A stretch of 64,000 bases of DNA from Atopobium fossor DSM 15642 (GTDB taxonomy: Bacteria > Actinomycetota > Coriobacteriia > Coriobacteriales > Atopobiaceae). The notes below the pieces were generated by a model. That model was given only the letters and a program-made list of their open reading frames with translations, searched no databases and was not told the DNA's origin. Shown one piece after another: positions 1 to 64,000 of this stretch. The DNA lies in the NCBI RefSeq assembly GCF_000483125.1, contig NZ_AXXR01000004.1, positions 124,001-188,000 on the forward strand, read 5' to 3'. The translations under genes were made by a program, and so were the position numbers. Positions within the stretch are counted from its first letter, which is position 1. Each line of letters starts with the position of its first letter.

Positions 1-2081
1 CTGGTCATGCCTACCTGTTTTGTGGTCCACGTGGTACCGGTAAAACTACTATGGCTCGCGTGCTGGCAAAGGCGCTTATTTGCAAGAAAGGCAAAGACGG
101 TTTGCCTGATGGTACCTGCGAGGATTGTCAACTTATTGCTGCGGGTGAGCACCCTGACGTGTATGAACTGGATGCTGCGTCTCGTACGGGTGTAGACAGT
201 GTCCGTGATGAGATTATTAATAACGTGAACTTTGCACCCGTACGTGGCCAATGCAAGGTCTACATCATCGATGAGGTTCACATGCTTACCAACCAGGCGT
301 TTAATGCACTGCTTAAAACCCTGGAAGAACCTCCTTCCCATGTAGTCTTTATTCTATGTACCACCGATCCTCAAAAGATTTTGGCAACCGTACTTTCTCG
401 TGTGCAGCGCTTTGATTTTCACGCTATTTCTTTGGACGACATTACTAATCGTTTGGCTTATATCTGCAATGCTGAGAGCTTTAACTATGACGAGTCCGCA
501 CTTGAGCTGGTAGCACGTCATGCGCGCGGTGGCTTGCGTGATGCTCTGAGCACCCTTGAACAACTATCTGTGTTTGGTGCCGGTACCATTTCTATTGCCG
601 GTGCCAATGATATGTTGGGTTCTATGAGCAATCAGCAGCTTGGTCAAGTAACAGCTGCTCTTGCCACGCGTGATGTGACGGCACTTTTTAACATAGTTGC
701 AGAGCTGGTTAATAACGGTCATGATTTGCTGCAATTTACTCGCGAGCTTGCTGCTCATATTCGTGATTTATATGTCATTGCAGCAGGTGGAAATCCCGCA
801 ACTCTTGTTTTGGGCACGCACGAGGAAATCACTCAACTTACTGAGGAGGCTCAGCAATTTCTGGGCGGTGTAGACAGGCTTTCTCGTGTTTTGGTGGAGT
901 TAGGACATGCATCTTCTCAGATGCGCATGGCAACCAATCAGCGCCTGGTGCTCGAGGTATGTTTTACACGACTTGCTCGACCCGAGTCAGATCTTACCCT
1001 TGAGGCTCTAGCCGAGCGCATTGCTGTGCTTGAGTCTCAACTTACGCAGGGTTTTTCTCCGGCTTTAGCTTCGGTACCTACTTCTGCACCTGCGTCCGAG
1101 CCTGCTGATCCCACTGCAACTCCTGTGCCTGCCCCAATGTCTGTACCTGAGCCTGTGGTAATTCCTGCAAACAAGCCCGTGGAGTCTGCACCAGAGCCTT
1201 TCGTGTCACAACCTTCTGTTGCTGAGTCCACACCAGAGTCCAAGCCAGACATAACTCCTAGCGCACCTGGTAGTCCAGAGCTTATGCGTGGATGGCGACA
1301 GGTTTTGGATAACTTACATCAAAAAGCTCCTTCTCGTAGCTCCTTGCTTATGAATGCGATTCTTACTGCAGATTCTGGTAAGGTTCTTACGGTAAGTCTA
1401 CCTGCGGGTTCTAGGTTTGCTATGAACATGCTGGTACGCCCTGAGGTCATGAAAGAAGTTCAGGCTGCCGTACAAAGCGTGTTTGGGCAGCGTGGTATTG
1501 ACTATGTTGAGTCCAGTACACCAACAACTCAGGTGAGTGCACCTTCATTGGCTCCTCAGCCTGTAGCAATGCCTGTATCAGCATCTGTGCCCGAACCCGC
1601 ACCTAAGCTAGAGCCTTCGCCAGTACCTATGCCTGCGGAAGAGATAGATTTCGTATCCGCACCTGTGCCAGTGCCAGAGCCTGCAAGTGATAGTCAGGTC
1701 CCTGTGGATGTATATGGGGACATTGAGCCTGCACCTTGGGAGGACACAGCTGCACCAACTCCTACACCAACGTCAACGCAATCGCCAAAGCCAGCAGCCA
1801 AGGCAACGCCCAAACGTACCAAAGTAGGAAAGACGGCAGATTCGTACTTCTCGGCAAGAATAGCTATTCCAAATGAGGTTCCTGATGATTTAACAGCGTT
1901 GCTCGAAGATGTATTTGGTGGTCCTGTAACGGTAACCACCATTGCATCAGAGGTGGAAGATGAGGCAGATGCTTACGATGTATTAGCAGAGGATACAATT
2001 ACAACGGACAATGCAACTGTCGAAGACGTATCAGGCGATGATTTTGTAAACTACGATGATGAAGAAAATGATGAGTCGTAA
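1..2081 (+). CDS. dnaX: DNA polymerase III subunit gamma/tau (5' truncated)
   Basis: This is the clamp-loader ATPase subunit that loads the sliding clamp and ties the replicase together. The reading frame is open from base 3, before any start codon, so the N-terminus lies outside the window. Visible at once is the Walker A motif GPRGTGKTT, followed by four spaced cysteines of the DnaX zinc module (in CKKGKDG...CEDC), the Walker B region around DEVHML and a sensor-1-like TTDPQK and SRC-type segment (LSRVQRF). The last ~330 residues are a long Pro/Ala/Glu-rich, low-complexity linker interrupted by one conserved-looking island (around 1270-1500), as expected for the tau extension. The order dnaX-ybaB-recR is the classic bacterial arrangement. 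No obvious slippery poly-A frameshift site for a separate gamma form was seen. Identity is certain; the C-terminal boundaries of domains are approximate. Confidence 0.96.
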   Translation, partial: GHAYLFCGPRGTGKTTMARVLAKALICKKGKDGLPDGTCEDCQLIAAGEHPDVYELDAASRTGVDSVRDEIINNVNFAPVRGQCKVYIIDEVHMLTNQAFNALLKTLEEPPSHVVFILCTTDPQKILATVLSRVQRFDFHAISLDDITNRLAYICNAESFNYDESALELVARHARGGLRDALSTLEQLSVFGAGTISIAGANDMLGSMSNQQLGQVTAALATRDVTALFNIVAELVNNGHDLLQFTRELAAHIRDLYVIAAGGNPATLVLGTHEEITQLTEEAQQFLGGVDRLSRVLVELGHASSQMRMATNQRLVLEVCFTRLARPESDLTLEALAERIAVLESQLTQGFSPALASVPTSAPASEPADPTATPVPAPMSVPEPVVIPANKPVESAPEPFVSQPSVAESTPESKPDITPSAPGSPELMRGWRQVLDNLHQKAPSRSSLLMNAILTADSGKVLTVSLPAGSRFAMNMLVRPEVMKEVQAAVQSVFGQRGIDYVESSTPTTQVSAPSLAPQPVAMPVSASVPEPAPKLEPSPVPMPAEEIDFVSAPVPVPEPASDSQVPVDVYGDIEPAPWEDTAAPTPTPTSTQSPKPAAKATPKRTKVGKTADSYFSARIAIPNEVPDDLTALLEDVFGGPVTVTTIASEVEDEADAYDVLAEDTITTDNATVEDVSGDDFVNYDDEENDES

Positions 2082-2157
2082 CTTAGTTTGCTCAGTATGC
2101 GACAGATTGCAGTAACTACATTAAATCGCGCCGTGCACGCAACAGAAAGGTTTTACC

Positions 2158-2472
2158 ATGGGTATGAATATGGCTCAAATGATGAAGCAGGCTCGTAAGA
2201 TGCAAGAACAGCTTGCGCAGGCGGAAGAGGCACTCAAAGATGCAGAAGTCTCTTCTTCCGCAGGCGGTGGCATGGTTAAAGTAACTGCTACGGGTAATAT
2301 GCGTGTTACCTCTATTCAGATTGATCCTCAGGCAGTAGACCCCGAGGATGTAGAACTGCTTCAGGATATGGTTTTAGCAGCCGTTAATGATGCCCTTAGC
2401 TCTGCACAAGACCTGGCAAATCAACAGATGGGTGCTATTACGGGTGGACTTAACATTCCGGGATTGATGTAG
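2158..2472 (+). CDS. YbaB/EbfC family nucleoid-associated protein
   Basis: A 104-residue protein with the family hallmarks: a Met/Gln-rich N-terminal helix ([17 protein letters not shown]), a short glycine-rich turn ([13 protein letters not shown]) and the C-terminal dimer segment with [13 protein letters not shown]. The family binds DNA as a dimer with little sequence specificity and is almost always encoded between dnaX and recR, as here. The ATG is preceded by an AGAAAGG-type ribosome site about 6 bases upstream. It lies 76 bases after dnaX and 8 bases before recR, so the three are probably one transcript. Confidence 0.95.
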
Positions 2473-2480
2473 GCTTATCT

Positions 2481-3089
2481 GTGGAAGAAACTATAAGTCA
2501 AGGTCGTGCATTACAGCGCTTGTTGGATGAATTGGGTCGTCTTCCTGGTATTGGCCCTAAGTCTGCACAACGAATTGCATATCACATTTTGGAAGCAGAC
2601 TTAGAAGAGACAGAGCGTTTGGCATATGCCATTCTCGATGTTAAACAGCAGGTACATTTTTGCCCCGTCTGCTTTAGCTATGCAACGCGTGAGAAGTGTG
2701 ATGTGTGCGAGGATTCGCGTCGTGATCAAGCAAGTATCTGCGTTGTATCTGAACCGCGTGATGTTTCGGCAATTGAGCGTACTGGTGCGTACCATGGCCT
2801 GTATCATGTATTGGGTGGTGTGATTTCACCCATGGACAAGATTGGTCCAGATCAGCTTCATGTACGGGAGCTGTTGGCACGCCTGTCTGACAAGAGTGTT
2901 ACTGAAGTAATTTTGGCTACTAATCCCGATGTTGAGGGAGAAACTACTGCAACTTACTTGGCGCGTACTATTAAGCCGCTGGGTATAAAGGTTTCTCGTT
3001 TGGCTAGCGGATTGCCCGTTGGTGGAGATCTTGAATACGCCGACGAGGTGACCTTGGGTCGCGCCATCGAGGCACGTCGTGAGGCCTAG
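2481..3089 (+). CDS. recR: Recombination mediator RecR
   Basis: RecR works with RecO (and RecF) to load RecA on gapped single-stranded DNA. The 202-residue length is normal. The order is standard: an N-terminal helix-hairpin-helix ([11 protein letters not shown]), a four-cysteine zinc finger (CPVC ... CDVC), then a Toprim domain ([10 protein letters not shown], later YHVLGG and ATNPDVEGE with the acidic Toprim residues). It starts with GTG just 8 bases after ybaB; no stronger in-frame start exists nearby, so translation is probably coupled. Confidence 0.96.
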
Positions 3090-3103
3090 TAGGAAGGATT
3101 TAG

Positions 3104-4003
3104 ATGTCCGTAACAGATAACAACACCCCAGCTTCTCGTAGGGGACGTCACTTTAAAGGTGAGACATCCAATGTGGCTTCTGATGCTGCACAGTCCCGCC
3201 CTGCGCGTCCTGTGCCTGCACCAGCACGAAAGATAACCCCTACACCTTCTGTGTCTGCTGTGTCAGACAAGGATGCGTCTTCTTCAGTTACATCCACAGA
3301 TGCCCCTCGTCCTGCACCGCTGGATGATACCTCTTCATTTGCCACACTTACTAGTAATGAGGGTGCTGTTATTCCCAACCGCACTACAGCTTCTGCTGGT
3401 GCTGCTGCCGCGCGAGCAAGCCGTAAGGGTACACAACGTTCTTCTCAAAAGCTTTCTCATAAAGCGCGTCAGAATGTTTCCTCTCATACCGAAAAAGCTA
3501 CCGTATCACGCAAACATTTGCTGGTAGTTATCTTGGCTGCGCTCGTAGTTGTAGTTGTTGTTATTGCAGCAAGCTTTATGTTGTTCAAAAAGCCAGCCAA
3601 TAACTCTGAGAGCACACGTGTAGAGCGTACGCAGGCCAGCAAGGATGATGTTATTACATACGATGATTATTCCTACGCTACCAAGCAAAACGACGATGGA
3701 AGTTACTCTCTTACTCGTACGGCACAGGGTAGTTCAGAGCCTTTGGAACTTTTCAAACTTGAAGGTACACCTGTTGGCATGGTTCTGTATGATGGCGCGC
3801 TTATCATTCCAGAAAACCTATCCGATGGAAGTTGGGATATTGTGGCATGGACTATGGGTGATGGTTCTGTTGCTACCAAGGTGGCCGATAAGGATGGTAA
3901 TCCGGTAAAGGGCAACGGAGTACTTTCCAAGATAGAGCTTAAGGACAATTCGCTCGTTTTGTCAGATGACAACAATGCGTCAACAACGGTTCCTTTGACT
4001 TAG
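3104..4003 (+). CDS. Single-pass membrane protein of unknown function
   Basis: Not recognised as a named family. The 299 residues divide into a long Ser/Thr/Ala/Pro-rich, basic and probably disordered N-terminal part (1-137), one strongly hydrophobic transmembrane helix at about 138-161 (a run of Val/Ile/Ala) and an extracellular part of about 138 residues that looks folded (DDGSYSLTRTAQG, WDIVAWTMGDGS) and beta-rich. With no signal peptide and Lys/Arg before the helix, the N-terminus should be inside. It begins 14 bases after recR with an AGGAAGG-like site, so it is probably the last gene of the dnaX operon. The architecture resembles the many unassigned Coriobacteriia envelope proteins that follow housekeeping genes; the function is open. 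Confidence 0.8.
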   Translation: MSVTDNNTPASRRGRHFKGETSNVASDAAQSRPARPVPAPARKITPTPSVSAVSDKDASSSVTSTDAPRPAPLDDTSSFATLTSNEGAVIPNRTTASAGAAAARASRKGTQRSSQKLSHKARQNVSSHTEKATVSRKHLLVVILAALVVVVVVIAASFMLFKKPANNSESTRVERTQASKDDVITYDDYSYATKQNDDGSYSLTRTAQGSSEPLELFKLEGTPVGMVLYDGALIIPENLSDGSWDIVAWTMGDGSVATKVADKDGNPVKGNGVLSKIELKDNSLVLSDDNNASTTVPLT

Positions 4004-4105
4004 TTTGTCTGGTGTAGTGTTTGGCGTTGTGTGTTAGAAGTAAAACTTCACAAGTTAAGAAGGAATTGTGTATAAAACGCTCTCAAATTTTTTTGGGAAA
4101 AGCAC

Positions 4106-4135
4106 TAGACACTAGAGGGCTTCTCTGGATATAAT
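4106..4135 (+). promoter_or_regulatory. Promoter of tRNA-Asp
   Basis: TAGACA (4106-4111) and a perfect TATAAT (4130-4135) are separated by 18 bases and lie about 20 bases before the mature tRNA-Asp. This is a near-consensus housekeeping sigma promoter, seen directly in the sequence. Confidence 0.8.
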
Positions 4136-4154
4136 CTACTTCGCACTTAAGCAC

Positions 4155-4231
4155 GGGGTGTTAGCTCAGCTGGTTAGAGCGCCGGCCTGTCACGTCGGAG
4201 GTCGAGGGTTCAAGTCCCTTACATCCCGCCA
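4155..4231 (+). tRNA. tRNA-Asp (GTC)
   Basis: A complete cloverleaf: acceptor GGGGTGT pairs with ACATCCC, the D arm is TAGCTCAGCTGGTTAGAGC, the anticodon GTC sits at 4189-4191 in the loop CTGTCAC, the T arm contains GGTTCAAGTCC, and CCA is encoded. It is a single gene with its own promoter and terminator. Confidence 0.97.
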
Positions 4232-4242
4232 TTTGCATGCTC

Positions 4243-4269
4243 AGAGCCTCCAATGGAGGCTCTTTTTTT
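4243..4269 (+). terminator. Rho-independent terminator after tRNA-Asp
   Basis: A 9-bp perfect stem (AGAGCCTCC/GGAGGCTCT) with a 3-base loop is followed by a run of seven T, 12 bases past the tRNA CCA end. Confidence 0.93.
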
Positions 4270-4382
4270 ATCTGTCTTGCATACGATGCGTTTACCTGCG
4301 CATTAAAATGGTATAAATGTTATCGCTTATGTGCACATTAAACTAACTACCATTGGCTTTTATGGGCCGGGAGGAATAGCAA

Positions 4383-4886
4383 ATGGACCTGTCTAGAAAA
4401 ACCGATTATGCCTTGCGTATCTTGGCAGAGCTTATTCGTGATGAAGGTCAAACTGTTTTATCGGTACGTACTGCTGCAAAAAAGAATGACGTACCTTATT
4501 CCTTTGCTCGTTCCATTCAGCATGATTTAACACTTGCTGGCATTATTCAATCTACTCGTGGCGCTCATGGTGGCATGCAACTTATGATTGATCCTAAAGT
4601 CACTACTTTGCTTGAGGTAGTAGAAGCTTGTCAGGGTCCTGTGGCTATTTCCAACTGTGATTGGAATGGTCCTGATGGTGGTCCGTGCTTACGCGCAACC
4701 CACTGTGCCTTTAATCCTATTTGGTGTGGTGCTACACGTATGTTACGTGACTATCTGTCTTCGGTTACGCTGCATGATGTTGTCTTTGGTACTAAGGCAC
4801 CTTCGCTTCCCGAAGGTTATTGGAGCAGCTCTGCATTCGAGACACTGCGTACTCCTGCCATGGAAAATCTTCAGCCCGAGGTTTAA
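4383..4886 (+). CDS. Rrf2 family transcriptional regulator, likely Fe-S sensor
   Basis: A 167-residue winged-helix protein of the Rrf2 family (IscR, NsrR, RsrR relatives). The N-terminus MDLSRKTDYALRIL is the family signature, followed by the HTH (VPYSFARSIQHDLTLAGI) and the wing (STRGAHGGM). Cysteines at 92, 102, 108 and 115 occupy the segment where Fe-S Rrf2 proteins bind their cluster; the 92-102 spacing is longer than in IscR. The regulator is therefore probably redox-, NO- or iron-responsive (inference). The ATG follows a GGGAGGAAT site. The stop codon abuts the start of the MutY-like glycosylase, so both are co-transcribed, and rubrerythrin follows, which points to an oxidative-stress role. 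Confidence 0.88.
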   Translation: MDLSRKTDYALRILAELIRDEGQTVLSVRTAAKKNDVPYSFARSIQHDLTLAGIIQSTRGAHGGMQLMIDPKVTTLLEVVEACQGPVAISNCDWNGPDGGPCLRATHCAFNPIWCGATRMLRDYLSSVTLHDVVFGTKAPSLPEGYWSSSAFETLRTPAMENLQPEV

Positions 4887-5750
4887 ATGTCAGTGGACCT
4901 TACTGCATTTCGTGTAAAAGTGCTGGCAGAGGGGCAGACTCACTACCGAGACTTACCGTGGCGTAATACGCATGACCCCTACCATATTTGGATTAGTGAA
5001 GTTATGCTTCAACAAACACAGGTATCTCGTGTAGATGGTCGTTGGCAGCGCTGGCTTAATCGTTTTCCTAGCATAGAGGCACTTGCACAAGCGGATTCTG
5101 CAGAGGTGTTGGATGAGTGGCAGGGTCTTGGCTACAATCGTCGTGCACTTTCGGTTCATAAAGCGGCTCAACAGATTGTCACTCTTCCCAATGGGTTTCC
5201 TACTCAGACAAAAGAACTGGTAGCTCTTCCAGGTATTGGGCCAGCTACGGCGGCAGGTATTCGCGCTTTTGCGTTTGAGCTTCCTGGTGTTTATTTGGAA
5301 ACTAATGTGCGTACCGTTTTTTTACACGAGTTTTTTCCTCAGCAGGAAGGTATTTCCGATAAGCAGATTATTCCTCTTGTCGAGAAAACTTGTCCTACAG
5401 ATGCTTCTAATCCACAAGATAATCCACGTAGCTGGTACTATGCTTTGCTCGACTATGGTGCCTATCTCAAAAAGGTGGTACCCAATCCATCGAGGCGATC
5501 TAAAACTCATAGTAAGCAATCAAAGTTTGAGGGTTCGCACCGACAAAAACGAGCTGAACTGCTGCGCATTTTGCTTGAAGCGCGCCGTCTAGCAACTCCT
5601 ATGGGCGAGCTTGAATTAGCCCTAGCACTTAACGCGCAAGAGGCTCAGGCCCATCGTCCTGAGGTTGAACATGAGGAATTTATCAAGCTCCTTACGGAAT
5701 TATCGCGCGAGGGTTTTTGCAAAAAAACTACTACTGGCTGGATTGCTTAG
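4887..5750 (+). CDS. MutY-like HhH-GPD adenine glycosylase lacking the Fe-S cluster
   Basis: A base-excision repair glycosylase related to MutY, which removes A opposite 8-oxoG. The N-terminal catalytic half is well preserved: LPWRNTHDPYHIWISE with the catalytic Glu at residue 38, the MLQQTQ recognition motif, GLGYNRRA, and the helix-hairpin-helix LPGIGPATAAG. Two things differ from standard MutY. The second catalytic position is ETNV (Glu138) instead of DGNV. After the domain (LLDYGAYLKK) there is no four-cysteine Fe-S loop and no NUDIX-like C-terminal domain, so the protein is only 287 residues. The tail is Lys/Arg-rich. A similar short Fe-S-less subgroup of HhH-GPD proteins is known in bacteria; exact substrate specificity is inferred. 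The start abuts the Rrf2 stop. Confidence 0.85.
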   Translation: MSVDLTAFRVKVLAEGQTHYRDLPWRNTHDPYHIWISEVMLQQTQVSRVDGRWQRWLNRFPSIEALAQADSAEVLDEWQGLGYNRRALSVHKAAQQIVTLPNGFPTQTKELVALPGIGPATAAGIRAFAFELPGVYLETNVRTVFLHEFFPQQEGISDKQIIPLVEKTCPTDASNPQDNPRSWYYALLDYGAYLKKVVPNPSRRSKTHSKQSKFEGSHRQKRAELLRILLEARRLATPMGELELALALNAQEAQAHRPEVEHEEFIKLLTELSREGFCKKTTTGWIA

Positions 5751-6007
5751 GGCTGGTTAGAACCATGCAATAAAGGGTGTCAAACACTTTTTGAAGGGAC
5801 ACCTAAACAAAGTCTCCTTGTTAGCTTTTGGTAACATTTTTGCAGGTAGGGGCTGTGACCAGCATACTTCTGGGGTTTTCTTTGTGGGTGCAAAATTTTA
5901 AGGAAAAGTGAAGCATTAAATTAATGTTTGCGCTGAAGTAGCATTTGCTATCGGCTACAATGGTTATAGACGTGCGGAGGGGAGTCCGTGCCAAAAAGGA
6001 GGAAATC
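5751..6007 (+). promoter_or_regulatory. Leader region of rubrerythrin
   Basis: 257 bases without a credible gene. It must hold the rubrerythrin promoter: a -10-like TACAAT lies at 5956-5961, but no good -35 sits at the right distance. The strong ribosome site AAAAAGGAGG is at the end. No clear terminator for the preceding operon and no riboswitch fold was recognised. Confidence 0.4.
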
Positions 6008-6553
6008 ATGGCAGTAGATTTTGAGAATTCTCAAACTAAAAAGAATCTTGAGACCGCTTTTGCTGGCGAGTCCCAGGCTCACACCAAGTACGAATACTAT
6101 GCTTCCAAGGCAAAGAAGGAGGGCTATGTACAGATTTCTAACATCTTTACCGAGACCTCTGGCAACGAGAAGGAGCATGCCAAGCTTTGGTTCAAGTATC
6201 TTCATGATGGTGAGGTTCCCACCACTGCTGTAAACCTGGCAGATGCTGCCGCTGGCGAGAATTATGAGTGGACTGACATGTATGCTGGTTTTGCTCAGAC
6301 CGCCAAGGAAGAAGGCTTTACCGAGATTGCAGCCAAGTTTGCTCTGGTTGGCGCTATCGAGAAGGCACATGAGGAGCGCTACAAGAAGCTTCTTTCTTCT
6401 GTTGAAGATGGCACCGTATTTTCCCGTGAGGGCGTAAAGGTTTGGAAATGCATCAACTGCGGTCATCTTCACGTTGGCGCAACCGCTCCTAAGGTATGCC
6501 CCACCTGCAATCATCCTCAGTCTTACTTTGAGGAGCAGGTAGTTAACTACTAA
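6008..6553 (+). CDS. rbr: Rubrerythrin
   Basis: A diiron peroxidase that reduces hydrogen peroxide in anaerobes. The ferritin-like four-helix domain carries the Glu/His ligands in [26 protein letters not shown] and [12 protein letters not shown]. The C-terminal rubredoxin-like domain has two CxxC knuckles (CINCGHL and CPTCNHP). It is 181 residues, the usual length. The ATG at 6008 was chosen because AAAAAGGAGG lies just upstream; an in-frame ATG further upstream has no such site and would add an unrelated leader. Codon use is highly biased, suggesting strong expression. It is monocistronic, with a terminator 55 bases downstream. Confidence 0.96.
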
Positions 6554-6608
6554 GAGCTTGTTTGTTTGAGGTTTGTCTTTTTGGCGGCCGCAACTTAATA
6601 AAGATGAG

Positions 6609-6637
6609 AAACCGGCGTCATGATGGCGCCGGTTTTT
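6609..6637 (+). terminator. Terminator after rubrerythrin
   Basis: The stem AACCGGCG/CGCCGGTT around a loop of about 10 bases is followed by T-rich sequence. Confidence 0.9.
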
Positions 6638-6847
6638 ATATAGCTTGAGTCGCTGCTCACTGCGCTTACTTATTTTTAGCCACATACAATATTGTCTAAG
6701 TATTACAACTACAAGAGCCTTTTGGTTGTATAAACTTAAGGTATCAATATACAAAAAATGTATTAAGTGGCTACAGAGGCTTTCGACGTATGCATTAGCG
6801 GTACTGAATCTTTCTATTCTGATGATAAAGCGGGAACTGGAGTTAAT

Positions 6848-8833
6848 ATGGGCATCTCTTTTCCCAGCAGGGTTGTAACTGATACTGATGCCTTTCTCAT
6901 GAAAAAGGGCGAGTGGTATCAAAGCTACGAAAAAATGGGAGCACACCATGATACCTGCGATGGCAAAGAGGGATATACCTTTACTGTTTGGGTTCCTGAT
7001 GTTGTGTCGGTATCTGTAGTTGGCTCATTTAATAATTGGGAAATCACAAGCAATGTACTTGCGCTTGATGCTAATTCTGGTATCTGGTCAGGATTTGTGG
7101 CAGGAGTTTCTCAGGGAGACCTGTATAAATACTATATTCAGACCAAGGGTGGCAAGGGCATGTACAAAGCTGACCCCTATGCCGTTTGGTCAGAATGTCC
7201 ACCGCAAACAGCTTCGCGCATCTTTGATATCGAGGACTATGCTTGGGAAGATACCGCCTGGATGCAGCAGCGTGCTCGGCAAGCCCATACTAAACGTCCA
7301 CTTAATATTTATGAAGTTCATCTAGGCTCGTGGAAACGTCATCATGATGAATACAGTGCAAATAGTTTGCCTGCTGAAGGAGAAAAGCCTACCGGCAGCT
7401 ATCTTACGTATGATGAGCTTTCCGATGAACTTGTGACCTATGTCAAAGAGATGGGCTACACCCATCTAGAACTTATGCCCGTTATGGAGCATCCCTTTGA
7501 TGGATCATGGGGGTATCAAATAACGGGATACTATGCACCAACTGCACGCTATGGTAATCCAAAACAGTTTATGCACTTCATAGACAGCTGTCACAAAGCT
7601 GGTATTGGCGTAATTTTAGATTGGGTACCTGGCGGTTTTTGTCGAGATGAACATGGCCTTGCATCATTCAATGGCTCCATGTTGTATGAAAAAGAGGAAC
7701 ATCCTAGCTGGGGTACTTATACGTTTGATTTTGCTCGTGGTGAAGTACGCAGCTTTCTTATATCCAATGTTTTGTACTGGCTATCGTACTACCACATTGA
7801 CGGTATCCGTATGGATGGCGTAAGTTCCATGCTGTACCTTAATTTTGGTGTAGATGACGAGAAACTCAAAAAATATAATCAGTATGGTGACGAGGGAGAT
7901 CTTGATGCCATTGAATTTATCCGTCAAACAAATTCGGTAGTTAGCATATATTTTTCTGACGTTATGATGATTGCCGAGGAATCAACCTCTTGGCCTTTAG
8001 TGACCTATCCGCCTTCGGTGGGGGGACTTGGATTTCATTATAAGTGGGATATGGGCTGGATGAACGATACACTGCACTACATGCAGACCGATTTTCCTTA
8101 TCGTCCTGATAACCATAAGTTACTTACGTTTTCTCTCATGTACGCCTTTAACGAGAACTTTGTTCTACCGCTTAGCCATGATGAAGTGGTGCATGGTAAG
8201 TGCTCGCTTATTACCCGCATGCCAGGCGATTATTGGCGTCAATTTGCTGGCATGCGTCTTTTGGCACTGTATCAGATGACACATCCAGGAGCTAAGCTTA
8301 ATTTTATGGGAAATGAGATTGCCCAGTGGATTGAGTGGCGTTATTACGAATCTATCGAGTGGTTCTTGGATGAAACATACGAGGCTCACCACAAACAGCA
8401 CAAGTTCATTCGCGAACTCAATCTGTTATATCAACGCGAGCCTGCGCTATGGCAAAAAGCCTATGAAGACGATGGATTTACGTGGATAGATGCAGATAAT
8501 AACGAACAAGCGCTTATCAGCTATATTCGCCACGGAGACGATGTAGCCGATGATATTGTGATAGTGCTTAACTTTAGCCCCAGCTGCTACGATGAGTTTC
8601 GTATAGGTGTTCCTGAATTTGGTATATGGCGCGAGATTTTTAATTCCGATAATTCGCGTTTTGGTGGCTCCGGTTTTATTAATACAGCGGATGTGCCCAG
8701 TGAAGATGTGGCATGGAATGGTTGCGATCAGTCCGTTGTTATGCGTATCCCTCCGCTAGGAGGCATGGTTTTGTCGTGTGTAGAGAAGAACGTGCGTCCT
8801 AAAAATATCCAGTCAGCTAAAGGAGAAAAATAA
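6848..8833 (+). CDS. glgB: 1,4-alpha-glucan branching enzyme
   Basis: It introduces alpha-1,6 branches into glycogen. The order is an N-terminal CBM48-like domain (TFTVWVPD, VGSFNNWE), a GH13 barrel and a C-terminal beta domain. Catalytic residues are present: Asp323 nucleophile (GIRMDG), Glu377 acid/base (IAEES) and the HD pair ending in Asp445 (LSHDEVVHGK). Region I reads DWVPGGF, so the His normally found in DWVPxHF is Gly263. The ATG at 6848 was chosen because GGAG lies 5 bases upstream; an in-frame GTG at 6767 would add 27 residues but has no ribosome site. It is the first gene of the glycogen operon and abuts glgP. Confidence 0.94.
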   Translation: MGISFPSRVVTDTDAFLMKKGEWYQSYEKMGAHHDTCDGKEGYTFTVWVPDVVSVSVVGSFNNWEITSNVLALDANSGIWSGFVAGVSQGDLYKYYIQTKGGKGMYKADPYAVWSECPPQTASRIFDIEDYAWEDTAWMQQRARQAHTKRPLNIYEVHLGSWKRHHDEYSANSLPAEGEKPTGSYLTYDELSDELVTYVKEMGYTHLELMPVMEHPFDGSWGYQITGYYAPTARYGNPKQFMHFIDSCHKAGIGVILDWVPGGFCRDEHGLASFNGSMLYEKEEHPSWGTYTFDFARGEVRSFLISNVLYWLSYYHIDGIRMDGVSSMLYLNFGVDDEKLKKYNQYGDEGDLDAIEFIRQTNSVVSIYFSDVMMIAEESTSWPLVTYPPSVGGLGFHYKWDMGWMNDTLHYMQTDFPYRPDNHKLLTFSLMYAFNENFVLPLSHDEVVHGKCSLITRMPGDYWRQFAGMRLLALYQMTHPGAKLNFMGNEIAQWIEWRYYESIEWFLDETYEAHHKQHKFIRELNLLYQREPALWQKAYEDDGFTWIDADNNEQALISYIRHGDDVADDIVIVLNFSPSCYDEFRIGVPEFGIWREIFNSDNSRFGGSGFINTADVPSEDVAWNGCDQSVVMRIPPLGGMVLSCVEKNVRPKNIQSAKGEK

Positions 8834-11257
8834 ATGAATCCTATTTTTAAATCGAAAGAAGAATTTGTCGAGCAATTTATTGCAGAATGTCAGTCTTTGC
8901 TAGGCAAGTCATTTCAGGATTGCACCAATGATGAGTACTATCAAGTACTTGCAAATATGGTGGCCACAATTTCTCGTGAACGCGGCATTGCTTCAAAAGA
9001 GCGGTCGTTTAAGCTTCAAAAAAAGAAAGTGTATTATTTTTCGCTTGAGTTTTTAATAGGCCCGCTACTTGATAATTATCTTATTAATTTTGGTGTACGA
9101 GATTTGGTGGCTGATGGCCTTAAACACCTAGGCATCTCACTGGATACCGTTGAAGAGCAAGAATGCGATCCCGGTTTAGGCAATGGTGGTCTTGGTCGTC
9201 TTGCTGCCTGCTTCTTAGACTCTATGGCCCACGAAGATATTGATGGCTATGGTAACGGTATGCGCTATCGCTATGGATTATTCCATCAGGCAATCGTTGA
9301 TGGTCGTCAGGTAGAAGAAACAGATAATTGGCTAGCAAAAGGTTTTCCGTGGGAGATTCGTCGTGATTCCGATGCAGTAGAAGTAACTTTTGGTGGCGAA
9401 GTGGTCCGCCATGAGGACAATGAGGGTGCCTATTGGTTTTCTGTCGAGAAGGGCGAGCGTGTGCGTGCAGTGCCCTATGACGTGCCCATTGTAGGTTTTG
9501 GTGGTACCAAGATTAATAGCCTACGCCTCTGGAGTGCTGAGCCCGTTGAAGAGAATTTTGATTTAGACGCTTTTAATGCAGGAAACTATGCAAAAGCTAA
9601 TAAGTTCCGTTCTGATGTAGAGGCTATTTCAACTATTTTGTATCCTAACGATGCTGGTGAGCATGGCCGTTTATTACGCCTTAAACAGGAATACTTATTT
9701 GTCTCTGCTGGCTTGCAGGCAATTATTCGTAGTTATAAAAAAGACTATGGCTGTGATTGGGAACACTTTGCAAACCGCATTGCCATTCATACCAATGATA
9801 CTCATCCCGCTATGTGTGGTCCCGAGCTTATGCGTCTACTTGTAGATGTTGAGCATTTGGATTGGGATACAGCATGGGATATTACTACGCACTGTATTGC
9901 CTTTACCAATCATACGGTTATGCCTGAGGCACTAGAAACCTGGCCTATTACTACATTCCGTGCTCTACTCCCACGAATTTATATGTTTATAGATGAGATT
10001 AATCGCCGCTACATCGAATCCTTGCCAAAAGACAACAATTGGCAAGAGCTTGCATCCCAGACTGCCGTGTTGTGGGACGGTCGAGTGCGCATGGCAAACC
10101 TGTCTATTGTATGCGGCCACTCAATCAATGGTGTTTCGGCTATTCATACTAAGATTCTTAAGCAAGATGTCTTTAAAGGTTTTTATACGTTCTCGCCGCA
10201 AAAGTTTAATAACAAGACCAATGGCGTTTCTCACCGTCGTTTTTTACGTGAGGCAAATCCTGCGCTCTCCCGCGTGATTTCTGATGCTATTGGTGAAGGA
10301 TGGCTTGATGATGCTACTAAGCTCCGTGAGCTAGAGCAGTATATAGATGACTCATCGTTGCATGAGCGGCTTTTTGCAGCTCGACATGAAAACAAAGTAC
10401 GACTGGCAGAGTATATTAAGCGTAGTTCTGGAGTTGTTTTGGATCCCAACTCCGTTTTTGATGTACAGGTCAAACGTTTTCATGCGTACAAACGCCAGCT
10501 CCTTAATGTGTTCAAGATTTCAGATATGTATAACCGTATGCTGGCCGATTCATCCTATAAACCTCTGCCAACCTCATTTATTTTTGCAGGTAAAGCAGCT
10601 CAAAGCTATACCTTTGCAAAAGAGGTTATTCGCCTTATTAACTCTCTTGCTGATGTTATAAACAATGATTCAAGAGTTAACCAATATATTCGCGTGGCAT
10701 TTGTCCCTAATTTTGCAATTTCTAATGCTCAACTTATATATCCGGCTGCCGATATTTCCGAGCAAATCTCTACAGCGGGCATGGAGGGGTCTGGCACATC
10801 TAACATGAAGCTCATGTTCAATGGAGCCATTACGCTGGGCACATATGACGGAGCTAACATCGAGATTGCTGATTTGGTTGGCGCAGATAACATCAAAATT
10901 TTTGGCATGCATGTCGAAGATATTGTAAAGCTTCAAAATGAGGGTTATTGGGCGTGGAATGAATATGCCAATCAGCGTGATCGTTTGGGTCGCTGTATAG
11001 ATCAGCTTACTGATGGAACCCTTGCACATCTTAACGGCAATTTTGAGTCGGTACACGATGAGTTAATGACCAACAATGACCAATGGTATGTCTGCAAAGA
11101 TTTCTCAGCATATACAGATGCCTTCCATCAGCTAAGAGATTCCATAGATGATATGCACCAGTGGGCCAAGATGTCCCTTCTCAACACGGCTCGTTCTGGC
11201 CACTTCTCGAGCGATAGAACCATTCGCGAATACGCTAAGGATATCTGGAATGTTTAG
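8834..11257 (+). CDS. glgP: Glycogen/starch/alpha-glucan phosphorylase
   Basis: A GT35 enzyme that releases glucose-1-phosphate from glycogen. It is 807 residues, the normal size. Conserved stretches are YYFSLEFLIGPLL, DPGLGNGGLGRLAACF, HTNDTHPA, QVKRFHAYKRQ and the PLP-lysine motif EGSGTSNMKLM with Lys659, followed by NGAITLGTYDGAN. It starts immediately after the glgB stop codon with AAAGGAG upstream, so translation is likely coupled. Having the degradative enzyme inside the synthesis operon is common in glycogen operons of Gram-positive bacteria. Confidence 0.97.
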   Translation: MNPIFKSKEEFVEQFIAECQSLLGKSFQDCTNDEYYQVLANMVATISRERGIASKERSFKLQKKKVYYFSLEFLIGPLLDNYLINFGVRDLVADGLKHLGISLDTVEEQECDPGLGNGGLGRLAACFLDSMAHEDIDGYGNGMRYRYGLFHQAIVDGRQVEETDNWLAKGFPWEIRRDSDAVEVTFGGEVVRHEDNEGAYWFSVEKGERVRAVPYDVPIVGFGGTKINSLRLWSAEPVEENFDLDAFNAGNYAKANKFRSDVEAISTILYPNDAGEHGRLLRLKQEYLFVSAGLQAIIRSYKKDYGCDWEHFANRIAIHTNDTHPAMCGPELMRLLVDVEHLDWDTAWDITTHCIAFTNHTVMPEALETWPITTFRALLPRIYMFIDEINRRYIESLPKDNNWQELASQTAVLWDGRVRMANLSIVCGHSINGVSAIHTKILKQDVFKGFYTFSPQKFNNKTNGVSHRRFLREANPALSRVISDAIGEGWLDDATKLRELEQYIDDSSLHERLFAARHENKVRLAEYIKRSSGVVLDPNSVFDVQVKRFHAYKRQLLNVFKISDMYNRMLADSSYKPLPTSFIFAGKAAQSYTFAKEVIRLINSLADVINNDSRVNQYIRVAFVPNFAISNAQLIYPAADISEQISTAGMEGSGTSNMKLMFNGAITLGTYDGANIEIADLVGADNIKIFGMHVEDIVKLQNEGYWAWNEYANQRDRLGRCIDQLTDGTLAHLNGNFESVHDELMTNNDQWYVCKDFSAYTDAFHQLRDSIDDMHQWAKMSLLNTARSGHFSSDRTIREYAKDIWNV

Positions 11258-11333
11258 GTTGATTATATAAGTAACAAATATATGGGTTTTTAGGTGTCCA
11301 TATATACAAAAGAAGAGGTAGGGGGTGCTTGCG

Positions 11334-12482
11334 TTGAGTAAGAAAGAGTGCATTGCTATGCTCCTTGCTGGCGGTCAGGGTAGCAGACTGGGAGTACTTA
11401 CACGAAACATTGCTAAACCAGCAGTATCGTTTGGAGGTAAGTTCCGTATTATAGATTTTGCTCTCTCCAACTGCGTAAACTCTGGCATTAATACCGTAGG
11501 TGTATTAACGCAGTATCGTCCCTATCTTCTTCATTCCTATGTGGGCACTGGCGCAGACTGGAATTTGGATGAGCGCAGCGGCGGCGTATCCATTCTGCCT
11601 CCCTATGCAACTGAGGCTGGAGGTGCGTGGTACGAAGGTACGGCCGGCGCGGTATACCAAAATATTGATTTTCTTCAGGCAAATAAATCAGAACAGGTGC
11701 TTATTCTCTCGGGAGATCAGCTTTATCGTATGGATTATCACGATATGCTGGAAAAACACAAGCGTCACGGTGCCGATCTTACCATCGCTGTTATGCCAGT
11801 TCCCTGGGAAGAAGCATCCCGTTTTGGTATTATTACGCAAGACGATGATGATTGCATTCTTAAATTTACCGAAAAGCCCAACCAGCCGGATTCCAATTTA
11901 GCTTCGATGGGAATTTATATTTTCAACACTGATTTATTAGTGGAAACCCTGCAAGAAGATGCCATTGATCAGCGTTCTGAACATGATTTTGGCAAGAATA
12001 TTATCCCCAAATTATTGGAAGAAGGATACAAGCTATATACCTATCGATTTGAAGGTTTTTGGCGTGATGTAGGGACGATTTCAAGCTATCACGAGACAAG
12101 CATGGACTTGCTGGGCGATAACCCTGAGTTTGATTTGTTCGTTAAAAACTTCCCCATTATGAGCAATACTCCTATACGCCCACCTCATTATGTTGGTCCC
12201 GATGGTAGCGTGGAGGATTCTCTTGTAGCAAATGGTTGCAAGATTTTTGGAACCGTTAAGCATTCCATTCTTTCAACCGATGCGTACGTTGGTGCACGTG
12301 CTACCGTGCAAGATTCAGTCTTATTGCCAGGAGCTCATGTGAAGGATGGAGCGTGCGTTATTCGTGCCATCTTGGGTGAGAATTCGGTTGTAGAAGAAAA
12401 TGTTGCCATTGGTAGTGTGGATACTACGCGTGATACCGCAGTTATTGGAGATAACGTAGTGGTTGGGAAAGGGGATGAATAG
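11334..12482 (+). CDS. glgC: Glucose-1-phosphate adenylyltransferase, catalytic subunit
   Basis: It makes ADP-glucose, the committed step of glycogen synthesis. The nucleotide loop [14 protein letters not shown], the substrate segments [16 protein letters not shown] and [12 protein letters not shown], and [13 protein letters not shown] are intact, and the C-terminal left-handed beta-helix follows (repeats such as [10 protein letters not shown]). The start is ambiguous: TTG at 11334 gives the typical N-terminus [13 protein letters not shown] and lies 8 bases after AGGGGG; the in-frame GTG at 11325 overlaps that ribosome site. It is followed after 2 bases by glgD; the two subunits are expected to form the GlgC/GlgD heterotetramer described in Firmicutes. 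Confidence 0.95.
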
Positions 12483-12484
12483 AT

Positions 12485-13582
12485 ATGGATAAAATTATTG
12501 GCCTTATCACGGCAAATTATTCAGCAAAACATCCGAGTGACTTAACGCTTAACCGTCCTGTCGCATCCTTGCCATATGGTGGTCGTTATCGCCTTGTGGA
12601 TTTTGCACTTTCCAACATGGTAAATTGTGGTATTCGTACCGTAGGCATTGTTATGCCCTCTAATTACCGTTCTTTAATTGACCACATTGGGTCTGGTAAA
12701 GACTGGATGCTCGATCGTAAGAATGGTGGTTTATTCGTGCTGCCAGGATCAGCTTTTGGTACGTCTCGTGCCGGAGCTCGTTTTTTAATACGTGATCTTG
12801 TTTGCAACAAGCTATTTCTCGATCGGTCTTCGGCTGACTACGTTATTTGTTCTGCCTCGAACATCGTTTTTAACATGGACTTTAATGAGCTTGTGCGCAG
12901 TCACAAAGAGATGGGTGCCGATATTACTATTCTTACTACGCATGCAACTTGCAATGAAGAAGATGTGATAGGCATCAATCTTGGTGATGATGGTCGCGTG
13001 CAAGGTATTCATCATGGAGTTTCGTTTGGCGATACTTCATTTATGGATGCATTTATCATTAACCGCTCTATACTGCAAACTTTGCTCGATTGGTATGCCT
13101 CAGTAGACCATTTAGACCTATTTGAAGCCATGGAAAATGATTTTGATCGCATTAAGGTCTGCACGTATAATTTTACAGGATATTCGGCTGCACTCTTTAA
13201 TGTGGAATACTACTTCCATCGAAGCATGGAGTTACTTAAAGCTGATGTTATGGAGCAGCTATTCCCGCCAGATCGTCCTGTGCTTACCAAGGCTCACGAT
13301 ACACCTCCTGTAATGTATAAACGTGGATGCTATGTGCGCAATGCTATTGTTTCGGCAGGCAGTGTGATATACGGTGCAATTTCAAATTCTATTTTGGGAC
13401 GTAATGTGATTGTTGAGCCAGGCGCTACGATATCTAATGCAATTGTGTATCAGAACTGCGTAATCAAAAGTGGTGCGCGTGTAGAAAATGCCGTTGTTGA
13501 TCGCAACAATATTATTTCGGCAGGTACTGAGTTACGCGGTACACCAGAGTCAATTTTGATTCAACGGAAAGGAAACAACTAG
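12485..13582 (+). CDS. glgD: Glucose-1-phosphate adenylyltransferase regulatory subunit GlgD
   Basis: A 365-residue paralogue of GlgC. It keeps the fold landmarks (LPYGGRYRLVDFALSNMVNCG, GSGKDWMLDRKNGGLFVLPG, and a C-terminal beta-helix with repeats like GAISNSILGRNVIVEPGA) but has lost the GGxGSRL nucleotide loop: the equivalent region reads GLITANYSAKHPSDLTLNRP. GlgD is thus the catalytically poor, regulatory partner. It sits between glgC and glgA with 2-base gaps on both sides. Confidence 0.95.
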   Translation: MDKIIGLITANYSAKHPSDLTLNRPVASLPYGGRYRLVDFALSNMVNCGIRTVGIVMPSNYRSLIDHIGSGKDWMLDRKNGGLFVLPGSAFGTSRAGARFLIRDLVCNKLFLDRSSADYVICSASNIVFNMDFNELVRSHKEMGADITILTTHATCNEEDVIGINLGDDGRVQGIHHGVSFGDTSFMDAFIINRSILQTLLDWYASVDHLDLFEAMENDFDRIKVCTYNFTGYSAALFNVEYYFHRSMELLKADVMEQLFPPDRPVLTKAHDTPPVMYKRGCYVRNAIVSAGSVIYGAISNSILGRNVIVEPGATISNAIVYQNCVIKSGARVENAVVDRNNIISAGTELRGTPESILIQRKGNN

Positions 13583-13584
13583 TC

Positions 13585-15093
13585 ATGCTCAAGAGTGCAA
13601 CTTTGCGCACAAGACGAAAGCTCAAGGTTTTGTTTGCCTCATCCGAAGTTGCACCTTTTTCTAAAACTGGTGGGCTGGGAGACGTGGCTGGAGCGTTGCC
13701 GCTTGCTTTGCGTGAATGTGGCTGTAAAGTAGCAGTTATTTCACCCAACTATGCCTCTATTCCTGAGCACTTTAAAAGTAAGATGAAGCATGTGGGGGAC
13801 TTTTATGTGCCTCTCGCTTGGCGTCGTCTTTATTGTGGTATAGAACACTTAGTGCACCGTGGCATAGACTACTATTTTATAGACAATGAATATTATTTTG
13901 CGCGTGACGGCATGTATGGTTATTTTGATGATGGAGAGCGTTTTGCCTTTTTTGCCAAAGCTCTTGTGGAGGCAATAGGGCACATAGAGCTGCTCCATTG
14001 TGATATTTTGCATTGCAATGATTGGCAAACTGCTTTAGCGCCAGTATTCTTACGTGAATTTTATTCTGGTGAACTTTACGATAACGTCAAAACCGTATTT
14101 ACCGTTCATAACGTTAAGTTTCAAGGGCAGTATTCTGACTTTATGTTAGGAGATGTTCTGGGACTTCATGAAGTATCTGCTGCTGTTGACCAACTTCATT
14201 GTGATGAACAGAGCATTAATTATATGAAAGGTGCTCTGAGGTATTCGGATGAGGTTACTACGGTAAGTCCCACCTATGCTAACGAGCTTAAACAACCATA
14301 CTATGGCGAACATTTAGAATATGAGTTCCAGCGCAGGGCAGAGAGTTTTCAAGGCGTACTTAATGGCATCGACACCCTGCTTTATGACCCCGAAATTGAT
14401 GTATGCCTGCCCAAAAACTACTCAGTTAAAAATCTTGTAGGCAAAAAAGCATGCAAGAGAGCTCTCCAAAAAGAGCTTGGGTTTGAAGATAATCCAGACA
14501 AGCTTATGGTGAGTTTTGTGGGACGTCTAACCGCACAAAAAGGCTTAGACCTTATCTGCTATGGCATGGACAATATGATGTCGCGCGGTATTCAGATGGT
14601 GGTTTTAGGAACAGGCGACAAAGACTACGAAGACTCAATGTCTTACTTTGATGAACGGTATCATGATCAGTTTCGTGCCATGCTTACTTTTGATACCGAG
14701 CTTGCGCAGCGGATTTATGCAGGATCTGATCTCTTTTTGATGCCGTCTCAGTTTGAGCCTTGTGGTCTTTCTCAGATGATTGCTATGCGTTATGGAACGC
14801 TGCCTGTTGTGCGAGAGACTGGTGGACTTGTGGACTCAGTGCAGCCATATAATCGCTTTACTAAAGAAGGTACTGGTTTTAGTTTTGCGCATTTTAATGC
14901 AGATGAGATGCTCGATGCCATTTATAGTGGAGCAGAAATTTTTTGGACACAACAAGACGAATGGCGCAATCTGCAAAGACAGGCCATGTCAGTTGATTTT
15001 GGATGGCAGCGTGCTGCGGATGAATATGTAGATATCTATCACCGCTTGCATCCTGAGGTCATTCGCTATGTAACACGCAAGAGTGGAAGCTAA
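13585..15093 (+). CDS. glgA: Glycogen synthase (ADP-glucose type)
   Basis: A GT5 enzyme that elongates alpha-1,4-glucan from ADP-glucose. The N-terminal KVLFASSEVAPFSKTGGLGDV contains the ADP-binding Lys27 motif KTGGLGDV. HCNDWQTALAP and TVHNVKFQGQ are conserved, and the C-terminal Rossmann domain has SFVGRLTAQKGLDL and PSQFEPCGLSQM. It is 502 residues, slightly longer than the 470-480 residues common in the family. The ATG at 13585 follows GGAAAGG. Confidence 0.97.
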   Translation: MLKSATLRTRRKLKVLFASSEVAPFSKTGGLGDVAGALPLALRECGCKVAVISPNYASIPEHFKSKMKHVGDFYVPLAWRRLYCGIEHLVHRGIDYYFIDNEYYFARDGMYGYFDDGERFAFFAKALVEAIGHIELLHCDILHCNDWQTALAPVFLREFYSGELYDNVKTVFTVHNVKFQGQYSDFMLGDVLGLHEVSAAVDQLHCDEQSINYMKGALRYSDEVTTVSPTYANELKQPYYGEHLEYEFQRRAESFQGVLNGIDTLLYDPEIDVCLPKNYSVKNLVGKKACKRALQKELGFEDNPDKLMVSFVGRLTAQKGLDLICYGMDNMMSRGIQMVVLGTGDKDYEDSMSYFDERYHDQFRAMLTFDTELAQRIYAGSDLFLMPSQFEPCGLSQMIAMRYGTLPVVRETGGLVDSVQPYNRFTKEGTGFSFAHFNADEMLDAIYSGAEIFWTQQDEWRNLQRQAMSVDFGWQRAADEYVDIYHRLHPEVIRYVTRKSGS

Positions 15094-15100
15094 ATGAATT

Positions 15101-18100
15101 ATGAATGCACTGCATAATAGCCGTCTCGAAGCCTATCGTTTTCCTTACGGTGCTGTCCTAGTGGGTAGCACCGTAGATTTATCTTTAGATGTATGGGATG
15201 AAAATCAATGTAATGATGCCAAGGCCGAGGGTGCTTCCATTGCGTGCGACCTGCGTATTTGGGTTGATGGCAAAGGTGAATCCATTATTCCGATGGATAG
15301 AGTATGGCAGTTAGATCATTGGCGATTTAGCTGCACGCCATCATTTACTGAGACTCAAATTGTATGGTATTGCTTTAGATTGCAAAACGCAGAAGGTAAG
15401 CAGTGGTTTTACGGGGCAGCAGACGGCCAAGTTGGCGGTGTAGGCGTATTGCGAGAGTGGATGGGTCCCTCGTTTCAGATTACCGTATATAAACAACGCC
15501 AAACACAACCCGAATGGTATCGGGGAGGCGTGGCATATCAAATCTTTCCGGATCGTTTTTCTCGTGGTACAGATTGGGAACAGCGCGCACAATGTGCAAT
15601 GCAAAGGCATACCAAAGGAGTGTCTCGGTATATCCAACAGGATTGGAATGAGCCGCCGTGCTATATCCGTGATGAGAATGGGCATGTGCTGCGCTGGGAT
15701 TTTTATGGCGGAACCATTGCTGGCATTCGCGAGAAACTAGATTACCTGCATGACATGGGTATTACGATTTTATATCTGAACCCCATTTTTGAAGCAGCGA
15801 GTAATCATCGTTACGATACAGGTAACTACCTGCAAATAGATCCTTTATTAGGAGATTTTCAAGACTTTAATTTGCTGTGTAAAGAAGCCCAAGATAAGAA
15901 TATTTCCATCATTTTGGATGGTGTGTTCAATCATACGGGATGCGATAGCTTGTACTTTAATAAGTATGGTAATTATGACAGTGTTGGTGCCTATCAAAGT
16001 AAAGATTCCGCCTATTATGACTGGTACAAGTTTGGCGAGAATAAAGACGACTACCAAGGCTGGTGGGGCATAGATGACCTACCTGACATAGAGGAAAGCT
16101 CTCAGACGTATCGTGAGTATATATTTGGTGAGAATGGCGTAGTACGCAGTTGGTTGCGAGCGGGAGCGCGTGGTTGGCGGCTTGATGTTGCCGATGAAAT
16201 GCCTGATGACTTTCTCAAAGAGCTTCGTGCTGCTGCGCTGGCGGAACGGCCTGATGCGCTTATCTTGGGAGAGGTGTGGGAAGATGCTTCCAATAAAATA
16301 AGCTATGGAAAGCTTCGCCAATATTTTTTGGGTGACGAGCTTGATGCTGTCATGAACTATAATCTGCGTGATGCGTTGCTCGCGTATTTGCGCGGTAACG
16401 TAAGCGCGTCTGTTTTGCGTGAACGCATGGAATCCATGCACGAAAATTATCCACCCGATGCTTTTAACGAAGCCTTTAATGTATTGGGCACACATGATAC
16501 TGCGCGCATTCTTACACTACTGGGATCTCCTGAGCTAAACACTATTGATGTTCAAAATGGGTTTTATCACCTTAACGAAGGGGAGCGGGGCCTTGCAAAG
16601 GCTCGTTTGTGGTTAGCAGTACTTGTACAAATGACATTGCCTGGTGTGCCCTGTGTCTATTATGGTGACGAAGCAGGTTTGGAAGGCGCTGCTGATCCCT
16701 ATAACCGTGCAACATTCCCCTGGAATCACGAAGATGCAGATTGCCAGACAATTATGCGCAATGCTATTACCTTGCGAAAATCACTTCCATTGCATGCAGC
16801 TGATTGTTTTTGGACACTTGACCTAGGCGATGAAGTGTTTGGGTTTATACGCAAAGACAGCCAGCAAGACCAGAGTGTAGCAGTGCTGATTAATCGAAGT
16901 CTTTTTGCGGAACAAAAAATATCTGTTCCCATGCAAGCAGACTGTGTTGATGAGCTTATTTGTGGTCAAAAATTCACCGTAGAGGAAGGTATGGTACAGC
17001 TTTGCTTGGCACCGCTGGGCTCTGCCGTACTGTATTTTCATTCTCGTCAATCGTTGGGAATAGAACCTGCGCGAGGCTCGGGTATTCTCTGTCATATTAC
17101 GTCGTTGCCTGAAGTGGTTGACAAGTCAGGAGTGGTAAAGGGCCAGCAGGGTAGTCTTGGCGCTTCGGCACGCCATTTTTGTGATTGGCTTGTGCAAACC
17201 AATCAAACATATTGGCAGGTATTACCTATTAATCCAACAGATGAGTTTGGGTCTCCTTACGCAGGAATTTCTGCTTTTGCGGGTAATACGCAACTTATGT
17301 CTCGGCTTGAGTGCATCAAATATGAGCAGACAAGTTGTTGTGATAGTGAGTATCAAGAGTACGTGGATAAGAATGCTTTTTGGTTGATTCCGTACTCCAA
17401 TTTTATGGCACTTAAACAGGAGCAAAAACAAGCTCCGTGGCGCAGTTGGCCCAAAAGCCTTCGTGTGTACAATCAAAAAGCTATTGCACAGCATTTTGTG
17501 AGCAAGCCATGGCTCGAGCACCTGGCCGAGAAGATTCGTCATGATCAATTTGAATTTGAGCGCCAGTGGAAAGCTTTGCATACGTATGCAAATGAACGAG
17601 GAATCCGCATTATTGGTGATATTCCTATGTATGTCTCGGGTGATTCTGCTGATGTTTGGGTGCATCAAGAGTTGTTTGAACTGGATGCTTTAGGAAATGC
17701 ATCTTCTGTTGCTGGTGTACCACCTGATGATTTTTCATCTGAAGGACAACTGTGGGGTAATCCCGTATATAACTGGGAGGCCATGCATGCCAGTGGATAT
17801 GAGTGGTGGCTTCAGCGATTAGCACGCGCGTTTGAGCTTTATGATTATGTGCGTCTTGATCATTTTATTGGGTTTTGTTCATACTATTCAATTCCACAAG
17901 GATTGCCTGCAGAGGCGGGACGCTGGTGTGTGGGACCTGGCCGTGAATTATTTAAAAAGGCTTACGAGCGTTTTGGAAAATTACCGATTATCGCAGAGGA
18001 TTTGGGCATTGTAACTCCTGCTGTACGTGCATTGCTTGCAAGCTGCGGCTTTTCTGGTATGGAAGTATCTTTGTTTTCGGATTACTTCTCGCAAAACGGC

Positions 18101-18412
18101 TGGTGTGTGCCGCAGCATAAGGTTGCCTATACCACTACGCACGACACTCAAACACTGGTTGGTTGGTGCGAGGAGCATTTTGGTAAACAAAATGCTTATG
18201 CTCGAGCTCAGGAGATACTTTCTATTTCTGAAGACAGCAATGCGACTCTGGTAGTGGTACAGCTGCAAGATATTCTTGGCTTGAATGACACACACCGCAT
18301 GAATATTCCTGGTACCACAAATAACAATTGGCAATGGACATGCACATGGGATCAGCTTGATTTGGCCAGCAATACTTTACGAGAGCTTACGCAAAGGTCT
18401 GCGCGTGCATAG
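15101..18412 (+). CDS. Fusion: GH13 alpha-amylase/neopullulanase-type enzyme plus GH77 4-alpha-glucanotransferase
   Basis: An 1103-residue two-enzyme fusion. Residues about 1-130 look like the N-terminal beta domain of neopullulanase/maltogenic amylases. A GH13 barrel follows (GGVAYQIFPDRF, FNHTG) with nucleophile Asp362 (GWRLDVADE), acid/base Glu391 (LGEVWED) and Asp466 (GTHDTARI), then a small beta domain. From about residue 650 a complete MalQ begins (GSGILCHITSLP, NPTDEFGSPYAG, GDIPMYVSGDSADVW) with nucleophile Asp920 (VRLDHFIGF), Glu966 (IIAEDLGIVTP) and a TTTHDTQTL motif. All catalytic residues of both halves look intact. The likely job is to debranch or trim maltodextrins left by GlgP and disproportionate them. 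It is the last gene of the glycogen operon, 7 bases after glgA. Confidence 0.93.
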   Translation: MNALHNSRLEAYRFPYGAVLVGSTVDLSLDVWDENQCNDAKAEGASIACDLRIWVDGKGESIIPMDRVWQLDHWRFSCTPSFTETQIVWYCFRLQNAEGKQWFYGAADGQVGGVGVLREWMGPSFQITVYKQRQTQPEWYRGGVAYQIFPDRFSRGTDWEQRAQCAMQRHTKGVSRYIQQDWNEPPCYIRDENGHVLRWDFYGGTIAGIREKLDYLHDMGITILYLNPIFEAASNHRYDTGNYLQIDPLLGDFQDFNLLCKEAQDKNISIILDGVFNHTGCDSLYFNKYGNYDSVGAYQSKDSAYYDWYKFGENKDDYQGWWGIDDLPDIEESSQTYREYIFGENGVVRSWLRAGARGWRLDVADEMPDDFLKELRAAALAERPDALILGEVWEDASNKISYGKLRQYFLGDELDAVMNYNLRDALLAYLRGNVSASVLRERMESMHENYPPDAFNEAFNVLGTHDTARILTLLGSPELNTIDVQNGFYHLNEGERGLAKARLWLAVLVQMTLPGVPCVYYGDEAGLEGAADPYNRATFPWNHEDADCQTIMRNAITLRKSLPLHAADCFWTLDLGDEVFGFIRKDSQQDQSVAVLINRSLFAEQKISVPMQADCVDELICGQKFTVEEGMVQLCLAPLGSAVLYFHSRQSLGIEPARGSGILCHITSLPEVVDKSGVVKGQQGSLGASARHFCDWLVQTNQTYWQVLPINPTDEFGSPYAGISAFAGNTQLMSRLECIKYEQTSCCDSEYQEYVDKNAFWLIPYSNFMALKQEQKQAPWRSWPKSLRVYNQKAIAQHFVSKPWLEHLAEKIRHDQFEFERQWKALHTYANERGIRIIGDIPMYVSGDSADVWVHQELFELDALGNASSVAGVPPDDFSSEGQLWGNPVYNWEAMHASGYEWWLQRLARAFELYDYVRLDHFIGFCSYYSIPQGLPAEAGRWCVGPGRELFKKAYERFGKLPIIAEDLGIVTPAVRALLASCGFSGMEVSLFSDYFSQNGWCVPQHKVAYTTTHDTQTLVGWCEEHFGKQNAYARAQEILSISEDSNATLVVVQLQDILGLNDTHRMNIPGTTNNNWQWTCTWDQLDLASNTLRELTQRSARA

Positions 18413-18448
18413 AATCTTGTCAATACATTAGATTGAGTAAGATGTTCA

Positions 18449-19144
18449 TTAAGAAAGACGACGAGCTTTCTTTTTCTGTACAGGATTGCCATGCGCTTTA
18501 AAAGCACTCGGGCAAATATCATTAAGCGGACATTCGGCACAAAGGGGCTTTTTAGCATCGCAGATCTCGCGACCAAAAAGTACCCATTGGTGGTTAACAG
18601 GACCCCACATCTCACGTGGAATGACAGCTAAAATGTCCTTCTCGGCAGCTGCAGGAGAAGAAGCATTGGTAAGCTTAAGGCGTGTAGCAATGCGATATAC
18701 GTGTGTGTCTACAGCAATGCCCTCTACAATTCCAAACGCATTGTTAAGTACAATATTTGCTGTTTTACGGCCAACACCAGGCAAAGAAGTAAGCTCTTCC
18801 ATAGTTCGAGGAACTTCTCCTCCAAATTCGGCCATAATTTTTTGTGCGGTTTCCACTACATGCTGCGCTTTGGTGCGAAAAAAGCCCAGGCGATGAATGA
18901 CATCACCTACTTCTACAGGAGAAGCAGCAGCCATGGCTGCTGGTGTAGGCCATTTCTCAAACAAGGTGGGAGTTACCGAGTTTACGGCCTTATCGGTGGT
19001 CTGGGCAGACAATAAAACGGCTATAACCAGCGTAAAGGGATCCGTAAAGTGTAGGGCACACTCAGCCTGGGGGTAACGTTCATTCATGCGTTCACATACA
19101 GTGAGAGCGCGCTCGCATTTGGCTTTTTTGGATTCTCGAGGCAC
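18449..19144 (-). CDS. nth: Endonuclease III
   Basis: A bifunctional DNA glycosylase/AP lyase for oxidised pyrimidines. The helix-hairpin-helix LPGVGRKTANIV contains the catalytic Lys and VDTHVYRIA the catalytic Asp. The 4Fe-4S loop has the C-x6-C-x2-C-x5-C pattern (ICDAKKPLCAECPLNDIC). It is 231 residues with a short basic tail. The start is GTG at 19142-19144 with AAAGGAG upstream. It converges on the glycogen operon, with only 36 bases between stop codons, and diverges from mfd, pairing two repair genes around one 125-base promoter region. Confidence 0.95.
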   Translation of the reverse strand: MPRESKKAKCERALTVCERMNERYPQAECALHFTDPFTLVIAVLLSAQTTDKAVNSVTPTLFEKWPTPAAMAAASPVEVGDVIHRLGFFRTKAQHVVETAQKIMAEFGGEVPRTMEELTSLPGVGRKTANIVLNNAFGIVEGIAVDTHVYRIATRLKLTNASSPAAAEKDILAVIPREMWGPVNHQWVLFGREICDAKKPLCAECPLNDICPSAFKAHGNPVQKKKARRLS

Positions 19145-19269
19145 GTTTGCTCCTTTAGCGCTGTGGTCGTAGTTGTTGGGTAAAATGTTAGCAACTTACA
19201 AATATATTCCCGGCTGCATACAGTGTAGTCGGTTTTTGGCATGCAATTTTGTTGAATAAGGAGCTATTG

Positions 19270-22200
19270 GTGCTCATTAATAGGATTTCTCGCAGCTTAC
19301 TAACCGCGCCTACCATGATGGATGTTGTACATGAATTGGACGCTGGTTTGGATTGCGATTTGGCGGTGGCTCAGTCCGCTCGTCCGCTTACTGTTGCAAG
19401 CCTGTGGGCACGCGATCCGAGGCCCACGCTCATGGTTGTTTCTGGCGAGGAAGCTGCGGATCGTGTGGCACGTACCTTATCTGCGTGGATAGGTTTGGAA
19501 AACGTAGCACGCTACCCTGAGCGCAAGGATTTACCCTGGTCAGAGGTTGCATCAGATGACGCTGTTATTGGAGCGCGCTGTGCCGCGGTTTCTCGTTTGG
19601 CGCAGGGTGAGCCATGCATTGTAGTAGCAAGTGCACGCGCTCTTATGCGTCAGGTGCCACCGGTGGGGTCTGGTTATTGGGCAAGTTCTACTTTTGCGGC
19701 GGGCGATGAAGTTCCATTTGAAGATATGGGTCCTCTGTTGGTGGGCATGGGGTATGCAGATGATGGCGAGGCGTCTGTGCCAGGCACTTTCCACATCCAT
19801 GGTGATGCGGTGGATGTGTTTCCTGCGCAGGCTAGTGCCCCTGTACGCATAGAATTTTTTGGCGACGAGATAGACCGTGTTCGTCGTATGGTTGTATCTA
19901 CCAAACAGACCATTGGTGAGGTTACCTCTGTGGTTGTGTCTCCTTGTAGAGAGCTGGCACTTACCGATAAAACCGTGGCCAATGCACGTCGTGCGCTTTA
20001 TAACGATGCACAGGAAAGCACTGCTATTGCTGCGGATTTGGAATTGATTGAAGCTCGAAGTGCCTCTGCGGTCATAGATAAATATTTGGTGGAGCTGTAC
20101 GGTAGCACATCATCTGTGTTTGCACATATGAGTAAGGACACGTTGGTGGTATTGTCGGAACCCCGAGCTTTGTTTGATGATTGTCAGCGCAAAAATGACG
20201 AGCTTGCTACTGCAGCTGCTGCAGCACGTGCCAAGCTAACAGGTTTGTTTGTAGAGCCACGGGGGATGGATTTTGGTAAGCAGCAACGTTTGTCTTTCTC
20301 GTCCATTTTGCGTGCAGGAACAGCAGCTGTGCATAAGTTAGAGGTACGTCAACCTGGTATTGCAGGAGCTGACTCTAAGTTGCTAGGTCGTATTCGTGGC
20401 TGCATAGAAAACAATATGGTCATTGCCTTTGCGGTACCCGACCGCAGTGCTCGAGAAGCGCTTGAGTTGAGCTTTGGTGATGAGCGCATTGCCTTTTGTG
20501 AGCAACTGATGGGAAGTGCGGATAACGCTCTTCCCGTATTGGACAAAACAGCACAAGAGCAGGCCAAGCCTTTGGAGCGCGGCCTGGTAAGTTTTATTGA
20601 CGCTCCCGTACCAGCAGGTACGATTTTTCCTGAAGCAGGCTTGGCGGTTTTCTCGGTAGGGGACTTAACACAGCGGATGGCAAAACGCAGCAGTCGAAGG
20701 CGTGTAGATCCTACGACCGTAACCTTTCCCTTTAAGCCAGGTGATTATGTTGTACATGCAACACACGGCATTGCTCTGTTTTCGGATATTGTTCGCCAAG
20801 AGGTTACGGGCAAAGAGCGTGATTATTTTTTGTTGGAATATGCCAATAACGATAAACTTTTTGTGCCATTAGAGCAGGTAGACCGCATTACACGCTATAT
20901 TGGACCTGACGGATCAAGTCCTCGTTTGACGCGCCTGAATACTGCAGATTGGTCTCGTGCAACAGGTAAGGCGCGCAAAAGCGCCAAGAAACTAGCATTT
21001 GACTTGGTGGATTTGTATACGCGTCGTGCTTCTGTGACAGGCTATGCTTTTGCGCCGGATACACCTGCACAGTTAGATATGGAAGCTAGTTTTTCCTACG
21101 ACCTTACACCTGATCAAACCAGTGCTATTGCGGATATTAAAGCGGATATGGAGTCAAAACGACCCATGGACCGTCTGCTTTGTGGTGATGTGGGCTTTGG
21201 CAAAACTGAGGTGGCATTACGTGCTGCCTTTAAGGCGGTTATGGATGGTCGCCAAGTCATGGTTCTGTGTCCAACTACTATTTTGGCAGAACAACACTAT
21301 CAAACCTTTTTTAAGCGTTTTACTCCATTTGATATAGATGTACGTGTGCTTTCTCGTTTTGTAACAACTGCAAAGCAGCGAAGAGCGCTTGAAGGATTTG
21401 CTGCAGGTGACATTAAGGTTCTTATTGGAACGCATAGGCTGTTGTCGAGCGATGTTAACCCACATGACCTAGGTCTTATCATTATTGATGAGGAACAACG
21501 CTTTGGTGTACAGCATAAAGAACAACTTAAAAATATGCGTGAACAGGTAGATGTACTTACGCTATCTGCTACGCCTATTCCACGCACCATGCAGATGGCC
21601 ATGAGCGGCGTACGTGACATGTCTCTTATTTTGACACCTCCTCCTGGTCGCATTCCCGTACAAGTTACCGTAGGCGAGTTTGATCTGGATGTAGTTTCTG
21701 CTGCAATTCGTACAGAGTTGGCACGCAAGGGCCAAGTGTATTACGTATCTAATCGCGTCACCACTATTGAGGATGCCGTGGCACGTGTACGAGAAGCAGC
21801 GCCAGAGGCACGCATTGGTGTGGCTCATGGCAAGATGAGTGCTCGCCAAACCGAAGACGTTATGATGAGCTTTGAAGAGCACGAGATTGATGTGCTGGTA
21901 GCAACAACCATTATTGAGAGCGGCATTGATAATCCTCATACAAACACACTGATTATTGAGGATTCACAGCGCTTGGGATTGGCACAACTTTACCAGCTTA
22001 AAGGTCGTGTTGGTCGTGGCCGTACCCAGGCCTATGCCTACTTTATGTTCCCTGGTGAGCTGCCGCTTACGCCTGAAGCAACAGATCGTTTGATGGCTAT
22101 TAATGAGTTTCAAGAATTGGGGAGCGGCATGCGTATTGCTATGCGAGATCTGGAGATTCGTGGTGCAGGTTCACTTATGGGTGGAGAACAGCATGGCAAT

Positions 22201-22764
22201 TTGACCAGCGTAGGTTTTGATTTGTTTACTCAAATGTTGGGCCAAGCAGTGGCAGAGGCACGCGGCGAGTCTGCAGATTTAGCTCCTACAGAAGTGACCA
22301 TTAACTTGCAAGCTGATTTCTATTTGGCAGAGGAATACATTCCCGATGTAGACAAGCGTGTGTTGGCGTACCGACAGTTAGCAGGCGCAATGGAGCTGTC
22401 CGAAGTAGATATGCTAGAACAACAGCTAGAAGAGCGTTATGGCGCGTTGCCATTGGCTGGCCGTAACTTATTTGATCGTGCACGCATTCGTATTCGTGCA
22501 CAACGTCTGGGTGTAACGTCGGTTGCTCTGACGGAAGGACGTCTCATATATCTGGGTTTAGAAGTACCGCGTGATAAGAGTCTTAAATTGCGCGAACGGG
22601 GTGCTCTTGTGTATCCCAAGACCAAGAAACTGGCCTATCCATTTCATAGACAACGAGGTACTTTTGCTGGAAGCACAACCGCCTCTACAGTTCGTAGCAT
22701 AGAAGAGCTTCTTCCTGCTGCATTAGGTGTGTTGGAGGAAGTTGGCGGAGATGACGAAGAGTAA
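19270..22764 (+). CDS. mfd: Transcription-repair coupling factor
   Basis: It removes stalled RNA polymerase and recruits UvrA. The order is a UvrB-like N-terminal module, a CarD-like RNA polymerase interaction domain (PFKPGDYVVHATHGIALF), a superfamily 2 translocase with Walker A GDVGFGKTE near residue 640 and DEEQ at about 740-743, the helicase C part (VGRGRTQAYAYF), and the C-terminal TRCF domain. The start GTG at 19270 was chosen because AAGGAG lies 6 bases upstream; the in-frame TTG at 19249 lies before that site. The protein is about 1164 residues, normal for the family. Confidence 0.96.
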   Translation: MLINRISRSLLTAPTMMDVVHELDAGLDCDLAVAQSARPLTVASLWARDPRPTLMVVSGEEAADRVARTLSAWIGLENVARYPERKDLPWSEVASDDAVIGARCAAVSRLAQGEPCIVVASARALMRQVPPVGSGYWASSTFAAGDEVPFEDMGPLLVGMGYADDGEASVPGTFHIHGDAVDVFPAQASAPVRIEFFGDEIDRVRRMVVSTKQTIGEVTSVVVSPCRELALTDKTVANARRALYNDAQESTAIAADLELIEARSASAVIDKYLVELYGSTSSVFAHMSKDTLVVLSEPRALFDDCQRKNDELATAAAAARAKLTGLFVEPRGMDFGKQQRLSFSSILRAGTAAVHKLEVRQPGIAGADSKLLGRIRGCIENNMVIAFAVPDRSAREALELSFGDERIAFCEQLMGSADNALPVLDKTAQEQAKPLERGLVSFIDAPVPAGTIFPEAGLAVFSVGDLTQRMAKRSSRRRVDPTTVTFPFKPGDYVVHATHGIALFSDIVRQEVTGKERDYFLLEYANNDKLFVPLEQVDRITRYIGPDGSSPRLTRLNTADWSRATGKARKSAKKLAFDLVDLYTRRASVTGYAFAPDTPAQLDMEASFSYDLTPDQTSAIADIKADMESKRPMDRLLCGDVGFGKTEVALRAAFKAVMDGRQVMVLCPTTILAEQHYQTFFKRFTPFDIDVRVLSRFVTTAKQRRALEGFAAGDIKVLIGTHRLLSSDVNPHDLGLIIIDEEQRFGVQHKEQLKNMREQVDVLTLSATPIPRTMQMAMSGVRDMSLILTPPPGRIPVQVTVGEFDLDVVSAAIRTELARKGQVYYVSNRVTTIEDAVARVREAAPEARIGVAHGKMSARQTEDVMMSFEEHEIDVLVATTIIESGIDNPHTNTLIIEDSQRLGLAQLYQLKGRVGRGRTQAYAYFMFPGELPLTPEATDRLMAINEFQELGSGMRIAMRDLEIRGAGSLMGGEQHGNLTSVGFDLFTQMLGQAVAEARGESADLAPTEVTINLQADFYLAEEYIPDVDKRVLAYRQLAGAMELSEVDMLEQQLEERYGALPLAGRNLFDRARIRIRAQRLGVTSVALTEGRLIYLGLEVPRDKSLKLRERGALVYPKTKKLAYPFHRQRGTFAGSTTASTVRSIEELLPAALGVLEEVGGDDEE

Positions 22765-22795
22765 GTAAAGCAGTGCAAAAAATTTAACGACAACT

Positions 22796-22870
22796 TTGTA
22801 TCTGATGCTATTCAAATACAAGATACCGTGCTATTCTTTGTTCTAGCAAAAGGTTATAGATGTTATAGAT
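22796..22870 (+). promoter_or_regulatory. Putative operator/promoter region of the SIS-PTS operon
   Basis: In the 140 bases before the first SIS gene there is an inverted repeat TTGTAT (22796-22801) / ATACAA (22816-22821) and a tandem copy of GTTATAGAT (22853-22861 and 22862-22870), the latter containing -10-like TTATAG. They are plausible sites for the GntR regulator encoded further down the operon; no experimental basis. Confidence 0.35.
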
Positions 22871-22904
22871 AAAAAGAAACATATAGTATTAGAGAGGGCT
22901 TGGC

Positions 22905-23891
22905 ATGCAAAAGCAGATTTCAGAACTTGTGGAAACTATTCTGGCTTCAAAGAAAGAGCTTGGCGGAGTATCTCATATTGTATGGATTGGTGCTGGCGGT
23001 TCTAATGGCGGTAATTATGCTGCACAGTATTTTATGGAGCATGAGGCAACTAAGCTGGTAAGCCATAGCTATACCAGTAATGAGTTTGTTCATGCAACCC
23101 CTAAGTTTGTTGGATCAAAAACTGTTGTTGTAGTGGTGAGCATGCGTGGCACTGCAGAGACTATAGAGGCAGCCCGTGTAGCACGCGCATGTGGTGCAAC
23201 CACTATCGCAATTTATGTGGATGAATCTGCACTTACGGATGTGTGTGAATATCAAATTCCCTATCAGAGCCTTGCAATTGACCAGACCGATCAGTCGCGT
23301 TCTAATGCAGCCATTACACTTCGTTTGGCTGTAGAGCTTGTACAGCAGATAGAGGGATACGAACATTATCAGGATGCTTGTACGGGTTTTGAGCTGGTTG
23401 ATCCTATCTATAAAAAGGCTTTTGCTTATTGTCAGCCCCTTGCGCAAAAGTGGGCGCAAGAAAATGCGCATAAGCCAACCGTAAACGTATTGGCAAACGG
23501 TCCTCTTATGGGTGCAGCCTATGTATTTGCTATTTGCAATGTGCAAGAGATGTTGCAAATGGATGCAGTTACCACAAATGATTGTGACTTCTTCCATGGA
23601 CCCTTTGAAGTGGTTGATAAAAATAGCTCTATCTTTTTGCTTATGTCGAGCGGTCGCAATCGTGTCAATGATGAGCGCGCGCTAAGGTTCCTTAATCGCT
23701 TTGCTGGCGAGAATACCTATGTGCTTGATGCCAAGGAACTGGGCATTTACGACATCAAAGACAGCGTAAACGAGTACTTTAATCATCTGATTTTCTCGCC
23801 AATTTTGAACAATGTGTACATGCGTGCACTTTCTCAAACAACTAATAAGGACTACACGACCCGTCGCTATATGTGGAAAGAGCAGTACTAG
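22905..23891 (+). CDS. SIS-domain sugar-amine phosphate deglycase-like protein (first copy)
   Basis: A 328-residue protein with two SIS (phosphosugar isomerase) domains. The first has the phosphate loop GAGGSNGGNYAAQY and SMRGTAETIEAARVA; the second has NGPLMGAAYVFA and CDFFHGPFEVVD, with the C-terminal RRYMWKEQY typical of the FrlB/GfrE/GfrF group. Those enzymes split fructoselysine-6-P or glucoselysine-6-P into a hexose-6-phosphate and the free amino acid. It is the first gene of a mannose-family PTS operon, 16 bases before EIIA, and has a second copy (26689-27675) at the other side of the PTS. The exact substrate is inferred from the family and context. Confidence 0.85.
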   Translation: MQKQISELVETILASKKELGGVSHIVWIGAGGSNGGNYAAQYFMEHEATKLVSHSYTSNEFVHATPKFVGSKTVVVVVSMRGTAETIEAARVARACGATTIAIYVDESALTDVCEYQIPYQSLAIDQTDQSRSNAAITLRLAVELVQQIEGYEHYQDACTGFELVDPIYKKAFAYCQPLAQKWAQENAHKPTVNVLANGPLMGAAYVFAICNVQEMLQMDAVTTNDCDFFHGPFEVVDKNSSIFLLMSSGRNRVNDERALRFLNRFAGENTYVLDAKELGIYDIKDSVNEYFNHLIFSPILNNVYMRALSQTTNKDYTTRRYMWKEQY

Positions 23892-23907
23892 AAAGAGGGT
23901 GTCAGTG

Positions 23908-24336
23908 ATGAGGCGCATTCTTTTAGCTTCACATGGTGATTTAGCTGTAGGTATTCACGACACACTCAAAATGATTGTGGGTGATATTCCTCATGTTTAC
24001 ACGCTTACGTTAGCTCGCGATGACAAACAGGGCATGGCCGATAAGGCGCGTGAGCTGTTCTCTACGTTTTTACCCGATGACGAGCTTGTTGTACTTACCG
24101 ACATGCTTGGCTCAAGCGTTAACAACGATATGGTTTCGCTCTTGCCGGAATACCCTCATATGCAGCTGTTAAGCGGCATGAATATGCCTTTGGTGTTGTC
24201 GCTGGCAACTTCTGATGAACCTCCTCTTTCAACTGAGGATATTTCCGAATTAATAGGCCTGGCAAAAGATGGTGTGACTTATTGCAACCCCTTGGTTTTT
24301 GGGAACTTGGATGACGAGGAGGATGACGATCTATGA
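23908..24336 (+). CDS. PTS mannose-family EIIA component
   Basis: A 142-residue cytoplasmic phosphocarrier. The phosphorylated histidine is His9 in LLASHGDLAVGI; the other landmark is LTDMLGSSVNND, which replaces the usual DLxGGTP loop (no GGSP/GGTP here), a small deviation. The ATG at 23908 follows AGAGGG; a GTG three bases upstream is an alternative. It overlaps EIIB by four bases (ATGA). Unlike the second mannose-type system in this window, EIIA and EIIB are separate proteins. Confidence 0.9.
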   Translation: MRRILLASHGDLAVGIHDTLKMIVGDIPHVYTLTLARDDKQGMADKARELFSTFLPDDELVVLTDMLGSSVNNDMVSLLPEYPHMQLLSGMNMPLVLSLATSDEPPLSTEDISELIGLAKDGVTYCNPLVFGNLDDEEDDDL

Positions 24337-24800
24337 TTAAGTTAGTGCGTTTGGATTACCGTCTGCTACATGGTCAGGTAGTTGTGAGCTGGGTCAAGGC
24401 AACCAATGCTCAGCGTATCATCATTATTGATGATGAAACTGCAGGTAATGATCTTAAAAAGAGCGCCATTAAGCTCGCAAAACCTGCTGGTGTTCGTGTA
24501 AACATCTTTAGCGTTGCACGTGCGCTAGAAAAGATGCCAAAGGTAGAGCAGCTAGACGAGAACATCATTCTTATCTTTGGTTCTACGACTCATATGCTGA
24601 CATTTATCAAGAGCTATCCCCATATTAACAAGGTCAATTATGGTGCTACCGCAAATGTTGACGGAGCAAAACAGGTGGGTCAATCGGTCTTCTTAACCGA
24701 GCAGCAGCAGGAAGATACACGTGAACTGCTCGCTCTGGGCGTCCAAATTACAGTACAGCAGACAGCAGTTTCTTCTGCTGAAGAACTTACCAGCCTATAA
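24333..24800 (+). CDS. PTS mannose/fructose/sorbose-family EIIB component
   Basis: A 155-residue EIIB. The N-terminal LVRLDYRLLHGQVVVSW contains the phosphorylated His13, and IIIIDDETA and NYGAT are typical of the fold. It takes phosphate from EIIA and passes it to the incoming sugar at EIIC/EIID. The start codon lies within the EIIA stop (ATGA). Confidence 0.93.
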   Translation: MIKLVRLDYRLLHGQVVVSWVKATNAQRIIIIDDETAGNDLKKSAIKLAKPAGVRVNIFSVARALEKMPKVEQLDENIILIFGSTTHMLTFIKSYPHINKVNYGATANVDGAKQVGQSVFLTEQQQEDTRELLALGVQITVQQTAVSSAEELTSL

Positions 24801-24879
24801 GAAGGTTAGGTTTATCAGTCAGGTTATTTATATGCGAAATTCGCATATTGGTATCGAGGATTAGGGGAAAGGGGAGCAA

Positions 24880-25686
24880 ATGAACACACTGGGTACAGCA
24901 GTGCTTATTGGTCTCATTGGCGTATATGCCATTCTCGACTCGAGGTTGTTTGGTCGCCTTAATGGCGAGCAGCCTCTGATTACCTCTGCATTAGTTGGTT
25001 TGGTGCTGGGTAATCTTCCTGCAGGCTTGGCTGCAGGCGCAACAATTGAGCTCATGAGCATGGGCTTGGTTCAGGTTGGTGCTGCAGTTCCTCCCGATAT
25101 GGTAATGGGTGGCATTATTGCAACAGCATTTTCTATCTTGACGGGTGCAACGCCCGAGACTGCAGTTGCTATTGCAGTTCCTGTAGCCGTTTTGGGTCAG
25201 CTGCTTGGTATTGCATTCCGTACCATCATCGCTGCGCTTACTCACAGTGCTGATTCTGCAATCGAGAATGGCCAGTTCAAGAAGGCAACTAACTTCCATA
25301 TTGTGTGGGGTACAGTTCTGTATTCTTTGATGTACTTTATTCCAATTTTTTTGGCAATTTATCTGGGCACCGATTTTGTCCAGGGCATCGTAAATGCAAT
25401 TCCCGAATGGGTCACCAATGGTCTTAACTTGGCTAGTAAGTTCCTTACTGCCTATGGTTTGGCACTGCTTCTGTCCCTTATGGTTGGCGATGGTATGATG
25501 CCCTTCTTCTTTGTTGGCTTCTTTGCCTGCGCATATCTTGGTATTGATGTAACTGCAATTTCCATCTTTGGTGTTCTTACGGCTGCAATTTTGTTACCTC
25601 TTAAATTTGGTAAGACCAGTTTGGCCGCTGCAACCGCAACAAACACTGATGAAGATTACGATCCACTCGAAGACGACGAGGATTAA
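24880..25686 (+). CDS. PTS mannose-family EIIC permease
   Basis: A 268-residue membrane protein with about seven hydrophobic segments. Family motifs visible are QPLITSALVGLVLGN and ATIELMSMGLVQVGAAVPPDMVMGG. Together with EIID it forms the transport channel. The C-terminus is very acidic (DEDYDPLEDDED). It starts after AAAGGGGAG, 79 bases after EIIB. Confidence 0.92.
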   Translation: MNTLGTAVLIGLIGVYAILDSRLFGRLNGEQPLITSALVGLVLGNLPAGLAAGATIELMSMGLVQVGAAVPPDMVMGGIIATAFSILTGATPETAVAIAVPVAVLGQLLGIAFRTIIAALTHSADSAIENGQFKKATNFHIVWGTVLYSLMYFIPIFLAIYLGTDFVQGIVNAIPEWVTNGLNLASKFLTAYGLALLLSLMVGDGMMPFFFVGFFACAYLGIDVTAISIFGVLTAAILLPLKFGKTSLAAATATNTDEDYDPLEDDED

Positions 25687-25698
25687 GGGAGGGTACTT

Positions 25699-26538
25699 AT
25701 GGCTGACAACACGAGCACTCAGGAGATCACTCCTCGTAAACGCTACAGCCAGTTTTTCTGGCGTTCTTGGGCAATTCAGGACTCTTGGAACTACGAACGT
25801 CAAATGAACCTTGGTTTTTTGTATGGCATCGCTCCCACTATTGATCGTTGCTATCCTGATAAGAATGACCCTAAGCAGGTAGAGAAGCGCAAAGAAGCTT
25901 ATAAGCGTCATATGGCATTTTATAACTGCACTCCTCAGACCAGCGCGTTTGTATTGGGCTTGTCCGCTTCCATGGAAGAGGAGTATGCACGTAATCCAGA
26001 GGATTTTGATCCAGAGTCCATCATGGCAATCAAGACCTCTTTGATGGGTCCTCTCTCTGGTATTGGTGACTCATTCTTCCAGGGCACTATCCGTGTTATT
26101 GCATTTGGTTTGGGTGCCTCTCTGGCTGCACAAGGCTCCATTCTTGGCCCTATTATTGCAATGCTTATTTCCATTCTTACCTCAGTACCTATTACATGGT
26201 TTGCTGGTAAGTTTGGCTATGAGATGGGCAATTCTTATCTGGAGAAGCTCCAAGGTTCAAATATCATGGCAAAGGTCATGTATGCCTGTGGCATTGTTGG
26301 ACTTATGGCTATTGGCGGCATGGTGGCAACTCTAATTGGAGTTTCGACTCCTATTACCCTTCCCGGTGGTGGTACCGCACTGCAGGACATCCTTAATGGC
26401 ATTATTCCACAGATGCTTTCCTTGGGCGTTTCCATGCTCATGTTCTATCTCATCAAAAAGGGTGTAAATACAGGTTGGCTTCTTGCTCTGTGCATTGTGG
26501 GTGGCTTGGCTTTGAGCGCATTTGGCATCTTTGCCTAA
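25699..26538 (+). CDS. PTS mannose-family EIID component
   Basis: A 279-residue integral membrane partner of EIIC. The N-terminal region has SQFFWRSWAIQDSWNYERQM, then the conserved MGPLSGIGDSFFQGTIRVI; several transmembrane segments follow in the second half. It begins 12 bases after EIIC with a GGGAGG site. Confidence 0.93.
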   Translation: MADNTSTQEITPRKRYSQFFWRSWAIQDSWNYERQMNLGFLYGIAPTIDRCYPDKNDPKQVEKRKEAYKRHMAFYNCTPQTSAFVLGLSASMEEEYARNPEDFDPESIMAIKTSLMGPLSGIGDSFFQGTIRVIAFGLGASLAAQGSILGPIIAMLISILTSVPITWFAGKFGYEMGNSYLEKLQGSNIMAKVMYACGIVGLMAIGGMVATLIGVSTPITLPGGGTALQDILNGIIPQMLSLGVSMLMFYLIKKGVNTGWLLALCIVGGLALSAFGIFA

Positions 26539-26688
26539 GCTTTGTGCCATTGAGCACTGCTCGTTTTGGCGCACTACTGTTTTGGCAAATAGGGTACACA
26601 GCAACCCGCGAAACCCCCTTCGCTTGTGTGCCCTTTTGCAAGAGATTTTCTCCGTACAGGGTTTCTCGCCTATGAAAGGATTTGTATT

Positions 26689-27675
26689 ATGGAAAATAGC
26701 ATCGATCTTGCTAATGTTAAGCAGATTGTTTCTGATATATTGGCACAGCACAACATTAATGATGTGGCATTTGTTGGTTGCGGTGCTTCGAGCTCCGAGC
26801 TGTATCCCGGCTTTTATTTCCTTAAGGATGCTGCAAAAAAGGTTCGCGCATTTCACTATACAGCTGCAGAGTTTAATAACGATACTCCCCAGTGGCTTGG
26901 CGAGAATAGCGTAGTCATTGCAGCCTCTTTGGGTGGTGGTACTCCAGAGACCGTAGAGGCTATTGATGTTGCAAAGGCAGCGGGTGCAACGGTTATCTCG
27001 GTAACACATGTTGCAGACTCTGCTCTTACTCAGCATGCCGATTACGTTATTGTGCATGGCTTTGAGAAGAATTATGCCGCCAAGCTGGAAAAGATGGGCT
27101 ATGTCATGGCTCTTGCGGTTGAGCTCTGCAACCAGATTGAGGGTTATAAGCATTATGATCAGATGGTAGAGGGCTTTAATAACATCTTTGATTTGGGCGA
27201 GCGCGCAGCCAATCAAGCTAAGGGTCTTGCTGCACAGTTTGGCAAGGACTTTAAGGATGACGAAGTTATCTACTATATGAGTTCTGGTGCATCCATGCAG
27301 GTTGCATACTCCAGCTCAATCTGCCTCATGATGGAAATGCAGTGGATTCACTCTGGCAACTTCCATGCCGGCGAGTTCTTCCATGGTCCCTTTGAGATTG
27401 TGGATAAGGATGTCCCCTTTGTTTTGATGATGAATGAGGGCAAAACGCGTGCTATTGATTCTCGTGCGTTGGACTTCCTTAATCGCTTTGGTGCTAAGGT
27501 AGCGGTTGTAGACACTAAGGATTACGGCCTGTCCTCTGAAGTAAGTTCTGAGGTTGTAACGTACTTTAATCCTCTTGTGCATACCGCGGTATTCCGTACT
27601 TACGCTGAGGCAATTGCACAGGAACGTCAGCATCCTCTGACACTTCGTCGCTATATGTGGAAGATTGAGTACTAA
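26689..27675 (+). CDS. SIS-domain sugar-amine phosphate deglycase-like protein (second copy)
   Basis: A 328-residue paralogue of the protein at 22905-23891, with GCGASSSELYPGFYF, SLGGGTPETVEAIDVA, SSGASMQVAYSSS, AGEFFHGPFEIVDKD and the same C-terminal RRYMWKIEY. The glycine-rich phosphate loop differs between the copies (GAGGSNGGN against GCGASSSEL), so they probably act on different substrates, like GfrE and GfrF of Salmonella. The ATG at 26689 follows GAAAGGA. A terminator-like hairpin lies 35 bases after the stop. Confidence 0.85.
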   Translation: MENSIDLANVKQIVSDILAQHNINDVAFVGCGASSSELYPGFYFLKDAAKKVRAFHYTAAEFNNDTPQWLGENSVVIAASLGGGTPETVEAIDVAKAAGATVISVTHVADSALTQHADYVIVHGFEKNYAAKLEKMGYVMALAVELCNQIEGYKHYDQMVEGFNNIFDLGERAANQAKGLAAQFGKDFKDDEVIYYMSSGASMQVAYSSSICLMMEMQWIHSGNFHAGEFFHGPFEIVDKDVPFVLMMNEGKTRAIDSRALDFLNRFGAKVAVVDTKDYGLSSEVSSEVVTYFNPLVHTAVFRTYAEAIAQERQHPLTLRRYMWKIEY

Positions 27676-27709
27676 TGTAAACCGCGTGTAGTGGATGTTA
27701 TAGCAATAT

Positions 27710-27742
27710 AAAAGGAGGCAAATTGAGGTTTGTCTCCTTTTT
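27710..27742 (+). terminator. Terminator between the second SIS gene and the HAD gene
   Basis: A 13-bp stem (AAAAGGAGGCAAA with TTTGTCTCCTTTT, one G-T pair) has a 6-base loop TTGAGG and ends in T. It contains an apparent AAAAGGAGG plus TTG start, but that element is buried in the stem, so the downstream gene was started later. Confidence 0.8.
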
Positions 27743-27767
27743 GTTTGATGGACTCAGGGGAGTGTTT

Positions 27768-28415
27768 ATGCCTTTATTTACAAAGATTCGTGCGGTTCTA
27801 TTTGATATGGATGGGGTGCTCATAGACTCCGAAAATTTTTACAATCAGCGTCGTGCCGCTTTTCTCAAAAGTGTTGGACGTGCCCCTCAGAAAATTATTG
27901 ATTTATTTGGTTCCAATGATCAAGCTATTTGGGAAACGCTGGTGCCAGAAGATGCGCAGCTCCGTAGCATGCTCTACGCGCAATACGATGTGTATCGTGC
28001 ACAACATCCCATTGACTATGCAACAAAAAGCAATCCTCAGGTGTGCGAGCTTTTTGAAGTCCTACGCGCCCGTGGACTGGCAATAGCTATCTGTTCTTCT
28101 TCAGAACCCAACATGATTCAAGCTTATTTGGATTCACAAAACTTAGGCTCACTCGTTGATTTTGTCATTAGTGGTACGCAGTGTGCTCGTCATAAACCAC
28201 ATCCTGATATCTACTTACAAGCAATGGAAACATTGCAAGTACAGCCGCAACAGTGCTTGGTTGTAGAAGATTCTCCAACAGGTATTAAGGCAGGACGCGC
28301 AAGTGGGGCATATGTAGCTGCACTTTCGCAGTATGCAAATGGCAAGCTTGATCAAAGCGAAGCACATGTGGTGGTTGACCATTTACTAGATATATTGCCT
28401 CTTATAGGCGCGTAA
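27768..28415 (+). CDS. HAD-superfamily phosphatase / beta-phosphoglucomutase-like
   Basis: A 215-residue HAD hydrolase of the PGMB/CbbY type: motif I FDMDGVLIDSE with nucleophile and acid Asp, motif II CSSSE, Lys in KPHPDIY, and motif IV VVEDSPTGIKAG. The ATG at 27768 was chosen because AGGGGAG lies just upstream; the in-frame TTG at 27723 is inside the terminator loop. In the gfr-like context it could dephosphorylate or isomerise a sugar-phosphate product. The function within the family cannot be fixed from sequence. Confidence 0.85.
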   Translation: MPLFTKIRAVLFDMDGVLIDSENFYNQRRAAFLKSVGRAPQKIIDLFGSNDQAIWETLVPEDAQLRSMLYAQYDVYRAQHPIDYATKSNPQVCELFEVLRARGLAIAICSSSEPNMIQAYLDSQNLGSLVDFVISGTQCARHKPHPDIYLQAMETLQVQPQQCLVVEDSPTGIKAGRASGAYVAALSQYANGKLDQSEAHVVVDHLLDILPLIGA

Positions 28416-28455
28416 TGGCTTACAATAAAACCCCCTGTTACCTGCGTATGTATAT

Positions 28456-29181
28456 ATGAATGAGATTACTATGCCCGCACCTTTGTACCAGCAAATATAT
28501 GAAGAGATCCAATCGGCAATTCAAAATGGCGAGTATGTGGAAGATCAAATGCTTCCTACCGAGAAGGAACTTATCGAGAAATACGGTGTAAGCCGCATTA
28601 CGGTAAGACGTGCCATTGAAGATCTTTGTGCTGATGGTTACTTAATTAAACGTCAAGGTAAAGGTACCTTTGTTGCCCCACCGCATATGAATCGTGCTTT
28701 TTTGCAATCCAATATGGTGCAGTCCTTTACTGATTTATGTATCAGTGCTGGCGTGAGGCCGGGTGCACATGTTATTAGCAGAGAAATTGTACCCGCTCGT
28801 GAGCAAGAACGAGAATTTCTTGATTTACCAGAAGGTTCATTGCTTTTATATATAAAGCGCCTTCGTCTTGCAGATGATATGCCCATCTTTGAGGAAAATC
28901 TTTTTCTGCCGTATCAAGGGTCTGAAGAATTGTTTTCTGCCAATCTTGAAGATGTGTCCATCTTTGCAACCATGAAAGACCTTATCGGCAGGTATCCAAA
29001 TAGCACGTATAGGCGTACGGTTGAGGCAATAAATGCAAATGTAAGACAAGCAAGCAATCTATCTATTCAGCCTCGATCTGCCCTTCTCTACCTGCATGTG
29101 CTATTTCTTGATCAAGATAAAAAGCCGTTATGTATTGGTAAGCAATACTATGTAGGCAGCCGTTATCAGTTTGATTTATAA
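28456..29181 (+). CDS. GntR family (HutC/UTRA) transcriptional regulator
   Basis: A 241-residue repressor. The winged helix PLYQQIYEEIQSAIQNG, LPTEKELIEKYGVSRITVRRA and KRQGKGTFVA is followed by a UTRA ligand domain (YIKRLRLADDMPIFEENLFLP). It is the presumed local regulator of the surrounding PTS operon; UTRA domains usually sense a phosphosugar or amino-sugar. No good ribosome site precedes the ATG at 28456; ATG at 28471 is an alternative. Confidence 0.88.
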   Translation: MNEITMPAPLYQQIYEEIQSAIQNGEYVEDQMLPTEKELIEKYGVSRITVRRAIEDLCADGYLIKRQGKGTFVAPPHMNRAFLQSNMVQSFTDLCISAGVRPGAHVISREIVPAREQEREFLDLPEGSLLLYIKRLRLADDMPIFEENLFLPYQGSEELFSANLEDVSIFATMKDLIGRYPNSTYRRTVEAINANVRQASNLSIQPRSALLYLHVLFLDQDKKPLCIGKQYYVGSRYQFDL

Positions 29182-29249
29182 GGATCTATGGTTTACATAA
29201 ACCTGTGATGTATGAGTATACACACCAACCGTTAAGAGGCGCAAAAACT

Positions 29250-30290
29250 ATGAATCAGCAAACAGCAAACCGTGTAGAAGTCACTTCCGAAGATCTTTTG
29301 ATTCTTAACCGTGCGCCTCAGCTACGTTGGGTTACGCTGGGATGTGGCCTTATCGCACACGAGATGGCGGAGGCGCTTGCGCAACAAGGTAGAAAATTTG
29401 CAGGTGCGTTTAGTCGCACGCCATCCAAGGTGCAAAAGTTTGCTCAGCGCTATGGTATCGAGCGGGTGTATACCTCTATAGATGAGGTTATGGCTGACCC
29501 AGAAATAGATGTGGTGTATATTGCAACTCCTCACAACACTCATGCCCAGTTTATCCGTGCGTCCCTAGAGGCTGGTAAGCACGTTATGTGCGAGAAGGCC
29601 ATTACACTTAATATCACTCAACTTAATGAGCTGCAGGCACTAGCTGTCAATAAGGGTTTAGTGCTCATGGATTCGTGCACCATCTTACATATGCCGCTGT
29701 ATAAGGAGTTGCGTCGTCGGTTGGAGGCAGGCGATTTTGGCCGCGTGCATTTGGCTCAGGTTAACTTTGGATCCTTCCACGAATTTGATGCTGCTTCTCG
29801 CTTCTTTAACCCTGAGTTGGGTGGCGGAGCTATGTTAGATATTGGCGTATATGCCTTTTCTTTAGTACGCACGTTTTTCTCGAGTACTCCTACAGAGTTG
29901 GTCTCGCTTGAAAACTCGGCGCCCACCGGTGTTGACGATGAATGCGCTATTGCCATGCGCAACGCAGAAGGCCAGCTGGGCGTAATTACCCTTACGCTGC
30001 AGGCCAAACAGCCAAAGCGTTATGTTATTGCTACTGATAAGGGCTATTTGGAGGGCATGGAATACCCACGTGCGGATGTGGCAACCTTCCGCAAATGGCC
30101 CGAAAATACGGTGGAAACTATTAAGTTAGGCAAGCGTGATTTGGCACTCAATTATGTGGTAGCAGACCTAGAAGCTGCCGTTGCCGGTGAAAAAGATGCT
30201 GCGCGTATTAATGCATGGTCGAGTGATGTTATGAAGTTAATGACGGACTCGCGCTATGCATGGGGTTTTCGTTTTCCGGGTGAGGAGTAG
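29250..30290 (+). CDS. Gfo/Idh/MocA family oxidoreductase
   Basis: A 346-residue NAD(P)-dependent sugar dehydrogenase-like protein: Rossmann motif TLGCGLIAHEMAEAL, the family CEKAITLN lysine motif (EKA in place of the usual EKP), and the C-terminal domain with GGAMLDIGVY that holds the catalytic region. The substrate is unknown; it could convert a sugar or a sugar-derived intermediate in the same pathway. The ATG at 29250 with AAGAGG upstream was preferred over an in-frame start at 29205. It is followed after 2 bases by mazG. Confidence 0.85.
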   Translation: MNQQTANRVEVTSEDLLILNRAPQLRWVTLGCGLIAHEMAEALAQQGRKFAGAFSRTPSKVQKFAQRYGIERVYTSIDEVMADPEIDVVYIATPHNTHAQFIRASLEAGKHVMCEKAITLNITQLNELQALAVNKGLVLMDSCTILHMPLYKELRRRLEAGDFGRVHLAQVNFGSFHEFDAASRFFNPELGGGAMLDIGVYAFSLVRTFFSSTPTELVSLENSAPTGVDDECAIAMRNAEGQLGVITLTLQAKQPKRYVIATDKGYLEGMEYPRADVATFRKWPENTVETIKLGKRDLALNYVVADLEAAVAGEKDAARINAWSSDVMKLMTDSRYAWGFRFPGEE

Positions 30291-30292
30291 TT

Positions 30293-31147
30293 GTGAGTTT
30301 TGCTACGGATTTTGCTGATGAACAATCCCGTTTGCGTCCTGGTGTACCGGGGGAGCATCCTGAGTTTGACCGCCTAGCCCGCACGATTTGGCGTCTCCGT
30401 CAACCCGATGGCTGCCCTTGGGACAAAGTTCAAACGCACAAATCCATTGCAAAAAATATGCTAGAAGAGGCCTTTGAAGCAGTAGATACTATTGAGGCAC
30501 AAGACCCCAGCCATTTGCGAGAAGAGTTGGGTGATGTGCTTATGCAAGTGTTGCTGCATGCACAAATTGCGGATGATGCGGGTGAGTTTACGCTTGATGA
30601 TGTGTGCCGTGAACTTAACGAGAAACTCGTGCGTCGTCATCCGCATGTGTTTGGTGAGCTGGGAGCTTCGGACGCAGATGAAGTACTTGCCATTTGGGAT
30701 GACGTAAAGAAAGTTGAGCGCACCAGTAACACGGATGATGCAGATGTACCCAAAGGGCTTCTTGATAGTGTGCCAGTAGCACTGCCTGCACTTATGCAGG
30801 CACAGAAGATTTCCAAGCGTGCTGCTAAGCTTGGCTTTGAGTGGGAGTCTACGCAAGATGTATGGGACAAGGTGGAAGAAGAGCGCCGCGAGTTTTTAGC
30901 CGAGAAACCTGGAACACCTGAGGCCGTAATGGAGTTTGGTGACATCTTGTTTGCATTGGTAAACGTAGCACGTCGTGAGGGCATAGATGCAGAAGAGGCG
31001 TTGCGCAGAGCTAACCGTAAGTTTCGTGCTCGTTGGTCTTACATGGAGGCACGGGCACACGAGGTTTCTCGTGATTTAGAGAGTTACAACACCGATGAGC
31101 TTGAGGCTTTATGGATAGCAGCTAAGGCTGATGAGAGGTCATTTTGA
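30293..31147 (+). CDS. mazG: Nucleoside triphosphate pyrophosphohydrolase MazG
   Basis: It hydrolyses (d)NTPs to the monophosphate and PPi and helps clear abnormal nucleotides and ppGpp. The tandem MazG repeats are visible: first CPWDKVQTHKSIAKNMLEEA with EELGDVLMQVLLHA (EExx...ExxD metal residues), second around KLGFEWES and EFGDILFALVNVA. The 284-residue length is usual. GTG start, coupled to the oxidoreductase gene. Confidence 0.95.
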   Translation: MSFATDFADEQSRLRPGVPGEHPEFDRLARTIWRLRQPDGCPWDKVQTHKSIAKNMLEEAFEAVDTIEAQDPSHLREELGDVLMQVLLHAQIADDAGEFTLDDVCRELNEKLVRRHPHVFGELGASDADEVLAIWDDVKKVERTSNTDDADVPKGLLDSVPVALPALMQAQKISKRAAKLGFEWESTQDVWDKVEEERREFLAEKPGTPEAVMEFGDILFALVNVARREGIDAEEALRRANRKFRARWSYMEARAHEVSRDLESYNTDELEALWIAAKADERSF

Positions 31148-31283
31148 CCAGAAGGCTTTGTGGCACCTTCTGAAGTTGGTGCATCACAGAGCTAGAGCCG
31201 AGCTTATAAGTTGCGATTATTCTATTCAGTATTCAGGCTTGCGAATATTACGATTGTTGTGCTGAAAGGGCGGCATAGTGGGC

Positions 31284-31320
31284 TTGGGTTTGTTATAACT
31301 AAAGGTACACTTTGTTATAA
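31284..31320 (+). promoter_or_regulatory. Candidate promoter/operator of the DivIC-like gene
   Basis: TTGGGT (31284-31289) and TACACT (31306-31311) with 16-base spacing form a weak promoter. Two identical decamers TTTGTTATAA (31289-31298 and 31311-31320) are 22 bases apart, about two helical turns. Suggestive only. Confidence 0.3.
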
Positions 31321-31367
31321 ACGCACTCGTCGCGCAATATACATTGCGTGCCACAAACACAGCAGAA

Positions 31368-32039
31368 ATGAACTTACCCATGGCATCAGCTGACGATACA
31401 ATTTCCTTCAAGGCTCAAAAGGGTGGCAAAGGTCCTAAGATGAGCAGGCCTAAGGCAAGTGGACCCAAATCCAGCAAAGTGGCTGCCAAGCTCATGAAGC
31501 CTGCCAAATCTACCAAAGACACCAAGTCCTCTACGCCTCAACTTTCCACTTCCCAAAACGGACGTATTCATGCAGAAAAGCGTGCTACTCGTAAGGGAGA
31601 AAAGTCTTCCACTAAGCTCAACCAGCTTTTGGCCTGGTATTCCAATTTGGGTAAGCATCGAGGTTTGTTTCTTGTATTAGGTGGTGTGCTTTTAGTGGTA
31701 GTTGCTTTGTATGCTCCTACACGCTCTTGGTATTCTGCTCAGCGCGATGCTGCATTATATACCAAGCAGTTGCAAACGCTTAAGGAAGATAACGCTGCAT
31801 TACAAGAAAATGTAACGCGCCTTCAATCCAAAGAAGGAATTGAGGATGAGGCGCGTAAACGTGGTTATGTGGGGGCAGGAGAGACCTCAGTTACTATTAA
31901 TGGCATGAGCGATGGAAATAGTGAGGCCAAGACGGATGCTTCCAAAAATTCTTTGGATGGCGTGACTACAGATGACCCCTGGTACATCAAGGTATTGGAT
32001 GGTATTTTCTTTTATAAGCCACCTGTTGTACACGAGTAA
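31368..32039 (+). CDS. Septum formation initiator (DivIC/FtsB-like)
   Basis: A bitopic division protein. It has a long, Lys/Ser-rich cytoplasmic N-terminus of about 90 residues, one transmembrane helix (LFLVLGGVLLVVVALYAP), then a leucine-heptad coiled coil (YTKQLQTLKEDNAALQENV) and the conserved EDEARKRGYVGAGET. The C-terminal PWYIKVLDGIFFY is the usual end of actinobacterial DivIC. The start is uncertain (TTG 31344, ATG 31368 or ATG 31380); none has a good ribosome site. The following phosphatase gene is 15 bases downstream, an arrangement (DivIC, then Ppx/GppA) common in Actinobacteria. Confidence 0.88.
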   Translation: MNLPMASADDTISFKAQKGGKGPKMSRPKASGPKSSKVAAKLMKPAKSTKDTKSSTPQLSTSQNGRIHAEKRATRKGEKSSTKLNQLLAWYSNLGKHRGLFLVLGGVLLVVVALYAPTRSWYSAQRDAALYTKQLQTLKEDNAALQENVTRLQSKEGIEDEARKRGYVGAGETSVTINGMSDGNSEAKTDASKNSLDGVTTDDPWYIKVLDGIFFYKPPVVHE

Positions 32040-32054
32040 CTGGACCTAGGTGTT

Positions 32055-33059
32055 ATGTGTTCAGTAGAAAAATATTCTAAAATCGCATGTATTGATATTG
32101 GTACTGTTACCTCACGTTTAGCGCTTGCTAAATTTGATACAATCAATAAAAATATATATTCAATTCAAAAACAGTCACGTATTTGTGACTTAGGAGAAGG
32201 TTTGGCGGAGTCAGGCATTTTGTCCGACGCCGCTATTGCTCGTGTGTTGCATGCAACTTCTGATTTTGTGCTTCAAGCCCACAACTGGGGTGCACACATG
32301 GCAGTGTGTACGCTTACAAGTGCTTCTCGCGATGCGACTAACTCTGCTGCTCTTCTTGATGGGCTGCGTGCTCAAGGGCTTATCCCGCATATCATTTCTG
32401 GAACGGTGGAGGCGCGTTTAACTTTTATGGGTGTAGCCTCCGATTTTGTGGATCAACGTATTGCTATATGTGATAGCGGTGGTGGCTCTACGGAATTAGC
32501 GATAGGCAGACTACAAGCTAATGGTACGTTAGAGCTGGAAGATGCGGTGTCTATCCAGATTGGTGCACGTCGTATTACTGACATGTTTTTGTTAGCATCC
32601 AATCCGCCAACTAAGTTAGCGCTTAAGCAGGCATATAACTACTGCTACCAAGAGTTTTCTAGGTGTATGCCAGCTGCAATACGCAGTAACAAAATACCGC
32701 TTATTGCGGTGGGCGGGACAGCTACATCGCTTGTTGCAATAGACAAGCAGCTACATCCGTACAATCCAGATATGGTTCATCTGGCACATATTACAGAACA
32801 AAGCGTGGCTAAGCTTACGAATCTGCTTGGTAGCATGACAGTGGAACAGCGCGCACAGGTGGTGGGCTTACAGCCTAAGCGAGCAAAAGTTATTTTGGGT
32901 GGAGCCATTTCGCTTCAGGCTATGCTTCAGGTTGCAAACGCCCCATATATGCAGGTCAGTGAGCACGATTTACTATATGGCTTGGCAAATGTAGCCCATG
33001 CAGCACAAAAAGGTGTGCAAAGTTTTGGGGATTGGACACTTCAACTCTCGCATCTATAG
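32055..33059 (+). CDS. Ppx/GppA family phosphatase
   Basis: An exopolyphosphatase/pppGpp phosphatase-like protein of 334 residues. It shows the ASKHA-fold phosphate motifs ACIDIGTVTSRLAL and AICDSGGGSTELAIG, a TLTSASRDATN region and the second phosphate loop IAVGGTATSL. The length matches the short actinobacterial Ppx form lacking the HD-like C-terminal domain. Confidence 0.92.
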   Translation: MCSVEKYSKIACIDIGTVTSRLALAKFDTINKNIYSIQKQSRICDLGEGLAESGILSDAAIARVLHATSDFVLQAHNWGAHMAVCTLTSASRDATNSAALLDGLRAQGLIPHIISGTVEARLTFMGVASDFVDQRIAICDSGGGSTELAIGRLQANGTLELEDAVSIQIGARRITDMFLLASNPPTKLALKQAYNYCYQEFSRCMPAAIRSNKIPLIAVGGTATSLVAIDKQLHPYNPDMVHLAHITEQSVAKLTNLLGSMTVEQRAQVVGLQPKRAKVILGGAISLQAMLQVANAPYMQVSEHDLLYGLANVAHAAQKGVQSFGDWTLQLSHL

Positions 33060-33092
33060 CAAAACTGAGGTAGGATAATGCAGTACCTGTGT

Positions 33093-33177
33093 GGGGGCGT
33101 GGTGGAATTGGCAGACGCAGGGGATTTAAAATCCCTGGCCGAAAGGCTTGCGGGTTCGAGTCCCGCCGCCCCTACCA
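33093..33177 (+). tRNA. tRNA-Leu (TAA)
   Basis: A class II tRNA of 85 bases: acceptor GGGGGCG/CGCCCCT with encoded CCA, D arm GTGGAATTGGCAGACGC, anticodon TAA at 33127-33129 in loop TTTAAAA, a long variable arm (TGGCCGAAAGGCT) and T arm GGGTTCGAGTCC. Confidence 0.96.
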
Positions 33178-33245
33178 GCTTTTCTCTGGGCATCCATCAC
33201 ACGCGTACGAGGATTATTCACTCGGTTTAACAGGTTTGATGTAGC

Positions 33246-34004
33246 ATGCCACGTTTTTCTTATGGTTCAAAATCTACTAAGTCACCCGCTCGTTCTGCTT
33301 TGCATCTGCAGGTAGCTAATATTCTTCGCGAGAAAATTTATAAGCGTGAGTGGGTGTCTGGTCAGCGCATCCCTTCAGAAAATGAGCTTGTCAAAAGTTT
33401 TGGAATTTCTCGCGGAACGGTACGCAAGGCATTGGCTGCACTCATAGAGGAAGGACTGCTCAAGTCCATTCATGGTAGTGGTACCTTTGTAGAAGATCAT
33501 GCAATTTCTCATCCAGCAGGCGAGAGGCCTATTTCGTTTGCAAAATCTTTACGTAAGCAGGGCAAGCGGTTTACCACGCTTGTTCAGGAGAAAAGGCTAT
33601 TAGACGCTTCTGCAGAAGTATCTGCAAAATTGCAGATTCCTTTAGGTGACCCTGCAATGTTTATGCGCCGCATTCGTTTAGTGGATGATGAGCCGGTTAT
33701 GTGCCAAGAAGGTTTTTATTCTTTGCGGATCTGCCCAGGTATAGATGCTGTTGACTTTACGGTTGAGTCTGCCTTTGATGCAGTACAAAACTGCTCTGGG
33801 CGTAAAGTGCAAACTTCTCATATGCGTTATGTGGCACGCGTTGCAGGTAAAGAGCATGGGGACTATTTGGATGTGGATGCAACAGCCCCTGTTTTACTGC
33901 TTGAACAAACTATTTTGCTTAATGATGGCACTCCCATTGAATGGAGCTACACCTGGTTTAAGGCGGGCCAGGAGATCGTTGGCGTAGCCACTCAGGAGCA
34001 ATAA
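33246..34004 (+). CDS. GntR family (HutC/UTRA) transcriptional regulator
   Basis: A 252-residue GntR/UTRA repressor (LHLQVANILREKIYKREWVSG, ISRGTVRKALAALIEEGLLKSI, GSGTF) with a C-terminal sugar-phosphate-like ligand domain. It is the divider between tRNA-Leu and the galactitol-type PTS operon and is expected to regulate it, probably through the inverted repeat at 34040-34067. Confidence 0.88.
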   Translation: MPRFSYGSKSTKSPARSALHLQVANILREKIYKREWVSGQRIPSENELVKSFGISRGTVRKALAALIEEGLLKSIHGSGTFVEDHAISHPAGERPISFAKSLRKQGKRFTTLVQEKRLLDASAEVSAKLQIPLGDPAMFMRRIRLVDDEPVMCQEGFYSLRICPGIDAVDFTVESAFDAVQNCSGRKVQTSHMRYVARVAGKEHGDYLDVDATAPVLLLEQTILLNDGTPIEWSYTWFKAGQEIVGVATQEQ

Positions 34005-34039
34005 ATAATTTCTCTTGCAATGTTCACAGTTCTTGCATA

Positions 34040-34067
34040 AACTTGTTTATGAAAGTGTGTACAAGTT
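34040..34067 (+). promoter_or_regulatory. Inverted-repeat operator candidate
   Basis: Two perfect 7-base arms AACTTGT (34040-34046) and ACAAGTT (34061-34067) are separated by 14 bases, between the GntR gene and the first gene of the PTS operon. This is a likely site of the adjacent GntR repressor (inference). Confidence 0.45.
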
Positions 34068-34116
34068 ATGCCTGCGCGTGACCATGCACAAGCAAGCCTT
34101 TGCAAGGGAGTTCCAT

Positions 34117-34824
34117 ATGGAAAAAATAGTCCTGCAACGTCCATTTTTCGTAGTAAATCCCAAGTCTTACTTGTACGGAGAAGAGGTTCGTAAGCTTGCT
34201 CAGAAAACAGATGAGCTGTGTGCGCGTTACAATTTCCAATCTTTGTTTACTGCACAACTGATTGATCTTCCTTGGATTGTTGAGAATTGCCCTCATCTTA
34301 TTCCCTGTGCTCAAACCATGGAGTCTTTAAAGCCTGGACGTGGCATGGGTCACGTTTTGCCTGAGGCTTTGGCTGCTGCGGGTGTTAAGGCAACCTTCCT
34401 TAATCATGCAGAAAATCCTATGACCGTACATGAGTTAGCAGCAACCATTGCTCGCGCTAATGAAGTGGGTATTCTTACGTGCGTGTGTGCAGACTCTGTA
34501 GAAGAGGCACGTGCTATTGCGCAGCTTCATCCAGATATCATGACCTGCGAACTTACAAGTCTCATTGGTACGGGACAAATTGCTGGCGAGGACTATATGC
34601 GTAGCTCAACTCAGGCGGTTAAAGAAATTTCTCCCAACACTATGGTGCTTCAGGCTGCTGGTATCTCTACAGGTCAAGATGTGTATGACGCCATTATGTA
34701 TGGTGGAGATGCAACGGGCGGCACCTCTGGCATTGTCGCTGCAAAAGATCCCTTTGCCACTCTAGAAGAGATGTTTGCAGCGTTGGATCGTGCGCGTACA
34801 GATCTTGCTAAGGAGAATAACTAA
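34117..34824 (+). CDS. Triose-phosphate isomerase-like protein (short, archaeal-type)
   Basis: A 235-residue TIM barrel related to triose-phosphate isomerase. The catalytic triad is kept: NPKSY with the substrate Lys, FLNHAENP with the His, and CELTSLIGTG with the Glu followed by the phosphate loop; AGISTGQDV and YGGDATGGTSG bind phosphate. In sugar operons such proteins often isomerise tetrose- or pentose-phosphates rather than glyceraldehyde-3-P; the substrate here is open. The ATG at 34117 has AAGGGAG 6 bases upstream; an in-frame start at 34015 overlaps the previous gene region and has no ribosome site. Its stop overlaps the next gene by one base. Confidence 0.82.
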   Translation: MEKIVLQRPFFVVNPKSYLYGEEVRKLAQKTDELCARYNFQSLFTAQLIDLPWIVENCPHLIPCAQTMESLKPGRGMGHVLPEALAAAGVKATFLNHAENPMTVHELAATIARANEVGILTCVCADSVEEARAIAQLHPDIMTCELTSLIGTGQIAGEDYMRSSTQAVKEISPNTMVLQAAGISTGQDVYDAIMYGGDATGGTSGIVAAKDPFATLEEMFAALDRARTDLAKENN

Positions 34825-35345
34825 TGAGTGTGTACAAAGGTCTTGTGACGGTAGATACTGAGGCTGGTAAGCCTACCTATATTGACGTTACCAAACAAGT
34901 GGATACTATTGTGCAGGAATCTGGCATCAAAGAGGGGACTGTTACCGTTATTTCTTGTCACACTACCTGCGCACTTTTCTCTGATGAGTTTGACCATGAC
35001 CGTACCGGTGCTGGTGATCTATTTTTGCAAGCGGATCTCAATGATGGTTTGCAAAAGATTTTTCCCGAGCAAAAAGATTGGTCTACCTATCGTTATCCTG
35101 GCGAGAAGCACTTTGAGGAAGTAGAAAGCTGGCCCTCTGCAGCCAGCTACCTTCCCAATGGAGACCGTACCATGCTATGGAATGGAGACGCTCATTTGCG
35201 TGCTACGCTTTTAGGTGGTTCGTGCGTTTTTGAGGTTGAAGACGGAAAGCTACAGATGAATGGTTTGGCTTCCATCTTCTTTGTTGACTTTGATCGTACG
35301 CGTGAACGTACGCGTAAAGTTCGCGTTATTGTAATGGGCGAGTAG
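34824..35345 (+). CDS. YjbQ / UPF0047 family protein
   Basis: A 173-residue protein of the YjbQ family (secondary thiamine-phosphate synthase activity is reported for members). The hallmark VISCHTTCALFSDEFD, HDRTGAGDLFLQADLNDGL, a LPNGDRTMLWNGDAHLRATLLGG block and FDRTRERTRKVRV are present. Its presence in a PTS operon, between isomerase and EIIB genes, is unusual and suggests a catabolic or protective role of a metal-dependent enzyme rather than thiamine synthesis (inference). AAGGAG precedes the ATG, which overlaps the preceding stop. Confidence 0.82.
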   Translation: MSVYKGLVTVDTEAGKPTYIDVTKQVDTIVQESGIKEGTVTVISCHTTCALFSDEFDHDRTGAGDLFLQADLNDGLQKIFPEQKDWSTYRYPGEKHFEEVESWPSAASYLPNGDRTMLWNGDAHLRATLLGGSCVFEVEDGKLQMNGLASIFFVDFDRTRERTRKVRVIVMGE

Positions 35346-35375
35346 CTAGAGTCAGTTATTAGAAAGGTTTGAACA

Positions 35376-35672
35376 ATGGCAGGAAAAATGAAACATATTT
35401 TGCTTTCTTGCGGCTCCGGAATCGTTACTTCCACAATTGCCCGCAAAAAGGTAGAAGCTCTCCTCGATGAGAATGGCTATAAAGGTCAATATGAAATTAC
35501 CCAGGTTCCACTTGCTTCTGCTCCAGAAAAATCTAGGAACTACGACTTTATTGTGGCGACTTCTATTGCCCCTACAGAACTGCACTGCCCTTACGTGAAT
35601 GGCGTTCCATATTTGATGGGTCGTGGTACTGAGGCAACGGACCAACAAATTCTTAAGCTGATGGAAGAATAA
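35376..35672 (+). CDS. PTS galactitol-family EIIB component
   Basis: A 98-residue EIIB with the phosphorylated cysteine Cys12 in LLSCGSGIVTST, the usual GatB/SgcB position. It is 28 bases before EIIC, and the matching EIIA is five genes downstream. Confidence 0.92.
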   Translation: MAGKMKHILLSCGSGIVTSTIARKKVEALLDENGYKGQYEITQVPLASAPEKSRNYDFIVATSIAPTELHCPYVNGVPYLMGRGTEATDQQILKLMEE

Positions 35673-35700
35673 GTTAAGCATCGACGGAGGAAGAGGAAAC

Positions 35701-37095
35701 ATGGAAGGTATAATTGGGTTTTTCCAATTCATTTCGGGACTTGGTGTCTCTGTAATGATGCCAATTGTACTCACGATACTTGGCTGTATCTTGGGTGCAG
35801 GTTTTGGCAAATCTTTGCGCGCCGGACTTACCGTTGGCGTTGGTTTTATTGGCCTAAACCTTGTAATTAACAGTTTGCTGGGAACAACTTTGTCCCCTGC
35901 AGTTCAGACAATGGTAAATAATTTTGGTCTTTCTCTAACAGTTGTTGATGTAGGTTGGCCTGCCGCAGCAGCAATTGCAATGGGTTCTACTGTTGGCATC
36001 ATCATTATTCCTTTGGGTCTTCTGGTAAACATTGTTATGTTACTCACTAATACCACTCAGACCGTTGATGTTGATATTTGGGATTATTGGCATTTCGCCT
36101 TTACTGGTGCATTGCTGGCCATTGTTACAAACAATATTGCTTTTGGTATTGTTGCCGCGGTACTTAATATGATTATTATTATGGTCCTTGGTGATTATAC
36201 TGCTCCTCTGGTAGAAGAATCTTTAGGTATGCCTGGCGTTTCTTTGCCTCATGGATTCACTACTGCATATGCCCCGATAGCCATGGTATTCAATTGGGTG
36301 TTTGATAAAATTCCTGGTGTAAGGGATATTAATATCAATACTGACACACTTCAAAAAAAGTTCGGTGTATTTGGTGAACCTATTCTTCTTGGTACTGTAA
36401 TTGGCATCGTTATTGGCTGCCTAGCTTATTGGAATCCTACAGATGTTCAGGGATCAATTACCGCTATTCTTTCTCTTGGTGTATCTCTTGGTGCAGTATT
36501 GGTTCTTATTCCAAAAATGGCGGCTCTTCTGATGGAAGGCTTACTGCCAATTTCCGATGCAGCTTCTAAGTTTGTAGAGTCTCGCTTCCAGAATCGTGGC
36601 AAGATTTATATTGGTCTTGATTCTGCAGTTGGTGTTGGACACCCAGTAACATTGGCAATTTCATTTGTATTGGTCCCCCTCTGCATCTTCTTGGCAGTAA
36701 TTTTGCCTGGCAATAAGGTTCTTCCTTTTGCCGATCTTGCTGTAATTCCTTGGATGTTTGTACTGATTACTCCAATTGTGCGTAACAATGGTTTCCGTGG
36801 TATTTTCATTGGCATCATTGTTCTTATTGTTGGTCTTTATATTGCAACTGATCTTTCCCCGCTCATTACTCAAGCTGCTGCGAATGTACAGTTTGACATG
36901 GGTGGAGCTGCAGCAATTTCTTCTATTTGTGATGGTGCAAATCCACTTACATGGCTCATTGTTCGCATCGGATCTCTTGCTAATGGCATTGGTCTTGTGG
37001 CCATTGCTGCAGTTGCTATTGCTCTTGCTGTATGGAATCGCACTAGGATTATCAAAGAGGCTGCTGAGCTTCATGCATCCACTGAAGAAGAATAG
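35701..37095 (+). CDS. PTS galactitol-family EIIC permease
   Basis: A 464-residue polytopic membrane protein of the GatC/SgcC family: about 11-12 hydrophobic segments, LTVGVGFIGLNLVIN near the start, DVGWPAAAAIAMGSTVG and GHPVTLAISF. It should transport a polyol or sugar with phosphorylation by EIIB. It is followed by a stem-loop and then the next gene. Confidence 0.92.
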   Translation: MEGIIGFFQFISGLGVSVMMPIVLTILGCILGAGFGKSLRAGLTVGVGFIGLNLVINSLLGTTLSPAVQTMVNNFGLSLTVVDVGWPAAAAIAMGSTVGIIIIPLGLLVNIVMLLTNTTQTVDVDIWDYWHFAFTGALLAIVTNNIAFGIVAAVLNMIIIMVLGDYTAPLVEESLGMPGVSLPHGFTTAYAPIAMVFNWVFDKIPGVRDININTDTLQKKFGVFGEPILLGTVIGIVIGCLAYWNPTDVQGSITAILSLGVSLGAVLVLIPKMAALLMEGLLPISDAASKFVESRFQNRGKIYIGLDSAVGVGHPVTLAISFVLVPLCIFLAVILPGNKVLPFADLAVIPWMFVLITPIVRNNGFRGIFIGIIVLIVGLYIATDLSPLITQAAANVQFDMGGAAAISSICDGANPLTWLIVRIGSLANGIGLVAIAAVAIALAVWNRTRIIKEAAELHASTEEE

Positions 37096-37131
37096 TTCTG
37101 ATAGTTTGATCTATTCGTAACAGTGTTGTAC

Positions 37132-37170
37132 AAAATCGGAGCTCATCATTAATTGAGGAGCTCCGATTTT
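37132..37170 (+). terminator. Stem-loop terminator inside the PTS operon
   Basis: A perfect 13-bp stem (AAAATCGGAGCTC with GAGCTCCGATTTT) has a 13-base loop and ends in T4 just before the next ribosome site TTAGGAGG. It probably lowers expression of the genes after EIIC, or protects the upstream mRNA. Confidence 0.8.
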
Positions 37171-37183
37171 ATTAGGAGGAACA

Positions 37184-37690
37184 TTGGAAAAGAAGTATGT
37201 ATATGAGGCACCTTTCTACTTTATTGAAGTTGTTTTAGTAGGAATTTTATGCGCTGTAGTTACGGTCATATGTCTTGCTTTAGCAGTATTTCGTCCAATA
37301 CTTTCTCCAGGACTTTTGGTTTTTATTGCTGCAGTTGCTTTTTATCAAGTATGGAATACATTCATTTCAATTTCTAATCCCGAGACTGTCACTTTAAGCG
37401 ATTCTGAAATTTCTTTTTCAGGTTTTAATAGAATACACACCTATAAAATTAATGAACTCTCAACTTTTCTAGTCCGCCCATTTCCTAGCTCTGGAAAGAC
37501 CTATGTTCGTGTAGGCAACCATAATATTTTTAAAGGTAGATATTGGGTTCCAACAAAAATGTTTTCTGATGGAAAAGAACTCTTCAATCAAATAAACGAG
37601 CTGGATTACAAGCTTAATCCAGCATCATTAAAGTCTCGTGCTCGTCGCGTAAATTCGGAATATATCAAAAATAAAAAGAGGAAAAAATAA
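37184..37690 (+). CDS. Two-helix membrane protein of unknown function
   Basis: Not recognised. The 168 residues start with two closely spaced transmembrane helices (FYFIEVVLVGILCAVVTVICLALAVF and LSPGLLVFIAAVAFYQVW), then a cytoplasmic domain (TVTLSDSEISFSGFNRIHTYKINE, which resembles a PH-like or bacterial Pleckstrin-type fold) and a very basic tail (KSRARRVNSEYIKNKKRKK). TTG start with AGGAGG 6 bases upstream, and 1 base before the aldolase start. Such PH-like two-helix proteins accompany some PTS operons. The role is unknown. Confidence 0.78.
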   Translation: MEKKYVYEAPFYFIEVVLVGILCAVVTVICLALAVFRPILSPGLLVFIAAVAFYQVWNTFISISNPETVTLSDSEISFSGFNRIHTYKINELSTFLVRPFPSSGKTYVRVGNHNIFKGRYWVPTKMFSDGKELFNQINELDYKLNPASLKSRARRVNSEYIKNKKRKK

Positions 37691-37691
37691 A

Positions 37692-38360
37692 ATGTTTGAG
37701 AAGGAAAAGCAAGAAATTTTAAATGCTGCTCTTAAACTTGATCGTTACGGACTTATTGCTCTTTCCGGAGGTAATGTAAGTTCCCGCATGTCTAATGGCC
37801 TGATTTTAGTTACTCCCTCTGGTATGATTTATGATGAAATGACCTTCGAAGATGTCTTAGTTGTAGACATAGATGGCAATATCATAGAAGGAACTCGTAA
37901 AGCCTCTGTCGATACAGAAGCGCTCCTCTATATTTTTAAAAAGATGCCACAGGTCAATGCAGTAATTCATACTCATCAGCCATATGCAACAGGACTGGGT
38001 CTTGTCATGGATGAAATTCCTTGCAATCTTTCTACGATGGCCAATGCAGTAGAAGGCACTTGCCATGTGGCGAAGTATGGTGATCCAGGAAGTCTTTCTA
38101 TGGGTGTTGAGGCAGTAAATGCGATTGGTGATAGGCTCGCAGTTGTTCTGAAACATCATGGAGTCATTGCAGTTGGCAGGGATTTACGTCAAGCTCTATT
38201 TTCTTGTGTATATCTGGAAGAGGCTGCAAAGACTGTTTCTGTTGCTCTCTCAACGGGTCTGCCAATGGCTGAAATGACTCCAGAACAAATCGAGGAAGCT
38301 GTTGCAGTGTTCCATAGGTATGGTCAGCACACCTTAAATGAGCAGGGTAGTAATAAGTAA
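37692..38360 (+). CDS. Class II aldolase/adducin family protein (L-fuculose-phosphate aldolase type)
   Basis: A 222-residue zinc aldolase. GLIALSGGNVSSRM, LVTPSGMIYD, the zinc pair VIHTHQPYAT and LKHHGVIAVG are the family signature, and the catalytic Glu sits in ASVDTEALLY, where FucA/AraD have SSE. The family splits ketose-1-phosphates into DHAP plus an aldehyde, or epimerises pentulose-5-phosphates. In this operon a DHAP-forming role fits the TIM-like isomerase; the substrate is not known. Confidence 0.85.
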   Translation: MFEKEKQEILNAALKLDRYGLIALSGGNVSSRMSNGLILVTPSGMIYDEMTFEDVLVVDIDGNIIEGTRKASVDTEALLYIFKKMPQVNAVIHTHQPYATGLGLVMDEIPCNLSTMANAVEGTCHVAKYGDPGSLSMGVEAVNAIGDRLAVVLKHHGVIAVGRDLRQALFSCVYLEEAAKTVSVALSTGLPMAEMTPEQIEEAVAVFHRYGQHTLNEQGSNK

Positions 38361-38391
38361 CAATCCTTTAATCCAATACAAAGGAGAAATA

Positions 38392-39279
38392 ATGCTGGTT
38401 AATCTTCGTGATATTTGTGCTATTGCCGAGCAAAATAATATGGCAATCGCTTCCTTTAATACTCCGAGTCTTGAGGCTGTTCGCGCTGCCATTGATGCTG
38501 CCGAGAAAACCGGTTATCCCGTAATTCTTTCTCATGCAGAAGGTCACGACCCCTTTGCACCTTTGAATGTCATTGGACCAGCTATGGTGGCCTTGGCAGA
38601 GCGCTCCAGTGCTCTGGTTTGCGTGCACTTGGACCACTGTGAGCATCTTTCTTACATGCGTCGTGCATTAGAGATAGGCTTTACGGGTGCTATGTTTGAT
38701 GGCTCTTTTACTCCATACGAAGAAAATGTTGCCAACTCTCAGCGCGCGGCAGATATGTGCGCTGCTTTTGATGCGGGCTTGGAGTGTGAGCTTGGTTCTA
38801 TGGGTTCTCGTGAAGCAGGTGCTCGTGATGAGGGTGGCACTGCTGAAGAGTCTGGTGCTGTATACACAGATCCCGTCCAAGCAGAAGAGTTTATCAACAG
38901 CACTGGTTTGGATATTTTGGCATGCTCATTTGGTACCGTTCACGGAATTTATAAGGGAGAGCCTCATCTTAACTTTGATGTTCTTACGGACATTCGTAAG
39001 CGTGTCAATACACCTCTGGTTATGCATGGTGGTTCAGGGGTATCTGATGAGGATTATCATAAGGCCATTAATGCTGGTATTCGCAAGATTAATTACTACA
39101 CGTATGGCGTAAAATTTGCAGGTGACGCCGTTCGTTCGCTTATTGCCGAGCGCGAGGCTCAGAGCAGTGACGCAATTGTTTACTGGCACGACATGACCGT
39201 TGCGGCTTACGAGCGTCTTGTGGACGACTTTACGAACGTAGTAACCGTATTTGCCAACGGCGCACAACCCCTTGCCTAA
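38392..39279 (+). CDS. Class II fructose-bisphosphate/tagatose-bisphosphate aldolase family protein
   Basis: A 295-residue zinc aldolase of the GatY/KbaY/FbaA group: VCVHLDHCEHL with the zinc His, FDGSFTPYEENV, CELGSMG, SFGTVHGIYKG, MHGGSGV, INYYTYGVKF. It splits ketose-1,6-bisphosphates into DHAP and glyceraldehyde-3-P. The ATG at 38392 follows AAAGGAG; the in-frame ATG at 38338 lies inside the upstream gene. Two different aldolases in one operon suggest two cleavage steps or a branched pathway. Confidence 0.9.
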   Translation: MLVNLRDICAIAEQNNMAIASFNTPSLEAVRAAIDAAEKTGYPVILSHAEGHDPFAPLNVIGPAMVALAERSSALVCVHLDHCEHLSYMRRALEIGFTGAMFDGSFTPYEENVANSQRAADMCAAFDAGLECELGSMGSREAGARDEGGTAEESGAVYTDPVQAEEFINSTGLDILACSFGTVHGIYKGEPHLNFDVLTDIRKRVNTPLVMHGGSGVSDEDYHKAINAGIRKINYYTYGVKFAGDAVRSLIAEREAQSSDAIVYWHDMTVAAYERLVDDFTNVVTVFANGAQPLA

Positions 39280-39289
39280 GGAGGCATGT

Positions 39290-39766
39290 ATGAGTTCTAT
39301 TGATACTTCTCTTTACACACCAGAACTGGTCTTTTTTGATTTTGAGGCCAATACGTACGAAGACTTCTTCCAGAAGTTTTCCAAAATTATGATGGATAAG
39401 GGCTACGTAAAAGATAGCTGGTTGGATGCCATTACCGAGCGCGAGCGCAGTTTTGCAACGGGTTTGCAGTTCGAAAGTATTCCCGTAGCAATTCCTCACG
39501 TGGATCCTCAGCACATCATTAAGCCCTACATTGCAATTATTAAGCCTAAGACTTCTATTAGTTTTGAACCAATGGCCGGAATGGTAGATCATGCTATCGA
39601 CACCAAACTTATTGTTAACCTTGGTCTGCTTAAACATGCAGAAGGACAGGTAGAGGTGTTGCAGGCTATGATGGGCATGTTCATGAATGAGGATGCCGTA
39701 GCGGACATTTTGTCTCAAACGACTGCCGAAGGAATGGTTGATTGCTTCAAGCGCTATGCTAATTAG
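39290..39766 (+). CDS. PTS EIIA component (fructose/galactitol type)
   Basis: A 158-residue EIIA with the phosphorylated histidine at residue 70 in VAIPHVDPQHII, of the mannitol/fructose/GatA fold. It should serve EIIB/EIIC encoded at 35376-37095. The start ATG at 39290 follows AAGGAGG; a second ATG four bases upstream is out of frame. Confidence 0.88.
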   Translation: MSSIDTSLYTPELVFFDFEANTYEDFFQKFSKIMMDKGYVKDSWLDAITERERSFATGLQFESIPVAIPHVDPQHIIKPYIAIIKPKTSISFEPMAGMVDHAIDTKLIVNLGLLKHAEGQVEVLQAMMGMFMNEDAVADILSQTTAEGMVDCFKRYAN

Positions 39767-39817
39767 TGGTACGCTAGTACACTCATAAGCCAAATCTAGC
39801 GCCATAAGGAGGCACTC

Positions 39818-40459
39818 ATGGAACTTAATTCCTATATTGACCACACCATCCTCAAGCAAAATGCTACTGAGGCAGACCTTGCCAAGCTGTGCGACGAGGC
39901 TATGAAGTATCACTTTGCTACGGTTTCCATCAATACGTGCTGGACTGCTTTTGCGGCCAAGCGTCTTGAAGGTTCTGGTGTAGGTGTAACCAGCTGCATT
40001 GGTTTTCCTTTGGGTGCTGCCAACACTGCAGGTAAGGTTGCTGAGGTTAAGCAGGCTGTAGCAGATGGTACCGCCGAGATTGATATGGTAATTAACGTTG
40101 GTAAGCTCATTGATGGCGATGATGAGTATGTAATTAATGACATCAAGTCTGTTGTAGAAGCTGCCGACGGTCATCCTGTAAAGGTTATTCTTGAGTGCTG
40201 CTTGCTTAATGATGAGCAAAAGATTCGTGCTTGTCAGGATTGTGTAGCTGCAGGTGCTTCCTTTGTTAAGACCTCTACCGGCTTTAGTACGGGTGGTGCA
40301 ACACTAGCTGACGTTGCTCTTATGCGTAAGACGGTTGGCGATAAGTGCAAGGTCAAGGCTGCAGGTGGTATTCATAACCGCACTGAGGCTGAGGCCATGA
40401 TTGAGGCTGGCGCAGATCGTTTGGGCGTAAGCGCCTCCGTTGCTATTGTTGAGGGCTAA
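39818..40459 (+). CDS. deoC: Deoxyribose-phosphate aldolase
   Basis: It cleaves 2-deoxyribose-5-P to acetaldehyde and glyceraldehyde-3-P. The Schiff-base Lys151 is in ASFVKTSTGFSTGGAT; LECCLLND and KVKAAGGIHN are conserved. It is 213 residues, standard. It ends the PTS operon yet belongs functionally to the nucleoside salvage genes a few kb downstream (deoB, deoD). AAGGAGG precedes the ATG. Confidence 0.94.
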   Translation: MELNSYIDHTILKQNATEADLAKLCDEAMKYHFATVSINTCWTAFAAKRLEGSGVGVTSCIGFPLGAANTAGKVAEVKQAVADGTAEIDMVINVGKLIDGDDEYVINDIKSVVEAADGHPVKVILECCLLNDEQKIRACQDCVAAGASFVKTSTGFSTGGATLADVALMRKTVGDKCKVKAAGGIHNRTEAEAMIEAGADRLGVSASVAIVEG

Positions 40460-40484
40460 ATCTTTTTGATTGGGAGCTACATTC

Positions 40485-40781
40485 ATGATACCTGCAGCAA
40501 AAATGAAAAAAAGAGCAAACATCTTACTTGTTGCTGGGCTTATTGCTTTGGCCGCTGGCATGGGGATAAGTGTATTCAAGCCAAATCCACAGCAAGATAA
40601 TTTGCGTATTGCGCAAAATGCTCAAAACGCGGAGAAGGCGGCACTTGCTATCTCTGCAAACAATCGCAGTGATTTATTTGGTACTACATTAGGTAATGGA
40701 TTTTTAGGCTTTGGTATTGCTACTACAGTAGGTAGTCTTGTAATACGTGTAATTGCTTCCAAAAAAGAACAGCAAGAATAG
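40485..40781 (+). CDS. Small membrane protein of unknown function
   Basis: A 98-residue protein not matched to a known family. A short basic N-terminus (KMKKRANI) and one hydrophobic helix (LLVAGLIALAAGMGISVF) are followed by a polar stretch rich in Asn/Gln/Ala, then a second weaker hydrophobic segment (GNGFLGFGIATTVGSLVIRVIAS) and KKEQQE. It could be a two-pass inner-membrane protein. GGGAG lies 8 bases before the ATG at 40485. Last gene before the terminator. Confidence 0.65.
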   Translation: MIPAAKMKKRANILLVAGLIALAAGMGISVFKPNPQQDNLRIAQNAQNAEKAALAISANNRSDLFGTTLGNGFLGFGIATTVGSLVIRVIASKKEQQE

Positions 40782-40834
40782 TACGAATAAAATGTTAGTG
40801 GTGAATGTAAGCCATATAAACATTCATCAGTATG

Positions 40835-40876
40835 AAACCTGCTTAAGCTGGGCGTATACCAGCTCAAGCAGGTTTT
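40835..40876 (+). terminator. Terminator between the PTS/deoC operon and psuG
   Basis: A long stem (AAACCTGCTTAAGCTG against CAGCTCAAGCAGGTTT, one mismatch) is followed by T6. It is symmetric enough to act for both converging operons. Confidence 0.85.
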
Positions 40877-40937
40877 TTGTATATCGAAAGATGTCGTACT
40901 AAGATTTGTCGTGATAAATTATGTATGTTTGCAACGC

Positions 40938-41873
40938 CTATGCGCGACGCTTACTCAACTCACTTGCTACCTGAGCACCTAAAGCAACGTTATTAAATAC
41001 CAGTTGAATATTGGCTTCAAGGCTTGCACCACCAGTCAACTTCTGGATTTTATCGAGCAAGAAAGGTGTGATTTTCTTGCCAGTAATACCCTTCTTGTCC
41101 ATCTCTGCGATAGCTGCCTCAATGGTTGCGTTGATGGAGTCGGCGTCCATGGAGTACTGCTTGGGAATGGGATTGGTAACTAGCATGCCACCACCAAGAC
41201 CAAGCTCAGACTTGGTGTGGAAGATACCAGCCAGCTCAGAAGGAGTATCTACGCGGTAGTCTACGCTAAAGCCACTCGTGCGCGTATAGAAGGCGGGCAA
41301 CTCGTCAGTTTGGTAACCAAATACGGTAACACCTTTGGTCTCCAAGTACTCACGGGTAAGACCCAAATCCAAAATGGATTTAGCGCCAGCACAAATAACC
41401 ATAACGGGGGTTTGTGCCAGCTCTTCAAGATCTGCAGAAACGTCCATGGTAGTCTCGGCGCCACGATGTACGCCGCCAATACCACCCGTTGCAAACACAG
41501 AAATACCAGCCAAAGCTGCAACAATCATGGTTGCAGCAACGGTGGTAGCGCCATCTTCGCCACGCTCAACTAATACAGGAATATCTCGACGACTGGCCTT
41601 AGTAACCTCAAGACCCTTCTTGCCCAGGTAATCAATCTCGTCTGTAGAAAGGCCTGCGCGCAGTTTACCGCCGATAATAGCAATGGTTGCAGGAACAGCG
41701 CCATTATCGCGAATAATTTGCTCTACCTGTAAGGCAGTTTCTACATTTTTGGGGTAGGGCATACCGTGAGAAATAATGGTGGATTCCAAAGCAACAACGG
41801 GCTTGTTGGTATCCAGAGCATCCTGAACCTCAGGAGATACAACCACATACTTCTTTAAAGATTCTGCATTCAT
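40938..41873 (-). CDS. psuG: Pseudouridine-5'-phosphate glycosidase
   Basis: It splits pseudouridine-5-P into uracil and ribose-5-P. The family core ALESTIISHGMPYP, TIAIIGGKLRAGLS, ASRRDIPVLV, TTVAATMIVAA, FATGGIGGVHRG and GYQTDELPAFY is intact. It is 311 residues. The ATG at 41871-41873 follows AAAGGAT; the longer frame up to 41984 would use an unsupported start. It is downstream of psuK on the same strand. Confidence 0.94.
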   Translation of the reverse strand: MNAESLKKYVVVSPEVQDALDTNKPVVALESTIISHGMPYPKNVETALQVEQIIRDNGAVPATIAIIGGKLRAGLSTDEIDYLGKKGLEVTKASRRDIPVLVERGEDGATTVAATMIVAALAGISVFATGGIGGVHRGAETTMDVSADLEELAQTPVMVICAGAKSILDLGLTREYLETKGVTVFGYQTDELPAFYTRTSGFSVDYRVDTPSELAGIFHTKSELGLGGGMLVTNPIPKQYSMDADSINATIEAAIAEMDKKGITGKKITPFLLDKIQKLTGGASLEANIQLVFNNVALGAQVASELSKRRA

Positions 41874-41999
41874 GAATAGATCCTTTCTATAGGTCCTACA
41901 CAGGACATAAGTAAACAACGTGGTTATGCTGGTAAGTGAGTGCATAAAATGACGTGCCGTAATGCAGATGCGGAAAAACAGCACTAGCGTAAGCGAGCA

Positions 42000-43106
42000 T
42001 CATTTGATGCGAATAGCTGCTTGCTCCATACGCTCAAGCACCGTACTTTCCGAGACTGCCTTACTAATGGTTTGCGGGCTTTCAATACAAAGCGCTGCTG
42101 TAGCTAGACCAGCTTGCGCGCACTTTTCAAGAGAAAAACCTTTAAGCCAACCCCAGGTAATGGCTGCCATCATCGAGTCGCCAGCACCAGTGGTGTTAAC
42201 CACCGTGGTCTTAAAGGGAGCCATCGTAAAGCGTTCGTTTTTATCGGCAGCCAACAGTCCGTCAGATCCGAGTGAGATAAACAATCGTTCAATTCCAGCA
42301 TCTAGCAGGACATCAATGGCTTTGTTAAGACTCTTTTTGTCGGTAATATTAACGCCACTTAAAAGCTCTGCTTCGAGGCGATTGGGCTTAAGTGTATGAA
42401 TATGGTTGAGCAATCCACACAGCTTTTCGGCCTTAGTAGTAGAAACAGGATCACAAAACAGAGGAACCTGTACGTGCTCGGCCAAAAATTTGATAGATTC
42501 AACAGGGAGATTGGTATCAATAACGCAGGCAGCGCCACGATTGATAAGGTCAATCTTGCCAGCAAGATAATCGGGAGTGAGCTTCTCGTAAATATGCATG
42601 TCAGAAATGGCAAGCTCCATGTCACCTGCTTCATTTGCAATAAACAAATAGGTGGATGTGTTTCCTCCTGCAACAATAAGGGCATCGGTAATGTCTATGC
42701 CAGCAGTGCGACAACGCTCTTGTAAAAAAATTGCATTGTCATCATCGCCAAAAGCAGTAAGAAGTTTAACCTTGGGACCAAGCAGCGCAAGATTGTGAGC
42801 AATGTTTCGTCCTGCTCCACCTGGAGAGGTGGTTACCATGCCAGGATTGGAGTCCTTAGCGCGCAGTGCAGCGGAAGGTCTGCCAGCAATATCTAGGTTT
42901 GCTCCGCCTACAACGGTTACATAGGGATCCTTGCGCACAATATAACTGCGGCCCAAAATAGCGCCTTTAGTAGTGAGATTAGAAATATGTACCGCTACAG
43001 ACGAACGTGAAATACCAGCTTTTTGTGCCAGTTCAAGCTGCGAGATATAGGGGTTCTCTGCAATCCAAGCAAGAATTTGCTGCTCTCGTTCGGTGAGTGG
43101 CTCCAT
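42000..43106 (-). CDS. psuK: Pseudouridine kinase with N-terminal helix-turn-helix
   Basis: A 368-residue PfkB-family kinase that phosphorylates pseudouridine. An N-terminal winged-helix segment (LTEREQQILAWIAENPYISQLELAQKAGISRSSVAVHI) precedes the kinase domain (VTVVGGANLDIAG, SPGGAGRNIAHNLALLG, NTTGAGDSMMAAI with the catalytic Asp). E. coli YeiI has the same HTH-plus-PfkB layout. The HTH suggests a role in regulating its own operon, but this is not proven. GAGGGACG lies just before the ATG. Confidence 0.88.
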   Translation of the reverse strand: MEPLTEREQQILAWIAENPYISQLELAQKAGISRSSVAVHISNLTTKGAILGRSYIVRKDPYVTVVGGANLDIAGRPSAALRAKDSNPGMVTTSPGGAGRNIAHNLALLGPKVKLLTAFGDDDNAIFLQERCRTAGIDITDALIVAGGNTSTYLFIANEAGDMELAISDMHIYEKLTPDYLAGKIDLINRGAACVIDTNLPVESIKFLAEHVQVPLFCDPVSTTKAEKLCGLLNHIHTLKPNRLEAELLSGVNITDKKSLNKAIDVLLDAGIERLFISLGSDGLLAADKNERFTMAPFKTTVVNTTGAGDSMMAAITWGWLKGFSLEKCAQAGLATAALCIESPQTISKAVSESTVLERMEQAAIRIK

Positions 43107-43464
43107 GACGTCCCTCCTTATCTAAACAAGAGATTATATATATAAACATTAGATTAGTAATCAAAATTTAGTATAGAAGGGTGCATATGCTTGTCAATAG
43201 ACATTTCTAACTATTTCGCGAATGGCTCTTTAGATGGCTCTAAACAAACACCTGTTTATATAAATATAGTACGCATTAACAGGGTTTCTCAACATATGTT
43301 GAGAAAAAATACCCCCTTTTTGCTTGATTTCTAAATAAGTGTTGTGTTTACCGCTCGCGGAATAAACATCCGTCTACCGACAGTAATTGGGGTACCGCTC
43401 ACCGGATTGTTATGCTTAATGAGTTAAGAATGACTACAGCCATTGTGATTTGTAGGTGAGTAAC
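43107..43464. promoter_or_regulatory. Divergent control region psuK / deoB
   Basis: 358 bases without a gene, between psuK (left) and deoB (right). It contains a perfect 22-nt palindrome (separate entry), an inverted repeat TAAACA-N6-TGTTTA at 43244-43261, and a direct repeat TACCGCTC at 43349-43356 and 43393-43400 (44 bases apart, followed by similar CGGA sequence). The left part is AT-rich with TATATATA. It should hold both promoters and the operators of the nucleoside salvage genes. Confidence 0.6.
43285..43306. promoter_or_regulatory. 22-nt perfect palindrome in the psuK-deoB intergenic region
   Basis: TTTCTCAACAT followed by its exact complement ATGTTGAGAAA. A perfect dyad of this length in a regulatory region is typical of a repressor dimer site. 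It has no following T-run, so it is unlikely to be a terminator. Confidence 0.6.
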
Positions 43465-44655
43465 ATGGCAAAGCGCGTATTTATTACTGTCTTGGACAGC
43501 TTTGGAATTGGCGAAGAGCCCGATGCCGCCGAGTACGGCGATGAAGGTAGCAACACTTTATGTGCCTGTGCTACCAGCCCTTATTTTTCTTTAGATAACT
43601 TGCGTAATCTTGGTTTGTTCAATATTGATGGCGCACTGGAATCTGTCTACAACACCACCCTTGCTCCTCTTGATGCTCCTACCGGTGCGTATATGCGCTT
43701 GCGCGAAGCATCTAAGGGTAAGGACACTACGGTGGGCCACTGGGAGATTGCTGGTGTTATTTCACCCGAGCGTTTCCCCACGTATCCCAATGGTTTTCCT
43801 GCCGAGATTATCGAGGAGTTTGAGCGTCAGACTGGTCGCAAGGTTTTGTGCAACAAGCCTTACTCTGGCACAGATGTTATCCGTGATTACGGTAATCAGA
43901 TGGTAGAGACAGGTTCTCTTATTGTATATACCTCTGCGGATAGTGTGTTCCAGATTGCTGCACATGAGGATGTTGTCTCTTGTGAACAGCTTTACGAGTA
44001 CTGCCGTATGGCCCGCAAAATTTTAGTAGGCAAGCATGGTGTAGCTCGTGTTATTGCACGCCCCTTTATTGGCGAGAATGGCAACTATACGCGCACTTCT
44101 CATCGTCATGATTTCTCTTTGGAGCCTACAGGTACCACTATGATGGACGCTCTTGTGGATGCAAAGAAGGACGTTATTGCTGTTGGCAAGATCGCAGATA
44201 TTTTTGCTCATCGTGGTGTAACCGAGACTATTCCTACCTCTGGAAATCCAGAGGGTATCGACCGCACAATCGAGCTTCTTGATCGTGATTTTGAGGGTCT
44301 GTGTTTTATTAACTTGGTGGATACAGACATGATTTATGGTCATCGCAATGATGTAGATGGCTATGCCAAGGCTCTTGCGTACTTTGATCAACATGTTCCT
44401 ACCATGCTTTCTAAACTACGTGAGGATGACTTGTTTATGGTTGTGGCAGATCACGGTTGTGATCCCGTAACGCCTTCTACCGATCATTCTCGTGAATATG
44501 TACCTTGGATTGTTGCTGGTAAGAAGGTTAAGCCCAATACTAATTTGGGAACCAGCACTACGTTTGCCGATGTATCGGCTACTGTTTTGGAGTACTTGGA
44601 CGTTCCCGCACTTGAGGTAGGTACGTCTCATTTAAGCAAAATCATGGAGGGATAA
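43465..44655 (+). CDS. deoB: Phosphopentomutase
   Basis: It interconverts ribose/deoxyribose-1-P and -5-P. AlkP-fold metal motifs: VFITVLDSFGIGEEPDA, GKDTTVGHWEI with the phosphorylated Thr region, VDTDMIYGHRND, ADHGCDPVT, STDHSREYVP. It is 396 residues from ATG 43465 (AGGTGAG upstream); the in-frame GTG 9 bases earlier overlaps that site. It feeds ribose-5-P to the pentose pathway and deoxyribose-5-P to deoC. It is 3 bases before deoD. Confidence 0.95.
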   Translation: MAKRVFITVLDSFGIGEEPDAAEYGDEGSNTLCACATSPYFSLDNLRNLGLFNIDGALESVYNTTLAPLDAPTGAYMRLREASKGKDTTVGHWEIAGVISPERFPTYPNGFPAEIIEEFERQTGRKVLCNKPYSGTDVIRDYGNQMVETGSLIVYTSADSVFQIAAHEDVVSCEQLYEYCRMARKILVGKHGVARVIARPFIGENGNYTRTSHRHDFSLEPTGTTMMDALVDAKKDVIAVGKIADIFAHRGVTETIPTSGNPEGIDRTIELLDRDFEGLCFINLVDTDMIYGHRNDVDGYAKALAYFDQHVPTMLSKLREDDLFMVVADHGCDPVTPSTDHSREYVPWIVAGKKVKPNTNLGTSTTFADVSATVLEYLDVPALEVGTSHLSKIMEG

Positions 44656-44658
44656 AGA

Positions 44659-45366
44659 ATGACTACTCCTACCCCACACAATGCAGCCGTTGAAGGACAG
44701 ATTGCCAAAACTGTTCTTATGCCTGGTGATCCTTTACGCGCCAAATATGTAGCAGACCACTATCTAGAAAATGTTGAGTGCTTCAACACGGTTCGTAACA
44801 TGTTTGGTTATACCGGTACCTACAACGGTAAGCCTGTTTCTGTTATGGGCGGTGGTATGGGCATTCCTTCCATTGGTATTTATTCGTATGAGCTATATCA
44901 CGCCTACGATGTAGATGCCATTATTCGCATTGGTTCTGCTGGTGGTTTGGCACCTCAGGTACAACTTCGCGACTTGGTAATTGGTATGGGTGCCTGCACC
45001 GATTCAAACTATGCGGCTCAGTATCGTCTCCCTGGTACGTATGCTCCTATCGCAAGCTTTGATTTGCTACGTCGTGCGGTAGAGTCTGCCGAGAATCTTG
45101 GTGTACCAACACACGTGGGTAATGTGCTTTCCGCAGATGTTTTCTATAACGATGATGAGACCGTAAATGAGCGCTGGGCTGGCATGGGTGTGTTGGCAGT
45201 AGAGATGGAGTCCGCTGGTTTATACATGAATGCAGCGCGCGCTGGCAAGAAGGCTTTGTGCATCTGCACCATCTCCGATTTGCCGCTCACCGGCGCTTCT
45301 CTGCCGGCGGACGAGCGTCAGACAAGCTTTACGCAGATGATGGAAGTAGCATTATCGCTTGCGTAA
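44659..45366 (+). CDS. deoD: Purine-nucleoside phosphorylase, DeoD type
   Basis: A 235-residue trimeric-type nucleoside phosphorylase: VLMPGDPLRAKYVAD, MGGGMGIPSIGIYSYEL, IRIGSAGG and VLAVEMESAGLYM. It splits purine nucleosides to base and (deoxy)ribose-1-P for deoB. AGGGATAAAGA precedes the ATG at 44659. Confidence 0.95.
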   Translation: MTTPTPHNAAVEGQIAKTVLMPGDPLRAKYVADHYLENVECFNTVRNMFGYTGTYNGKPVSVMGGGMGIPSIGIYSYELYHAYDVDAIIRIGSAGGLAPQVQLRDLVIGMGACTDSNYAAQYRLPGTYAPIASFDLLRRAVESAENLGVPTHVGNVLSADVFYNDDETVNERWAGMGVLAVEMESAGLYMNAARAGKKALCICTISDLPLTGASLPADERQTSFTQMMEVALSLA

Positions 45367-45435
45367 ACATAGTACGTATTGTTAGTGCACGGTTTGTATT
45401 GTTAAGAGTTTAGGTTTTAGAGAAGGGAATCACGC

Positions 45436-46491
45436 ATGTTGAACAGGAACCTTTCGCGCAGGGACTTTCTGGGTGCATCTGCAGCATTTGCAGTAACGCT
45501 CGGTTTAGGCGCATGCAGCAAGGGCGGCTCTGAGGGGGGCACTGCAACAACCTCCTCCTACAAGATTTCTATGATTACCGATACAGGTGGCGTAAATGAT
45601 CAGTCCTTCAACCAAAGCTCTTGGGAAGGTTTGGAGCAGCTTAAGAAGGACAAGGGTTGGAATGTTAACTATCTCGAGTCCAAGCAGGAGTCTGACTATG
45701 CCTCCAACCTGGATAAGGCTGTAGATGACGAGGCTAATCTCATTTGGGGTATTGGCTTTGCCATGGCAGATGCTGTAGCTGATGTAGCTGCCAAGAATAA
45801 AGATGTTCAGTTTGCCATTATCGATAACGCCTATGAGACTCCCGCAGAAAATCTGACGGGTGTAACCTTCCGTGCTCAGGAGCCTTCCTTCATGGTTGGC
45901 TACATTGCAGCTCGTACTACCAAGACCAACAAGGTTGGTTTTGTTGGTGGCATCAGCGGCGTAGTTATTAGCCAGTTTGATTATGGTTACAAGGCTGGTA
46001 TTGCATACGCAAACAAGGAAAACGGTACCAATGTTGAGGTGCTTACCCAGTATGCAGATTCCTTCACTGACTCTGCAAAGGGCAAGGCTATTGCTTCGAA
46101 GATGTTCTCTGATGGTTGCGACATTGTGTTCCACGCAGCCGGTGGCGTAGGTGCTGGTGTTATTGAGGCAGCTAAGGAAGCCAACAAGTTTGCTATTGGT
46201 GTAGACCGTGATCAGGCTTACCTCGCACCTGACAATGTATTGACCTCTGCTCTTAAAAAGGTTGATAAGGCCATTGTTGAGGTTTCTACCGAGATTCAGG
46301 GTGGTGCTAAGGGCGGCCGCAACATCGAGCTTGGTGCTGCAGAGGGTTGCGTAGGCATTCCTGAGGATCACCCCCATATCGATGACGCAGTATACAAGGC
46401 TGCACTTGAGTTTGAGGGCAAGTTTAAGGATGGCAGCATCGTTGCTCCTATGAACCAGGAGAAGTACGACGAGTATGTTGCAGCTCTCTAA
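45436..46491 (+). CDS. BMP-family substrate-binding lipoprotein (nucleoside importer)
   Basis: A 351-residue lipoprotein: twin-arginine signal NLSRRDFLGASAAFAV and lipobox LGAC with the lipidated Cys27. The BMP fold then shows ITDTGGVNDQSFNQSSWEG, VTFRAQEPSFMVGYIA, VGFVGGISGV and HAAGGVGAGVIEAA. It is homologous to BmpA/NupN-type nucleoside-binding proteins and should feed nucleosides to the downstream ABC transporter. A twin-arginine signal implies folded export, a common trait of this class of lipoproteins in Coriobacteriia. Terminated by a hairpin before the ATPase gene. Confidence 0.93.
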   Translation: MLNRNLSRRDFLGASAAFAVTLGLGACSKGGSEGGTATTSSYKISMITDTGGVNDQSFNQSSWEGLEQLKKDKGWNVNYLESKQESDYASNLDKAVDDEANLIWGIGFAMADAVADVAAKNKDVQFAIIDNAYETPAENLTGVTFRAQEPSFMVGYIAARTTKTNKVGFVGGISGVVISQFDYGYKAGIAYANKENGTNVEVLTQYADSFTDSAKGKAIASKMFSDGCDIVFHAAGGVGAGVIEAAKEANKFAIGVDRDQAYLAPDNVLTSALKKVDKAIVEVSTEIQGGAKGGRNIELGAAEGCVGIPEDHPHIDDAVYKAALEFEGKFKDGSIVAPMNQEKYDEYVAAL

Positions 46492-46534
46492 GACTGTGGC
46501 GCTGTTTATATAAAACACGCGTACTGCTGGGATG

Positions 46535-46573
46535 GTGAGGGCACCCCGGATGTGTGGGCGCCCTCACTTTTTT
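46535..46573 (+). terminator. Intercistronic stem-loop after the BMP gene
   Basis: The stem GTGAGGGC / GCCCTCAC is followed by T6. It lies between the binding protein and the ATPase gene and is expected to let the binding protein be made in excess over the transporter. Confidence 0.85.
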
Positions 46574-46598
46574 AAGAAGTGCGCAAGAGGAGTGTGTT

Positions 46599-48125
46599 AT
46601 GGAAGCGAGTCGCGATTACGCTGTGCAAATGCATGGCATAGTCAAAAGGTTTGGAGCATTTACTGCTCTTAGCGGCGTCGATCTCGATGTAAAAAAGCAG
46701 TCCATTCACGCCATCTTGGGCGAGAACGGCGCGGGTAAATCCACGCTTATGAACATCTTGTACGGTTTGTATCAGGCCGACGCAGGCAAGACTTTTCTCA
46801 ATGGTGAGGAAGTAGATATTTCTAATCCTACCAAGGCTATTAAGTGTGGCATTGGTATGGTTCACCAGCACTTTATGCTGGTAGAAAACTTTACCGTTAC
46901 CGAGAATATCGTGTTGGGTGACGAGGTATGTGGCGCTGCTGGCATCTTAGATATGAAGCGTGCTCGTGCTGAAGTCGCTGCTATTGTTGAGGAATACGGC
47001 TTTGATGTAGATCCTGATGCACGTATTGAGGATATTACGGTTGGTATGCAACAGCGTGTAGAGATTCTTAAAGCGCTGTATCGTGGTGCCGATACCCTCA
47101 TTCTTGATGAGCCTACTGCAGTGCTTACTCCCCAAGAAATTGAGCAGCTCATTAAGATCATGCGTGACCTGGTAAGCAAGGGTAAAACCATTATTATCAT
47201 TACGCATAAACTCAAAGAGATTATGTCCTCGGCAGATGAGTGCACTATCATTCGCCGCGGTGTATATATGGGTACAGTTGATGTCTCTCAGGTTACCGAG
47301 GACGAACTGGCATCTAAGATGGTTGGCCGTCACGTAAATCTTACGGTTGAGAAAGCTCCTGCCAAGCCAGGCGATGTTGTGCTATCTATTCGTGACTTGC
47401 ATGTCAATGATGAGCGTGGCATCGAGGCTGTAAAAGGTCTTAGTTTGGATGTACGTGAAGGCGAGATTGTTGGTATTGCAGGCATTGATGGTAATGGGCA
47501 AAAGGAGCTTGTGGATGCCATTGATTGCTTGATTAAGGCACAAAGTGGTACCGTTACCGTTTGTGGTAAGGATATTACCAACACCACACCTCGTAACGTT
47601 ATTGATAACAGTGTTGCAACCGTACCGTCTGACCGCCATCGTTGGGGTCTTGTCCTGCCCTTCTCGGTATCCGAGAACATGGTGCTGGAGCGTCATGGCG
47701 AGGATTGCTTTGGCGCTGGCATTATGTTGGACCACGCTAAGATGGATGAGTTTGCTCGTGATCTTATTGCTGAGTATGATATTCGCCCTGCAAACTGCGA
47801 GCATTCCACTGCTGGTGGCCTGTCTGGTGGTAACCAGCAAAAGGTTATTATTGCACGTCAAGTGTCCAGTAATCCCAAACTATTAATTGTTGTTCAGCCT
47901 ACGCGTGGCTTGGATGTTGGCGCTATTGAGTTTGTTCACAAGGCACTTATTCGTGAGCGCGATAGGGGTTGTGCAATTTTGCTTATCTCTCTTGAGCTTG
48001 ACGAGGTTATGGACATTGCCGATACCATTGCTGTTATTTATGACGGCGCCATTGTGGATGAGTTTGCACAGGGAACCATCACGGAAGAAGAAATTGGTCT
48101 TCTGATGGCAGGAGGCGCAAAATAA
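46599..48125 (+). CDS. Nucleoside ABC transporter ATPase
   Basis: A 508-residue double ATPase (RbsA/NupO-like). First half: Walker A LGENGAGKST, ITVGMQQRVEILKALYRGA, Walker B LILDEPTAVL. Second half: GIDGNGQKELVDAI in place of a canonical Walker A, LSGGNQQKVIIARQ and LIVVQPTRGLDVGA, where Gln replaces the catalytic Glu, normal for this family. The ATG at 46599 has AGAGGAG upstream; the longer frame from 46554 overlaps the terminator. It overlaps the next gene by one base. Confidence 0.94.
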   Translation: MEASRDYAVQMHGIVKRFGAFTALSGVDLDVKKQSIHAILGENGAGKSTLMNILYGLYQADAGKTFLNGEEVDISNPTKAIKCGIGMVHQHFMLVENFTVTENIVLGDEVCGAAGILDMKRARAEVAAIVEEYGFDVDPDARIEDITVGMQQRVEILKALYRGADTLILDEPTAVLTPQEIEQLIKIMRDLVSKGKTIIIITHKLKEIMSSADECTIIRRGVYMGTVDVSQVTEDELASKMVGRHVNLTVEKAPAKPGDVVLSIRDLHVNDERGIEAVKGLSLDVREGEIVGIAGIDGNGQKELVDAIDCLIKAQSGTVTVCGKDITNTTPRNVIDNSVATVPSDRHRWGLVLPFSVSENMVLERHGEDCFGAGIMLDHAKMDEFARDLIAEYDIRPANCEHSTAGGLSGGNQQKVIIARQVSSNPKLLIVVQPTRGLDVGAIEFVHKALIRERDRGCAILLISLELDEVMDIADTIAVIYDGAIVDEFAQGTITEEEIGLLMAGGAK

Positions 48126-49252
48126 TGGATACGCTTGTTAAGATTTTAAAGAAGCCCATTACGGCAACGATTTTAGCAATCTTCTTTGGCTTTGTTATTG
48201 CAGCACTTGTTTTGGTAGCTGCAGGATATGATCCCATTGCTTCTTTTGGCGCCCTGTTCAATGGTGCTTTGGGCAAACCTAAATATCTTTCCAATGTCAT
48301 CATCAAAGCAACTCCCATTATTTTAACGGGTGTGGCTGTGGCATTTGCCTTCAAGACCGGTATGTTTAACATTGGTGCAGAAGGTCAGTACATTGTTGGT
48401 ACCATTTTTGCCACCATTGTAGGTATCAGCCTTAATCTTCCTGCTGTTTTGCAGATTCCTATTGTTATTTTGGCAGGTACTTTAGGTGGCGCTTTGAGTG
48501 GTGGCCTCATTGGTTTTCTCAAAGCAAAGTTTGGCATTCATGAGGTTATTACCAGCATCATGCTTAACTGGATTAGCTTGTATGCCTGCAACTTTGTAGT
48601 AAATACTCAAGCATTCCACCAGCCTGAGTCCACCAGTACTTTCCCTGTAAATCCCTCCAGCTTTACGATGATTCTTCCTAATTGGAAGCTTTCCGATGCT
48701 GGTCAGGATATGCTCAGTGGCATTCCTTGGTTGTATGACATGCTGGTAAAGACTGATGTAAACGCTGGTATTCTTATTGCTATTTTGGCTGCTGCTGGCA
48801 TTTCTTTGTTGCTTAAGCACACCAAGATTGGTTACGAGATGCGTGCCGTTGGTTTTAACCGCGATGCAGCTCAGTTCTCTGGTATTGGTGTAAACAAGAA
48901 CATTGTGTTGTGCATGCTCATCTCGGGTGGTTTATGCGGTTTGGCCGGTGCTCTTACCATCACAGGCACAGCACCTCACAGCATTTCAACCTTGGCTGCT
49001 TTCGAGAATGCTGGTTTTAACGGTCTATCTGTGGCATTTATTGCTGGCTCGTCTCCGATTGGCTGTATTCCTGCAGGCCTTTTGTTTAGTGGTCTTATTT
49101 ATGGCGGACAGAGTGTTCAGCAGGTTATTGGTGCTCCCTCAGACATTATTAGCATCATGATTGGCACCATCGTGTTCCTTATGGCTTTATCACAGGTATT
49201 GCCTATGATTATTAGCCGCATTGAGAAGAAGGGAGCAACCGATGCTCACTAA
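48125..49252 (+). CDS. Nucleoside ABC transporter permease (first)
   Basis: A 375-residue membrane protein of the BPD_transp_2 type, with about ten hydrophobic segments, GMFNIGAEGQYIVG and GFNRDAAQFSGIGVNKN. It overlaps the second permease by 11 bases. Confidence 0.93.
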   Translation: MDTLVKILKKPITATILAIFFGFVIAALVLVAAGYDPIASFGALFNGALGKPKYLSNVIIKATPIILTGVAVAFAFKTGMFNIGAEGQYIVGTIFATIVGISLNLPAVLQIPIVILAGTLGGALSGGLIGFLKAKFGIHEVITSIMLNWISLYACNFVVNTQAFHQPESTSTFPVNPSSFTMILPNWKLSDAGQDMLSGIPWLYDMLVKTDVNAGILIAILAAAGISLLLKHTKIGYEMRAVGFNRDAAQFSGIGVNKNIVLCMLISGGLCGLAGALTITGTAPHSISTLAAFENAGFNGLSVAFIAGSSPIGCIPAGLLFSGLIYGGQSVQQVIGAPSDIISIMIGTIVFLMALSQVLPMIISRIEKKGATDAH

Positions 49253-50162
49253 TCTTCTACTGCTTATTGGCATTACGCTTATGTACTCTACACCGCTGGT
49301 ATTTGGTGCATTGGGCGGTGTTATCTCCGAGCGCTCTGGTGTCACCAACATTGGTATTGAAGGCATGATGATGGTTGGTGCCTTTACTGCTTCTGCGGTA
49401 AGCTACTTTACGGGAAATCCTTGGCTGGGTTTTGTAGCCGCAGGTATTGCAGGCGCCGCTGTTGCGTTGTTACATGCCGTGGCTTCTATTACCTTCCGTG
49501 CAGATCAGACTATTTCTGGTGTAGCAATTAACCTTTTGGCTCCTGGCATTGCATTGTTCTTCTGTCGTCGTTTGTTTAACAACGCAGCTATGACACCTCC
49601 AGTAGCTACGCTTCCCAAGCTCTTTGGTGAAGGTGCTTTTGTGGGCACGCCATTTGCGTCCCTCAACGTGGATATTACCGTTGTGCTAGGTCTTCTCGCC
49701 ACCGTAATAATGTGGTTTGTTTTCTATAAGACCAAGTGGGGTCTGCATATCCGTGCTGTTGGTGAGCATCCTGCAGCAGCCGATACCTTGGGCATTCGCG
49801 TAGAACTTACTCGCTATGTGTGTGTTTTACTTTCTGGCATGCTTGCTGGTTTTGGTGGCGCTTCTGTAACACTAGCAATTGTTTCTCAGTTTACGCAGAT
49901 TTCTATTAGCGGTCAGGGCTTTATTGCACTTGCCGCAGTAATCTTTGGTAAGTGGAAGCCTCAGGGCGCTTACGGTGCGTGCTTGCTCTTTGGTATGGCA
50001 CAGGCTTTAACTATTTTGCTGGGTGGTGGTGTTATTGCTGTTCCTACTCAGATTATGGCCATGCTTCCTTACGTTCTTACCATTGTTATTCTTGTTCTGT
50101 TTGTGGGACGCTCTGCTGCTCCTAAGGCAGATGGTGTTCCCTATATCAAGGGCGCTCGCTAA
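49242..50162 (+). CDS. Nucleoside ABC transporter permease (second)
   Basis: A 306-residue permease: LGGVISERSGVTNIGIEGMMMVG, the region SGVAINLLAPGIALF, HIRAVGEHPAAADTLGI and GFIALAAVIFGKW are typical of NupQ-like BMP-type permeases. The ATG at 49242 has AAGGGAG upstream; the in-frame start at 49221 is further back without a site. Confidence 0.93.
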   Translation: MLTNLLLLIGITLMYSTPLVFGALGGVISERSGVTNIGIEGMMMVGAFTASAVSYFTGNPWLGFVAAGIAGAAVALLHAVASITFRADQTISGVAINLLAPGIALFFCRRLFNNAAMTPPVATLPKLFGEGAFVGTPFASLNVDITVVLGLLATVIMWFVFYKTKWGLHIRAVGEHPAAADTLGIRVELTRYVCVLLSGMLAGFGGASVTLAIVSQFTQISISGQGFIALAAVIFGKWKPQGAYGACLLFGMAQALTILLGGGVIAVPTQIMAMLPYVLTIVILVLFVGRSAAPKADGVPYIKGAR

Positions 50163-50187
50163 GATTTAGAGCGTACGTTTACACCGC

Positions 50188-50227
50188 AAGTGCGCTCGGC
50201 AGCAGTGCTGGGCGCACTTATTATTTT
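50188..50227 (+). terminator. Stem-loop after the ABC permease genes
   Basis: The outer stem AAGTGCGC / GCGCACTT encloses an inner CAGC/GCTG hairpin and is followed by an AT/T-rich tail. It separates the ABC importer genes from cdd, 27 bases before the cdd start, so it may be partial. Confidence 0.75.
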
Positions 50228-50254
50228 TTATATGCAAGGTTGTAAGGAGTGGCT

Positions 50255-50698
50255 ATGGTTGATGATAAAACCCTGGTAGCTGAGGCAATTTCTGCACGTG
50301 AAAGAGCATATGTTCCATATTCGCACTTTGCAGTTGGTGCAGCACTGTTAGATGCTAACGGCAAGATTTGGCATGGTTGCAATATAGAAAACGCTTCCTA
50401 TACGCCTACTAATTGTGCGGAGCGTACAGCATTTTTTAAAGCAGTTAGCGAGGGCGCTTCCAATTTTGTTGCCATTGCGATTGTTGGCGGAGCAGCTGGT
50501 AAGCCAATTTCTGACTGGTGCGCACCCTGTGGAGTGTGTCGTCAGGTGATGCGCGAGTTTTGTAGTCCACAGAGCTTTCGTGTGGTGCTAGCTCGCACGC
50601 CAGACGAGTACAAAGCCTATAGCCTTGCAGATCTTCTACCTGAAGGCTTTGGGCCTGATGATTTAGAACGTGCTTCGTGTAATCACGAACAGCACTAG
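50255..50698 (+). CDS. cdd: Cytidine deaminase
   Basis: It deaminates cytidine and deoxycytidine. The zinc motifs are CAERTAFF (Cys and catalytic Glu) and CAPCGVCRQ. It is a 147-residue homotetrameric-type enzyme. The ATG at 50255 was chosen because AAGGAG is immediately upstream and overlaps the in-frame GTG at 50249. Confidence 0.94.
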   Translation: MVDDKTLVAEAISARERAYVPYSHFAVGAALLDANGKIWHGCNIENASYTPTNCAERTAFFKAVSEGASNFVAIAIVGGAAGKPISDWCAPCGVCRQVMREFCSPQSFRVVLARTPDEYKAYSLADLLPEGFGPDDLERASCNHEQH

Positions 50699-50710
50699 GA
50701 GAGTGATTGT

Positions 50711-52042
50711 ATGAGGATGTACGATATTATCGAGAAAAAACGTGATGGCAAGGAGCTTACAGACGAGGAAATTGCTTTCTTCGTAAAGGGCTATGCTACG
50801 GGAGAAATTCCTGATTATCAGGCTTCTGCTTTGTGTATGGCCATTTACTTTCAGGGTATGAATGCACGCGAGACAGCAACGCTCACCATGGAAATGGTTC
50901 ATTCCGGTGATGTGGTAGACCTATCTAAGATTGATGGTATTAAAGTAGACAAGCACTCTACGGGTGGCGTTGGCGATAAAACCTCGCTTGTTGTTGCTCC
51001 TATTGTGGCTTCGCTGGGTGTACGCATGGCCAAGATGAGTGGTCGTGGTTTGGGTCATACGGGCGGTACGCTGGACAAACTCGAATCTATCCCTGGGCTT
51101 TCTGTAGCTATTGCGTCCAATCGTTTTGCTCAGATTGTAAACGAAGTGGGCGTGGCAATCATTAGCCAAACGGGCAACCTGGTACCTGCAGACAAGCGTC
51201 TGTATGGTCTACGCGATGTTACCGCTACAGTAGATAGCTTGCCTCTTATTGCGTCCAGCATTATGAGTAAAAAGATTGCTGCTGGCGCCGATAAGATTTT
51301 GTTGGATGTTAAGTGCGGTAGCGGTGCCTTTATGAAGACTGTTGATGACGCTATTGCCTTGGCTAAAGAAATGGTTTCTATTGGCGAGGAAGTTGGCCGT
51401 ACCACGGTTGCACTCATTACGGACATGGGTCGTCCTTTAGGTATGTGTATTGGTAATACCCTAGAGGTTGCGGAAGCGGCAACCACGCTACAAGGCAAGG
51501 GTCCTAAAGATCTAACAGATATTTGTGTTGAACTTGCCGGTAATTTACTTCACCTTGCCGGTAAAGGCGACATGGATACCTGTCGTAATCTAGCCCGTGG
51601 TCAGATTACAAATGGTGAGGGATTTGCCAAACTCAAAGAAATGGTCGCTGCTCAGGGCGGCAATGCAGACTTACTAGACAATCCTTTTGAACAGCTCGTA
51701 CAGTCTCGCCAATCTCGTGAACTGTATGCAGCTACTACCGGTAGTATCTATGCCATGGATACCGAGCGCTGCGGCATTGCTTCGGTTGCTTTGGGTGCTG
51801 GTCGCGAGAAGAAGGAAGATTCCATCGACTACTCTGCAGGTATTGTGCTTGCCAAAAAGACAGGTGATGCCGTTCAGGCAGGCGACTTATTGGCAACAGT
51901 GTATGCAGCAAACGAGAATCTTTTGGATGCGGGCGAGAAAATCTTTATGGATGCGTTGGATATTCGCGAGCAGGAGGCTGTGGCAGCACCATTGTTCCAT
52001 GCTCGTGTTTCTCGTGAGGGTGTAGAGCGTTTTGATGTCTAA
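50711..52042 (+). CDS. pdp: Pyrimidine-nucleoside phosphorylase
   Basis: A 443-residue phosphorylase that releases uracil or thymine from nucleosides. Signatures: DKHSTGGVGDKTSLVVAPIVASLG, SGRGLGHTGGTLDKLESIPG, KILLDVKCGSGAFMKT, and the C-terminal domain (AGDLLATVYAANE). The name deoA is also used for thymidine phosphorylase; broad specificity is usual in Gram-positive relatives. It is 12 bases after cdd and ends the salvage operon. Confidence 0.94.
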   Translation: MRMYDIIEKKRDGKELTDEEIAFFVKGYATGEIPDYQASALCMAIYFQGMNARETATLTMEMVHSGDVVDLSKIDGIKVDKHSTGGVGDKTSLVVAPIVASLGVRMAKMSGRGLGHTGGTLDKLESIPGLSVAIASNRFAQIVNEVGVAIISQTGNLVPADKRLYGLRDVTATVDSLPLIASSIMSKKIAAGADKILLDVKCGSGAFMKTVDDAIALAKEMVSIGEEVGRTTVALITDMGRPLGMCIGNTLEVAEAATTLQGKGPKDLTDICVELAGNLLHLAGKGDMDTCRNLARGQITNGEGFAKLKEMVAAQGGNADLLDNPFEQLVQSRQSRELYAATTGSIYAMDTERCGIASVALGAGREKKEDSIDYSAGIVLAKKTGDAVQAGDLLATVYAANENLLDAGEKIFMDALDIREQEAVAAPLFHARVSREGVERFDV

Positions 52043-52110
52043 GGTAATGGCGTCGTAATCCTGCACGTGTTCCCAAAGAATGCCCGAAGACGTAAGAGTT
52101 GTTTCATACT

Positions 52111-52145
52111 GGCAGTCATTCACAACTGTGGGTGACTGCCTTTCT
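52111..52145 (+). terminator. Terminator of the nucleoside salvage operon
   Basis: GGCAGTCA/TGACTGCC with an internal CAC/GTG pairing and a TTTCTT tail, 68 bases past the pyrimidine phosphorylase stop. Confidence 0.85.
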
Positions 52146-52182
52146 TAATTTGCTATGCAGAGGGTGATGATTAGGCTTATGC

Positions 52183-52222
52183 TCTGTCATGTCATTATTA
52201 ATATTAATAATGACATGACAGA
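52183..52222. repeat. 40-nt perfect palindrome
   Basis: From 52183 to 52222 every base of the left half (starting TCTGTCATG, ending TTATTAAT) is matched by its complement in the right half (starting ATTAATAA, ending CATGACAGA); the centre is between 52202 and 52203. The middle is AT-only. There is no loop and no T-run, so it is not a standard terminator; it may be a binding site of a dimeric protein or form a cruciform. Confidence 0.9.
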
Positions 52223-52233
52223 TTAAGAACCAA

Positions 52234-52281
52234 GACAGAAGGCCTCTGAGACAGAAGGCCCCTAAAGTAGGAGACCTCTAA
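52234..52281 (+). repeat. Three imperfect 16-bp tandem repeats
   Basis: Units: GACAGAAGGCCTCTGA (52234-52249), GACAGAAGGCCCCTAA (52250-52265) and AGTAGGAGACCTCTAA (52266-52281), directly before the phosphatase gene. They follow the palindrome and overlap the expected leader. Confidence 0.75.
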
Positions 52282-52293
52282 GAGAGAAGCAGT

Positions 52294-53202
52294 ATGCTTG
52301 CTGATTATCACGTACATTCAAATTTTTCCGATGATTCCTGGTATCCCATGGTAGAAATTTGCCAAGATGCTATTCGTCACAGCTTGGATGAAATTTGTTT
52401 TACGGATCATGTGGATTATGGAATAAAACCTGATGTAGAGCAGTATCAGACAGGTGCTTTAATAGCTCCAATGCATAAAAATCCTCAAGGGATGTTAGAG
52501 CCAGCACTCAATGTAGACTATGAACGCTATTTTCCAGCTATAGAAAAAGTTCAAGAGCAGTTTGCGGATCTTGGTGCTGGTAGTACTCTTGGTGGCTTAA
52601 CGGTAAAAGCTGGTTTAGAGCTAGGCGTACAAACCCGTTATATTCCTCAGTACCAAGAGCTTACACGCACATATGCCAGTCGTATGGATTTTGCTTTATT
52701 GTCTGTCCATCAAGTAAATAACTTGGAGTTTTGGACGGGCGAGTTCATGGAGGGGCGTACTCAGGATGAGTACAATCAGGCATATTATGCTGAGCTTCTT
52801 AGTGTGGTGGAGAACTTCAAAGAGTATTCCGTATTGGCCCATCTTGATTTAATAAAACGTTATGAGCTGGAATTGGTGGGTGCAGATGGACTGTATCCCT
52901 TCCATAAAATTCGCGACATCGTAGCTGCAATTTTGGAACAAGCAATTTCCGATGGGAAGGGTATTGAGCTCAATACTTCAAGTTTTCGCTATGGACTGCC
53001 AGACCTTACCCCCTGTACAGAGATTTTGGAGCTGTATAAAGATCTGGGAGGCTGTATTATCACTATTGGTTCTGACTCTCACAAAGAAAATAACCTAGGC
53101 GCCTATATTGGGTTGGCTAAAAAACGCTTGCTGGCGCTGGGATACAAACAATATTGTACGTTCAATGCCTGGGAACCTGTGTTTCATACCTTAGACGATT
53201 AG
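52294..53202 (+). CDS. PHP-domain histidinol-phosphatase
   Basis: A 302-residue PHP phosphatase of the HisJ/HisK type. Metal-binding motifs: DYHVHSNFSDDS (two His), CFTDHVDYG, AGLELGVQ, VHQVNN and the final SDSHKENNLG. It has no his-operon neighbours, so it may act in serine/histidine phosphate turnover generally. The ATG at 52294 follows AGAGAGAAGC. Confidence 0.85.
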   Translation: MLADYHVHSNFSDDSWYPMVEICQDAIRHSLDEICFTDHVDYGIKPDVEQYQTGALIAPMHKNPQGMLEPALNVDYERYFPAIEKVQEQFADLGAGSTLGGLTVKAGLELGVQTRYIPQYQELTRTYASRMDFALLSVHQVNNLEFWTGEFMEGRTQDEYNQAYYAELLSVVENFKEYSVLAHLDLIKRYELELVGADGLYPFHKIRDIVAAILEQAISDGKGIELNTSSFRYGLPDLTPCTEILELYKDLGGCIITIGSDSHKENNLGAYIGLAKKRLLALGYKQYCTFNAWEPVFHTLDD

Positions 53203-53240
53203 ACTATTTATTAGACCATTTTTGTGCATTAAGGATGCTA

Positions 53241-53277
53241 TATACAAAAACGGCTCGGAGTTTTTCTCCGAGCCGTT
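53241..53277 (-). terminator. Terminator of tRNA-Glu
   Basis: On the minus strand a 12-bp stem AACGGCTCGGAG/CTCCGAGCCGTT with a 5-base loop is followed by T5. It lies 11 bases past the tRNA end; it can also act for the phosphatase gene on the plus strand. Confidence 0.88.
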
Positions 53278-53287
53278 GTGCCTGCTA

Positions 53288-53362
53288 TGGTGCCCCCAAC
53301 GAGAATCGAACTCGTATTGCCGCCTTGAAAGGGCGATGTCCTAACCGTTAGACGATGGGGAC
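53288..53362 (-). tRNA. tRNA-Glu (TTC)
   Basis: The minus strand folds into a cloverleaf: acceptor GTCCCCA/TGGGGGC, anticodon TTC in loop CTTTCAA, T arm GAGTTCGATTCTC, encoded CCA. 75 bases. Confidence 0.96.
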
Positions 53363-53420
53363 GAATGCGTAAGAAGTATAACAAATAAATGTAAAAAGTC
53401 ATACAAGAAAGAAAAAAACT

Positions 53421-54377
53421 TTACCATTCAAATCCATTATCGAAGGCAAAATTCTTTGCTTGTTCCACAAATCCATCCTGCTCTTGAGCCCAAATAATGA
53501 GATCTGGTGTGTCCATCAAAATAGGTTCTGCCTCCATGCAGGCCATCGCTACTTCTTCAAAACTACCTTGTTCAAAGGCTGGACGGACAAGTAGGTAGAG
53601 CTCAACATATACAGGATGCATTAAAAGAAATGGTCCAGGCCTATAAGCTCTCATAAAACCCTGCAGGGCTCGACGTGCAGCACTCATACGGTCAAGTTTG
53701 TACAATAAAATAATGCGCGCAAGAGCAAACCAAGCATTGCTTCGGTGACGATAGCTTGACTCAAGTGCTTCAAGTTTCTCTTCCAGCTCAAGGCGTGCGT
53801 AGGCAAGTGATAACGTATAGCGAGCGCCAACATGATCTGCGGGGTCACTACTAATGAGTGTTTCGCATGCGCGTACAGCTTGGGAGTATCGTGCAGTTTC
53901 CAACATTGCACGTGAAGTTGCAGCGCGAGCACGCAAAGAAGGACGAGCGTAAATATTATCCCAAGCATCCGTGATAAATTTGCTAGAAAGCGACTGTACA
54001 GCATGGCTTTCCAGTGCTTCAAAATTTTTCTCAGAGGCATAGTCAAGCGATATAATCTGTAGCGTTTTAGCATCTGTACAATGCTGGTCCACGTCTAAAA
54101 TCTTGCTGCAGGAGTTATGAATGGATGTAAGCCAACTTTTGCGCTTTTGGCAAAATACATCATCATCCAGGTCTTCAAAACTATCTTGTAGAGGCGTTAA
54201 GCTGTCCATGAGCTGTGCAAACATATAAAATGCACGGTCCTCTGGGGTGGAAATAAACCTTTCAGGTTCTTTGCTAATGGCATCATCCAGCTCAACACCA
54301 GCGGCAATGGATAGAGGGCCAAGTTCCCGTGCTTTTGTTTTTCTCACGCGCTCGAGAAATTCATCCCATACGTTCAT
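53421..54377 (-). CDS. Helical-repeat (TPR-like) protein, second of a tandem pair
   Basis: A 318-residue cytoplasmic protein with no signal or membrane segment. It is rich in helix pairs with alternating Ala/Leu/Tyr (GARYTLSLAYARLELEEKLEAL, WFALARIILLYKLDRMSAARRAL), as in TPR/SEL-like proteins. It is a clear paralogue of the gene at 54374-55372: both share [S/N]xDPxDxxGARYTxxLxYAxLE, [N/D]AWxxLARIxLxYKxxxMxAAxxxLQxxMRxY. The start overlaps the preceding stop by four bases (ATGA). The function is unknown; no enzymatic motif was seen. Confidence 0.82.
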   Translation of the reverse strand: MNVWDEFLERVRKTKARELGPLSIAAGVELDDAISKEPERFISTPEDRAFYMFAQLMDSLTPLQDSFEDLDDDVFCQKRKSWLTSIHNSCSKILDVDQHCTDAKTLQIISLDYASEKNFEALESHAVQSLSSKFITDAWDNIYARPSLRARAATSRAMLETARYSQAVRACETLISSDPADHVGARYTLSLAYARLELEEKLEALESSYRHRSNAWFALARIILLYKLDRMSAARRALQGFMRAYRPGPFLLMHPVYVELYLLVRPAFEQGSFEEVAMACMEAEPILMDTPDLIIWAQEQDGFVEQAKNFAFDNGFEW

Positions 54378-55372
54378 GTGGTCTCGCTTTTCAAAAAATC
54401 TTCTGCGCGCTTAGACAGCCAATTACCCAATGGACCATGCTCTCCGTCATCTCGTCCTTCTTGAAGCAATACGCTTGCTTCGGAAACAGCTACGATAAGT
54501 TCATTTTCGCTAAAGGGTATAACAGGAAGCCGACAAAATACGCCATCTGGTAGTTCTTCTTGTTGTTTAAGGGTGGTAGCTGCTTGTGGGTAGCTCCGCA
54601 TAAGCTCTTGCAAAAAGAGCTCGGCAGCCTGCATATCACGGCGTTTATAGGCCAAAGCAATACGTGCAAGAAGTACCCATGCATCTTCATGTGCAGGATT
54701 ACCCAGGCGCAGTGTGCGGATCACTAAAGATTCCAACGCTCGATCATCTTCCAGCTTGGCATACACCAGTGCTGCGGTATAGCGTGCCCCTGATGCATCT
54801 TGCGGATCAAGATTAAGCAGTTCTTCTACAAGTTTTGCTGCAATGCGATAACGTCCACATACCAGAGCGCGAACTGCCAATGTTGCCGTCCAGCGTTTGT
54901 AGGGGCGCATGGCAATATCTTGTGCTAATTCTTCATCAAGCACGGTGTGGCCAGTTGCCTTCTTACGCGCATTCTCGCAGTCTTGCTTAACCTTTTCTAT
55001 GTGGTCTGCAAGAAAACGGTAGTACGACTCAAAGTTGGGGCACTGTGATGCAGCCAACATACGTTGTGCGTCATAGCAGGTATCATCCAGCGCGTTTGCT
55101 TCATTCAATAAAGAGGTGGCGGTATCAATAATTTTCTCGGCAGCTTTTTCTTCCGAGAAGGGCAGGCGATAGTCAATAAGATAAGCTGCCTGTGCAACCA
55201 AATGAAAAGCACGCTCGCTATCTGTTTGCGGTAGAGAGTTGCGGTTATGTGTATACAGCCGCTTGAAGTCTGCAATAGCTTTTGCCGTTGTTTGTGTGTC
55301 TGACCAATCCAAAGTTTGAGCAAAGCGTAGGCTCATGCGTTGGTAATCTTCTGTCCAAGGATCGTAGGACAC
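54374..55372 (-). CDS. Helical-repeat (TPR-like) protein, first of a tandem pair
   Basis: A 332-residue paralogue of its downstream neighbour, of the same helical-repeat type with no obvious enzyme motif. The start GTG at 55370-55372 was preferred because AAAGGAGG lies 6 bases upstream, giving SYDPWTEDYQRM; a longer frame to 55423 has no good site. The pair probably arose by duplication and may bind each other or a common partner. Confidence 0.8.
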   Translation of the reverse strand: MSYDPWTEDYQRMSLRFAQTLDWSDTQTTAKAIADFKRLYTHNRNSLPQTDSERAFHLVAQAAYLIDYRLPFSEEKAAEKIIDTATSLLNEANALDDTCYDAQRMLAASQCPNFESYYRFLADHIEKVKQDCENARKKATGHTVLDEELAQDIAMRPYKRWTATLAVRALVCGRYRIAAKLVEELLNLDPQDASGARYTAALVYAKLEDDRALESLVIRTLRLGNPAHEDAWVLLARIALAYKRRDMQAAELFLQELMRSYPQAATTLKQQEELPDGVFCRLPVIPFSENELIVAVSEASVLLQEGRDDGEHGPLGNWLSKRAEDFLKSETT

Positions 55373-55678
55373 GACGAGCCTCCTTTGCGGGAGATAATAA
55401 CGGATTATCTTAACGGATACCATACTACCTAAAATAAGCGCGTATTGGATGACTGTAGACGCTGTAATCGGTGTCTAACATCAATATGTCGCTGCATAGA
55501 ATGACTAGTAAATAGTGGTCATTTAGCCGTTATAAGGTAATAAATGCATAAAATATTATAAAAAATGAATATAATTACTGTAATATTTCGAGATTTTATA
55601 GGTCCAACGGTCTATACTAGATGTAACGAATTCCCGGTAATTGGCTACACAAAGCTTGTAGCCCCTAAAGGAGGAAAA
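55373..55678. promoter_or_regulatory. Divergent control region of the repeat-protein pair and the alcohol dehydrogenase
   Basis: 306 bases without a gene. On the right it holds a -10-like TATACT (55613-55618) about 60 bases before the dehydrogenase start, an AT-rich inverted repeat AAATATTA (55551-55558) / TAATATTT (55581-55588), and AAAGGAGG at the end. No promoter could be fixed on the left; the sequence between is unremarkable. Confidence 0.4.
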
Positions 55679-56893
55679 ATGGGACGTTTTACTAACCCGC
55701 GCGACTTGTACTTTGGAGAGGGTGCACGTCATGAGGTAAAGAACCTCAAGGGTTCCCGCGCAATAATCGTTTCCGGTGGTAGCTCTATGCGCCGTGGCGG
55801 TTTTTTGCAGGATATCGAGGCAGACCTTAAGTCTGCTGGCTTCGAGGTAGCATTCTTTGAGGGTGTCGAATCTGATCCATCCGTAGAAACGGTTATGAAG
55901 GGTGCTGCTGCAATGGCAGAGTTCCAGCCTGACTGGATTATTGCTGTTGGTGGCGGTTCTCCTATCGATGCAGCTAAGGCTATGTGGATTAAGTACGAGT
56001 ATCCCGAGACTACCTTTGAGCAAATGTGCGTTGTATTTGGTCTTCCTGAGCTTCGCCAGAAGGCTCATTTCTGTGCAATTTCTTCTACCTCTGGTACTGC
56101 TACCGAGGTAACTGCATTCTCTATCATTACTGATTACTCTAAGGGTATTAAGTACCCTATTGCTGACTTCGAGATTACCCCCGATGTGGCAATTGTTGAC
56201 CCTGAGCTTACTTATACCATGCCTGCTAAGCTTTGCTCTCACACTGGTATGGACGCTCTTACTCACTGCATGGAAGCATATGTTTCTACCGTTGCTTCTA
56301 TGTACACCGACGGTAACGCACTTCACGGTATCCGTGAGATTGCTGAGTGGCTGCCTAAGTCCTATAAGGGCGATAAAGAAGCTCGTCAGCACATGCATGA
56401 TGCACAGTGCATTGCTGGTATTGCATTCTCTTCTGGTCTGCTTGGTATTGTTCACTCCATGGCTCACAAGACTGGTGCTGCATTTAGCGGTGGTCATATC
56501 ATCCATGGCTGCGCAAATGCTATGTATCTTGGCAAGGTCATCCAGTTTAACGCCAAGGATGAGCGCGCTGCAGAGCGTTATGCCTTTGTAGCTAAGGAAG
56601 TATTGCATCTTGAAGGCAGCACCAACGAGGAGCTTGTAGCTGCTTTGGTACAGTTCATTCGTGATATTAACGACAAGTTGGACATCCCCCAAGCTATCAA
56701 GAACTATGGCGAGGGTGGCGTAAAGTCTGAGACTTCTATTATTGATGAGTCAGAATTCCTCGAGAAGCTTCCTGTTATTGCTGCTAACGCAATTGATGAT
56801 GCTTGCACCGGCGCTAACCCCCGCAAGCCTACTCAGGAAGAGATGGAGCAACTCCTCAAGTGTGTCTACTACGACCTGCCTGTTGAGTTTTAA
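55679..56893 (+). CDS. Iron-containing (group III) alcohol dehydrogenase
   Basis: A 404-residue NAD(P)H-dependent alcohol dehydrogenase/aldehyde reductase. The nucleotide-binding motif AVGGGSPIDAAKAMW, TSGTATEVTAFSI, and the metal-binding histidine region GMDALTHCMEAYV and GIVHSMAHKTGA/GGHIIHGCANA are present. Related proteins form the C-terminal half of AdhE and butanol dehydrogenases. Codon bias is strong, so it is probably abundant. The ATG at 55679 has AAAGGAGG upstream; the longer frame from 55565 has no such site. Confidence 0.93.
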   Translation: MGRFTNPRDLYFGEGARHEVKNLKGSRAIIVSGGSSMRRGGFLQDIEADLKSAGFEVAFFEGVESDPSVETVMKGAAAMAEFQPDWIIAVGGGSPIDAAKAMWIKYEYPETTFEQMCVVFGLPELRQKAHFCAISSTSGTATEVTAFSIITDYSKGIKYPIADFEITPDVAIVDPELTYTMPAKLCSHTGMDALTHCMEAYVSTVASMYTDGNALHGIREIAEWLPKSYKGDKEARQHMHDAQCIAGIAFSSGLLGIVHSMAHKTGAAFSGGHIIHGCANAMYLGKVIQFNAKDERAAERYAFVAKEVLHLEGSTNEELVAALVQFIRDINDKLDIPQAIKNYGEGGVKSETSIIDESEFLEKLPVIAANAIDDACTGANPRKPTQEEMEQLLKCVYYDLPVEF

Positions 56894-56944
56894 TCTCTAC
56901 GCAGTATAGACGCTTGCGCACAAACGCAGTATAACAAGCTTATT

Positions 56945-56987
56945 AAAACCCATCGAGTTTGGATGTCTGTCCACTCGGTGGGTTTTT
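56945..56987 (+). terminator. Terminator after the alcohol dehydrogenase
   Basis: The stem AAAACCCATCGAGT / ACTCGGTGGGTTTT (one wobble) is followed by T-run and A. It lies about 50 bases past the stop. Confidence 0.88.
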
Positions 56988-57062
56988 AGTTGTCCAAAAT
57001 ATATTTCTGATCGTTTAGCTGTGTTTTAAAGCTGTTCTAGCTGATAAAGGTTCCAATTTTTC

Positions 57063-57081
57063 GGGGGGGGGGGGGGGGGGG
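57063..57081 (+). repeat. Poly-G tract of 19 G before the surface protein gene
   Basis: Nineteen consecutive G directly precede TAGAAT (57082-57087), a -10-like hexamer, 44 bases before the surface protein ATG. Long homopolymers of this kind are slippage hot spots; located next to a promoter element they can switch expression. The true length in the sample may vary, and assemblers often miscall it. Confidence 0.85.
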
Positions 57082-57125
57082 TAGAATAAAAACCAGTATA
57101 AAAAACCGAACTAGGAACATACCAT

Positions 57126-58922
57126 ATGAAGCTTAGAAAAGTACTACTAACCTTTTTATCTTCCATACTTTGTATAAACCTTGCTTTGCCTGCTGCACCC
57201 GTCTATGCAGATGACAGTGTTATCGCTCTACCTAAGAGTGAGAAGCGTATAGAGCTGGAAGAACTTATAAGTCAAGCAAAACAGCTGGGTGTTACCGTTA
57301 CTGAGTCAAGTAAAAATGAAACAGTGTCCTATGAGGAGAAGGATGCTCGAAATCAAACGCTTGATGCAGATTACGATGCCCAGATTACAAGTCTTAAGAC
57401 TGCTATCGAGAAGCAAAAGCTGAGTAATGAGCAGTATGAGCAAGATCAAAAATCTGCAATTAAGAGTCTTGCTGGCAGTGAATGGACAGAAGAGCAGCTC
57501 CGTGATTTTCTGAGTGAGGGAGAAAATAAAGTATCGGTCCTTACAACACAGGATACATCCATGAAGCTCATGGATTTTGATGTGCTTAAGAGTGCAACGT
57601 CGTTTAAAAAAGGACAGACACTTACATATACTCATGTATTCCAGGATAGTCTGACGGGCAAATGGATTGATGTAGCTCTTACCTTTACAAATATTACCAA
57701 CCCTATAACTGGCGCTGAACTCAATAGCGTTTCATATCTTAATTCGGGTATTTATGCCAATCAAATTGCATTGTCTTATCAAGTAGCAGATATCACAATG
57801 GATGTTGCTTTCTATGAAAATGGTACCGATGTACCAATAAAAATTAGTCCAATTGTTATTTTTACTGATGTTGATGATAGGCAAGCAGTAAAGATTGACA
57901 GTCCCGAGACAAAGAAAATGATTTTTGGCAGCAAACTTCACCTGCAAGATGGTTTTGTGGATTCCAGAAATGGTGGATCAGACGGGACTGACGGAAGTAA
58001 CAGAGCTTATTGGGCAATGTTCGCCCTGAGTGAGACAGACAAATTTACGTATACGTTTAAGTCTGGTAGCAGTACAGTGCTACATGGTATTGGTGTAAAG
58101 TCAACCTTGTATACTCGTCCTCAAAAGGCCTATGAATCAGCAGCAGTCTCCTATACAAATCTATTGCTTAAACAGGAAAAGCAAACCATTTCTGGTGAGA
58201 AAATCTGGCAGGATGACAACAACCGTGATGGTATTCGTCCCAACAACATAACCCTTGCCTTAGTGCGCAATGGCCAAGATACAGGTCAGACTACTCAAGC
58301 AAGCTCAACAAGTAACTGGAAGTATAGCTTTGCCAATCTGGATACCTATGATAATCAGGGTAATAAAATTAACTATTCTGTCAAAGAGATTTTGGTGCAA
58401 GGGTACACTTCTAAAACTGAAGGCTTCAAAGTAACTAACACCTACCAACCTAAAACCACTTCAGTGAAAGTTAAAAAGGTTTGGAACGATGCTGGTAAGG
58501 AGAGCAAGCGACCAGCTTCTGTTACGGTCAGGCTTATGGCCGATGGGCAGGAAGTGGCACAGCACATCCTGAATGAACAAAATAATTGGGCAGCAGAATT
58601 TGAAGATGTCTTTGTTAACCAAGATGGTAAAGCTATTGTGTACACTGTGCAGGAAGTTGCAGTAGATGGATACACAAGTACTCTTACAGGAGATACAGCT
58701 AACGGCTTTGAGATTATCAACACCCCCAAGCTAGACCCTGCTCCAAATCCAGCAAAAGATTCTGCTAAACCAACAGTCCAACTAGCTATTCAAACTGCCA
58801 CAAAGATGCTGCCAGCAACAGGAGATGTCACGCCACTTATGCAGTTGACTATAGGTCTGACTCTAGGAGTGACAGCTTTTGGTATTGCGATTGCTATACG
58901 TCGTAAAAAGAATAATAGCTAG
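57126..58922 (+). CDS. LPXTG-anchored surface adhesin (GbpC-like domain, two Cna_B repeats)
   Basis: A 598-residue cell-wall protein. Signal peptide about 1-28 (basic MKLRK, hydrophobic core, APVYA|DD), then a coiled-coil-like region (residues 35-130, rich in E/K/Q), a domain resembling the GbpC/antigen I/II V-region (MKLMDFDVLKSATSFKKGQTLTY and following beta-rich part), two Cna_B-type repeats (about 352-440 and 443-535; KKVWNDA, KIWQDD starts), a sortase motif LPATG at 562-566, a hydrophobic segment and a basic tail RRKKNNS. It should be anchored to peptidoglycan by sortase. Preceded by a 19-G run; expression may be phase-variable. Confidence 0.9.
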   Translation: MKLRKVLLTFLSSILCINLALPAAPVYADDSVIALPKSEKRIELEELISQAKQLGVTVTESSKNETVSYEEKDARNQTLDADYDAQITSLKTAIEKQKLSNEQYEQDQKSAIKSLAGSEWTEEQLRDFLSEGENKVSVLTTQDTSMKLMDFDVLKSATSFKKGQTLTYTHVFQDSLTGKWIDVALTFTNITNPITGAELNSVSYLNSGIYANQIALSYQVADITMDVAFYENGTDVPIKISPIVIFTDVDDRQAVKIDSPETKKMIFGSKLHLQDGFVDSRNGGSDGTDGSNRAYWAMFALSETDKFTYTFKSGSSTVLHGIGVKSTLYTRPQKAYESAAVSYTNLLLKQEKQTISGEKIWQDDNNRDGIRPNNITLALVRNGQDTGQTTQASSTSNWKYSFANLDTYDNQGNKINYSVKEILVQGYTSKTEGFKVTNTYQPKTTSVKVKKVWNDAGKESKRPASVTVRLMADGQEVAQHILNEQNNWAAEFEDVFVNQDGKAIVYTVQEVAVDGYTSTLTGDTANGFEIINTPKLDPAPNPAKDSAKPTVQLAIQTATKMLPATGDVTPLMQLTIGLTLGVTAFGIAIAIRRKKNNS

Positions 58923-58951
58923 TACAACTTTGCGATAGTAAGTGTATTGAC

Positions 58952-58993
58952 AACTACGGTGCCCAGATACTATCTGGGCACCGTAGTTCTTTG
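58952..58993 (+). terminator. Terminator of the surface protein gene
   Basis: A very strong stem of up to 18 bp, AACTACGGTGCCCAGA/TCTGGGCACCGTAGTT, with a short loop, followed by TCTTTG. About 30 bases past the stop. Confidence 0.9.
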
Positions 58994-59053
58994 TGATTGG
59001 GTATGTGCCGGATACAGTGAATTTGCTTATGATGAAACAAAACTAAAACGAAA

Positions 59054-59089
59054 GCCTGCGTTACTAACCACGATTGGCAGGCATTTTTT
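59054..59089 (+). terminator. Second hairpin before the DeoR gene
   Basis: A 6-bp stem GCCTGC/GCAGGC around an inner GTTA/TAAC stem, then ATTTTTT. A weaker terminator-like element; it could insulate the downstream regulator. Confidence 0.55.
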
Positions 59090-59211
59090 GAAAAACATAG
59101 AGGTTATATAGTAAGAAGGCCATTTACTCTTTACATTTTCTTGTCATATGTTTACATGTAGACTTACCAATGAATAAACAAAACCATTTCGAACGAAATT
59201 CATGAGGTTAT

Positions 59212-59958
59212 ATGTCTAAACGTGATAGCGCTATTTTAGAGATTCTTACGCGCCGCAAGCGGATAGAAGTATCCGAACTCTCTGAAATTCTCGATGTTTC
59301 TAATGTGACCATCCGTAAAGACCTTGATGCTCTTCAAGCGCAAGGATTGGTAATCCGTGAGCACGGTTTTGCGCTTCTTGCTAATCCCAATGACGTAAAC
59401 GGACGACTGGCATATCACTATACGGAGAAACTTCAAATTGCTAAGCGTGCCGCAGACTTGGTCAAGGATGGATCAACCATCATGATCGAAAATGGTAGCT
59501 GCTGTGCTTTACTTGCACGTGAAATTGCTCTAGCCAAACACAACATTACTATTGTGACTAATAGTACGTTCATAGCAAATTACGTGCGCGATTTTCCTTC
59601 TATAAGTACCACGCTGCTGGGAGGATTTGTTCAGCCGGATTCTCAGGTGGTAGTGGGCCCCTTGGTGCGCTTGTGTGCTCGTGAGTTTTCTGTTGAATAT
59701 CTCTTTGCCGGTACTGATGGCTGGTCTTCTAACATAGGCTTTACCAACTCTGATCAAATGCGTGCAGAGTCCGTGCGCATTATGGCACAGTCTGCCAATG
59801 AGGTCATCATTCTTACAGAGTCCGAGAAATTCTCGTCTACCGGTGCGGTTCCTTTGCGTATTCAAGACCGCCCCATTACGGTGATTACAGACAATCAGAT
59901 GCAGCCTATGTATGTCGAACAAGCTCAAAAGTTGGGTCTAGGTATTGTTCGTGTCTGA
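59212..59958 (+). CDS. DeoR family transcriptional regulator
   Basis: A 248-residue sugar-phosphate-responsive repressor: an N-terminal helix-turn-helix (ILEILTRRKRIEVSELSEILDVSNVTIRKDLDALQAQGLV) and a DeoR C-terminal sensor domain (MIENGSCCALLARE, VVGP, AGTDGWSSNIGFT). It precedes the second mannose-type PTS operon and probably represses it. The ATG is preceded by an ATGAGGTT site. Confidence 0.9.
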   Translation: MSKRDSAILEILTRRKRIEVSELSEILDVSNVTIRKDLDALQAQGLVIREHGFALLANPNDVNGRLAYHYTEKLQIAKRAADLVKDGSTIMIENGSCCALLAREIALAKHNITIVTNSTFIANYVRDFPSISTTLLGGFVQPDSQVVVGPLVRLCAREFSVEYLFAGTDGWSSNIGFTNSDQMRAESVRIMAQSANEVIILTESEKFSSTGAVPLRIQDRPITVITDNQMQPMYVEQAQKLGLGIVRV

Positions 59959-60037
59959 GGTATGTGTCCGTGAAGGTGAAGTTTGTGGGGTAGGTTACAA
60001 GTAATCGATCGCTACACATAACTTAAAGAAAAATGCA

Positions 60038-60079
60038 AGAAACTATTTTTGGGATTTTCTCAAAAATAGTTTCTTTTTT
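60038..60079 (+). terminator. Terminator of the DeoR gene
   Basis: A 14-bp perfect stem AGAAACTATTTTTG/CAAAAATAGTTTCT with a 9-base loop, then a T-run. Confidence 0.92.
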
Positions 60080-60150
60080 ATGAGTGGACAAACTGTATAT
60101 CGCCAATTCTAGCTGCAATTTTGTATCTGATATACCACTAAGGGCCCAAA

Positions 60151-60195
60151 TGCTTACGTTCGTAAGCAATATATTGTCATGAACGAAGCAATATA
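60151..60195 (+). promoter_or_regulatory. Putative DeoR operator cluster upstream of the mannose PTS
   Basis: The palindrome TGCTTACG-TT-CGTAAGCA (60151-60168) runs into AGCAATATA (60165-60173), which returns as AGCAATATA at 60187-60195, 22 bases later (about two helical turns). It fits a cooperative repressor site; the adjacent DeoR protein is the candidate. Confidence 0.5.
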
Positions 60196-60271
60196 GTATG
60201 CTCTATGAAGTTTACACGGGATATACACATCCCGCGCACGGTAAGAAAACGGTAAGGATTGGAGGTAGTCA

Positions 60272-61252
60272 GTGGTCGGTATTGTTCTTGCAAGTCATGG
60301 TGGACTTGCAGAGGGTGCTTATTCTTCCGCAAAAATGATCTTTGGTGATCAGGAAGATGTGGCAATTGTTTCACTCACCCCCGATATGGGACCCGCGGAC
60401 TTCAAAGAGAGTTTGCAAAAGGCTGTATCAACTCTTTCCAACCAGGATAGTGTTTTGTTCTTGGTTGATCTTAAGGGTGGTACTCCCTACAACCAGACGA
60501 GGACACTGCTTGAGGAAGAGGGCCATGAAGATTGGGTTCTCATCTCCGGCTTGAGTTTGCCTATGGTTTTGTCTGCATTTGACTCTCGTGATGCAGCATC
60601 TGCACGTGAGATTGCATCAATCGTTGCAAATGGCGCCACCAGTGGCGTAAGCATCATCCCTGAGGAACTCAACGTAGTTGTATGTGCTGTTCCCGAGAAG
60701 ACCCAAGAAGCCGCAGGCACCGTACTGAAGCCCGGCACCGTAGTTGGTGACGGCAAGATTAAGACGGCGCTGGTCCGCATTGACTCTCGTCTGTTGCATG
60801 GTCAGGTTGCAACCGCTTGGACCAAGCAGGTAACTCCTACACGCATCATTGTTGTTTCTGACGGCGTTGCTAAGGATGCCATGCGTAAGACCCTCATTAC
60901 CGAAGCTGCTCCTCCAGGAGTTCGTGCAAATGTCATTCCAGTAAGTAAGCTCATTCAGATTTGGGATGACCCTCGTTTTGGTGGCACCAAGGCAATGTTT
61001 TTGTTCGAGACACCTCAGGACGTGGTCCGTGCAATTGAGGGTGGCGTTCAATTTGAGGCAGTCAACTTTGGTTCCATGGCTCACTCTGCCGGCAAGGTCC
61101 TTCTCAATGATACTTTGTCTGTCAACAAGGATGATGCTGATGCCATTAAGTTCTTGCATGAACATGGTCTTAAGCTTACAGCGCAAAAGGTACCTACCGA
61201 TAAGCCCCAAGATGTTTGGGCGCTTGTTGTCAAAGCTGGTTTAGATAAATAA
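60272..61252 (+). CDS. PTS mannose-family EIIAB fusion
   Basis: A 326-residue EIIA-EIIB fusion (ManX/LevDE type). EIIA: VLASHGGLAEG with His9, and DLKGGTPYN. EIIB begins at about residue 164 (TALVRIDSRLLHGQV) with phospho-His176. GTG start with GGAGG upstream. It passes phosphate to the sugar carried by the following EIIC/EIID. Confidence 0.94.
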   Translation: MVGIVLASHGGLAEGAYSSAKMIFGDQEDVAIVSLTPDMGPADFKESLQKAVSTLSNQDSVLFLVDLKGGTPYNQTRTLLEEEGHEDWVLISGLSLPMVLSAFDSRDAASAREIASIVANGATSGVSIIPEELNVVVCAVPEKTQEAAGTVLKPGTVVGDGKIKTALVRIDSRLLHGQVATAWTKQVTPTRIIVVSDGVAKDAMRKTLITEAAPPGVRANVIPVSKLIQIWDDPRFGGTKAMFLFETPQDVVRAIEGGVQFEAVNFGSMAHSAGKVLLNDTLSVNKDDADAIKFLHEHGLKLTAQKVPTDKPQDVWALVVKAGLDK

Positions 61253-61280
61253 ATCTTTCGGATAAGAAAAAGGAGGAGAC

Positions 61281-62078
61281 ATGGGCGCTTTGTCGATCGT
61301 ATTTGTGTTGTTCGTTGCATTTCTCGCGGGCCTCGAAGGCATTTTGGACGAGTGGCAGTTCCATCAGCCAATCGTAGCCTGTACTCTTATTGGTATTGTT
61401 ACCGGCCATCCCATGGAGGGTGTACTTCTTGGTGGTACCCTTCAGATGGTTGCGCTTGGTTGGATGAATATTGGTGCTGCAGTTGCACCAGACGCCGCTC
61501 TTGCTTCTGTTGCTTCGGCAATTTTAGTGTGCATGAAAGGCGCTTCTGTATCTGATGGTGTTGCTTCTGCAATGGCTTTGGCAGTTGCTGGTTTGGTACT
61601 CACCATTTTTGTACGCACCATTACTGTAGGTATTATTCACCTGGCAGACCACGCAGCAGAGCAGGGTAACCTTTCCATGCTTAACAGTCTGCACCTGTTT
61701 GCACTGCTGCTTCAGGGTCTGCGTATTCTCATTCCTGCAGCATTTGTAATTGCTGTTCCCGCAGAGGCTGTTCAGGCTGCACTTGAGGTCATTCCCGTTT
61801 GGGTATCTGGCGGTCTTGCTGCTGCTGGCGGCTTCATTGTTGTTGTTGGTTACGCCATGGTTATCAATATGATGGCTACGCGTGAACTTTGGCCATTCTT
61901 CTTCATTGGCTTTGTACTGTCCGTCATTTCTGGAATCACTCTCATTGGTATGGGTATCATTGGCGTTTGCCTTGCCCTTATCTACCTCAACCTTAAGCCT
62001 GAATTTAATGGCGGTGGTGGAGCCGGCGGTAATTCTGTCGAGGCTCAGCTTGATTCCATTTTGAATGACTACGAGTAG
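61281..62078 (+). CDS. PTS mannose-family EIIC permease
   Basis: A 265-residue membrane protein with FLAGLEGILDEWQFHQPIVACTL, GTLQMVALGWMNIGAAVAPDAALASV, and about seven hydrophobic segments. AAAAAGGAGG precedes the ATG at 61281. Confidence 0.93.
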   Translation: MGALSIVFVLFVAFLAGLEGILDEWQFHQPIVACTLIGIVTGHPMEGVLLGGTLQMVALGWMNIGAAVAPDAALASVASAILVCMKGASVSDGVASAMALAVAGLVLTIFVRTITVGIIHLADHAAEQGNLSMLNSLHLFALLLQGLRILIPAAFVIAVPAEAVQAALEVIPVWVSGGLAAAGGFIVVVGYAMVINMMATRELWPFFFIGFVLSVISGITLIGMGIIGVCLALIYLNLKPEFNGGGGAGGNSVEAQLDSILNDYE

Positions 62079-62096
62079 AAAAGGAGTGTGAGAACA

Positions 62097-63080
62097 ATGA
62101 CCAATTCCGTAAAGGAAGTAAAGCGCGTTAGCAAAGCAACCCGTCGTAAGGTTTGGTGGAAGAGCCAGTTTTTGCAGGGTTCCATGAACTACGAGCGTAT
62201 GCAGGCACTTGGTTGGTGCTATGGTATGGGACCAGCTCTTAAGGAGCTTTATCCCAATAAGGAAGATTTAGCGGCCGCTCTTAAGCGTCACCTTGAGTTC
62301 TTTAACACTCATCCCTATCCTGCAAGTCCCATTTTTGGTGTCGAGATGACTCTAGAAGAGGAGCGCGCAGCTGGTGTAGAGGTAGAAGACGCAGCTATTC
62401 AGGGTGTTAAGATTGGTATGATGGGTCCCCTAGCTGGTGTTGGTGATCCAATTTTCTGGGGCACCATCCGTCCTGTTCTTGGTGCTTTTTGCGCATCCTT
62501 GGCACTTTCTGGCTCTATTGCTGGTGCCTTTGTATTCTTCCTCGTTTGGAATGTAATTCGCCTGTCCTTTATGTGGTACACCCAGGAGTTTGGTTACCAG
62601 CAGGGCACCAACATCACTAAGGACCTTTCCGGTGGTTTCTTGCAAAAGATCACTACAGGCGCATCTATCCTTGGTATGTTTATCATGGGTGTTCTGATTC
62701 CTCGCTGGACTTCCATGCCTATGGGCAAGGTTGTTTTCTCTAAGGCAGTGCTCTCTAAGGCAGCAGACACCTATCCTTCTGTAACAGGCTTGGCAGATGC
62801 TATTAATAGTGGAGCCGTATCTCCCGACGTGCTTGCTGGTGGTGTAAATGGTGTTACGTCTTTGAGTGGCACCGATAGCATCCAGATGATCGATGGTGTT
62901 GCTTCGGTTGTTCGTACTACCACATTGCAATCCATGCTCGATCAGTTGCTGCCTGCACTGCTTCCTATGGGTCTCACCTTCTTGTGCATCTACCTGCTTA
63001 AGAAGGGTGTAAGTCCTATTGCGATCATCTTTGCCCTGTTTGCAGTAGGTATCTTGGGCGCTTTTGTTGGTATTTTCTAA
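62097..63080 (+). CDS. PTS mannose-family EIID component
   Basis: A 327-residue membrane protein: FLQGSMNYERMQALGW, IGMMGPLAGVGDPIFWGTIRPVLGA, and a longer C-terminal part than the first EIID, with a Val/Ser-rich insertion (about 220-280). The ATG at 62097 with AAGGAG about 10 bases upstream is preferred; the in-frame GTG at 62088 is too close to that site. Confidence 0.93.
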   Translation: MTNSVKEVKRVSKATRRKVWWKSQFLQGSMNYERMQALGWCYGMGPALKELYPNKEDLAAALKRHLEFFNTHPYPASPIFGVEMTLEEERAAGVEVEDAAIQGVKIGMMGPLAGVGDPIFWGTIRPVLGAFCASLALSGSIAGAFVFFLVWNVIRLSFMWYTQEFGYQQGTNITKDLSGGFLQKITTGASILGMFIMGVLIPRWTSMPMGKVVFSKAVLSKAADTYPSVTGLADAINSGAVSPDVLAGGVNGVTSLSGTDSIQMIDGVASVVRTTTLQSMLDQLLPALLPMGLTFLCIYLLKKGVSPIAIIFALFAVGILGAFVGIF

Positions 63081-63110
63081 GTCATTGCATCTGGTAGTGG
63101 GTTGAGGACT

Positions 63111-63548
63111 ATGTTTGAGTTTTTAAAAAAGAGTGTTGAGTCGTTGAGCCATTTTAGCGAGAAAGACGCTTCCAACACTGAGTCGCTCGAACAACAAGAG
63201 CCTGAATTTGCACTGGTTAATAACTCAGTAGAGTTTAGTGCCAAAGCAAATTGCAAGCTAAATGCCCTCAACCCCAAACCCGGCAGCATTGCGCTGGGTG
63301 ATGGAGGCATAGACTTTATTGCTGCTTCGGGCTATGGATTTATCTCTATCCCCTGGAATAATATCCAAAAGGTCCGTGTAGATGTGTATGGCAAATTTGT
63401 TCGCAGTATAGAAGTGGTTACCGATGATGACCAAGTGCTGCCCTTCATTTTGTCCAAGGGCTACGATGCGTTGCATGTTATTTACAACCATATTGGGCGC
63501 GAGAAGATTGTCTCGTCCAATCGTTCTTTTGGAAGTCATACGGTTTAA
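63111..63548 (+). CDS. DUF956 / ManO-like protein
   Basis: A 145-residue cytoplasmic protein of the DUF956 family (ManO in lactic acid bacteria), which regularly follows mannose-type EIID genes. The N-terminus is variable and charged; the conserved part is about 45-135 (NPKPGSIALGDGGIDFIAASGYGFISIPWNNIQKVRVD). A regulatory role on mannose PTS genes has been proposed for relatives. ATG at 63111; an in-frame TTG at 63102 is possible. Confidence 0.85.
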   Translation: MFEFLKKSVESLSHFSEKDASNTESLEQQEPEFALVNNSVEFSAKANCKLNALNPKPGSIALGDGGIDFIAASGYGFISIPWNNIQKVRVDVYGKFVRSIEVVTDDDQVLPFILSKGYDALHVIYNHIGREKIVSSNRSFGSHTV

Positions 63549-63625
63549 ACACAGTTCATTGCAGCAGATTCCCATCTTGGCTGGTGTATAACTATCCGGG
63601 CAAGTACATACAACAGAGCAAAAAT

Positions 63626-63660
63626 AACGTGCTGTTCCATTAAGGGCAGCACGTTTTGTT
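63626..63660 (+). terminator. Terminator of the second mannose PTS operon
   Basis: A 9-bp stem AACGTGCTG/CAGCACGTT with a 12-base loop, followed by TTGTT. Confidence 0.85.
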
Positions 63661-63698
63661 GTAAAAGAGTATCTCTCAGAGCATTTGTTTGGGTTGTC

Positions 63699-64000
63699 TT
63701 AGAAAAATGCTTCTACACCAAGGTCTGAGTATTGTTGTGCATACGCTGCTAAATCTTCCGCGTGCATATTAGGAACACCTGCAAGCGCGTAGTCCTTCTC
63801 GAGAAGGGCGTATTTATTCTCACCAAAATTGTGAAAGGGGAGAAGTTGTACGCGCTTGGCTCCCAACTTGTTCAGAGCGCTTGCCATGCCGCGAGCATCT
63901 TCTAAAGAGTCGTTAAACCCAGGAATGACGGGCGTGCGAACAAGTACACCAACACCCATATCAATGGCTGTTTTGATATTAGACAGCACAAGCTCATTGC
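63699..64000 (-). CDS. Glycyl-radical enzyme activating protein (radical SAM), N-terminus cut by the window
   Basis: Only the last ~100 residues are inside the window; the frame stays open to base 64000 on the minus strand, so the internal GTG at 63989 is not the true start. Visible are NELVLSNIKTAIDMG, VLVRTPVIPGFNDSLEDARGMA, VQLLPFHNFGENKYALLEKDY and the C-terminal end. This part is typical of PflA-like activases (pyruvate formate-lyase or another glycyl-radical enzyme). The Fe-S and SAM motifs (CxxxCxxC) lie outside the window. Which enzyme it activates cannot be told here. Confidence 0.85.
   Translation of the reverse strand, partial: NELVLSNIKTAIDMGVGVLVRTPVIPGFNDSLEDARGMASALNKLGAKRVQLLPFHNFGENKYALLEKDYALAGVPNMHAEDLAAYAQQYSDLGVEAFF

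Follow-up and report, generated by a model that had tools for sequence, protein, structure and literature searches.

The run of 19 G that directly adjoins a -10-like box upstream of a predicted cell-wall-anchored adhesin gene in Atopobium fossor is most plausibly understood as a slippage-prone promoter spacer, or the larger part of one, that would render the adhesin phase-variable at the level of transcription. Considering the anatomy of the locus together with the recurrence of its arrangement in related genomes, we assign this reading a probability of about 0.65. According to the proposed mechanism, the G run would account for the whole, or the greater share, of the spacer in a promoter belonging to the adhesin gene itself, with TAGAAT serving presumably as the -10 element and one of two candidate hexamers as the -35 element. 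Replication slippage within the run is expected to add or remove G residues; this would alter the distance, and the face of the helix, between the -35 region and TAGAAT, and adhesin transcription would then differ between sister cells.

Results

The G tract and its candidate promoter

The analysis covered a stretch of 64 kb, here referred to as the window, whose features relevant to the adhesin locus are collected in Table 1. The original prediction of a 19-G run immediately before TAGAAT, 44 bases from an adhesin gene, is borne out by the coordinates read from the sequence (tract, 57063-57081; TAGAAT, 57082-57087; ATG, 57126), and the local layout can be written as AAAGGTTCCAATTTTTC-G19-TAGAATAAAAACCAGTATAAAAAACCGAACTAGGAACATACCATATG. 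The further remark that no comparable homopolymer had been noticed elsewhere in the window was likewise borne out: the G19 tract is the sole run of at least 8 of any base, and the length histogram of G runs passes from 1-6 straight to 19. Under a first-order model, the number of such runs expected by chance in 64 kb is 4e-8. In the genome as a whole (1.65 Mb, 4 contigs) there are five G tracts of at least 8, the second longest being 10. The G19 tract is situated at position 181063 of contig C3, in the contig interior and with clean flanks.

Table 1. Features of the adhesin locus, in window coordinates
Feature	Position	Strand	Basis
Hairpin and T tail resembling a terminator, 3' of the iron-containing alcohol dehydrogenase gene	56969..56983	+	Terminator scan
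TTCCAA, -35 candidate A; 3/6 match, 25-bp spacer with 19 G	57051..57056	+	Sequence scoring
TTTTCG, -35 candidate B; 3/6 match, overlaps first G, 18-bp spacer with 19 G	57058..57063	+	Sequence scoring
G19 tract, putative promoter spacer and site of slippage	57063..57081	+	Read from sequence; homopolymer count
TAGAAT, -10-like box; 5/6 match, directly abuts tract	57082..57087	+	Sequence; family enrichment of G tract-TAnnnT
AGGA, Shine-Dalgarno-like, 9 bases before ATG	57113..57116	+	Read directly from sequence
Predicted sortase-anchored adhesin, 598 aa: signal peptide, Adhesin_P1_N, two Cna_B, LPATG	57126..58922	+	Pfam, B-repeat match, translation
LPATG sorting motif codons, then hydrophobic stretch and RRKK	58809..58823	+	Translation
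Terminator-like, perfect inverted repeat of 16 bp, 3' of the adhesin gene	58954..58986	+	Read directly from sequence
Cassette (leader, G tract, adhesin gene, terminator), extent approximate	56894..59118	+	Synteny and alignment with L121 (sister species); right edge approximate

Regarding the promoter elements, TAGAAT alone qualifies as a good -10 at this position. The two -35 candidates tie and are both weak compared to the TTGACA consensus of many relatives; those relatives that show the same layout carry TTGACA or TTGAAA in the -35 position. A consensus promoter scan called no promoter at the locus. The original prediction had placed TTCCAA 25 bases from the -10 with 19 G and 17 bases from it with 11 G. 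This spacing holds for candidate A, whereas candidate B scores equally and lies at 18 bp, and because of the ambiguity neither the 25-bp spacer of the sequenced allele nor good spacing at 11 G is established. Were candidate B the -35 in use, the sequenced 19-G allele would be near the usual spacing. The tract length that corresponds to the ON state cannot be told from the sequence. The wider prediction of a poly-G promoter spacer before a surface adhesin draws support from the anatomy, along with the promoter class found across the family; the ON length of 11 G is not established. A structured leader downstream of TAGAAT was considered as well and was dropped, the predicted leader folding no better than shuffled sequences.

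The adhesin and its single-gene unit

The anticipated sortase-anchored adhesin downstream of the tract was confirmed from the Pfam domains and from the LPATG motif with its hydrophobic tail and RRKK. Pfam places Adhesin_P1_N at residues 30-113 of the 598-aa product and identifies two Cna_B domains (E 3.1e-50), the first starting at residue 355; between Adhesin_P1_N and this domain it gave no match, hence no known ligand-binding A region was found there. The B region matches the B repeats of solved collagen adhesins. A signal peptide, repeats of the B type and an LPXTG-type anchor at the C-terminus together predict a sortase-anchored protein on a Cna_B stalk and, considered with Adhesin_P1_N, a product exposed at the cell surface, as in systems of the porA type. 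Among 140 family genomes no full-length relative of the adhesin was found, the best alignments there covering the C-terminal half only, and what matched in plasmids and in public or family genomes was partial and mostly confined to the Cna_B region.

The gene upstream (55565-56893) encodes an iron-containing alcohol dehydrogenase according to Pfam, and the hairpin that follows it separates it from the adhesin unit. In the sister species (L121), the corresponding dehydrogenase (90% identical) has the DeoR-type regulator (59212-59958 in the window) as its immediate neighbour, with neither adhesin nor G tract in between. The gene and its tract therefore make up a unit of one gene, either acquired in A. 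fossor or lost in the sister species. Absence of the unit from the sister species, taken together with the low G+C content of the adhesin gene (41.1% vs 45.7% for the window), suggests that the unit may be a recent arrival. Its downstream flank was not found in viral contigs. The sister species also has G11 and G9 tracts located 4 bases 5' of probable start codons (L123 and L202), at which position the tracts would form or displace the Shine-Dalgarno region.

Candidate G-tract promoters across the family

A survey of the 140 family genomes revealed that a run of at least 9 G followed directly by TAnnnT occurs 29 times, in 22 genomes from 13 genera, compared to 3 times for the backwards pattern (binomial p about 1e-6 if the matches are independent). 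TTGAC within about 12 bases before a run of at least 9 G was found 20 times, against 4 in the control. Some of the 29 matches are intragenic, with the tract in signal-peptide codons (e.g., L217, L227). These two are G9 tracts in related exported proteins from two species, and their placement would suit a frameshift switch.

Collected without regard to their flanks, 74 tracts of at least 11 G included 10 with a -35/-10 pair around the tract, whereas shuffled flanks gave a mean of 0.92 and never reached 10 in 2000 trials. Mirrored flanks yielded 0 pairs; reading these 74 tracts on the C strand yielded 4, so the background of the pair count is not negligible. Predicted pairs in the family include TTGACA-9-G14-TATCTT (L224), TTGACA-4-G11-TAACTT (L210), TTGACA-9-G10-TAGCAT (L211), TTGAAA-8-G10-TATACT (L206) and TTGAAA-9-G11-TAGTCT (L221). 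Spacer length varies between 15 and 23, as would be expected of an unstable spacer and not of a fixed promoter. The G19 tract is longer than most intact tracts of this promoter class. A second candidate of the class is present in the A. fossor genome itself, where TTGACA-7-G8-TATATT (L253, C2:252593-252601) lies 43 bp before an NYN-domain gene. In the same genome, two genes that neighbour each other, DUF4230-like and EcsC, have G10 and G8 tracts within the reading frame close to the N-terminus (L251, C2:127517; L252, C2:129328), both frames being open in the assembly.

One and the same predicted arrangement of -35, G run and -10 precedes many other surface proteins in the family genomes. The domains of the downstream proteins comprise CWB2 cell-wall-binding, choline-binding, collagen-binding with SpaA, Cna_B, aRib, Listeria-Bacteroides repeat, beta-helix and BspA-type LRR. 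Judged by a simple rule for signal peptides, 19 of the 29 downstream genes encode exported proteins as compared to 23 of 148 neighbouring genes, a count that is indicative only since the set was assembled by promoter pattern and the starts were chosen by hand.

Tract-length differences and repair genes

Differences in tract length are evident from an orthologous promoter in a related genus (L255-L282), which precedes an ABC ATPase gene and not an adhesin. Its G tract lies between TTGCC and TTCTCCTGGCG-TAGAAT, and the uninterrupted run numbers 8, 9, 10, 11 or 12 between species, with a spacing of 18-22 bp, above the usual 17. Most of the species read conserve the flanking TTGCC, TTCTCC and TAGAAT; another base breaks up the run in a few copies, and 2 of 26 lack it. 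Within one genome of the family (G085), two copies that are 97% identical over 382 bp (L145, L146) carry runs of 16 and 21 G. A long exported protein is encoded after one of them, and the other is followed by no more than a short reading frame whose beginning is similar and whose remainder differs. Very long G runs were observed in two highly similar regions from two genera, namely 28 in one (L144) as well as 26 and 99, beside masked bases, in the other (L195); these may be artefacts of assembly or reflect a mobile element.

The MutS ATPase domain, which is common to MutS2, and NucS were not found in three genomes of the genus, in which the positive controls were found. Their lack would favour slippage. 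A broader proposal, on which we see the odds as even, is that the family shares poly-G promoter spacers, with MutS and NucS repair apparently absent from the three genus genomes, and that the adhesin at 57126 belongs to a family-wide set of contingency genes. The common device would consist of an unstable G run flanked by a -35 box and a -10 box, placed before unrelated surface proteins and before the ABC transporter gene.

Discussion

There exist precedents in Neisseria, Bifidobacterium, Gardnerella and Propionibacterium acnes, and the kind of switch suggested here is thus already known. Promoter-spacer phase variation is ascribed to Neisseria porA and fetA (van der Ende 1995; Carson 2000; both cited in PMC5320596). 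The A. fossor locus is like them in having a homopolymer between, or abutting, candidate -35 and -10 elements and a surface protein downstream; in sequence form, T5-C-G19-T compares with the T(8-11)-C-G(6-8)-T of gonococcal porA (PMC5320596). It differs in belonging to another phylum, in its longer tract and in its two weak -35 candidates, and the product is a predicted cell-wall-anchored adhesin as opposed to an outer membrane protein. Bifidobacterium breve is likewise a Gram-positive actinobacterium with poly-G tracts at sortase-dependent surface structures, and its pilus tracts undergo slippage, with mixtures of G10-G12 in one culture (PMC9187656). Those tracts lie within the coding sequence and act by frameshift, whereas the G19 tract is outside the reading frame, upstream of the ATG and adjacent to the candidate promoter elements. 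In Gardnerella, according to the excerpted text of PMC11287997, about 70% of G/C tracts are upstream of genes, many of which encode LPXTG or Rib surface proteins, and one tract varies, 9 or 10, between colonies. The position upstream of a surface-protein gene is shared; in the same excerpts, the Gardnerella tracts are not resolved to a promoter spacer and are far more abundant (median of 20 G/C tracts of at least 8 per genome). A likeness in placement as a promoter spacer comes from HPT_37 of P. acnes, a G/C tract whose inferred position is between the -35 and the -10 and which is associated with a two-fold expression difference between strains that differ in tract length (PMC4746626). It differs in that the tract is short (5 or 7 C), the gene is metabolic and variation follows clades, not fast switching. 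The literature searched on phase variation in Atopobium, Coriobacteriia, Collinsella and Olsenella gave no report of a G-tract promoter class.

The tract could be unstable and still exert its effect on expression differently from a promoter spacer, that is, as part of a 5' leader transcribed from a promoter further upstream, or via a G-quadruplex or polymerase stalling. A quadruplex could form from 19 G on the non-template strand, the -35 candidates at the locus are weak, and the sister-species tracts close to start codons would act in translation. Yet the interval from the upstream terminator to the tract showed no better promoter, and the family-wide enrichment of TAnnnT directly after G tracts and of TTGAC before them speaks against it; nor does the folding of the predicted leader lend itself to such a role. 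We consider this explanation unlikely.

It is more improbable still that the tract is neutral or decaying and without regulatory effect, for instance as a leftover of cassette acquisition. Such an origin would be in keeping with the absence of the whole unit from the sister species, with a gene G+C below that of the window and with the observation that some P. acnes G/C tracts mark sites of rearrangement (PMC4746626), but it leaves to coincidence that one of just five runs of at least 8 G abuts a -10 box and ends 44 bases short of an adhesin gene that is intact, in an arrangement repeated in many relatives. Very little weight is given to the tract, or its length of 19, being an artefact of assembly or sequencing. 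Contig-end G runs and artefact-like G/C blocks do occur in relatives (G011, G116, L157, L174); the run here is inside a contig, has clean flanks and an intact gene after it, and many separate genomes show its arrangement again. A miscount of the 19 G is quite possible, and a false tract at this locus is unlikely.

Lastly, if the G19 tract is indeed a slippage-prone promoter spacer, a little-studied bacterial group would vary its surface adhesins cell by cell via promoter tracts, and what the population displays could hardly be read from a single sequenced genome. The family-wide pattern supplies a list of candidate switches that are testable with ordinary long-read or amplicon data.
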